Shown here piece after piece: positions 1 through 36,380 of a stretch of 36,380 nucleotides of DNA. Made by a program: the position numbers and the translations under genes. Within the stretch, counting starts at the first letter, position 1, and every line of letters starts with the position of its first letter. Origin of the DNA: Methylomonas sp. (GTDB lineage: Bacteria > Pseudomonadota > Gammaproteobacteria > Methylococcales > Methylomonadaceae); the NCBI GenBank assembly GCA_026989395.1, contig JALSJK010000181.1, positions 1 through 36,380 on the forward strand, given 5' to 3'. Below the pieces are notes generated by a model. The model did no database searches and was not told the DNA's origin. It saw only the letters and a program-made list of their open reading frames with translations.

Positions 1-89
1 ACTGACTTAACACTCTGACACAAGCACCCACACAAATTATTTTGATTGTTTTGTTAAAGAGCCTGAGGCCTAATTCGCCTCAGCTGAGT
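1..89 (-). other. 5' leader of an rRNA operon (16S gene outside window)
   Basis: Read on the minus strand, this leader has a 7-bp stem-loop (63-69 with 77-83), then boxA GCTCTTTAACAA (51-62), then the motif TTTGTGTGGGTGCTTGTG (19-36). Those elements, in that order, are familiar from the transcribed leaders of gammaproteobacterial 16S rRNA genes. BoxA also occurs in 16S-23S spacers, but the promoter directly upstream and the absence of 16S or tRNA sequence to the right argue for the operon leader. The 16S gene itself is inferred to begin within roughly 100 bases left of position 1; it cannot be seen here. Confidence 0.85.
51..62 (-). promoter_or_regulatory. boxA antitermination site
   Basis: The minus-strand sequence GCTCTTTAACAA matches the rrn boxA core (TGCTCTTTAACA in E. 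coli), the NusB/NusE loading site that protects rRNA transcription from Rho. It lies about 30 bases downstream of the predicted start of transcription and just after a short hairpin, as expected in an rrn leader. Confidence 0.85.
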
Positions 90-95
90 TGGACT

Positions 96-123
96 ATTAT
101 AAGCCCTTATCTCATCTTGTCAA
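96..123 (-). promoter_or_regulatory. rRNA operon promoter (consensus sigma-70)
   Basis: On the minus strand there is a perfect -35 hexamer TTGACA (118-123) and a perfect -10 hexamer TATAAT (96-101) separated by 16 bp. The 16-bp spacer is the arrangement known from E. coli rrn P1 promoters. Sequence upstream of the -35 is A-rich on the minus strand and could act as an UP element. Immediately downstream come a hairpin, a boxA antiterminator and a conserved rRNA leader motif, so the promoter most likely drives an rRNA operon reading leftward out of the window. The start of transcription should lie near position 89. Confidence 0.88.
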
Positions 124-308
124 ATCTCTTTTCATTTTCCATCGGGCCGGAATATGACTTCACTCCCATTGCCACCCAGAACAATAAAAAATTCACTTCC
201 ATTCCCTTGACTCCTCTTCCCATGACCACCCTGTAACATCCTAATACAGCCAGCCGCCTCTTTCCTTGCTTACTTCCCTCCTTGGCTGAAAAGGTGGGGA
301 AGTATAAC
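124..308. other. Intergenic region between msbA end and the rRNA promoter
   Basis: No convincing gene is visible here. The stretch next to the promoter (about 124-140) is A-rich on the minus strand, compatible with an UP element. No stem followed by a T-run was found after the msbA stop, so where msbA transcription ends before the rRNA promoter is unclear. A minus-strand open frame crosses this stretch, but it starts inside msbA in another frame and looks random. Confidence 0.4.
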
Positions 309-2102
309 TTATCCTTGAGTTCTGTCAATCGTTTTAGTTTTTTCTTTCTCAGCCAATCCAAACTGAATCTTGTGGAGACGCGAATACACCTGATTTTTGG
401 CCAAAAGCTCTTCATGCGAGCCGCGCTCAATAATCTTCCCCTCCTCCACAACCACAATTAGGTCAGCTTGTTTTATTGTTGACAGTCGATGCGCAATTAC
501 AATAGTTGTTCTATTTCGCATAATTACATTTAGTGCCGCCTGAATCAGGCGCTCAGACTCTGTATCCAATGCGGAAGTCGCTTCATCCAGTATCAACACA
601 GGAGCATCCTTTAAAATTGCACGCGCCAAGGCCAATCTCTGCCGCTGCCCCCCAGATAATTTTGCTCCATGCTCACCAATTTCTGTATCTAATCCTTGAG
701 GAAGATTCTTTATAAACTCCATTGCATAGGCGTCAAACGCAGCCTTTTCGATATCACGCCTACTTGCTCCTTCCATCGCGCCGTAAGCTATATTATTGGC
801 TACCGTATCATTAAATAGCGTAATATTTTGCGTGACTAATGCAACCTGTTGACGTAAGCTCGCTAACTTGTATTGCTGGACTTCAATACCGTCTAAAAAT
901 ATCTTTCCTTGCTCGCAATCATAAAACCTTGGAATCAGGCTCACTAATGTACTTTTCCCCCCCCCTGATGCGCCAACCAGCGCAATCGTTTGCCCAGCAC
1001 GAATATTCAGATTGACATTATTTAATGCATATTTATCTGAGCCTGGGTATTTAAAACTCACACCCTTAAACTCAAGCCTTCCCGCCGCGCGATCTAAATC
1101 ATATTCGCCGACATCTTTTTCTCCCGGCTCATCTAAAATTTCAAATAATGAATCAGCAGCCACAATCCCTTTCTGGATATCGTTATTAGCATCGCTCAGT
1201 AATTTTATTGGCCTCGGCAACATGAATGCTGCCGTTAAATATGCAACAAATTCTCCGGCACTGGCCTCCTTCATAACCATTAGGGCTAAATACATTATCC
1301 CGGCCAAGGCAAATGAAATAACAATCTGCAGTAAAGGGTTATGCATTGCAATCGTTGCGGCTAATTTAATCGATTGTCGCTTGTTATACTCACTACTCTC
1401 CAAAAAGCGACGCCGCTCATATCGTTCCCCTCCAAAACTACGCACAATTCGGTGTCCAGCCACCAATTCAGAAGCAATATGCGTCATATCACCCACCGAT
1501 TCCTGGATATTTTTACTTAATTTCCGCAATCTTTTGCTAATAAAACCAACAAAAATCGCTATTAATGGCGCCACACCCAAAAATATTAACGAAAGCATCC
1601 AATTTAGATAAAATAGATAACTCAACAAACCGACTGCGGTTAGGCCTTCTCTGACAATTGTCCTAATTGCATCAGTGACCGCTTTCGTCACTTCGCCTAC
1701 GTTATGAGTTAATCTGGATATCATATAACCCGTATTATTTTGATCGAAATAAGCAGTCGGCAACCGCGTATACTGATCGAACAACTCGCACCGCAATTTA
1801 TGCACTACATTTGCAGAAACTCTAGCTAGAAAATAATTCCCTAAGAAAGCGCCAGCCCCTCTGACTACAAATAATCCGATGACAAATATTGGCACAAATT
1901 TAACGCCTTCTCTTGCCTCAGTTTGTAAAGCATCAATAATATGCTTAACCAAGGCAGCAATTAGCGGCTGTGTTCCAGCATAAATTAAATACCCAAGCAC
2001 GCTAATGAAAAAAAGTCCCTTGAAAGGCAGCATATACCTAAGTAAGCGCCGGTATGTTTTTACCCCTCCCGTCTTCTTTCTGTTTTTTTTTGATTTGGCC
2101 AT
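309..2102 (-). CDS. msbA: Lipid A export ATP-binding/permease protein MsbA
   Basis: This is an inner-membrane half-transporter ABC exporter that, as a homodimer, flips lipid A-core to the periplasmic leaflet. The 597 residues give a transmembrane domain (about 25-310) and a C-terminal ATPase domain. Visible motifs are Walker A GASGGGKS (377-384), signature LSGGQ (482-486), Walker B with LILDEA (503-508) and the H-loop His538. Length fits the family (about 580). The start, from a basic cytoplasmic N-terminus before TYRRL, aligns with known MsbA starts, although no good ribosome binding site precedes it. It is divergent from three LPS core and O-antigen genes, which supports the lipid A assignment over a drug exporter. 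A run of nine G encodes the Walker A glycines. Confidence 0.93.
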   Translation of the reverse strand: MAKSKKNRKKTGGVKTYRRLLRYMLPFKGLFFISVLGYLIYAGTQPLIAALVKHIIDALQTEAREGVKFVPIFVIGLFVVRGAGAFLGNYFLARVSANVVHKLRCELFDQYTRLPTAYFDQNNTGYMISRLTHNVGEVTKAVTDAIRTIVREGLTAVGLLSYLFYLNWMLSLIFLGVAPLIAIFVGFISKRLRKLSKNIQESVGDMTHIASELVAGHRIVRSFGGERYERRRFLESSEYNKRQSIKLAATIAMHNPLLQIVISFALAGIMYLALMVMKEASAGEFVAYLTAAFMLPRPIKLLSDANNDIQKGIVAADSLFEILDEPGEKDVGEYDLDRAAGRLEFKGVSFKYPGSDKYALNNVNLNIRAGQTIALVGASGGGKSTLVSLIPRFYDCEQGKIFLDGIEVQQYKLASLRQQVALVTQNITLFNDTVANNIAYGAMEGASRRDIEKAAFDAYAMEFIKNLPQGLDTEIGEHGAKLSGGQRQRLALARAILKDAPVLILDEATSALDTESERLIQAALNVIMRNRTTIVIAHRLSTIKQADLIVVVEEGKIIERGSHEELLAKNQVYSRLHKIQFGLAEKEKTKTIDRTQG

Positions 2103-2260
2103 ACTAATTATTAAATCTGAATCCTCTTTTTTTCATCAACTGGAGAAAGAACTACCGTAATATAAGTCAAAAACATACTATCATACTCACTATAAGCTCG
2201 GTGCATTTCACTTTTGATTTTGATTTATTACTTTAGCTTTAAAAGATTATTTTTTTCACA

Positions 2261-3361
2261 ATGCAAAAGAACCTTGTAACACCCATTCAACCTGAGCGTA
2301 TTTTGGTAATTATTATGCGCTATCTCGGCGATGTACTCCTGGCCACACCCTTGATGAGCTCACTCAGAAAAACATTCATAACTTCTGAAATCGATGCTCT
2401 CGTTTTCGAAAATACCGCCAATATCTTGGAAGGGTTTTCTGACATTAATAACATTGTTACTATCCCAACCAATCCTACTTTTAATGAACAGCTACTTTTC
2501 TACAAAAGGCTTTTCAGAAAATACGACCTTGTAGTTAACACTCAAACTGGCGATCGGCCATTTATTGCGTCTCTTGTAGCCTCCTCAACTCGAATTGGAG
2601 CGGTCCCACAGAACCGGGAAAAAGGACAATGGAAACGTCTTTTTTATGATGGCTGGACTGAATTTGACGATGAAAACACTCATACGGTCTTGCAGCACTT
2701 AAAGCTTGCAGATGTACTCAGCATTCCACGAGTTTATAAAACCTCCCCTCCCCGCAGCAATCTTGATACAAACATAATTCCCAATCAAAAATATGCCATA
2801 CTCCACCCCCACCCTAAATGGCACTATAAACGCTGGCCTATAGAAAATTGGATTGCAACTGGCCGCTACCTCAATCAACTTGGCTTGCAAGTTATGATAT
2901 CGGGCAGTGCAAATAAAGAGGAAAAAAACTACATTAGTCAAATTCATGATCAGCTTCCCGATCAAACCATAAATCTTTCGGGAAAACTGTCTCTTGCCGA
3001 ATTAAGTACTATTATCAAACACGCCCAGATTTTTATTGGACCAGATACTGGAATTACCCATTTAGCCGCCGCCACAGGGATCCCTGTTATAGCACTTTTT
3101 GGGCCAACCAACCCTGTAAAATGGGCGCCATGGCCATACAATTATCACCTGGACAAAAACCCCTTTAAAAAAAACGGGAGCCAAAATGTTAGCAATATTT
3201 ACCTTGCCCAAGGCCCAGGCGACTGCGTGCCCTGCCACCAGGAAGGCTGCGAACAGAACAGATTAAGCTTCAGCCATTGCCTTGAATCTCTCAGCTTTAC
3301 TACCATAAAACCATTTATTGACCAAAGCTTACAAGGCCATTCTAATTCTCATAAAACTTGA
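2261..3361 (+). CDS. LPS heptosyltransferase (GT9, WaaQ/heptosyltransferase III-like)
   Basis: This is a cytoplasmic-face glycosyltransferase that adds a heptose to the LPS inner core from an ADP-heptose donor. The 366-residue protein shows the two Rossmann-like halves of GT9. Near the N-terminus is RILVIIMRYLGDVLLATP, with the family's conserved Asp (residue 24). The C-terminal nucleotide-sugar motif is PDTGITHLAA (261-270), followed by GIPVIALFGPTNP. Four Cys (322, 325, 330, 340) near the C-terminus resemble the Cys-bearing tail of WaaQ/WaaF relatives. The ATG at 2261 gives 12 residues before the first strand; no Shine-Dalgarno is visible. It heads the LPS genes and is divergent from msbA. 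GT9 membership is firm; the heptose III role is inferred. Confidence 0.85.
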   Translation: MQKNLVTPIQPERILVIIMRYLGDVLLATPLMSSLRKTFITSEIDALVFENTANILEGFSDINNIVTIPTNPTFNEQLLFYKRLFRKYDLVVNTQTGDRPFIASLVASSTRIGAVPQNREKGQWKRLFYDGWTEFDDENTHTVLQHLKLADVLSIPRVYKTSPPRSNLDTNIIPNQKYAILHPHPKWHYKRWPIENWIATGRYLNQLGLQVMISGSANKEEKNYISQIHDQLPDQTINLSGKLSLAELSTIIKHAQIFIGPDTGITHLAAATGIPVIALFGPTNPVKWAPWPYNYHLDKNPFKKNGSQNVSNIYLAQGPGDCVPCHQEGCEQNRLSFSHCLESLSFTTIKPFIDQSLQGHSNSHKT

Positions 3362-3511
3362 TTCAGAAATCCGCTTCTAGCTCCCGTAAAACACGAGCTA
3401 AAACAATAATTAGCCCAACAAATCTATTTTACGGTTAAAATATATAGAAAAACATTTGGTCTCTTTCAAATATTTCATTTAGTCACTGCAAGAATCAACT
3501 TTCTATAATCA

Positions 3512-4693
3512 ATGCCCAACCTTCAAGCCAAAATTTTCAACGCAGGAGGTATAGTAAGCGCACTGCTTTTGCTTACCATCCCTTTTTCAACATCAATCTC
3601 AATCATCTTCTCAGGTATTTTGCTGCTCCTTTGGCTTGCATCATTCCAGTTCAAAAAATTACCCTGGCTTTTACGCAATAATCAAGTTGCTTTATTTTCG
3701 CTGCTACTCTTTATCGGACTATTTATTGCAACCAGTTATAGTAGCGCACCTTTTAAAGATGCCATTAAGATGTGGGCCAAATATCGAGAATTCTTTTTAT
3801 TCATTGTATTGTTACCTTTTTTATCAACCCCACAACATAAGAAATGGATGATTTATGCCTTTATAACGGGAATGATCGCTACTCTGCTGGTTTCCTATGC
3901 AATGTATTTTGACTTTATTCCAAGACCGCGTTATGCAGCAACCCTAAAAAGCATTATTACCCAAAGCATCATGATTTCTTTCTTTGGCTATTACTGTGCA
4001 CTACAAATCAGAAATCCCGAGATCATTAAAAATAAGATTTTTTGGTGTTTGCTTTTACTTATTTGCATTCACAACCTCTATTTTGTAGCGATCGGGAGAA
4101 CTGGCCAACTGCTCGGCTTACTTTTTGTTTTTTTGTATTGCTTCCAACATCTCAATACAAAATTATCTATGTTATTGATAAGCCTCTTCGCTGTATTTTT
4201 TGCGCTCTTCATCAATTATTCTGAAATGGGGTTTCGCATTACAGAAGGATTTCAAAATGTATTGAATTATGACTTTAATGCGCCAGAGACCGAAACATCC
4301 ATGGGAAGAAGACTTACTTTTTGGAAATACTCGCTTACACTGATTAAGGAATCACCCTGGTTCGGCCATGGGACGGGGAGTTTTGAAACAGAGTATCAAC
4401 GATTAGCTGATAGCAGCTTTTACATTACCAAAAATCCTCATAGCGAATTCCTTTCTCTTGGCGTGCAACTTGGAATTCCAGGACTCCTTCTTTTTTTAGG
4501 TTTTCTATTTAGCCAATTTCAATTAGCTCAAAAAATGGAAATTCCGAGAAAATGGTTTGCCCAAGGACTTTTCTTATCGATTACTGTTTCCAGTATTTTT
4601 AATTCACCGATACTTGATCATACTGAAGGCCATTGGTTTGGTTGTTTACTAGCTCTTTGCTTTGCTCCGCAATCAACACAAAAAAATGCTTAG
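3512..4693 (+). CDS. O-antigen ligase family protein (WaaL-like)
   Basis: This polytopic inner-membrane protein of 393 residues has about ten hydrophobic segments and a periplasmic loop of the Wzy_C/O-antigen ligase type. WaaL joins undecaprenyl-linked O-antigen to lipid A-core in the periplasm. Supporting residues are Arg196 in GRTGQ, the loop motifs GRRLTFW (265-271) and GHGTGSF (285-291), and NPHSEF (308-313), whose His310 fits the conserved ligase His. The segment GVQLGIPGLLLFLGF after it is typical of the family. The last 8 bases overlap the next glycosyltransferase. Wzy polymerases share this fold, so ligase rather than polymerase rests on the LPS-core neighbours. Confidence 0.85.
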   Translation: MPNLQAKIFNAGGIVSALLLLTIPFSTSISIIFSGILLLLWLASFQFKKLPWLLRNNQVALFSLLLFIGLFIATSYSSAPFKDAIKMWAKYREFFLFIVLLPFLSTPQHKKWMIYAFITGMIATLLVSYAMYFDFIPRPRYAATLKSIITQSIMISFFGYYCALQIRNPEIIKNKIFWCLLLLICIHNLYFVAIGRTGQLLGLLFVFLYCFQHLNTKLSMLLISLFAVFFALFINYSEMGFRITEGFQNVLNYDFNAPETETSMGRRLTFWKYSLTLIKESPWFGHGTGSFETEYQRLADSSFYITKNPHSEFLSLGVQLGIPGLLLFLGFLFSQFQLAQKMEIPRKWFAQGLFLSITVSSIFNSPILDHTEGHWFGCLLALCFAPQSTQKNA

Positions 4694-5426
4694 CGTTATC
4701 ATCATCGCTAAAAATGAAGCCCGCCATATTGTATCTTGTTTAGATTCAGTTACTTGGGCAGATGAAATCATTGTCCTGGATTCTGGAAGCACAGATGAAA
4801 CTGTTTCACTATGTAAAAAATATACCCCCTATGTTTATGAAACAGATTGGCCTGGTTTTGGCCCTCAAAAACAGCGCGCGCTGGAAAAGGCCCAAGGCGA
4901 ATGGATACTCAGCATTGATGCTGACGAAATTATAACGCATGACCTTAAAAAGGAAATCAAACAAGCAATCAAGTCCACCAGGTTTGCCGGATATCAAGTC
5001 CCGAGACTATCAAAATTTTGTGGAAAAGAAATACAGCATAGTGGATGGTGGCCTGATTATACCATCCGGTTATTTCGTAAAAATTCAGCAAATTTCTCAC
5101 TGGTGCCGGTTCACGAAAAAGTCAATGTTGAAGGAGCTGTCGGAAAATTAAAAAACCCTATCCTACATGACACTTACGAAACACTTGATGAAGCAATCTA
5201 CAAAATGAATCGCTACTCAACACTGGGTGCAAAAATGCTATGTGATGCCGGTATAAAATCTTCATTAGGCAAGGCTTTGATAAGAGCCTGCTGGACATTC
5301 ATCAGAACTTACCTAATCAAAGCCGGATTTTTAGATGGCAAATATGGCTTAATGCTTGCAATTCTTAATGCTGAAGGTACATTTTACAAATACATTAAAT
5401 TACTGGAATTTCAAAACGAGCAATAA
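4686..5426 (+). CDS. Family 2 glycosyltransferase, LPS core (WaaE/KdtX-like)
   Basis: This 246-residue cytoplasmic GT2 enzyme is related to WaaE/KdtX beta-1,4-glucosyltransferases of the LPS inner core. The N-terminus MLSVIIIAKNEARHI is the typical GT2 nucleotide-binding start, DSGSTDET (32-39) follows, and the metal-binding DAD is at 78-80. A second conserved block (GWWPDYTIRLFRK, 120-132, then PVHE) is characteristic of this subgroup. The open frame extends upstream to a TTG at 4662, but the ATG at 4686 was chosen because it begins exactly at the family's first residue and overlaps the ligase stop by 8 bases (ATGCTTAG), suggesting translational coupling. The sugar specificity is not determinable from sequence alone. 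Confidence 0.87.
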   Translation: MLSVIIIAKNEARHIVSCLDSVTWADEIIVLDSGSTDETVSLCKKYTPYVYETDWPGFGPQKQRALEKAQGEWILSIDADEIITHDLKKEIKQAIKSTRFAGYQVPRLSKFCGKEIQHSGWWPDYTIRLFRKNSANFSLVPVHEKVNVEGAVGKLKNPILHDTYETLDEAIYKMNRYSTLGAKMLCDAGIKSSLGKALIRACWTFIRTYLIKAGFLDGKYGLMLAILNAEGTFYKYIKLLEFQNEQ

Positions 5427-5472
5427 ATACGAAAAAAATTCACACCCCTCAACTCAGCAATGCTAAACCTTC

Positions 5473-5994
5473 CTATTTTATTACTCCACACGCCACTCTT
5501 GGCCCGCCGCCACCCAGTTTTTTCGGCAAATCAGAATAATTATCCCCTCCAGCATGAATTATCAAAGAACGCCCCTTAATATCAGATACCTTGACGCGAG
5601 GCGCAAGAATTGGGGCAGTCGCTTTACCATCAGCCTCAACATATAGAAAAGCCAAATCACCAAGATGGCCTTCACCATATGGACCAGCATGTAAGCCTGT
5701 ATCCGCTGGGTCAAAATGACCTCCGGCAGCCAACCCAGGCACCACTTTTCCATTTTTTTCCTTGGACCCACACTTTGGATTTTGATGAATATGAAAGCCA
5801 TGCCCCCCAGAAGAAAGCCCAACCAGATCTGGTGAAAAAACGGCTCCATACTTTGTATCGGCAACATTAATAATACCGATTTTTTCCCCCACACCTCTCG
5901 AAGTAACTTTGTTAATTGTTATTTTGACACTCTCAGCAACAGCAGAACTGGCGACCAATACAGTAAGGCATGCAAGTAATTTAAAACGCTTCAT
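5473..5994 (-). CDS. sodC: Periplasmic Cu/Zn superoxide dismutase
   Basis: SodC dismutates superoxide in the periplasm. The 173-residue precursor has a Sec signal peptide ending near SAVA (residue 20). The mature protein shows GFHIH (66-70; His68 and His70), GGHFDP (His93), GEGHLGDL (His110, Asp113) and SLIIHAGGDN (His147). These supply the copper and zinc ligands, with His102 probably the other zinc ligand. Cys75 and Cys169 can form the conserved disulfide. A strong ribosome binding site AAGGGGT (6001-6007) precedes the ATG by 6 bases. The gene is convergent with the glycosyltransferase and stands alone, with its own predicted promoter. It adds to the periplasmic copper proteins in this window. 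Confidence 0.95.
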   Translation of the reverse strand: MKRFKLLACLTVLVASSAVAESVKITINKVTSRGVGEKIGIINVADTKYGAVFSPDLVGLSSGGHGFHIHQNPKCGSKEKNGKVVPGLAAGGHFDPADTGLHAGPYGEGHLGDLAFLYVEADGKATAPILAPRVKVSDIKGRSLIIHAGGDNYSDLPKKLGGGGPRVACGVIK

Positions 5995-6014
5995 TTTTTT
6001 ACCCCTTAAAAATT

Positions 6015-6043
6015 ATTAAATTCAGAACATTCAAATCGTGCAA
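6015..6043 (-). promoter_or_regulatory. Predicted sigma-70 promoter of sodC
   Basis: The minus strand carries TTGCAC (6038-6043), a 17-bp spacer and TTTAAT (6015-6020). Transcription would start about 15 bases upstream of the sodC ATG, just before the Shine-Dalgarno. A small inverted repeat (AAGAG/CTCTT, 6042-6058) overlaps the upstream edge of the -35 and could bind a regulator. This is prediction from hexamer match only. Confidence 0.45.
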
Positions 6044-6289
6044 GAGGACTTTTCTCTTCCCCGTTAATACTATATGCTTTTTTGAATAATAATTAAAAAA
6101 TGGTTTTTTTAGAATACCTTTCTGAAAATAACCGTATTAGGTTCTCTGAGAGAAAATCGGTAAATACAGCTCATTTTTTAATCTTTTAGTCGCTCATATC
6201 GAGATGATACAACGAAAATTCGGCAAAATTGGCCATTGCTAGCCAACCCTCCAGAAGAATCAGCCATAATAACCCGGTAACCACCGCCT

Positions 6290-7066
6290 TTAATTCGTGT
6301 CAAAAACTGTCCCTCGCAATTTCAACCCTTGCAACCAGCCTTTAATTTTACTTAGACTGTTTAATGCAGGAACAGCTGAATTTAAGGCAACCGCATCAAC
6401 CAAACAATACCAGGCAGCCACCCCACTTGGTGGATTACCCTGCGGCAAATTTAGAACTGGATCAATATCCGCCCATTTCCATGTTCCAACAGCTGTGCCA
6501 ATTATTTCCAACCAGGTTGTGATAAAAAAAGCGGCCAAATAAACCATTGGTGATTGCCCTTTAAACAAATAAATCAAAAAAACCCAGAATAGCAAAGCTC
6601 CAACCGCATCCCCCTGCTCAGGAATCCCGCTCACTCCCCACATAGACCAAAGACCACAAACCAAAACAACAAAGATTGCAATTTCCCTAGCATATTGTTG
6701 AAACAGTCCTGACCTAGCCATTGCAACAGCAGTCAAATACACCATCCCGTGACCTGGGGGCACATATGCGGGTACATTTTCATATCGATAAGTATACCCT
6801 CCCATAAATACTGAAGCAAAATGCTCACCTAATGTTGCAAACGCCACCGCGATCAACACCTGCATTCTGACAAATTTACATTCCCCAAACAGCAAGCCAA
6901 TTAAAAACACCCAACCAGCCACACCCAGCGCATTTTGTTTTTGAATATCCGCATCCGCATCTGTTACCAAACATACTGCAACACAAAAAAAAGTGAATAT
7001 TGTTATGAAGTAATCTCGTTTATTGTGGGTAAATCTCCCATTTAATTCTGGAAAATGGCGTAACAT
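6290..7066 (-). CDS. Polytopic membrane protein of unknown function
   Basis: I do not recognise a named family. The 258-residue protein has about six to seven hydrophobic segments (roughly 20-34, 46-61, 68-88, 107-117, 129-145, 153-168, 172-195) and short charged ends. Polar residues sit near or in the membrane: Glu81-His82, NVPAYVPPGHG (97-107), Glu187, and NPPSGVAAWYCLVDA (211-225). Residues about 79-115 and 186-224 look like two copies of one pattern (Leu/Glu, six residues, Gly, aromatic-x-aromatic, then PPxG and Tyr), suggesting an internal duplication. The layout is loosely reminiscent of carotenoid-hydratase-type membrane proteins, but that is weak. No Shine-Dalgarno is visible. It is monocistronic between YqaA and sodC. 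Confidence 0.7.
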   Translation of the reverse strand: MLRHFPELNGRFTHNKRDYFITIFTFFCVAVCLVTDADADIQKQNALGVAGWVFLIGLLFGECKFVRMQVLIAVAFATLGEHFASVFMGGYTYRYENVPAYVPPGHGMVYLTAVAMARSGLFQQYAREIAIFVVLVCGLWSMWGVSGIPEQGDAVGALLFWVFLIYLFKGQSPMVYLAAFFITTWLEIIGTAVGTWKWADIDPVLNLPQGNPPSGVAAWYCLVDAVALNSAVPALNSLSKIKGWLQGLKLRGTVFDTN

Positions 7067-7194
7067 AAATTTATCCGAAAAAAATTAATCAAGAAGACCC
7101 CGACCATCCCCGAGCACATCTTCTATAAATGCAAAAGCGCTATATTCTGAACCAGTTAATCGCATCTTACAAGACCGATATAATTTTTAAGCCA

Positions 7195-7620
7195 TTAAAC
7201 AAAAAATGATGCCACCAAGTAATAACGAAGAGCCTTTCCAATAATAATTGCTAATATAGAATAAAATAAAGAAAGTTTTAACCAACCTCCAGCAAAACAC
7301 AAGCCATCTCCAACAACTGGCAGCCATGAAAACAACATAGCCCAACTTCCCCATTTTTTTACAAATCCTAAAGATTTTTGTTTTTTTTCTGAAAGCATCT
7401 TTTCCAAAGGATATTTCTTTGCTGCAAACACCCCCAAAATCCAAGTTGTAATCGCCCCCAAAGTATTTCCTATGGTGGCTACAAAAACCAAAAACTCCAT
7501 TTTTTGCTTATTTTCTGATGCTAAATAGGCGAGAAGTGCTTCAGAGCCTCCAGGCGCAATTGTAGATGAAATAAATGAACTAACAAAAAGCCCCCAAATA
7601 TCCATCGAAATATTTTGCAT
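7195..7620 (-). CDS. yqaA: YqaA family membrane protein (DedA/SNARE-associated superfamily)
   Basis: This small inner-membrane protein is related to E. coli YqaA in the DedA/VTT superfamily; members of that superfamily are implicated in lipid transport and envelope homeostasis, while YqaA itself is poorly defined. The 141 residues show the family pattern: SSFISSTIAPGGSEALL near the N-terminus, a central GNTLGA motif (51-56), WLPVVGDGLCFAGGW (99-113), and the C-terminal GKALRYYLVA (128-137). The open frame continues up to a TTG at 7653 inside a terminator loop. The ATG at 7620 was chosen because GGAG precedes it and the length matches YqaA (about 142). It begins only 14 bases after the copper-operon terminator, so expression may depend on read-through or a promoter embedded upstream of the hairpin. 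Confidence 0.82.
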   Translation of the reverse strand: MQNISMDIWGLFVSSFISSTIAPGGSEALLAYLASENKQKMEFLVFVATIGNTLGAITTWILGVFAAKKYPLEKMLSEKKQKSLGFVKKWGSWAMLFSWLPVVGDGLCFAGGWLKLSLFYSILAIIIGKALRYYLVASFFV

Positions 7621-7633
7621 TTTCTCCGCGCAT

Positions 7634-7668
7634 GAAAAAGCCTCTATGACCAAAAAATCATAGAGGCT
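7634..7668 (-). terminator. Intrinsic terminator of the copper operon
   Basis: A perfect 11-bp stem (7639-7649 with 7658-7668, AGCCTCTATGA and its complement) with an 8-base loop is followed on the minus strand by a T-run (7635-7638). It lies 78 bases beyond the stop of the last copper-operon gene. Because it sits just before the YqaA ribosome binding site, it could also act as an attenuator for that gene. Confidence 0.88.
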
Positions 7669-7745
7669 AATAACCTACAACTTGTTATCTCAATCATTCC
7701 CTATAAATATTTATCTTCCTTACACCTCAACTGATCAATCAAACT

Positions 7746-8621
7746 CTATGAAGCTTTTCCTGATGAGGCTTTTTTGATCAAAGTATTTATTAATTGAATA
7801 ATATAATTAACAGTTTCCTTGATCAACTCAAAAACATAGGTTACCACCTCAGCGGCAGTCATCCCTTTAAATTTTTTCGCTAATAAAGGAGCAAGTAGCA
7901 AACCAATTGCTAAACCGACCACCATAACACCAGATATAAATGAATCATCTGAAGCGGTTGGCTGCTGCTTTTTGGCAGTTGCAGCTTTGGCGGATGCGGA
8001 ATCAGTGGACTGATTATAGGATAACTTTTCCGGGATAGCTCCAGAATAATCATCCTGCACTACAAACTCGGTTACTCCTGGAATACTTGGCAAATCACCA
8101 CTTCCTTTTCCGACTTTTAACTGCCCTTTCATCCCTTTCTCCATATGCTGGGCCAGATCGCAATGAACCAAATAGGTTTTGTCACCCGGAGGTAAAATTA
8201 AAGTTCCTGACACTTTTCCAGGCCCAGTCACTTCTAAATGAAACATGCCTTTCGGGTACAAATATCCAGGCAAACCATGCATCATCCATTGATGTCTGAC
8301 ATGATCTTCATTAATAAAGTGAACAGTCAACTTGGTACATGGCTCAAACTGATATTCTTGAACATCAAATGCAAACATTCTTCCTGGAAATTTTTTGGCG
8401 TACTTATGCCCAGCATGCACGGTGATTTCTTTAGTTGTGGCAATTTTGTCACAACCGCCCGGCAAAGTATCCAGGTTCTGACCCATCACCATACCGCCGC
8501 CCATATCCATTAAATGGCCGCCACCATGATCCATTAACATATTATCGTGATCTTCAATTTCCTGAGCAAATACTACACTCGAGAACAAAAAAGACATTGC
8601 TGTAAAAAATAACACTCTCAT
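7746..8621 (-). CDS. Membrane-anchored cupredoxin with His/Met-rich N-terminus
   Basis: This is a predicted periplasmic copper protein, probably an electron or copper carrier for the oxidase encoded just upstream. The 291 residues run: signal peptide (1-19); a short Asp/His/Met/Gly-rich stretch (about 24-47) likely to bind metal; and a cupredoxin domain (about 60-170). A complete type 1 copper site is visible: His110, then Cys154, His159 and Met164 with the classical spacing of five and ten residues. After a low-complexity linker there is one transmembrane helix (about 228-248) and an amphipathic C-terminal tail. Cys57 and Cys95 may form a disulfide. A strong ribosome binding site (GGGGAGG) lies in the end of the oxidase gene, whose stop is one base away, so the two are translationally linked. 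Confidence 0.8.
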   Translation of the reverse strand: MRVLFFTAMSFLFSSVVFAQEIEDHDNMLMDHGGGHLMDMGGGMVMGQNLDTLPGGCDKIATTKEITVHAGHKYAKKFPGRMFAFDVQEYQFEPCTKLTVHFINEDHVRHQWMMHGLPGYLYPKGMFHLEVTGPGKVSGTLILPPGDKTYLVHCDLAQHMEKGMKGQLKVGKGSGDLPSIPGVTEFVVQDDYSGAIPEKLSYNQSTDSASAKAATAKKQQPTASDDSFISGVMVVGLAIGLLLAPLLAKKFKGMTAAEVVTYVFELIKETVNYIIQLINTLIKKASSGKAS

Positions 8622-8622
8622 C

Positions 8623-10374
8623 TTAAGCCTCCCCTTTTTTAGAGGAAATCAGGGCTATAATTTTCTCCCGATTGATAACCACGATATAAGCAAAAATACC
8701 CAACATCAATCCCACCAAAAAATTCCTGAATGAGTTATTGCCACCTCCATTACCAGCCTTAGCCTGATTCCTTTTGGCTTCAGCCAGCGTCATCGGCCCT
8801 TTTACCATCATTGGCACTGCAGGTGGTGGGTTTTTAAAGCCAGTTGCATCAACTTCGCCTAAACTATTCCATTCATCAATGTCTTGCCAAACCGGATAGT
8901 TTCTTGCAGAAAAGGCCTTGGTAAATAATGGCATTATGTTTTCACCAATTGCTTTCGGTAAACCTTCTTCATTTAAGTATTTTTTATAAACAACTGCACT
9001 GACATTACCGCCTGGATTCATGCCATCTGTAGTAATCCCTTTTTCCCTATGGTCGTGAAAAATCCAGATACCTTCACCATAACTATGCAACCCATCATCA
9101 ACAGTACTGAGCATAATGTCATTTCGCTGCGCTGGCGCCATGTCATAAACATCACGCATAATTTGAGAATCAGGATTATGCTCCACGCCATCATAGTGCG
9201 TTATTGTGCCTTTGTGGCCATGCGTATGAATTGCTAATATCTCACCACTACTATTAAACATCCTGGTTTTAATTTTTTTGTCCGGCTCAGCGACAATAAT
9301 TGATTCCCTCAATGTATACGGGAATGAACGTCCATTTAGAACATGATAATCCTCTGTAGAATCCGTCATGTCATAGCGACGATTCATATCCCTGGCAATT
9401 AACCGAGGATCATTATATTTTTGAACAATGTTATGAAGCTCCTTGTCCATCGCATGATAATGCAAGTCATATTCATTATCGTATTCCTCCAGGATGGCTT
9501 TTGCCGGATGTCGCACCTGGCCACCACCGACATTAAAAGTCTGCACCCAATTATTGGGACGATTCTCCTCGACGATGAACATGCCCACCAGCCCCATTGC
9601 TAAATGTACATGAGTTTGAACATGGCAGTGATAAACAAATGTTCCAGGCTGTCTGGGACGAATCTCATAAGTTTTACTTTGTCCCGGCAAAACAAACTTG
9701 TCGCTAGTCTGCGGCACACCATCATTACCTTCACCAGAACTATCAATCCAAGGATGATCAACACCATGCAAATGGATAGTATGCGGAAAATAATGAGTAT
9801 TTTCTAAAACAATCCAAACGACATCGCCCTGTTCAACCCTTATCGGAGGCGAAGGCATTCTCAACAGAGGATTAGCTTCAAGCCCCACAAAACTCCGAGT
9901 AGCCATACCTCTGGATTTCGGTGCAAACACCCACATTCCAGGTTCTATTCCAGGAGCAATATCAAAGGTAGGTACCACACCATCGAAATCAGGCGAGTGG
10001 CCATTTAATTCAGTAACTTCCAGCTTGATGATGATATGATCAGGGTCTCCGTCACCATCCATGTCATTGGTTTTAGTGATTGCATCCGCTGCAAAATAGG
10101 TATCCATCAAAGTATCCATGGAAACATTATTGGTGCCCTTTACCTCAATGGCAACTTGCGCTGGATTATCGGGGTGACACCTAAGTGACTCCTGAATTTC
10201 CACACCTTCGATTTTTGTCGCTTCACGCCACTCTGCATTACCTTTTGGGCAAACAGCTTCTGGTTTGTCAGGATCTATTTTTACCGTTTTTGGCAAATTC
10301 ACAGCTGCTGATGCCGTAAATGGCATCAGCGCTACAAATCCACTTAACAGTACTAACAGCGGATATTTCTGCAT
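8623..10374 (-). CDS. Two-domain multicopper oxidase, membrane anchored
   Basis: This is a predicted periplasmic multicopper oxidase of 583 residues. It has a signal peptide (cleavage near residue 23), a roughly 150-residue N-terminal region with Cys42/Cys66 and an Asp-rich loop (104-112), two cupredoxin domains, and a C-terminal transmembrane helix (about 551-567). Domain 1 has HTIHLHG (198-204) and YHCHVQTH (248-255), giving type 1 ligands Cys250, His255 and Met260 plus trinuclear ligands. Domain 2 has HTHGH (383-387) and FHDH (439-442): the Cys is Asp441 and the following His is Gly446, so its type 1 site is lost. That pattern matches two-domain oxidases with the type 1 site in domain 1 only (type C as I recall the scheme). 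AGGT precedes the ATG. Substrate unknown. Confidence 0.83.
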   Translation of the reverse strand: MQKYPLLVLLSGFVALMPFTASAAVNLPKTVKIDPDKPEAVCPKGNAEWREATKIEGVEIQESLRCHPDNPAQVAIEVKGTNNVSMDTLMDTYFAADAITKTNDMDGDGDPDHIIIKLEVTELNGHSPDFDGVVPTFDIAPGIEPGMWVFAPKSRGMATRSFVGLEANPLLRMPSPPIRVEQGDVVWIVLENTHYFPHTIHLHGVDHPWIDSSGEGNDGVPQTSDKFVLPGQSKTYEIRPRQPGTFVYHCHVQTHVHLAMGLVGMFIVEENRPNNWVQTFNVGGGQVRHPAKAILEEYDNEYDLHYHAMDKELHNIVQKYNDPRLIARDMNRRYDMTDSTEDYHVLNGRSFPYTLRESIIVAEPDKKIKTRMFNSSGEILAIHTHGHKGTITHYDGVEHNPDSQIMRDVYDMAPAQRNDIMLSTVDDGLHSYGEGIWIFHDHREKGITTDGMNPGGNVSAVVYKKYLNEEGLPKAIGENIMPLFTKAFSARNYPVWQDIDEWNSLGEVDATGFKNPPPAVPMMVKGPMTLAEAKRNQAKAGNGGGNNSFRNFLVGLMLGIFAYIVVINREKIIALISSKKGEA

Positions 10375-10419
10375 TTTATTTACCTACTTAAAAATATTCT
10401 TGCAGGGTTTAAACAATAA

Positions 10420-11010
10420 TTAGCTTTTGATTTTGCCAATAATCTCATCAACTTTTTCTTTAAAGCCTGCGTGTGAAAGATAGAGAACGTACAAGCCTGC
10501 TAAAACAAAAAATGCATAGAGCAACATTTCATTTGTAGAAGTCGGTTTGCCTTTTCCTGCAACAAAGCCCATATGCGCATCTAGTCTTTCGCCATTTTCT
10601 GGAACTAAAGTGATATGGATTAAATACTGGCCAGGCTCAGGCACACCATTTGGCAAAGATAAGACCACAGTACCAGATTTATGTCTCTTTTTTTCCATAA
10701 AAAACACCCGCTTGCCTTCTGGTTCTTTGGTTACTTCAAACTCAACTTCCGCATCACGATAGCGCATGTCCTGATAATCAAAAACTAGCTGAGTCAAGGT
10801 ATCAGTATCGGGTAAAACCCCGCAAAACTCTTCAGCCGGGTAAGCTTTCGGCTGATATGCTGTGTAATGGATCCAATGATCCGGCTCAAGCTCAAACTTA
10901 CATTGATCAGTATCTGTTCCTTTAGCTCCACCATGCGCTAAAACTGAAGCTGAAAAAATTAGCGCGAATAAGCCAATAACGCCATGAGTTAATATTTGTT
11001 TTAAGTTCAT
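10420..11010 (-). CDS. Exported membrane-anchored protein with predicted N-terminal His
   Basis: This is the first gene of the copper operon; I recognise no named family. The 196-residue precursor has a signal peptide whose best cleavage site (VLA, residue 25) would leave His26 followed by Gly-Gly as the mature N-terminus. A free N-terminal His is the hallmark of copper sites in CopC, PmoB and LPMO proteins. The periplasmic part is beta-rich in appearance, with Cys37 and Cys63 and further His at 45, 48, 110, 132 and 146. One transmembrane helix (about 161-179) and a basic tail follow. The ribosome binding site AGGAAGGTG is strong, 5 bases from the ATG. The operon suggests a role in delivering copper to, or interacting with, the oxidase; copper binding is inferred. 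Confidence 0.72.
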   Translation of the reverse strand: MNLKQILTHGVIGLFALIFSASVLAHGGAKGTDTDQCKFELEPDHWIHYTAYQPKAYPAEEFCGVLPDTDTLTQLVFDYQDMRYRDAEVEFEVTKEPEGKRVFFMEKKRHKSGTVVLSLPNGVPEPGQYLIHITLVPENGERLDAHMGFVAGKGKPTSTNEMLLYAFFVLAGLYVLYLSHAGFKEKVDEIIGKIKS

Positions 11011-11140
11011 AATTCACCTTCCTGTTAGATAATCTATTTCTTTTTGTTGTATGTTCGCTTGACTTGTACTCAAGATTTCCCTGTAGAATTCAAGCCAATT
11101 AACAGCGCAGGATGCTAACACATTCCCACACTATAATAAA

Positions 11141-11168
11141 GGAAGTTTAGACTTTACAGAAAACTTCC
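11141..11168. promoter_or_regulatory. Inverted repeat, candidate operator of the copper operon
   Basis: GGAAGTTT (11141-11148) and its exact complement AAACTTCC (11161-11168) are separated by 12 bases. The repeat starts right where transcription from the predicted minus-strand promoter would begin, a common position for a repressor site. It is not a recognisable CueR, CopR or Fur box. Function is inferred from position only. Confidence 0.4.
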
Positions 11169-11174
11169 AGCCTG

Positions 11175-11204
11175 ATTATACATAAGCATATTATTAATGT
11201 CTAA
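11175..11204 (-). promoter_or_regulatory. Predicted sigma-70 promoter of the copper operon
   Basis: The minus strand has TTAGAC (11199-11204), an 18-bp spacer and a perfect TATAAT (11175-11180). The leader to the first copper-operon start codon would be about 155 bases long. The pgi-facing side of this 275-bp divergent region also has a TATAAT on the plus strand (11132-11137), but without a convincing -35. Confidence 0.45.
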
Positions 11205-11285
11205 TCTTTGTGATGCTTAAGATTGCTTCCTCGCTTTTGTTTGCGTAAACTTTCCCCATAATTTTAATTTTTGGAGTACGTGTAA

Positions 11286-12920
11286 ATGTCATCCCTTTGC
11301 AAATATGCTGCCTGGAAAGCCCTGGATAAACATTTCCAGGAAGTTAAAGACCTCCACATGCGTGATGCCTTTGCCTCAGACCCCAAACGATTTAAAAAGT
11401 TCTCTACCCAGCTTGATGACATTCTTTTCGATTACTCCAAAAATCGAATTACAACAGATACACTTCCCTTACTGATTGCTCTCGCTAACGAAGCAGGATT
11501 AAAGGCAAAAACAGAAGCCATGTTCAATGGCGAAAAAATTAATGTTACAGAAAACAGGGCTGTCTTGCATACAGCCCTGCGCAACCGGAGCAATCATCCA
11601 GTCTACGTCGATGGACAAGATGTTATGCCGGGCATAAACCTTGTTTTGGAAAAAATGCGCATCTTTTGTGACCGCGTCCATTCCGGGAAGTGGCGAGGAT
11701 ATACTGGAAAGCCTATCAAAGACGTCGTTAATATTGGTATTGGCGGCTCAGATTTAGGTCCTAAAATGGTTTCTACTGCCTTGACTCCTTATGCCTCTTT
11801 AGGAATTAAAGTTCATTTCATTTCGAATGTTGACCAAACAGACCTGGTCCAGATTTTAAGCCCCTTGTCGCCAGAAACCACCTTGTTTTTAGTCGCTTCA
11901 AAAACATTTACGACTCAAGAAACCATGATAAATGCTCATTCAGCACGAAAATGGTTATTAGACAAAGCTATCGATGAAAGCGCGATCGCCAAACATTTTG
12001 CCGCTATTTCCACCAATACTAAACTGGTCACTGAATTTGGCATTGAAGAAGAACATATGTTTGAATTTTGGGATTGGGTCGGCGGCCGCTTTTCCGTATG
12101 GTCAGCTATTGGCCTGTCTGTAGCTCTTTATGTTGGCATGGACCATTTTGAAGCCTTATTGGCCGGCGCCCACAAGGCAGACTTACATTTTCGTCATACA
12201 CCTTATGAACAAAACATCCCTGTCATAATGGCATTATTGGGGATTTGGTATAACAATTTTTTTAAAGCCAGCTCCCATGCGCTGCTGCCATATAATCAAT
12301 CTTTATTGCATTTTTCAGATTACTTTCAACAAGGTGATATGGAAAGCAATGGAAAAAGCGTTGATCTTAATGGCAACCCGGTCGATTATGAAACTGGCCC
12401 CATTATTTGGGGACAACCCGGCACAAATGGACAGCATGCTTTTTTCCAACTTATTCACCAAGGTACAAAATTAATACCTTGCGATTTTCATGCTCCCGCA
12501 ATCAGCCGATATAATCTTGCAGAGCATCATAATATTCTACTTTCAAACTATCTTGCCCAGCCCGAGGCATTAATGAAAGGAAAAACTGCTGAAGAGGTTA
12601 AAAGAGAATTGCCGGAAGAGGATAGAAACAACAAATTTCTTGTCGCATCCAAAACCTTTATCGGAAATAAGCCGACCAATTCTTTTCTGTTTAAAAAATT
12701 AACACCAGAAACACTAGGCACTCTGATAGCTTTTTATGAACATAAAATTTTTGTTCAAGGCGCCATTTGGAACATCAACTCATTTGATCAAATGGGAGTG
12801 GAATTAGGAAAAAAATTGGCCAAAGTGATCTTGCCTGAACTTTTGACAGATGAAACAATCACAAGTCACGACAGCTCAACCAATGGTTTGATAAACTACT
12901 TCAAACAAATCAGAAAGTAA
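11286..12920 (+). CDS. pgi: Glucose-6-phosphate isomerase
   Basis: Pgi interconverts glucose-6-phosphate and fructose-6-phosphate in the cytoplasm. The 544-residue length matches the bacterial enzyme. Both classical signatures are visible: [18 protein letters not shown] near residue 260 and [21 protein letters not shown] near residue 500. The sugar-phosphate loop ([13 protein letters not shown]) and [18 protein letters not shown], containing the active-site His, are also present. GGAG lies 9 bases before the ATG. It is divergent from the copper operon and followed by mltF after about 100 bases with no terminator seen. glk lies about 4 kb away on the other strand, so hexose phosphorylation and isomerisation are both encoded here. 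Confidence 0.97.
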
Positions 12921-13017
12921 CTATATGGCCAAGCATTCCAGATATACTCGGCATCTAAAAGAATTTTTACGTTGTTGTTTAAAACAATTTTAAGGAAGCT
13001 TTTACCAAACAAAGGTA

Positions 13018-14472
13018 ATGGATAAACCTACTCACTTCTTCCTGGCACTAAAAACAACTATATTCCTACTTTTTTTTATAGCCATTATCTCATGGCTATT
13101 CTCTTGTGAAAAAGGCTTAACTCATCTTGAACGAATCCAAAAATCCGGCATTCTTAAAATTGCAACTCGAGTTGACCCAACTACTTACTATCAAGGGCCA
13201 AATGGACCTATTGGCCTTGAATACGATTTAGTCACATTGTTTGCAAAACGTTTGGGGGTAACTGTCCAGTTTGCAACTATTGATAACTTTAGCGAAATTC
13301 TTGACCAAATTGAAACCGGCAAAACGGATATCGCTGCTGCGGGACTAACTATTACAAAAAGCCGTCAAAAGAAAATGCGCTTTGCTCCCGGCTATCAAAA
13401 AATCACTGAACAAATCATCTATCGTTCTGGCAGCAAACGCCCCAAAAGGCCTAAACATTTAGCAAATGCACTGCTGGAAGTTGTCAATAACACCAGCCAC
13501 ATTGAATCCCTGAAAAAACTGGCACAAACAAACCCTGAAATAGCATGGGAAGTGAATACCAACCTCGATACCAGCGGCCTGATATATTTAGTAGATCAAG
13601 GTTTGATCGATTATACCGTTGCCGACTCTAACCAGTTTGCTTTAATTCGCCGATTCTATCCAAAACTATATGCGGCTTTTAGCATCTCAAAACCTAGACA
13701 GCTGGCATGGGCTCTAAGTCGTTCAGAAGATGACAGCCTTTATAATGAAGTTACCGCTTTTTTTAAAAAAATCAAAAAAGACAAAACATTAGATCAATTA
13801 ATTGAACGACATTACAGTTATGTTACAAGCTTGAATTATGTTGACTTATGTAAATTCAGGGAGCACGTAAAAAGCCGTTTGCCAGCCTTGCAAAATATCT
13901 TTGAAAAAGCCGGACAAAAACATAAACTGGATTGGAGATTCATTGCAGCCATCAGCTATCAAGAATCTCACTGGCGAAATAAAGCAACCTCCCCGACAGG
14001 CGTTAAAGGCTTGATGATGCTGACTCTCAGCACTGCCAAACAACTAAAAATCAAAGACCGCACCAACCCTTACGACAGCATCTTTGGCGGCACGAAATAT
14101 TTCCAAATATTACATAAAAAAATCCCTGATCGTATCTCAGAGCCAGACCGGACATGGATGGCTTTAGCAGCATATAATGTTGGCTTTGGTCATCTTGAAG
14201 ATGCTCGAATACTCACTCGTAGACTCGGCAAAAACCCCGATTTATGGCTAGACGTCAAAAAATCCCTGCCATTGCTGGCCAAAAAAAGATGGTACAGGCA
14301 AACTAAACACGGCTATGCCAGAGGTAATGAGCCGGTAAAATATGTTGAAAATATTCGCAGCTACTATGACTTACTGATTTGGCTGACAGAAGATGATCAA
14401 ATAGAGAATCGGGTTATGACAGCGTATTATCCAAAAAATAATGCATTAAAAGTCATAGGGACGGCTCTTTAA
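13018..14472 (+). CDS. mltF: Membrane-bound lytic murein transglycosylase F
   Basis: MltF cleaves peptidoglycan glycan strands in the periplasm, forming 1,6-anhydro-muropeptides. The 484-residue protein has an N-terminal hydrophobic segment (about 11-29), a periplasmic solute-binding-like regulatory domain (about 42-265) and a C-terminal Slt/goose-lysozyme-type domain. The catalytic Glu316 is in SYQESHW; downstream are ATSPTGVKGLMML, ALAAYNVGFGH and YVENIRSYYDL, all standard for MltF. A Cys at residue 30 follows the hydrophobic segment, but the preceding residues are a poor lipobox, so it may be signal-anchored. The 3' end overlaps the convergent ald stop by 4 bases. The ATG at 13018 has only a weak, close AAAGGT upstream. 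Confidence 0.94.
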   Translation: MDKPTHFFLALKTTIFLLFFIAIISWLFSCEKGLTHLERIQKSGILKIATRVDPTTYYQGPNGPIGLEYDLVTLFAKRLGVTVQFATIDNFSEILDQIETGKTDIAAAGLTITKSRQKKMRFAPGYQKITEQIIYRSGSKRPKRPKHLANALLEVVNNTSHIESLKKLAQTNPEIAWEVNTNLDTSGLIYLVDQGLIDYTVADSNQFALIRRFYPKLYAAFSISKPRQLAWALSRSEDDSLYNEVTAFFKKIKKDKTLDQLIERHYSYVTSLNYVDLCKFREHVKSRLPALQNIFEKAGQKHKLDWRFIAAISYQESHWRNKATSPTGVKGLMMLTLSTAKQLKIKDRTNPYDSIFGGTKYFQILHKKIPDRISEPDRTWMALAAYNVGFGHLEDARILTRRLGKNPDLWLDVKKSLPLLAKKRWYRQTKHGYARGNEPVKYVENIRSYYDLLIWLTEDDQIENRVMTAYYPKNNALKVIGTAL

Positions 14473-15578
14473 TGTAAGTCTTCTAAAGCCTTGTATTGCT
14501 GGTTTAACCCCAAGGCTTCCGCTACTTTCGAATAAGTAATATAACCCGCATGCACATTAATCGCTTTTGCTAAATCTCTCCTGGCTTTAAAAAAATCCAG
14601 TCCATATCGAGCCAAATCCAGTAAATAAGGCATTGTCGCCTCAGTTAACGCAATGGTTGAAGTTCTTGGATAGGCACCAGGCATATTCGTGACACAATAA
14701 TGAATCACTCCATGCTTGATAAATGTTGGCTGGGCATGGGTAGTTGGCTGCGAAGTTTCAATGCATCCGCCCTGATCAATACTGACATCAACCACCACTG
14801 AGCCTGGAATCATGTTTTTGATCATTGCCTCGGTGACAACATAAGGCGCTTTGGCACCTCTGGCAAGCACCGCGCCAACCACTAAGTCAGCATCGCTGGT
14901 CTGGCAAGCAATATTATCAGGGGTGGACAACACAAAAAAACACCCTGGCAATTCACTTTCTATGATTTGTTGCCCTTTCTCCTCACTCAATCCTGCAATA
15001 TAGACTTCTGCCCCCATACTCGACGCAACATGCGCTGCATGTCGCCCAACAACGCCATCGCCAATAACCAAAACTTTGCCGTATTTTTTCCCCATTACTG
15101 TACCAAGCTGCATTCCCTTGCCTTGATTAAACCTGGCAAGATAATAGCTGCCCATTAAAGTTGCCATATTTCCAGCCACTGCACTCATTGGCGCTAAAAT
15201 AGGTAACCGGCCACACTCATCCTCCAGGGTTTCATAAGCAATCGCGGTCACTTTGTTTTTCAATAAAACCTGAGTCAGTTCAGGATCAACACCCGCCAAA
15301 TGAAAAAAAGTAAACACCATTTGCTGACTCAGGTATTGATATTCTGACGGCAGGGGTTCTTTGACTTTTACCACAAGCTCAACTTGCCATGCTTTCCCAG
15401 TATCAACAATATCTGCCCCTGCCTGCTGATATTGCTCACCTGAAAAACCTGACCCGTCACCTGCCTTGGTTTCAACCAAGACCACGTGACCTTCCTGGCA
15501 CAAACGCTTAACGCCATCAGGCGTTACAGAAACCCGGTTTTCCTTTGCTTTGATTTCTTTAACAACACCTATCTTCAT
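14469..15578 (-). CDS. ald: Alanine dehydrogenase
   Basis: Ald catalyses reversible NAD-dependent deamination of L-alanine to pyruvate and ammonia. The 369 residues match the family. Visible are Arg15 and Lys73 in VKVKEP (substrate binding), His93 in FFHLAG, the Rossmann loop GDGVVGRHAA near 173-182, and VDVSIDQGGCIETSQPTTH near the active-site Asp. The gene lies 9 bases downstream of glk and is probably the last of a DUF411-glk-ald operon. In methylotrophs and others, Ald can assimilate ammonia, but its direction here is unknown. No clear Shine-Dalgarno precedes the ATG, so translation may be coupled to glk. Confidence 0.96.
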   Translation of the reverse strand: MKIGVVKEIKAKENRVSVTPDGVKRLCQEGHVVLVETKAGDGSGFSGEQYQQAGADIVDTGKAWQVELVVKVKEPLPSEYQYLSQQMVFTFFHLAGVDPELTQVLLKNKVTAIAYETLEDECGRLPILAPMSAVAGNMATLMGSYYLARFNQGKGMQLGTVMGKKYGKVLVIGDGVVGRHAAHVASSMGAEVYIAGLSEEKGQQIIESELPGCFFVLSTPDNIACQTSDADLVVGAVLARGAKAPYVVTEAMIKNMIPGSVVVDVSIDQGGCIETSQPTTHAQPTFIKHGVIHYCVTNMPGAYPRTSTIALTEATMPYLLDLARYGLDFFKARRDLAKAINVHAGYITYSKVAEALGLNQQYKALEDLH

Positions 15579-15587
15579 GAAATAAAA

Positions 15588-16574
15588 TCAACCAATTTGG
15601 GCCAAAGCTTTTTGAAAAGCGCCTAACAAACCAACCTCAGGGTTCAAGCACACCTTCACAGACATTTTCTGCAAAATCTGATGGTAGCGTCCTTTAGCTA
15701 AAAAACCCTCAAGAAAACATCCCTGCTGTAATAAAGGCAGAATCTTGGGTGCAATCCCCCCTGCCAAATAAACCCCACCGTAAGGTAAACATTTTAAAGC
15801 CAAATTCCCGGCTTCATTGCCATAAATCCGGCAAAACAGCTCCAAAGCCTGCTGACATAACCGATCGCGCGCTGAAACGCCCGCTTCACCAATCACTGAA
15901 GGAGCATCATCCGTTGCTTTTAATACTCGCTCAATCTCAGCAGATGGCTCAACGCCTGATTGCTTTAAAAACTGGTAAATATTATGCAATCCCTCACCAG
16001 ATACCAAACGCTCGTAACTGACATGATCAGGATATCTTTTCCACAAAAACTTCAATAACTCAATTTCTTGCTCATTGGATGGTGCAAAATCGGTATGCCC
16101 GCCTTCAGTTGCAATAGGATGGTGCGTTTCTCCATCCCAACACATAATCGCTTCGCCTAATCCCGTTCCTGCAGCAAGAACGGCAATATGCCCGGACATT
16201 TGCTGTGAATCTGGATTTAACTCGAAAAACGCATCATCGGACAGACTCAGCACACCCCAGGCCGCCGCCTCCAAATCATTAATCAAACAGGTATTAGGAG
16301 TCTCTAAGATTTTACTTAATTCTCTTTGTGTAATCGTCCAGCCAAGATTGGTTAAATAACAATCGCCATTTACAATCGGCCCCGCAACGCCAAGACATGC
16401 AGAAGCAATAGCTGGATATGCTGTTTGCCCAAGAAACTCAGCTAATACCTGTTCGAAAGATTGATACTCGGCACAAACATAGGTCTGTTTCTGTACGCAT
16501 TTTAATTCTCCAGGCTCCTGAAGATAAAGCGCCAGTACCGCTTTGGTTCCGCCAACATCGCCGACAAGGATCAT
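15588..16574 (-). CDS. glk: Glucokinase
   Basis: Glk phosphorylates glucose to glucose-6-phosphate with ATP in the cytoplasm. The 328-residue protein is of the E. coli Glk type (ROK/hexokinase fold). It shows the phosphate loop GDVGGTKAVLAL (5-16), CLGVAGPIVNG (60-70), the catalytic Asp100 in LINDLEAAAWG, LAAGTGLGEA, EGGHTDFAP and GGVYLAGGIAPK. GAGGG lies 6-7 bases before the ATG, inside the end of the DUF411 gene. The DUF411 stop and this start share one base (TAATG), suggesting translational coupling. With pgi nearby it supplies glucose-6-phosphate, possibly from glycogen or sucrose turnover. Confidence 0.94.
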   Translation of the reverse strand: MILVGDVGGTKAVLALYLQEPGELKCVQKQTYVCAEYQSFEQVLAEFLGQTAYPAIASACLGVAGPIVNGDCYLTNLGWTITQRELSKILETPNTCLINDLEAAAWGVLSLSDDAFFELNPDSQQMSGHIAVLAAGTGLGEAIMCWDGETHHPIATEGGHTDFAPSNEQEIELLKFLWKRYPDHVSYERLVSGEGLHNIYQFLKQSGVEPSAEIERVLKATDDAPSVIGEAGVSARDRLCQQALELFCRIYGNEAGNLALKCLPYGGVYLAGGIAPKILPLLQQGCFLEGFLAKGRYHQILQKMSVKVCLNPEVGLLGAFQKALAQIG

Positions 16575-17056
16575 TAATAACCCTCATAGTGATTAAAAAC
16601 AGAGAATTTGCCATTTTCATCAAAAGCAACTACGTCGAAAGGATCTTTTCTGCCACCCATTTCCATTCCTGGCGTACCTGCTGGCATAGCGGGTACAGAT
16701 ATCCCAACAATTTTTGGGCGTTTGGCCAATAAAGTAATTATATCTGCCGCTGGTACATGACCTTCAATAACATAACCATTAATAATCGCTGTATGACAGG
16801 ATTGCATTGCTGCCGGGACGCCGTATTTTTGTTTTATCGTATTAACATCATCATTAACAATATCTTTGACGGTAAATTGGTGCTTTTTTAAATGCTCAAT
16901 CCATTTATGACAACAACCGCATGTTGGACTTCGATAAACCACAATTGTCGTTGGCACGGCTAACTGCTTTTCGGATTTATCCCAAACACTTTCAGCATTG
17001 GCTTGCGCAGAAAACACCAAGATTAAAAATAGCGATAAAAAATTTTTCAAATTCAT
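16574..17056 (-). CDS. DUF411 periplasmic metal-binding protein
   Basis: This 160-residue exported protein belongs to DUF411, a family often found beside copper-resistance genes. A signal peptide ends near residue 21 (QANA). The thioredoxin-like domain carries CGCCH (46-50), Cys87-His88, His100 and a Met-rich C-terminal loop (Met124, Met131, Met133), all plausible soft-metal ligands. The open frame runs up to 17116, but the ATG at 17056 is chosen because AAAGGTG sits 6 bases upstream and the signal peptide begins there. It is coupled to glk by a one-base overlap, an unexpected partner. A copper chaperone or resistance role is family-based inference. Confidence 0.88.
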   Translation of the reverse strand: MNLKNFLSLFLILVFSAQANAESVWDKSEKQLAVPTTIVVYRSPTCGCCHKWIEHLKKHQFTVKDIVNDDVNTIKQKYGVPAAMQSCHTAIINGYVIEGHVPAADIITLLAKRPKIVGISVPAMPAGTPGMEMGGRKDPFDVVAFDENGKFSVFNHYEGY

Positions 17057-17181
17057 ATAAACACCTTTATTTGTTATCAATATTGTCATGTTAAGCGCAA
17101 TTGCAATGCCAAACAAGCGTTACACACCACATTGCTAATTAAGAGGACTACAGAAGCAATAAATAGTTTCCCCTGTAATGG

Positions 17182-17856
17182 TTAAATAAATCCATGCTCC
17201 GCAAATGAAAATGGCACGCCATCGCCAATAATAAAATGATCCAGCACTCTGATATCAAACAAATTCAAAGCCTGCTTGAGCTTATCCGTAATGAGCCGGT
17301 CAGCCTGACTGGGTTCGGCGATGCCAGAAGGATGGTTATGCGCAAAAATGACAGCCGATGCATTATGATGCAAAGCCCTTTTTGCGACTTCTCTGGGATA
17401 AACGCTGGCGCCATCAATCGTGCCCCGAAATAATTCTTCAAGTTTGATAATTCTATGTTTATTGTCAAGAAACAGACAAGCAAAAACCTCGTAAGAATAT
17501 CCACGTAATTGAGCGCTTAAATAAGCTCGAGTTGCTTCTGGGCTGGTCAACACATCATCTTGTTGTAATGTTTCTACAAAATGCCGTCTAGCCATTTCCA
17601 ATACTGCCTGAAGTTGAGCATATTTTGCGGTTCCCAAACCCAGACTTTGACAGAATCGTTGACAATCTGCGGCCAACAAGGCTTTTAAAGATCCAAAATC
17701 AGCCAATAATTCCCGCGCCAAATCAACGGCTGTTTTCCCCCGGGTTCCAGTACGTAAAAAAATGGCCAGCAATTCAGCGTCGCTTAATGCCGCCGAACCA
17801 CGTTGCAATAACTTTTCTCTAGGCCTTTCCTGCTCTGGCCAATCAGTAATAGACAA
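17182..17856 (-). CDS. radC: RadC (UPF0758) JAB-domain protein
   Basis: This is a conserved 224-residue protein with an N-terminal helix-hairpin-helix-like region and a C-terminal JAB/MPN+ metalloprotease-like domain. The metal motif is HNHPSG (173-178) with Asp186, matching HxHx10D. The historical DNA-repair role of RadC is disputed and its function is not known. The open frame reaches a TTG at 17871. The TTG at 17856 was chosen because AGGAG (17863-17867) lies 6 bases upstream and the protein then begins [16 protein letters not shown], aligning with Pseudomonas RadC ([16 protein letters not shown]). It is divergent from coaBC, as in many gammaproteobacteria. Confidence 0.92.
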
Positions 17857-17936
17857 ACTATTCTCCTGCAAATTATCCAGTAAGATTAGAAGAAATTGTC
17901 TAGACTTGCCATAATATCCAATGAATTAACCGAGTT

Positions 17937-19154
17937 GTGGTAAGCAAAATTAACAAAAAAATCTTATTAGCCGCTTCCGGCGGTATTGCTGCGTACAAAA
18001 CTGCGGAGCTAGTCAGGCTATTACGCAAAAAAAATGCCGAAGTACGCGTTGTACTAACTCATGCTGCTGAAAAATTTGTTACGCCATTAACATTTCAGGC
18101 GCTTTCCGGCCATGCCGTTGCTACTGAGTTACTCGATACCGAACAGGAAAATGCCATGGGCCATATTAATCTGGCTAGATGGGCAGATTTACTGATTGTT
18201 GCACCGGCAACTGCTGATATTATTGCCAAATTCAGCCACGGCCTTGCCGATGACTTGCTTAGCACCTTGTATCTTGCCGCTGAATGCCCGGTTTATATCG
18301 CACCCGCAATGAACCAGGCAATGTGGAACAAAACCGTCACCCAAGATAACATCAAAAAATTGCAAAATCATGGCGTGACAATAATAGGCCCGGAATCCGG
18401 AGACCAGGCTTGCGGAGAACAAGGTTTTGGACGCATGTCAGAACCAGAAGAAATTTGCAACCATTTATTAACCGGCAGTTCATCTTCGCTACTGCAAGGA
18501 AAGTCGGTTTTAATCAGTGCAGGGCCAACACGCGAACCGTTAGACCCGGTACGATATATCTCTAATCGCAGCTCAGGGAAAATGGGCTATGCTTTGGCAG
18601 AAGCGGCGATTAATCAAGGCGCGTCCGTTACTTTGGTTAGCGGCCCTGTGTCATTGTCTGCGCCAGCTAAAACCAACCTTGTTAATGTTGAAACCGCGCA
18701 GCAAATGTATGAAGAAGTTCTGCAACGGGCAGGTCTTTACGATGTATATATTGGCGCCGCAGCTGTTGCAGATTACAGTCCTGACCAAATAAAGGAAGAA
18801 AAAATAAAAAAACAGGCGGATAGAACGACTATAGTTCTGCGGAAAAACAAAGATATTTTAAGTGCGGTAGCCCACTTAAAACAGCGGCCGTTTACAGTAG
18901 GCTTTGCCGCCGAAACCCAGGAACTGGAAAAATATGCCCGAGGCAAACTGGAACGAAAAAATCTGGATATGATCGCTGCAAACTGGGTTGGTAAAGAATC
19001 TGGCGGTTTTGAAGATGACAATAATGCGCTGCAAGTATTCTGGCGTCAAGGTAAACAAAACTTTGAAATGATGAATAAAAAAAGATTGGCTGAAAAGTTA
19101 ATCGAATTAATTGCTGAGAAATTAGATGAAAAAAATACAACTAAAAATCCTTGA
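17937..19154 (+). CDS. coaBC: Bifunctional phosphopantothenoylcysteine decarboxylase / synthetase
   Basis: CoaBC carries out two consecutive steps of coenzyme A synthesis: CTP-dependent ligation of cysteine to 4'-phosphopantothenate, then decarboxylation. The 405-residue protein has the flavin-dependent CoaC half (1-180) with SGGIAAYK, His76 in [11 protein letters not shown], Asn126 in PAMNQAMW and Cys159 in [10 protein letters not shown]. The CoaB half follows, with [36 protein letters not shown] and FAAETQ. The start is a GTG; no ATG lies in frame nearby and no clear Shine-Dalgarno is seen. The 3' end overlaps dut by 29 bases. The coaBC-dut-algC-argB order matches pseudomonads. Confidence 0.96.
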
Positions 19155-19581
19155 TTCCAGACTGGGCAATGATATTCCGCTCCCGGAATATGCCACACAA
19201 GGCTCTGCTGGACTTGATATCAGGGCTTGTGTTGATAAACCAGTTACATTGCAACCAGGTGAAACCACACTCATTCCCAGCGGCTTTGCAATCCATATTG
19301 CCGACCCAACACTAGCGGCTGTTTTACTCCCCCGATCAGGATTAGGTCATAAACACGGCATTGTACTGGGAAACCTGGTAGGTTTAATTGATTCTGATTA
19401 TCAGGGTCAAGTTTTTGTTTCCTGCTGGAACCGGGGCAACGACCAATTTACCATCCAAATTGGTGAGCGAATCGCGCAAATGGTGTTTGTACCCATCGTC
19501 CAGACACAATTTGAAATGGTTACTGAATTTGATGATAGTCACCGGGGTGAGGGTGGTTTTGGACATACCGGACGACATTAG
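19126..19581 (+). CDS. dut: dUTP diphosphatase
   Basis: Dut hydrolyses dUTP to dUMP and pyrophosphate, keeping uracil out of DNA and feeding dTMP synthesis. All five motifs of the trimeric dUTPase are visible in the 151 residues: [43 protein letters not shown] and the C-terminal [10 protein letters not shown]. The sequence closely tracks E. coli Dut from the first residues ([10 protein letters not shown]), which fixes the start at the ATG inside the end of coaBC. Length is exactly that expected. Confidence 0.98.
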
Positions 19582-19607
19582 TCGTTCCTTATTGACGGAG
19601 TAAATGT

Positions 19608-22178
19608 ATGGTTCGTATTTTTTCAGTTTTAGGCATCCTGACTGTTTCACTCATCCTTTTGGTGGGAGGAGGTGTCTATTGGTTTTCAAAAGCCCAGATA
19701 TCACAAGCTAATGAACAGGCTAGAACCAGCCTATCCAAAGGGATCGCTTTTAATATCTCCGGGCATATCACCGTACTCAACCAAATGCTCGATCAAATGG
19801 CTGAAAACCCTGAATTAATTGCAGCCGTCAACGCAACTAACCAACTGGCTATGAAAGGAATCGCCAGCAAAATGCAAACCTACCTGCCTGGTGCAATGAT
19901 CGTTCGGATATTGATTCCAGATTCTGCAACTGTCGATAAAATCAATGTTCCAAACATGGGGTTTGCAGACCTTGACCTGGTTCAGGAAACAGCTAAACAG
20001 CATCAACCCGCCGTTATTCAGGGTGCTGACCAGCACCGGCATCTTGCCATTGCCCGACAAATCAAGGATCGCGGCAGAGTCATCGGGGTTGTTCTGGCCA
20101 GCCTGCAATACGGTTTTTTGAAAAAAAATATTGATGCCTTAGTGCCGGATCAAAGTCTTGCAGTTCTGAAACAGGATAAAGTTGTTCTACATAGTTCTGG
20201 CGATAAATCGCTTATGGAGACTTCAAACGCTGAGGAAGTCAACATCCCTGGAACAAATTGGAAAATCCAGTTCTGGGACAATAACCAACTGAGTCTGTCC
20301 GATCTGGGCATTATAAGCGCCATCATCTTGATTCCACTATTATTTGCCGCACTCGCATTTCTTTTTGGCTTTCGCCGCATCACCGCGATGCTGCGCGAAG
20401 ATATGAGCAGCGTTGTAAAAGTTGTAAAAGATTTAATGACCAACAAGCCTTTGGGTAATTACCCAATCGCCCTTAACGAAATGCGCGCAAGCATTTCCAC
20501 TTTGGTGCAATTTAAACGCGTACTGGAACATGAGGGCGGCGACTTTGAAAGCAATGAGGATGACATGGGACTGTCCAGCTTTTTTGACGAGTCCCCGCCA
20601 GAACCGGAAGCAGAATCTGAGCCAGAAGGCTTGACATTTCTGAACGCCAAGGAAGGAATAGAAGTTTTTGAAACGGAATCAACTGACCCTGACTTGCCTG
20701 ATGAAATACCGCCTATTCCGAAACAAACAAGTTTAAAAGATAAACCCGAAGATATAGAAATTCAATCGCTAACGCCTGATCCCATTACCGAAACGGCAAG
20801 TGATGAAACTTCTAACATGTTTCGCGCCTACGATATACGTGGCATAGCAAACAAAAACCTAACCAAGGAATTTGTTTACGATTTGGGCCGTGCCGTTGCT
20901 TCCGAAGCAAAAGAACAAAACTGTTCAACCATTGTGGTTGCCCGAGATGGCCGCACTTCCAGCCCTGTTTTAGCCGACTCGCTGGCAAAAGGCATCATCT
21001 CAACTGGTTTGAATGTTCTGGATCTGGGCATGGTGCCAACCCCAGTATTATATTTTGTTGTTCAGCACAGCGAGGGTCATAGCGGCGTTATGGTCACTGG
21101 CAGCCACAACCCTGCCGACTACAATGGCTTAAAAATTGTCATTGGCGGTGAAACCCTGTCCGGCGATAAAATTCAAACACTCAAACAACGAATTGAAAAT
21201 AATGATTTTGCGACTGGCGAAGAAGGAACGATAGACCAGAATAATATGTTTGTGAATGAATACATCGGCATGCTGACTGATGATATTCGTATTGGCCGCC
21301 CCATGAAAGTGGTTGTTGATTGCGGTAATGGCGTTGCAGGAGAATTGGGCCCGACGCTACTGAAAACCATGGGCTGTGAAGTTATTGAATTATATTGTGA
21401 GATTGATGGCAACTTCCCGAATCACCATCCCGACCCAAGCAACCCTGAAAACCTGCAAGCATTGATTCAAGCGGTACAGGATAATGAAGCCGATCTGGGT
21501 ATTGCTTTTGACGGTGATGGCGACAGATTGGGAATTGTAGACACCCAAGGTGAAATTATCTGGCCTGACCGGCAAATGATGTTATTTGCCAAAGATGTTC
21601 TGGACCGTAAACCAGGCTCAGAAATAATCTATGACGTTAAATGCTCCCGGCATCTCGAAGAACAAATCCTGAAATTCGGTGGCCGCCCGATTATGTGGAA
21701 AACCGGCCACTCCCTGATGAAAGCAAAAATCAAAGAAACCGGGGCAAAATTGGCCGGTGAAATGAGTGGACATATTTTCTTTAATGACCGCTGGTTTGGT
21801 TTTGATGACGCCCTGTACGCCGCCGCAAGAATGATAGAAATTCTTTCCGCTGATAGTCGAAACAGTCATGAAGTTTTTTCTAGCTACCCTGACAGCATCA
21901 ATACCCCAGAGCTTAATATCCCCATTGCTGATGATGAAAAATTTGATTTTGTTTCCAAAATACAAAATCAAGCCAATTTTGCCCAGGGTAAAATCATCGA
22001 CATTGATGGCTTAAGGGTTGATTTTCCAGATGGCTGGGGGCTAGTGAGAGCCTCTAATACGACGCCATCTCTGGTACTGCGTTTTGAGGCTGACAACCAA
22101 GAAGCACTAAAGCGCATCCAGGATCAATTCAAACAATTGATGTTATCAATCAAGCCAGATCTTAATTTGCCATTTTAG
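19608..22178 (+). CDS. algC: Phosphomannomutase/phosphoglucomutase with N-terminal membrane module
   Basis: This alpha-D-phosphohexomutase interconverts 6- and 1-phosphates of mannose and glucose for exopolysaccharide, LPS and glycogen. The 856-residue protein is larger than the soluble enzyme (about 460). Residues 1-403 contain two hydrophobic segments (about 5-27 and 230-250) flanking a periplasmic sensor-like region, then an acidic Pro-rich linker. The enzyme begins at MFRAYDIRG (404). Catalytic Ser499 is in VTGSHNP, the metal site DGDGDR is at 635-640, and the sugar loop GEMSGH is at 717-722. Long AlgC forms of this kind are known in Pseudomonas and relatives. GGAG lies a few bases before the ATG, 26 bases after dut. 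Confidence 0.94.
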   Translation: MVRIFSVLGILTVSLILLVGGGVYWFSKAQISQANEQARTSLSKGIAFNISGHITVLNQMLDQMAENPELIAAVNATNQLAMKGIASKMQTYLPGAMIVRILIPDSATVDKINVPNMGFADLDLVQETAKQHQPAVIQGADQHRHLAIARQIKDRGRVIGVVLASLQYGFLKKNIDALVPDQSLAVLKQDKVVLHSSGDKSLMETSNAEEVNIPGTNWKIQFWDNNQLSLSDLGIISAIILIPLLFAALAFLFGFRRITAMLREDMSSVVKVVKDLMTNKPLGNYPIALNEMRASISTLVQFKRVLEHEGGDFESNEDDMGLSSFFDESPPEPEAESEPEGLTFLNAKEGIEVFETESTDPDLPDEIPPIPKQTSLKDKPEDIEIQSLTPDPITETASDETSNMFRAYDIRGIANKNLTKEFVYDLGRAVASEAKEQNCSTIVVARDGRTSSPVLADSLAKGIISTGLNVLDLGMVPTPVLYFVVQHSEGHSGVMVTGSHNPADYNGLKIVIGGETLSGDKIQTLKQRIENNDFATGEEGTIDQNNMFVNEYIGMLTDDIRIGRPMKVVVDCGNGVAGELGPTLLKTMGCEVIELYCEIDGNFPNHHPDPSNPENLQALIQAVQDNEADLGIAFDGDGDRLGIVDTQGEIIWPDRQMMLFAKDVLDRKPGSEIIYDVKCSRHLEEQILKFGGRPIMWKTGHSLMKAKIKETGAKLAGEMSGHIFFNDRWFGFDDALYAAARMIEILSADSRNSHEVFSSYPDSINTPELNIPIADDEKFDFVSKIQNQANFAQGKIIDIDGLRVDFPDGWGLVRASNTTPSLVLRFEADNQEALKRIQDQFKQLMLSIKPDLNLPF

Positions 22179-22223
22179 GGACAACTGATTGACCTTGCTT
22201 TTTGACCGTTGTAACCAATGTAG

Positions 22224-24176
<1,953 letters not shown>

Positions 24177-24439
24177 TTATGAATGAGATTTGCTCTATTC
24201 CCAACTGTAATTGCAATTAAGTATAGATATGATTTAAGAAACCGACAAACCAGAATTGAAAATAGAGGAAAAACAATAAAGCCATCATGATGGCAAAGAG
24301 AAATGAGTGGATTATTTGCTTCCAACCCTCATTTTAGACACCTGAACTTATAATTCCTATTCTAATAAAAACTTTTAGTATGATCGCTTTAATCTACTAA
24401 GGTTAGAAAAGCAACTCATAAAAATTCTTTTCACAAATA
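24177..24439. other. Divergent intergenic region before the pilus genes
   Basis: This 263-base AT-rich region separates the DUF4124 gene from the pilus block and must hold promoters for both, but no hexamer pair stands out. No RNA gene, terminator or repeat is evident. The first pilus gene lacks a visible Shine-Dalgarno. Confidence 0.4.
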
Positions 24440-25378
24440 ATGAACAACCCTAGTAACAACACAGGCCTAAGTTTGGTGGAACTGCTCATCTCTGTCAGCA
24501 TAGCTGGCCTGATTATGCTTTCAATTAACGGTATGCTCGCGATGGGATTGCAAAGCGCTCAAGCAACACAAAAAAAAAATGCGTTAACCCGGCAGGCTCA
24601 GTTTGCCATGAATCTTATGGTGAAAACAATTCAAGAAAGTCCACGTTTACTGCTGCCTTTGGCGAATTCACCAATCCGTGGCGATACAGCAGATGATCAT
24701 GGCGTTGTTGCTGTTACTTTGAACCATATCCGAGATCTGGATGGTAACGGTATAGCTGATGCTGACAATGATGGCGACGGGCTATTTGATGAGGATTTAC
24801 CGGATGATGCTAATAATGATGGTCGTCGAGGGATAGCCTATATAGATGATGACAAAAAATATGGCGCCGAACTTTCCAGTTTCTTTAATAATGATGACGA
24901 TGAAGATTTTGTTTTGTTCGTTAATTCTAACAGAGACGAAGATTGGATCGATGGAGTTGATAATGACAATGATGGCTTAATCGATGAAGACCCTCCAGCA
25001 GACATGAACAATGACGGCTGCTCGGGAGCTTGCGATGTTGATGAGGATGGCGATGGCAACAATAACGAAGATGCAGCCGAAGACGATGACGAAGATGGGC
25101 AATCTGATGAAGACTGGTACGATTCTGTGGTTTTTTATGAAAAAAATGGCAATCTTTATCAACGAACGCCGGTCCCCTGGGATGAAAATACCGATGGCAG
25201 CATAACCGGCAAGGATCATATTGAATCCATACTGGTTGAAAATGTTTCTTCATTTGTCGTGACTCGCCTAACCACAGATAGCGACTCTACTCAAATTGTT
25301 GACTTAAAACTTGACCTAACGAATACAGAGGGAGAAATTTTCAGCCTAAATACTCAAGTACGAATAAGAGGGTTTTGA
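24440..25378 (+). CDS. PilW/MshO-like minor pilin with Asp-rich insertion
   Basis: This is a predicted minor pseudopilin of an MSHA-type pilus, 312 residues. The prepilin signal ends at Gly9 with Leu10 at +1 instead of the usual Phe, and Glu14 at +5; the hydrophobic helix runs to about 36. Residues about 99-226 form an insertion dominated by Asp, Asn, Glu and Gly with many DxDxDG-type units (for example DADNDGDGLFDED and DNDNDGLIDED). These resemble thrombospondin type 3 or EF-hand-like calcium loops. Cys194 and Cys198 lie inside it. A beta-like C-terminal segment follows, as in PilW. The stop overlaps the next start. Position and class fit MshO; calcium binding is inferred. Confidence 0.8.
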   Translation: MNNPSNNTGLSLVELLISVSIAGLIMLSINGMLAMGLQSAQATQKKNALTRQAQFAMNLMVKTIQESPRLLLPLANSPIRGDTADDHGVVAVTLNHIRDLDGNGIADADNDGDGLFDEDLPDDANNDGRRGIAYIDDDKKYGAELSSFFNNDDDEDFVLFVNSNRDEDWIDGVDNDNDGLIDEDPPADMNNDGCSGACDVDEDGDGNNNEDAAEDDDEDGQSDEDWYDSVVFYEKNGNLYQRTPVPWDENTDGSITGKDHIESILVENVSSFVVTRLTTDSDSTQIVDLKLDLTNTEGEIFSLNTQVRIRGF

Positions 25379-26370
25379 TGATGCATTATCCCGAAAATAC
25401 AGTACAGAACGGTTATATCCTTTTACCAGTTATTTTAGCACTAACAATCTTAGCTGTTTTGTCATATCAGATGACTACTGAAAGCGCGTTAAATGTTGGA
25501 TCTGCTGTTAGAAATCAGGAAATGCAAACTGCAAAATATGTTGCTGAAGCGGGTTTGCAACATGCAATCTGGCAACTCAATCAAGCCAATTGTAGTGGCT
25601 ATTCTGATTTTACCAATGAGTCTTTAGGGGAATATCAATATAACACTAGCATAACACCTAAAAATGGTTCACCAGTCACCGTCATCGCAACTGGGACTGA
25701 TGCAAATGGGACAGCTTATTCGATCAAACAGGAATCAATGAAAGTCTATCAAACTTATCAAACCTTGATTTTGCAACCAGGTAGTGAAGGAAAAGATGCT
25801 TGGGTTGATGCTAACAGTCCTAAAGACAATTTTGGCAAATCAAATTGGATGACCATTAGCGGCAATCCAACCGAAAAATATTTTCTGGGCTATTTTGATT
25901 TATCTTCCCTACCACTAGAAAGTAAAATTATTACAGCATCACTAGAAATGTATATGGCTTCCGTTACCAATGCAACTTCCTCTTCATCCTTCTCACTATT
26001 TCGCATGACACAAAATTGGATCGAAGGTACTGGAGATTGGTGGGATGCTAGAGATGGTGTCAATTGGGACACATCTGATGGCAGTACCACGTGGACCTGG
26101 CCAGACAACCACTATTCAATAAAAGCAATAGCGACTACAAAAATTAACCCTAGCTTTGATGGCTGGCATAGTTGGGATATACAGAAACTCGTAAGCCTGT
26201 GGCATTCGAATAAAATATCCAATTTTGGATTTCTTATCAAAGCGGACTCCAGCGTACAAGACGCAGGGTTTTATAGTAGCGATTTCAAAAATACAAGTAA
26301 AAACCCTAAGTTAATAATAACTTATACTTGCGAATGTGGTGTGTCCTGTGTTGTCGGCAACTCGCCATAG
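25378..26370 (+). CDS. PilX/MshP-like pilus protein with DNRLRE-type domain
   Basis: This 330-residue protein has a single N-terminal hydrophobic helix (about 12-32) followed by a PilX-like segment (AKYVAEAGLQHAIWQLN, 52-68). Residues about 129-316 look like a DNRLRE domain: an Asp-Ala-Trp-Val-Asp opening, NFG, a YFLGYFDLSSLP block, TQNWIEGTGDWWDARDGVNW, a DIQKLVSLW helix and PKLIITY at the end. DNRLRE domains occur in large secreted or surface adhesin-like proteins. The tail carries CECGVSC. The open frame reaches a TTG at 25375, but the ATG at 25378 has AGAGGG 5 bases upstream and overlaps the previous stop by one base. Likely a pilus-tip or priming component; the binding role is inferred. 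Confidence 0.78.
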   Translation: MMHYPENTVQNGYILLPVILALTILAVLSYQMTTESALNVGSAVRNQEMQTAKYVAEAGLQHAIWQLNQANCSGYSDFTNESLGEYQYNTSITPKNGSPVTVIATGTDANGTAYSIKQESMKVYQTYQTLILQPGSEGKDAWVDANSPKDNFGKSNWMTISGNPTEKYFLGYFDLSSLPLESKIITASLEMYMASVTNATSSSSFSLFRMTQNWIEGTGDWWDARDGVNWDTSDGSTTWTWPDNHYSIKAIATTKINPSFDGWHSWDIQKLVSLWHSNKISNFGFLIKADSSVQDAGFYSSDFKNTSKNPKLIITYTCECGVSCVVGNSP

Positions 26371-26567
26371 CAATGCATTTTACATGAGAGAACTTCTATT
26401 TCTGCCAAGAACCTTCTCCTGAAAGTTGGATGAGAAGAAATAAAAACACTAAAATCAAAAAAATCTCCTGCACATTTCTATAAATTCATCCGGTTTAACA
26501 AGCATGGTCTATATTTAAAGGAGCAATAAACAACTGACACTTTGATTCCAAGCTCAACTGGTTAACC

Positions 26568-27710
26568 ATGCTTACTGGTTTAAAAAATATTCATACATCC
26601 AGGTTATCAGATTTACTAAACATAACCAAAACAGGCCCGATTGGCCTGGACTTGGGCCTGGAAAAACTGAACATGGTACAAGTTAACAGCAGGGATAATC
26701 ATCCTGAAATTCATGCCGCTTGTTCTGATTACCACAATAGCAACATTGATTCCTTATTTACTGAACCGAAACTCTTACGCAACCTGATTTCATCTATATT
26801 TAGCAAACACCGATTTAGGGGCAGAAAAGTCATTTCATCAATGCCCAGCAACAAACTGAAATTATTGTTTTTAAATTATCGCTGCACTCAGGGCCAAGAA
26901 CATTCTGAAGCTCTTTTGACCGCACTACGTGACCGTATCGGAACTGACTTGGCTGACAATATTATTGATTACATTCCCATTAATCCAGATGGTACTGAAC
27001 ATGCTGAACATATTGCCTTAGTTGCACTGGCAAAAAAGCAGGACGTGGAAGCATATCTCGACCTGTTAACAAGCTGTGGCTTACAAGTTGTTGCACTTGA
27101 AATTGGTCCCGTGGCAATCAAACGCCTTATTAGCATAATGAGTAAGCAGGATAACACCCAGAAAACCTTAACGCTTAATTTTGGCGCAGAAAAAAGTTAT
27201 CTCACTGTGCTTTGGGATGGCAATATTTTACTGGACCGGGAAATCAATTTTGGTATGGATGCGATATTAAAAGCAGCTTCTGAAGGGATGGAAATCAACA
27301 CTCAATCAGCATTAAACATTTTGCATCAATACGGTTTATCAATTCCTGACCATGAAGCAAACCTGTTTGGTCCGGATTTTATTGACAACGATATTAGAGC
27401 AACTATTCATGAAATCCTCAAACCAGCGTTTTTAACTCTGGCGGCAGAAATCAGGGATGTCCTCGTTTACGTAGCTTCAGAAACGCGTGGCGGCGCCATA
27501 GAACAAGTTTATTTACTAGGCAGTCTGGCCAGAATTACAGGAATCGATCAATTATTGGGAACACATTTATCGATCCCTGTTAAAACCATCAACCCGTTTT
27601 ACGGTTTTTCAGTTCGTTCTTCCAATAACATGCTTGATGACCTTGGTCCTCTGGCCGGCATTGCTGTAGCGACAGGTCTTGCATTAAGAGGAGTCACTCA
27701 GCATGCATGA
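26568..27710 (+). CDS. mshI: PilM-like pilus assembly protein (MshI type)
   Basis: This is a predicted cytoplasmic actin-like protein that anchors the inner-membrane pilus platform through the PilN N-terminus. The 380 residues show a PilM/FtsA-like layout: IGLDLGLEKLNMVQ at 25-38, a central nucleotide-binding region with LTLNFGAEKSYLTVLWDG, and a C-terminal YLLGSLARITGIDQLL motif (about 328-343). It starts about 200 bases after the pilin genes without a Shine-Dalgarno. A 9-bp complementary pair (26500-26508 with 26565-26573) could fold over its start codon. It overlaps the next gene by 8 bases and begins a PilM-N-O-P-Q-like set. Confidence 0.85.
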   Translation: MLTGLKNIHTSRLSDLLNITKTGPIGLDLGLEKLNMVQVNSRDNHPEIHAACSDYHNSNIDSLFTEPKLLRNLISSIFSKHRFRGRKVISSMPSNKLKLLFLNYRCTQGQEHSEALLTALRDRIGTDLADNIIDYIPINPDGTEHAEHIALVALAKKQDVEAYLDLLTSCGLQVVALEIGPVAIKRLISIMSKQDNTQKTLTLNFGAEKSYLTVLWDGNILLDREINFGMDAILKAASEGMEINTQSALNILHQYGLSIPDHEANLFGPDFIDNDIRATIHEILKPAFLTLAAEIRDVLVYVASETRGGAIEQVYLLGSLARITGIDQLLGTHLSIPVKTINPFYGFSVRSSNNMLDDLGPLAGIAVATGLALRGVTQHA

Positions 27711-28347
27711 ACTTGACTTGATCCCCGACTCTTATCGGCAGCGACTCAGAGTAAAAAAATGGCTCAATATTTTCATCATCAGCTTTATCACTATTATATT
27801 CATCATTGCCGGATTACTTGTCACAGTTAATTCCAAGCTCACTGATTTGCAATCAAAAGTACAGCTTTTACAAAAAGACAAACAACTTAATTTACAGCAA
27901 CAAAAGCAATTTAAATTGTTGCAAGAGCAGGAGAAATCACTCACTGCGCGCCTGAAAATGATTAATAGTTTGCGCGGTGGGCCACCCGTTAAACAAATTT
28001 TCCTGGCCATTGACAGGGTTATAACCCCGAAAATATGGTTTACCAAATGGCAATTTTTTAGGGCCAATACGGTTGTTCCAGTGGACCCAGAAGCAGTACA
28101 AACTGGCTATTTTATAGTTATTCCTGATGAACTGAATCCCGGTCCTCAACAAGCCTGGAAAATGGAAAGTCATATGGAAATCTCTGGCCAGGCATTGAGT
28201 TATTCAATTCTGGCCAATTTTGTCAAAAACCTAGTTCAACAGCCCGAAATAGCCGATGTCAAATTAATTAAGACAAATTTACGCAACCATCTAGATGACC
28301 AGGTTGTTGAATTCAAAATGGCCGTGTTAGTCAACAACCAAGTATGA
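27703..28347 (+). CDS. PilN-like pilus assembly protein
   Basis: This is an inner-membrane bitopic protein of 214 residues. The short cytoplasmic N-terminus (MHELDLIPDSYRQR) is the PilN signature that docks into PilM. A transmembrane helix (about 21-43), a Gln-rich coiled coil (about 45-86) and a periplasmic alpha/beta domain follow. GAGGAG lies about 10 bases before the ATG, within the previous gene. It overlaps both neighbours (8 and 4 bases), consistent with a single translated unit, and corresponds to the second MshI-type product in MSHA loci. Confidence 0.86.
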   Translation: MHELDLIPDSYRQRLRVKKWLNIFIISFITIIFIIAGLLVTVNSKLTDLQSKVQLLQKDKQLNLQQQKQFKLLQEQEKSLTARLKMINSLRGGPPVKQIFLAIDRVITPKIWFTKWQFFRANTVVPVDPEAVQTGYFIVIPDELNPGPQQAWKMESHMEISGQALSYSILANFVKNLVQQPEIADVKLIKTNLRNHLDDQVVEFKMAVLVNNQV

Positions 28348-28916
28348 AAACAAGTTTAGTCAATTACTTGCAAAAAAATGTACAGCCGCAAATGTTGGTC
28401 TTTTTATTGGTATCACTGCTCATTTTAACAATGGCTGCAGGATATTTATATGTTCTAAAAAAACCTTTTGCTGATTTTCGTCAATCTCAACAAACTCTGG
28501 AATTACTTAAAAACGAATTGCAAACAGAACTCGCCTTTAGCGCCATCATTGCGTCCACTCAACAAAATATTAATCAACTAGACAAAAAATTGAATGGCTC
28601 CAGCCCTCTTCTTCCCGTGAATCAACTCATTGCTTTTGTTATTGGCGAACTTGATTACATCGCCAAAAAACATCAGATTAAATTAATCAGTGTCAAGCCA
28701 GAAGCAATAGAAAACAAACTATTCTTCCACGAACTCCCCTTTGCTATAGAAATATCTGGATCATATCTAAATTTGTATGAGTGGCTTGATGATGTTGAAA
28801 AAAACTTGGGCGCAATCGCCATTAACAGGTTCATTATTAATGCAACAAATACAAGTTCTGAAAGACACATGGAATTAACACTTGTTTCTTACCGATTTGA
28901 AGGAGAAAAAACATGA
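28344..28916 (+). CDS. mshJ: PilO/MshJ-like pilus assembly protein
   Basis: This bitopic inner-membrane protein of 190 residues has a transmembrane helix (about 18-36), a periplasmic coiled coil (about 42-85) and a small alpha/beta domain ending in a YEWLDDVEKNLGAI segment typical of PilO-like folds. It would pair with the PilN-like protein to form the alignment complex. The ATGA overlaps at both ends show tight coupling to its neighbours. Assignment rests on architecture and order more than on strong motifs. Confidence 0.8.
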   Translation: MKTSLVNYLQKNVQPQMLVFLLVSLLILTMAAGYLYVLKKPFADFRQSQQTLELLKNELQTELAFSAIIASTQQNINQLDKKLNGSSPLLPVNQLIAFVIGELDYIAKKHQIKLISVKPEAIENKLFFHELPFAIEISGSYLNLYEWLDDVEKNLGAIAINRFIINATNTSSERHMELTLVSYRFEGEKT

Positions 28917-29245
28917 TACATCGTTTGTTGTTTCTTACTTTAGCTATTCCTGCCGTCCCAACTTTTGCCGGGGAATTAGAAAGACCGCGTTTTGACCCGT
29001 TTAACAAACCAGCACGATTACATAAAGTTTCTGTAACTACAGCAAGCACTGAAAATTTGTTTGCTAATAAAGTTAAGCTAACCGCCACCTTACGGGCAGG
29101 TAATAATTCCATGGTCAGTATCCAAGGAAAAATTGTGCTGTTAGGTGAAAAAATTGATGGCTATAAACTGGTAGAGGTCAATGATCGTACAGCTGTTTTT
29201 GTTCACGATAACCAGCGAATCCTGTTGTCTCTCGACAATCAATAA
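28913..29245 (+). CDS. mshK: PilP/MshK-like periplasmic protein
   Basis: This small exported protein of 110 residues has a signal peptide (about 1-19, ending TFAG) and a short beta-rich domain with RFDPFNKP, then VKLTATLRAGNNSMVSIQGKI and GYKLVEVNDRTAVFV. This matches the pattern of MshK and the C-terminal part of PilP and GspC, which link the inner-membrane platform to the secretin. It overlaps the PilO-like gene by 4 bases and is followed directly by the secretin gene. Confidence 0.78.
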   Translation: MIHRLLFLTLAIPAVPTFAGELERPRFDPFNKPARLHKVSVTTASTENLFANKVKLTATLRAGNNSMVSIQGKIVLLGEKIDGYKLVEVNDRTAVFVHDNQRILLSLDNQ

Positions 29246-29257
29246 TTGAATAAAACC

Positions 29258-30676
29258 ATGAAACAGCGATTAACATTCTTTCTATGGCTTGGCATTAGCC
29301 TTCTTACCTTGATGCCTATAAATCAAACTGTCTTGGCAAAAAGCAGTAACAAAATATCCATCACCGTCAACCACATGGATATTGCCGAGTTATATGAAAT
29401 GTTATCGCGCCAAAATAAAGTCAATATTTTATTATCTGATGGTGTGGAAAGCGAAGTTTCTGTCAACCTCTATAATGTCAGCGTAAAAGAAGCCATTTAT
29501 GCAGTGGCACAGGCTGCCGGATATGTTGTAGAACGCCATAATAAAAACTACATTATTTCTAAAAGTGATACTGCCGGAAAAACTATTGCAGGCGGACTCA
29601 AACAGATCCGTACTTATAAAATTCAATATTCCAATATAAAAAAAATTGCAGATATTTTAGAGAATCATCTTTCCAGATTTGGCCAAATTGATATTCTGGA
29701 AGAACGTGGCATCTTGGTTGTTGAGGATTTGCCGGAATTTCTCGACCAAATTGAACCGATTCTGCTGGATCTGGATCACGAACCGGCACAAATTTTGATT
29801 GAAGCCAGAATATTAAATATCACGCTGGATGACAGCCAGGATTTGGGTGTCGACTGGAGCCGAACGTTTACCAGTAATGACGGCAAGGGCAGTTTTGGAA
29901 ATAATGGTTTTGCCGAATCAATTGTTTCAGCTGCTGCTTCTGGTGCAGTTGCAGGCCCGCCTGGATTTTTCTTCACCTACATGAATGACAAAATTGAGGT
30001 CACCCTAACTGCTTTGAATAAAAAAGGTAAAGTACAGGCCTTATCGACACCCAAACTATTGGCGCTGGAACATCAGGAAGCACAAGTCATCATCGGTGAA
30101 AGGACGGGCTATAGAGTGACTACGACCATTAATCAGGTCACTCAGGAAAGTGTTCAATTTATAGAATCCGGGGTTATTCTGAAAGTGACACCATCAATTG
30201 ACCGGTTTGGCCGAATTATGATGGATATTCACCCGGAAGTCAGTAAAACGACGCTGAAAGATGGCATTCCAAGCTTAACTACCACAGAGGTCAGTACCCG
30301 TCTTTTAGTGCAAGATGGTCAAACTGCTTTTATTGGTGGGCTGATCAGAAATGACTTATCCAGCGATCATAGCGGCGTACCGCTTCTTGAAGATATACCC
30401 ATCATAGGCGCCTTGTTTTCTAAATCCAATGATTTTTCTTCGAAAACTGAAACTGTTGTTATTATTAGACCACAAATTATCCGCCCCGAACAATTTTCAC
30501 TTATAACAGATAAACCCCAGGAACGAATCGAACGGTTCGATCAAAAGATTGATGGAAATGCTCAACGTATCGATAAATTTTTAAACAACAAAACCAAATT
30601 GACATGGGACAGCTTATCTAGCAAGTTTAAATCGCTTGCCAAGCCCAACGCCACCCAAAAAGGCAGTCATAAATAG
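29258..30676 (+). CDS. mshL: Outer-membrane secretin (PilQ/MshL-like)
   Basis: This 472-residue outer-membrane secretin forms the channel for the pilus. A signal peptide ends near TVLA (residue 29). N-domains begin with a STN-like part (about 35-100), followed by an N1-like segment with GILVVEDLPEFLDQIEPIL. The secretin core runs from about 245, with VQALSTPKLLALEHQEAQVIIGE, the gate region, GVILKVTPSID, TRLLVQDGQTAFIGGL and VPLLEDIPIIGALF. The open frame starts at a TTG (29246); the ATG at 29258 is preferred because it begins the signal peptide, though no Shine-Dalgarno is seen. Sixty-three bases of its 3' end are antisense to the next gene. MshM and MshE genes, which normally follow, are absent. 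Confidence 0.92.
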   Translation: MKQRLTFFLWLGISLLTLMPINQTVLAKSSNKISITVNHMDIAELYEMLSRQNKVNILLSDGVESEVSVNLYNVSVKEAIYAVAQAAGYVVERHNKNYIISKSDTAGKTIAGGLKQIRTYKIQYSNIKKIADILENHLSRFGQIDILEERGILVVEDLPEFLDQIEPILLDLDHEPAQILIEARILNITLDDSQDLGVDWSRTFTSNDGKGSFGNNGFAESIVSAAASGAVAGPPGFFFTYMNDKIEVTLTALNKKGKVQALSTPKLLALEHQEAQVIIGERTGYRVTTTINQVTQESVQFIESGVILKVTPSIDRFGRIMMDIHPEVSKTTLKDGIPSLTTTEVSTRLLVQDGQTAFIGGLIRNDLSSDHSGVPLLEDIPIIGALFSKSNDFSSKTETVVIIRPQIIRPEQFSLITDKPQERIERFDQKIDGNAQRIDKFLNNKTKLTWDSLSSKFKSLAKPNATQKGSHK

Positions 30677-31189
30677 CCAGATACCATTAGGCACAGGCAC
30701 TTCCGAAACATCAATTTTTTCAACAGCCTTTACACTAATGTCAGGGGCAATCTGTTTCTCTAAAACGTCTATATTATTCAGGCTTTCGGTCTCGCTCAGA
30801 AGATCATTATTTGCCGATAACATGGTATCCATACCCATTAACAAATTTTTATAACTATTCATGCCAATATTGGATTGAACAAACATATCAATACTCATTT
30901 GAACAACCAAACTTACAAAAAATGAAATTGTTGAGCGACGTGAAATAACTTCTTCAGGCAAAACATTTGTTGTTTCCCTGCTTAGCTCCACAACATCCAG
31001 TTTCGCCAAGCTGTTTACGCGATAAATACTCTCTGGATTAACCTTCATAAACCAGATATTTGAAGCATAAGCCCATTCAACATTATCTATCTGCTGCTCG
31101 CTGAGACTGGATTCTCTATCAAAAAAACTCGCAGAACAATCAAAAACAAAAAATGCAAAAATTACTGGGAAAAACTTGATTATTTTCAT
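30614..31189 (-). CDS. Small exported protein with PEP-CTERM/VPxP-type C-terminal signal
   Basis: I do not recognise the body of this 191-residue protein. It has a signal peptide (about 1-20) and a mostly helical middle (about 85-150, Met/Asn/Ser-rich). Its C-terminus is VPVPNGIWLFMTAFLGG (164-180) and then a basic cluster (KRFK). That tripartite end (VPxP, one hydrophobic helix, basic tail) matches the PEP-CTERM/VPLPA-CTERM class of sorting signals processed by exosortases in exopolysaccharide-producing Gram-negatives. The last 63 bases are antisense to the secretin gene. No exosortase gene is in the window. The sorting-signal call is by motif; the role is unknown. Confidence 0.68.
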   Translation of the reverse strand: MKIIKFFPVIFAFFVFDCSASFFDRESSLSEQQIDNVEWAYASNIWFMKVNPESIYRVNSLAKLDVVELSRETTNVLPEEVISRRSTISFFVSLVVQMSIDMFVQSNIGMNSYKNLLMGMDTMLSANNDLLSETESLNNIDVLEKQIAPDISVKAVEKIDVSEVPVPNGIWLFMTAFLGGVGLGKRFKLAR

Positions 31190-31331
31190 CTTGATTTAGC
31201 CTGATAATATTTTAAAAACTCATCAAAAATACAGTTTTCTTGCATTTCGATGACTAGTGGGAATATTATCAAGCGGATATGAAACGAACTATTGTACAAA
31301 GGTACCAGCTTTAAAAAGCAGTTTTTTATTT

Positions 31332-31430
31332 TCTCCTCACCCAACCTTCTCCATCAGGAGAGGGCTTTTATTAATTTCTAACAAACATTTCTTTTAGCCC
31401 TCTCCTGATGGAGAAGGTTGGGTGAGGAGA
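31332..31430. repeat. REP-like long inverted repeat
   Basis: Two perfectly complementary 35-base arms (31332-31366 and 31396-31430) flank a 29-base AT-rich loop. The arms contain CTCACCCAACCTTCTCC and CTCTCCTGATGGAGAAGG, resembling the palindromic CTCACCC...CTCTCC repeats scattered through many proteobacterial genomes. It lies between the rhodanese stop and the start of the PEP-CTERM-like gene. No T-run follows the stem on either strand, so it is not a standard intrinsic terminator, though it may still stabilise or end transcripts. Confidence 0.9.
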
Positions 31431-31443
31431 GAAAGAAACACAT

Positions 31444-31764
31444 TCAATACCGTCTAACACTTTCATCCACTTTTTGTGACCAGGCATCAATACCCCCGAT
31501 CAAATTATAAATACGGCTAAATCCTGAATATTCCAGAAAATCAGCAACCATTTGACTGCGCACACCATGATGACAAATCACAACAATTTCCTGATCTGCC
31601 TGCAATTCAGGCAATTTTTGCTGAATCTGATTCATCGGTATCAATACACTGCCAGGGATTTTGCCATATTCAAATTCAAACGGTTCTCGAACATCAAGTA
31701 AAAATAAGTCTTTAGAACTTCGTATTTTCTCTTGTAATTGTGAAGCTGTTATTTGTGTAATCAC
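31444..31764 (-). CDS. Single-domain rhodanese-like sulfurtransferase
   Basis: This 106-residue protein is one rhodanese domain. Visible are LLDVREPFEFEYGKIPGSVLIP (split here as DVREPFEF near 24-31 and GKIPGSVLIP near 34-43) and the active loop ICHHGVRS (63-70) with catalytic Cys64. Such proteins carry a persulfide for sulfur transfer, and several relatives are GlpE-like. The start is a GTG overlapping the aminotransferase stop (GTGA), so the two are translationally coupled. No signal peptide is seen, so it should be cytoplasmic. The substrate is unknown. Confidence 0.9.
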   Translation of the reverse strand: MITQITASQLQEKIRSSKDLFLLDVREPFEFEYGKIPGSVLIPMNQIQQKLPELQADQEIVVICHHGVRSQMVADFLEYSGFSRIYNLIGGIDAWSQKVDESVRRY

Positions 31765-32930
31765 TTGTTTCCCTCAATATATCGTTTAATCCTGGCCACA
31801 CCTTCCTCTAAACGCTCCAATGATGTCGTATATGCAAAACGAACATGAATGTTAGCCTGATGTTGACCAAAATCTTTCCCCGGGGTTATAGCCACCCCAG
31901 CCTCCTCAAGTAAATCCTTGGCAAACAGAAAACTATCCTGAGTAAAATGACTGCAATCGGCATAAATATAAAATGCACCCTCAGGTTTTGCTCTGATTTT
32001 GAAGCCAATTTCCGACAATTTGGAATATAAATAATCCCTTCTTTGTTTAAATTCCATTTTACGCCGATCCAATTCGGCCAGATTAGTATGAGTAAATGCC
32101 TCCAAAGCTGCCGCCTGGGAATGTGTTGAGGTTGAGATAAAGATATTCTGGGCCAATTTTTCAACGGGTTCAATAAATGCTTCTGGCACTACCAACCAGC
32201 CAATTCGCCACCCTGTCATGGCAAAATACTTGGAAAAACTGTTAATAACAAAAACTTCATCGCTAAATTTAAGCGCCGTTGCTGCATACTTGTCGTAAAC
32301 CAGGCCATGATAAATTTCATCCGATAAGAAACAACCTTGATTCTGATTTACCGCATCTATCGCCGCCCTAAGACCATCATCAGATAACATCGTGCCAGTG
32401 GGATTAGATGGCGATGCAATAACAGCAGCCTTACAATTTTCAGCCCAATTTTGGCCGATTAACTCGCCAGTTAAATGATAATCCGATTTTTCCGATACGG
32501 GTACAAAACTTGGCATCCCCCCGAACAGTTTTATAAAATTACTGTTACAGGGATAGGAAGGGTCAGCCAACAATACAGATTCTCCTTCATTGAGGGTAAC
32601 GCCTAGCGCCAGCAAAAATGCCCCTGATGCGCCGGGGGTGATAAAAATACGTTGCGCAGAAACCTTAACATGATAATTATCAAGATAATACCGGGCAATA
32701 CGCTCCCTTAAAGCGGGTAATCCTGCTGCCGGGGTATATTTCGCATAGCCTGTTTGAATACTTTTTATTCCGGCCTCTACAATTCCCGCAGGCGTTGGGA
32801 AATCCGGCTCTCCAATTTCCATATGAATGATATCACGGCCTTGTTGCTCAAGCTGTTTAGCCCGCTGCAATAATTCCATCACATAAAAAGGGGATATGCC
32901 TTGCATACGAGTAGCAATTTTTTTTGACAT
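31761..32930 (-). CDS. Class I/II pyridoxal-phosphate aminotransferase
   Basis: This 389-residue cytoplasmic PLP enzyme of fold type I is in the aspartate/alanine aminotransferase subgroup. It shows the N-terminal GEPDFPTP (40-47), YTPAAGLPALRERIA, ASPSNPTG (172-179), SDEIYHGLVYD (203-213), and the Schiff-base Lys234 in NSFSKYFAMTGWRIGW. The C-terminal Arg in VRFAYTTS would bind the substrate carboxylate. The amino-acid specificity cannot be fixed from sequence alone. It leads a two-gene unit with the rhodanese gene and is divergent from dksA. Confidence 0.92.
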   Translation of the reverse strand: MSKKIATRMQGISPFYVMELLQRAKQLEQQGRDIIHMEIGEPDFPTPAGIVEAGIKSIQTGYAKYTPAAGLPALRERIARYYLDNYHVKVSAQRIFITPGASGAFLLALGVTLNEGESVLLADPSYPCNSNFIKLFGGMPSFVPVSEKSDYHLTGELIGQNWAENCKAAVIASPSNPTGTMLSDDGLRAAIDAVNQNQGCFLSDEIYHGLVYDKYAATALKFSDEVFVINSFSKYFAMTGWRIGWLVVPEAFIEPVEKLAQNIFISTSTHSQAAALEAFTHTNLAELDRRKMEFKQRRDYLYSKLSEIGFKIRAKPEGAFYIYADCSHFTQDSFLFAKDLLEEAGVAITPGKDFGQHQANIHVRFAYTTSLERLEEGVARIKRYIEGNK

Positions 32931-32983
32931 GTGTAAATTTATTTTTGATTTGTGATTTTATTGGCGAATTCTATCAATAATCC

Positions 32984-33012
32984 TTGCCACCAAGCGTTGT
33001 TTCTGTTAAAAA
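32984..33012 (+). promoter_or_regulatory. Predicted sigma-70 promoter of dksA
   Basis: TTGCCA (32984-32989), a 17-bp spacer and TAAAAA (33007-33012) match the consensus at five and four of six positions. Transcription would begin about 28 bases before the dksA start, leaving room for the AGGAG ribosome binding site (33036-33040). Confidence 0.5.
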
Positions 33013-33046
33013 TGCGCAGGTTTAATTAATGAAGTAGGAGTAATGG

Positions 33047-33478
33047 ATGGCTGACAATTCAAATACCGGTTCTTTTTTCGGCTTTAAACCGTATGAAGAA
33101 AAACCGGGTGAAGAATATATGAGCGAAGCTCAACTGGCGCATTTCGAAAAGATTCTGCAAGCCTGGAAAGCCGATTTAATGGAAGAAGTAGATCGTACTG
33201 TCCACCACATGCAGGATGATGCCTCCAATTTCCCTGATCCTAATGACCGTGCAACACAAGAATCAGAGTTTAGCCTGGAATTAAGAACCCGGGACAGGGA
33301 ACGTAAATTAATCAAGAAAATTGATGAAGCATTGAAAGAAATCGAGTCAGGTGAGTATGGTTATTGCGAAACCTGCGGTATAGAAATTGGCATTCGCCGT
33401 TTGGAAGCAAGGCCGACAGCAACGCAATGTATTGATTGCAAGACCCTGGACGAAATTCGCGAAAAGCAGATGGGGTAA
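33047..33478 (+). CDS. dksA: RNA polymerase-binding transcription factor DksA
   Basis: DksA inserts into the RNA polymerase secondary channel and, with ppGpp, represses rRNA promoters and activates amino-acid genes. The 143-residue protein has the coiled coil with its tip motif DPNDRA (64-69; Asp64, Asp67, Ala69) and the C-terminal zinc finger (Cys107, Cys110, Cys128, Cys131). AGGAG lies 6 bases before this ATG; another ATG 4 bases upstream is out of frame. It is followed by gluQ, a common pairing in gammaproteobacteria. A strong rRNA-type promoter at the left end of the window would be a target of this regulation. Confidence 0.97.
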
Positions 33479-34374
33479 TTACCCCACCCGACTATATAGG
33501 CCGGTTTGCACCTTCACCAACCGGCCCGCTACACCTCGGCTCACTTTATGCCGCCTTGGCAAGTTATTTACAGGCTCGATCAAAAAAAGGTAAATGGCTG
33601 CTCAGAATCGATGATCTGGACAGTTTTCGAAATGTCCCGGGCGCATCAGATAGTATTCTTAAGACACTGGAGGCTTATGGCTTGCACTGGGATCATGACG
33701 TCGTTTATCAAAGCCAGCAAATTGAACTGTACAATTCTGCTTTAGAACAACTTCACCAGCAACAGCTTTTATTTCCATGTATCTGCACCCGTAAGGGATT
33801 AATCAAATACCACCAAAAAAATCCTGGTCCTGCTATTTACCCTGGTTTTTGCAGAAACAAAAGCCTATCAGAAAACCAACCCCATGCCTTGCGAATCAAA
33901 ACAGAAAATAGCGAAATTACTTTTACTGACCAATTACAAGGCGGCGTCATTGAAAATTTGCAGCAAGTCCATGGCGACTTTATTCTGAAAAGAAAAGATC
34001 AGGTTATTGCTTATCAATTGGCTGTGGTTGTTGATGACCATACCCAACGGATTACAGAGGTTGTTAGAGGGATAGATTTGCTCGATTCAACAACAAGACA
34101 AATTTATTTACAGCAAAAACTGGGGTTTAAACAGTTGCACTATCTACATATTCCTGTGATTGTCGACAAACAGGGATGTAAACTCAGCAAACAAACCTTC
34201 GCAGCAGCAGTTGACCCTAAATCTGCCAGCTCCACTTTACATAAGCTTTTAATTTTATTAAAACAATCGCCACCTGATGAATTAAATAAAGCACCGGTTG
34301 CACAGCAACTTGATTGGGCCATTGAAAACTGGAACCCAAACCCGCTTAAAAAAATTCGTGCAATTAGCCAATGA
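33436..34374 (+). CDS. gluQ: Glutamyl-Q tRNA(Asp) synthetase
   Basis: GluQ activates glutamate and attaches it to queuosine in the anticodon of tRNA-Asp. It is a truncated GluRS-like enzyme lacking the anticodon-binding half. The protein shows [18 protein letters not shown] near its start (HIGH-like HLGS), [15 protein letters not shown] followed by GFC (zinc site region), [17 protein letters not shown] and KLSKQ (KMSKS-like). Homology to E. coli GluQ begins about 5 residues before YIGRF, at about 33478-33492. No in-frame ATG or GTG exists there: the only standard start is the TTG at 33436, inside dksA, giving 312 residues and a 43-base overlap. An ATT at 33478 is an unlikely alternative. The function is firm; the start is not. 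Confidence 0.9.
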
Positions 34375-34391
34375 ATTACATAAGGTATAGT

Positions 34392-34421
34392 TTGTGCAGT
34401 CGTGATCGAGCGAAGTATATC
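34392..34421 (+). promoter_or_regulatory. Predicted promoter of acs
   Basis: TTGTGC (34392-34397), an 18-bp spacer and TATATC (34416-34421) precede the acs ribosome binding site GAGGG by about 10 bases. This is a weak match to the sigma-70 consensus and is offered as the best candidate in the 68-base gap. Confidence 0.3.
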
Positions 34422-34442
34422 TATTGAAAAAGAGGGAAAAAC

Positions 34443-36380
34443 ATGTCTGAAGATAAAATTTATCCTGTTAAGCCAGAAATAGCCAACATTGCCCACATTA
34501 CAAAAGATCGCTATCTGGAAATGTATCAACATTCCATTACTGAACCTGAAACGTTTTGGGCCGAACAAGCGGAACATTTTCTCAGCTGGGATAAACCGTG
34601 GGATAAAGTCATGGATGTTGACTTTCCAACAGGAAATATTCGCTGGTTTGAAGGCGCTAAACTCAATGTTAGTTACAACTGCCTGGACCGGCATTTGGCA
34701 GGTCAGGCTGATCAACCGGCTATTATCTGGGAAGGCGATGAGCCAGATCAGGATAAAAGCATCAGCTACCAGGAACTCCACGAGCAAGTCTGCAAATTTT
34801 CCAATGTTTTAAAATTACTAGGCGTTAAAAAGGGCGATAGAGTATGTATTTATCTGCCCATGATTGCTGAAGCTGCAACTGTGATACTGGCTTGCACACG
34901 AATTGGCGCTGTCCACTCCATTGTTTTTGGCGGGTTTTCTGCCGAATCACTTAGAGACAGGATTATAGATGCCGATTGCCAATTTCTGGTTTGCGCTGAT
35001 GAAAACATTCGGGGCGGCAAAACCCATCCATTGAAAAGTAATGCCGATCAAGCTGTAGCAAATTGCCCCTGCATCAAAAAAGTTATCGTCATCAAAAACA
35101 CGGGTAACAATATCAACTGGAATTACGCACGTGATGTCTGGTATCACGAAGCGATGGAATCCGCTTCTACAGATTGCCCGCCTGAACCTATGGATGCTGA
35201 AGATCCATTATTCATACTCTATACATCTGGGTCAACCGGCAAACCTAAAGGCGTTCTGCATACAACCGCAGGTTATTTGCTATATGCAGCGATGACTCAT
35301 AAATATGTGTTCGATTATCACGATGGTGATATTTATTGGTGTACCGCTGATATTGGCTGGGTAACTGGCCACAGTTATATTATTTATGGCCCGCTTTGCA
35401 ATGGCGCCACAACATTAATGTTTGAAGGCATCCCCACTTACCCGGAAGCCGATCGTTTTTGGCAGGTGATTGATAAACATCAGGTCAATATTTTTTATAC
35501 TGCTCCAACAGCTATCCGGGCATTAATGGCTCAAGGAGATGAATATGTTACCCGTACCAACCGAACCAGTCTGAGAATACTAGGCTCAGTTGGCGAACCC
35601 ATCAACCCAGAAGCTTGGGAATGGTATTATCACGTCGTGGGAGATTCACGTTGCCCGATTGTCGATACCTGGTGGCAAACAGAAACCGGCGGTATTTTAA
35701 TTTCGCCATTACCTGGCGCCATTGATTTAAAACCCGGCTCTGCAACTCTGCCTTTTTTTGGAATCAGGCCTGAAATTCTGGATAATGAAGGCAATATTCT
35801 TGAAGGAGAAGCTGCAGGAGTTCTAGCTATTGCCAGCTCCTGGCCTGGTCAGGCTCGAACTGTTTATGGCGATCATCAACGTTTTATCGATACTTATTTC
35901 AAGAGCTTTCCGGGTTATTACTTTACTGGCGATGGTGCGCGCCGGGATAAAGATGGTTATTACTGGATTACCGGACGTGTCGATGATGTCATCAATGTTT
36001 CCGGCCACCGCATGGGGACTGCGGAAGTTGAAAGTGCTTTGGTATTACATCCCGATGTTGCGGAAGCTGCGGTTGTCGGTTTTCCTCATGACATCAAAGG
36101 CCAAGGCATCTATGCGTATGTAACTGTTAATGTAGGCATTGTCCCTTCTGAAAATCTAAGGAAAGAGTTGATTGACCTGGTCAGAAAAGAAATTGGCCCT
36201 ATTGCAACTCCAGATGTGATCCAATGGGCGCCAGGCTTGCCAAAAACCCGGTCTGGTAAAATCATGCGCCGCATTTTACGTAAAATAGCCGCTAATGAAT
36301 TGGATAATCTAGGTGATACTTCAACCTTGGCTGATCCGTCAGTCGTTGATGATTTGATAGCCAACCGGGGTAATAAATAA
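34443..36380 (+). CDS. acs: Acetyl-coenzyme A synthetase
   Basis: Acs makes acetyl-CoA from acetate, ATP and CoA through an acetyl-AMP intermediate. The 645-residue protein is complete, with its TAA on the last three bases of the window. Visible are the adenylate-forming motif [16 protein letters not shown], the WWQTETGG motif, [20 protein letters not shown], and the C-terminal [11 protein letters not shown] with the Lys usually regulated by acetylation. The N-terminal domain begins with the usual YLEMYQHSI and FWAEQA segments. GAGGG lies 5-6 bases before the ATG. It stands alone after gluQ. Confidence 0.97.

Follow-up and report, generated by a model that had tools for sequence, protein, structure and literature searches.

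A three-gene operon of a Methylomonas sp. appears to encode a membrane-tethered periplasmic copper-handling module serving a copper membrane monooxygenase (CuMMO), namely pMMO, a reading to which we give a probability of about 0.55. Judging from sequence comparisons, the trio, made of a PmoD/AmoD-family protein, a multicopper oxidase (MCO) and a type 1 cupredoxin (CUP), is conserved together, mostly in CuMMO holders of the samples searched, and lies directly 3′ of pmoCAB in two families. The oxidase would act as a cuprous oxidase, driving Cu(I) to Cu(II) with O2, and the cupredoxin and PmoD would bind copper and hand it on at the membrane. The outcome would be a pMMO loaded with copper, or keeping it, in a periplasm without free Cu(I). 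Features of the window, the whole stretch of 36,380 nucleotides that was analysed, are collected in Table 1.

Table 1. Genes and candidate expression signals of the operon and its downstream neighbours.
Feature	Position	Strand	Remarks
gene 1, PmoD/AmoD-family	10420..11010	(-)	196 aa ORF
gene 2, two-domain (type C) MCO	8623..10374	(-)	583 aa ORF
gene 3 (CUP), type 1 cupredoxin	7746..8621	(-)	291 aa ORF
promoter-like site TAGACA-17-TATAAT	11203-11175	(-)	11/12 consensus positions, ~165 bases 5′ of gene 1
intrinsic-terminator-like hairpin, 13 pairs + T-run	7668-7639	(-)	3′ of gene 3
dw4, small membrane protein, weak VTT (DedA-like) match	7195..7653	(-)	E 5.1e-5, under cut-off
dw5, polytopic membrane protein, 258 aa	6290..7066	(-)	no family model over cut-off

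The earlier note had described three genes under one promoter and one terminator, each product with a C-terminal membrane helix. The open reading frames, all on the minus strand, and a Kyte-Doolittle scan agree with this layout: genes 1 and 2 are 45 bases apart, genes 2 and 3 a single base, and each protein shows a single hydrophobic stretch towards its N-terminus and a single membrane segment towards its C-terminus (the latter at residues 162-180, 549-567 and 229-247 for genes 1, 2 and 3, respectively). The promoter-like site and the hairpin are the strongest of their kind in the region, where the totals of such signals were close to those of shuffles (17 promoter-like vs 14.3, 7 terminator-like vs 4.5). 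No CopA/CopB/CueO partner, efflux ATPase or metal regulator was seen adjoining the operon when the ORF lists were read by eye and six proteins scanned, as the earlier note had also found for partners and regulator, and its picture of a small membrane-tethered periplasmic copper operon is supported. Scans with Rfam models and for tRNA genes gave no match. In the window's own genome, pmoCAB is carried on a different contig.

Spread of the trio on plasmids was considered and rejected, plasmid records giving only matches of less than 60% identity. These were three Methylomonas records for gene 1, 446 records for gene 2, none reaching 80% query coverage, and none for gene 3. In the stretch examined of two of the gene 1 records (H21 and H22), MCO/cupredoxin was absent from the annotation.

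The product of gene 1 belongs to the PmoD/AmoD family, an assignment that the earlier note had missed; its wording "unassigned function" is right only in part, falling for this gene. Against PmoD of Methylocystis sp. Rockwell (PDB 6cpd; Fisher et al. 2018, PMC6189053), phmmer gave an E value of 2.1e-4 and the profile 4.5e-15, and the folds matched with Z 15.9 and an rmsd of 2.2 over 114 residues (Foldseek E 2.3e-9), rows of the VIA-align structure comparison below CrdA (Z 9 and less) being taken as background. No Pfam or NCBIfam model passed its cut-off on this protein. Gene 1 has in common with 6cpd the fold, here a beta-sandwich domain, the two conserved Cys, an N-terminal signal-type segment, a C-terminal TM helix and, in the phylum sample described below, a family confined to AmoA-positive genomes. 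The mature protein probably starts at His26. Its motif is Cx8WxHx14C (C37, W46, H48, C63), with C37 kept in 63 of 64 homologues of the subtype (one gap) and C63 in all 64; H146 is invariant. Compared to 6cpd, the window's gene 1 has an extra residue, giving Cx8WxHxnC, and pmoCAB does not adjoin it. The CuA-forming set Cx7MxHxnC is not found, Trp46 standing at the Met position, which is occupied by Trp, Leu, Thr, Val, Ile or Phe in 64/64 homologues of the subtype. This lowers only the claim of a CuA site, not PmoD membership.

Gene 2 encodes a type C two-domain MCO, with two cupredoxin domains, a T1 site in domain 1 only (H198, C250, H257, M260) and eight trinuclear-site His (H201, H203, H249, H251, H383, H385, H440, H442), these roles being assigned via alignment and general MCO knowledge. 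Eleven of the 12 ligand positions are unchanged in 117/117 distinct homologues, and the axial Met is present in 114. The closest solved structures were 3g5w, which we take to be Nitrosomonas europaea BCO, and the 2zwn/4e9v laccase (E 7.4e-36 and 7.9e-35). Both share the placement of T1 and the eight His with gene 2, which differs from them by ~140 additional N-terminal residues (signal included) containing two conserved Cys, by an invariant acidic, Ca-site-like run in this extension (DxDxDxDxD, 104-112), and by its C-terminal TM anchor.

In gene 3, the T1 ligands H110, C154, H159 and M164 are conserved in 88, 88, 88 and 87 of 88 homologues, respectively. The copper sites that the earlier note had predicted for the oxidase and the cupredoxin are, at this level of conservation, upheld. 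The protein starts with a conserved Met/His arm (M30, H32, M38, M44, M46) and ends with the TM helix followed by a terminal helix (256-287). Pfam scores were weak only; Foldseek searches with the structure model (pLDDT 85.6) matched laccases, CueO and auracyanins, with a best E of 6.9e-7. Auracyanin-type cupredoxins have the same fold and the same H, C-x4-H-x4-M type 1 ligands but lack the N-terminal arm, the TM helix and the long terminal helix; these extra parts, arm and helices, keep the query-normalised TM low (~0.3).

Also missed in the earlier note was a VTT gene (dw4 in the window), which lies 3′ of gene 3 in 26 of 41 loci carrying the triple, on the same strand every time; downstream sequence of more than 3 kb was available for 30 of these 41. 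A homologue of dw4 passed the VTT cut-off. In the window a terminator-like hairpin separates dw4 from gene 3, and the true start of dw4 is probably an internal ATG 3′ of this hairpin. The next gene, dw5, is a neighbour at 20/41 triple loci and is probably dispensable for the core unit; no Pfam or NCBIfam model passed its cut-off on dw5 and two homologues.

Conservation was surveyed in 61 genomes, the window's own and 60 relatives, counting MCO matches down to ~1e-45 and PmoD matches down to 1e-16, with only a minority of the weaker PmoD ones; the PmoD copy numbers in this tally are "at least" values. The earlier note had named usual separation of the three genes as a refuting outcome; the triple was kept together in 29/61 genomes, and in 25/61 the oxidase lay apart from a conserved PmoD-cupredoxin pair, which counts against a pMMO module. 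In favour of it, MCO or PmoD lies directly upstream of CUP in 98 of 102 CUP loci. The oxidase had neither partner adjoining in 29/80 named loci, a further point against; 5 of these 29 end soon after the oxidase.

The link to CuMMO is most direct in loci of two families (L168 and L169), where the order pmoC-A-B-PmoD-MCO-cupredoxin-VTT is found on a single strand. At three others (L171, L172, L173), the trio or MCO-CUP is upstream of pmoC. MCO was found within 3 kb of AMO in 6/61 genomes vs 0.3 expected, the genomes not being phylogenetically independent. In a phylum sample of 398 genomes, the PmoD profile matched three, identical to the three over the AmoA cut-off (one being the window's own). 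A genome without AMO match, G053, also had no PmoD or CUP match and only a weak MCO match (1.4e-6). One over the AmoA cut-off, G247, had eight PmoD matches but none for CUP, and its MCO match was weak (2.1e-5), meaning that genes 2 and 3 are not needed by every CuMMO. The distribution is tied to copper monooxygenase holders one way only, some holders being without genes 2 and 3. Among the 61 relatives, PmoD occurs without an AMO match in 8 genomes, mostly drafts. Besides G443 (see below), 8 further genomes have trio members without an AMO match, three of which (G005, G047, G051) are rated 99-100% complete, and this weakens the co-occurrence with CuMMO. These holders may lack a repeated operon through assembly. 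In ammonia-oxidiser-type loci, PmoD and amo were both absent from the 18-19 kb examined (13/13 loci), another point against the pMMO module.

A more specific form of the pMMO reading, which we consider rather doubtful, is that the three proteins, PmoD and the anchored oxidase and cupredoxin, assemble into a single complex that serves as the machine for copper insertion (metallation) into the particulate methane/hydrocarbon monooxygenase of these gammaproteobacteria. Within it, the oxidase would use O2 to set the oxidation state of copper, the Met/His arm of the cupredoxin would carry copper and PmoD would dock on pMMO, the MCO-cupredoxin half having been acquired later by one ammonia-oxidiser lineage.

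It seems unlikely that the operon serves general copper detoxification, i.e. a CueO/Cop-like removal of toxic periplasmic Cu(I), the CuMMO link merely reflecting heavy copper import. Gene 2 scored far under the cut-offs for the copper-resistance MCO CopA/PcoA (39.0 vs 478.95 bits, TIGR01480) and for CueO (33.3 vs 525 bits, NF008205), both of which were rejected; the earlier note had asked whether the oxidase goes with a characterised copper-resistance enzyme, and no score put it there. The restriction of PmoD to AmoA-positive genomes of the phylum sample, the clustering with pmoCAB on one strand and the lack, by eye, of an adjoining efflux ATPase, CopB or metal regulator argue in the same direction. 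Nevertheless, the Met/His arm would suit detoxification, an RND efflux pump is placed divergently upstream in most ammonia-oxidiser-type loci, and G443, a genome without AMO match, has a fused MCO-cupredoxin-CusF. This fusion also speaks for the copper handling of the pMMO module, but its occurrence in such a genome counts against that module, since the basic activity does not need CuMMO. The C-terminal domain of this fusion is the Cu(I) chaperone domain CusF (PF11604; E 4.2e-13, 49.4 bits vs cut-off 27), of which the window's operon has no match. Copper-dependent expression fits detoxification as well as the pMMO module: in PMC6688271, M. capsulatus pmoD MCA2130 adjoins an MCO gene and is reported to be down-regulated without copper. 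The main text of PMC4831470, cited there for this regulation, does not contain "2130".

Less probable still is a periplasmic chain for electron transfer, with the cupredoxin giving electrons to, or taking them from, the oxidase (or pMMO) at the membrane, although gene 2 and gene 3 each have a complete T1 site and the fusion suggests that MCO and cupredoxin work together. Auracyanins, among the closest folds to gene 3, are electron carriers. No conserved electron-transfer neighbour was found, a CxxCH ORF being present within 5 kb in only 3/41 triple loci; the commonest neighbours were genes for glucose-6-phosphate isomerase, VTT, dw5 and a lytic-transglycosylase-like protein (named by eye, VTT excepted). 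The CuA Met is missing throughout the subtype of gene 1, and the Met/His arm and the CusF fusion are features of copper transfer. The "redox chain" of the earlier note is not established, and these two features point to copper handling.

Oxidation or reduction of NO or nitrite by MCO-cupredoxin is highly improbable: in the ammonia-oxidiser-type genome G162 the pair immediately precedes, in the same orientation, genes for cytochrome c, COX1-family, NorQ-type and VWA proteins that fit norC-B-Q-D, but of 33 CUP-bearing genomes in its family only G162 has this adjacency (two more within 6 kb), a NorB match at 1e-20 is absent in 10/33 (Fisher p 0.41), and the link was rejected after this survey, as was gene 2 as the copper nitrite reductase NirK (45.8 vs 296.3 bits, TIGR02376; trinuclear His present).

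Adjacency of PmoD and MCO is already published, PmoD subclasses near MCO genes being noted in PMC6189053. For Cycloclasticus, PMC12510462 gives "phmo (A, B, C, D)", which puts PmoD with hydrocarbon monooxygenase in that genus already in print. For the PmoD-MCO-cupredoxin(-VTT) operon, no description was found in the literature searched; a prior sighting is possible, as the supplement of PMC6189053 sorts 20 PmoD neighbourhood groups. In the same paper, disruption of pmoD in M. trichosporium OB3b caused a growth defect in replete copper and none in copper starvation, which favours the pMMO module; this PmoD is of the in-operon type, not the gene 1 subtype, which counts against it. Its abstract takes the lower activity of isolated pMMO, compared to whole cells, as a hint of missing components. 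The trio, together with the VTT membrane protein in many relatives, offers a concrete gene-level candidate set for such components in gammaproteobacteria, and in some relatives its genes are joined to those of the monooxygenase in an operon-like way, so that copper loading of pMMO becomes directly testable through gene removal.

Gene 1 of the operon is a PmoD. No model of Pfam or NCBIfam reached it, but phmmer matched it to PmoD 6cpd (E 2.1e-4), and a profile built from 41 sequences did so with an E value of 4.5e-15. The AlphaFold model (mean pLDDT 81.8) found the same structure (Foldseek E 2.3e-9; Z 15.9 with an rmsd of 2.2 across 114 residues); after it, the best structural match was CrdA, a copper resistance protein of H. 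pylori (Z 9.7). The profile also picks up PmoD-type genes adjoining amoA in genome G162 and pmoA in genome G247. Despite this homology to 6cpd, the subtype is predicted to form no CuA site, because the Met of the CuA set is replaced. According to the excerpts of PMC6189053, the CuA site of PmoD is built by a Cx7MxHxnC set, and no other set gave CuA in vitro; among 64 homologues of gene 1, by contrast, Trp occupies the Met position in 45, Leu in 9, Thr in 5, Val in 3, and Ile and Phe in one each. Cys63 and His146 are each found in 64/64, Cys37 in 63/64 (one gap) and His48 in 55/64. The N-terminal His pointed out in the earlier note is His26, which follows a likely cleavage site and is kept in 57 of the 64; five others have Asp there and two a gap. 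PmoDs linked to pmo genes, which fall below or at the score limit of this count, have the Met one place later (Cx8M in loci L168 and L170, Cx8MH in L169), and Cx8M PmoDs are described in the same excerpts as commonly close to multicopper oxidase (MCO) genes (PMC6189053). Two f6 genomes carry two tandem PmoD genes 5′ of the MCO (L101:3204-4611, L105:47-1442), with Met or Arg instead of the motif's usual His. On Methylomonas plasmids (L194, L195) the gene directly after that of an EthD family reductase encodes a PmoD homologue, labelled 'hypothetical protein' in the annotation, and a LysR regulator lies divergent.

Gene 2 encodes a two-domain MCO of type C, its T1 ligands being confined to domain 1; among solved chains, 3g5w and laccase 2zwn come closest. 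Eleven of the 12 copper ligand positions are invariant in 117/117 distinct homologues, and the axial Met is present in 114. As CopA, CueO or NirK it scores far under all three cut-offs. The N-terminal extension holds a Cys pair, kept in 115/117 with two gaps, together with a DxDxDxDxD run that never varies and by its sequence may resemble a calcium loop. The gene 3 model (mean pLDDT 85.6) was recognised as a cupredoxin by Foldseek, with matches to laccases, CueO, auracyanin and NosZ (best E 6.9e-7). Its ligands are His110, Cys154 and His159 (88/88 homologues) and Met164 (87/88). N-terminal to them runs a Met/His arm with Met38, Met44 and Met46 (86–87/88) and the less constant His32 (83/88) and Met30 (69/88); in the G162 copy this arm is lengthened by numerous His and Asp residues.

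The three genes lie as previously described, with gaps of 45 bases and 1 base.

Position, strand and product length of the three genes
Gene	Coordinates	Strand	Length
gene 1	11010–10420	minus	196 aa
gene 2	10374–8623	minus	583 aa
gene 3	8621–7746	minus	291 aa

A simple hydropathy scan found the claimed C-terminal membrane segment once in each product, together with an N-terminal segment. For the promoter and terminator of the earlier note, the scans gave consensus matches rather than proof, as both barely exceed shuffles in site count: the best promoter-like site (11/12) lies about 165 bases 5′ of gene 1, and 3′ of gene 3 comes the best of the T-run hairpins. Elsewhere in the window are a Cu/Zn superoxide dismutase gene near the operon (5473-5994; PF00080, E 1.1e-29), seen at one related locus only (L006), and a gene (16574-17116; PF04214, E 1.3e-25) whose small exported product has a CGCCHKW motif and belongs to the copper-linked DUF411 family.

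The cluster was followed in 61 genomes, the window's own and 60 relatives, a triple being defined as PmoD followed by MCO and then cupredoxin, each gap being below 700 bases. All three proteins occur in 59 genomes. The triple is found in 29, PmoD is followed directly by the cupredoxin, the oxidase not lying between, in 25, and one or the other arrangement thus occurs in 54. The seven remaining are G053, in which all three are absent, and G006, G020, G022, G044, G045 and G050, five of them being in more than 100 contigs. The oxidase also led to named loci, of which the best 80 (of 190 relatives) were kept; in these, profiles with strict spacing gave 38 triples, and three more (L039, L046, L084) have all the genes, with ORFs overlapping through start-codon choice. 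Five of these best 80 are cut at a contig end, 5 have MCO-cupredoxin without PmoD, and in 29 the oxidase has neither partner, five of them ending soon after it. In the resulting 41 triple loci, a divergent glucose-6-phosphate isomerase gene is a neighbour in 26, the small membrane protein gene VTT in 26 (same strand every time), the polytopic membrane protein gene dw5 in 20 and a lytic-transglycosylase-like gene in 19; CxxCH ORFs within 5 kb of the triple were found in just 3.

In a quick tree of 54 oxidases, with its root on a very long branch and 13 open forks, one starred clade holds 10 of the 11 separated oxidases, so that separation from the partners looks derived. The 13 ammonia-oxidiser-type copies share a starred branch with those of the window type, pointing to a transfer of the MCO-cupredoxin pair without PmoD. 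At the 13 ammonia-oxidiser-type loci (L139, L182-L193), an RND efflux pump lies divergently 5′ of the pair in most (its adaptor family in 11 loci and its transporter family in 10; Pfam-checked in L139). In G162 (L139:5347-13024) the pair is immediately upstream, on the same strand, of norC-norB-norQ-norD-like genes (Pfam: cytochrome c, COX1, CbbQ/NorQ, VWA), a neighbourhood not conserved within its family.

The host is very probably a methanotroph, since its genome (G000; 3.27 Mb, 182 contigs) has one AmoA/PmoA gene above the Pfam cut-off, within a pmoC-A-B set on contig C139. The closest of the named records, a 'Methylomonas sp.' MAG, carries an oxidase of 92% identity. The window's triple and pmoCAB are on different contigs. 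C139 also carries a second PmoD gene (L086:9214–9840) adjoining a CopC gene (PF04234, E 9.8e-22; pair L086:9214-10239).

In several relatives the two sets are joined. L168 (G056, family f7) reads pmoC-A-B-PmoD-MCO-cupredoxin-VTT on a single strand, with gaps from pmoB onward of 129, 12, −4 and 11, and L169 (G043, family f8) has the identical order. By coordinates, AmoA, PmoD, MCO and cupredoxin follow the L168 order and strand in G048, G049 and G059. The trio, VTT and dw5 lie 5′ of pmoC-A in L172 (f3), MCO-cupredoxin-VTT-dw5 lies upstream of pmoC-A-B in L171 (f2), where the contig begins at the MCO, and a second-type MCO-cupredoxin is immediately 5′ of pmoC-A-B in L173 (f1). G042, which shares a genus code with G056, carries the triple without an adjoining AMO. 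An oxidase within 3 kb of AMO was observed in 6/61 genomes against about 0.3 expected from random placement, a comparison that overstates independence as the genomes are related. Nine of the 61 have no AMO match, including G053, which also gave none for PmoD or cupredoxin. Three of the other eight (G005, G047, G051) have completeness ratings of 99–100%, which leaves two readings: an AMO lost in assembly, or a trio that can persist in its absence.

Among 398 genomes drawn across the phylum, the window's own included, AmoA/PmoA was above the cut-off in 3 (G380 was sub-threshold, 7e-4), and PmoD profile matches fell in exactly these three, one being the window's own. The cupredoxin profile matched G000, G162 and, more distantly, G443 (79.7 bits), where a single 669-aa MCO-cupredoxin fusion ends in a C-terminal CusF domain (L148:8090-10099; PF11604, E 4.2e-13); a search of G443 for AMO gave no match. 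Within G162's family, one genus code has the cupredoxin in 33/41 genomes and the other three together in 0/40. In G247, which belongs to another class, pmoA and eight PmoD matches are accompanied by only a weak MCO match and by none to the cupredoxin profile.

The adjacency of PmoD and MCO is already in print (PMC6189053; PMC6688271, both as excerpted). The literature searched gave us no earlier account of cupredoxin and VTT as partners, of the gene order pmoCAB-PmoD-MCO-cupredoxin-VTT or of an MCO-cupredoxin-CusF fusion, and no biochemistry for the PmoD-MCO-cupredoxin set. Disruption of the in-operon pmoD of M. trichosporium is reported to harm growth with copper and not without it (PMC6189053, as excerpted). 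MCA2130 of M. capsulatus, a pmoD adjoining an MCO gene and probably the orthologue of gene 1, is reported to be lower without copper (PMC6688271, as excerpted).

The identity of the parts, their ligands, their linkage and their distribution in these samples being established, a role in copper handling for the monooxygenase is favoured by the CusF fusion and the Met/His arm, and by PmoD being confined, in the phylum sample, to AmoA-positive genomes, together with the pmoCAB clusters. Against it, G247 manages without genes 2 and 3, and the oxidase is often apart. The trio would handle copper on behalf of the monooxygenase, with the oxidase acting as a cuprous oxidase and PmoD and the cupredoxin as anchored copper carriers.
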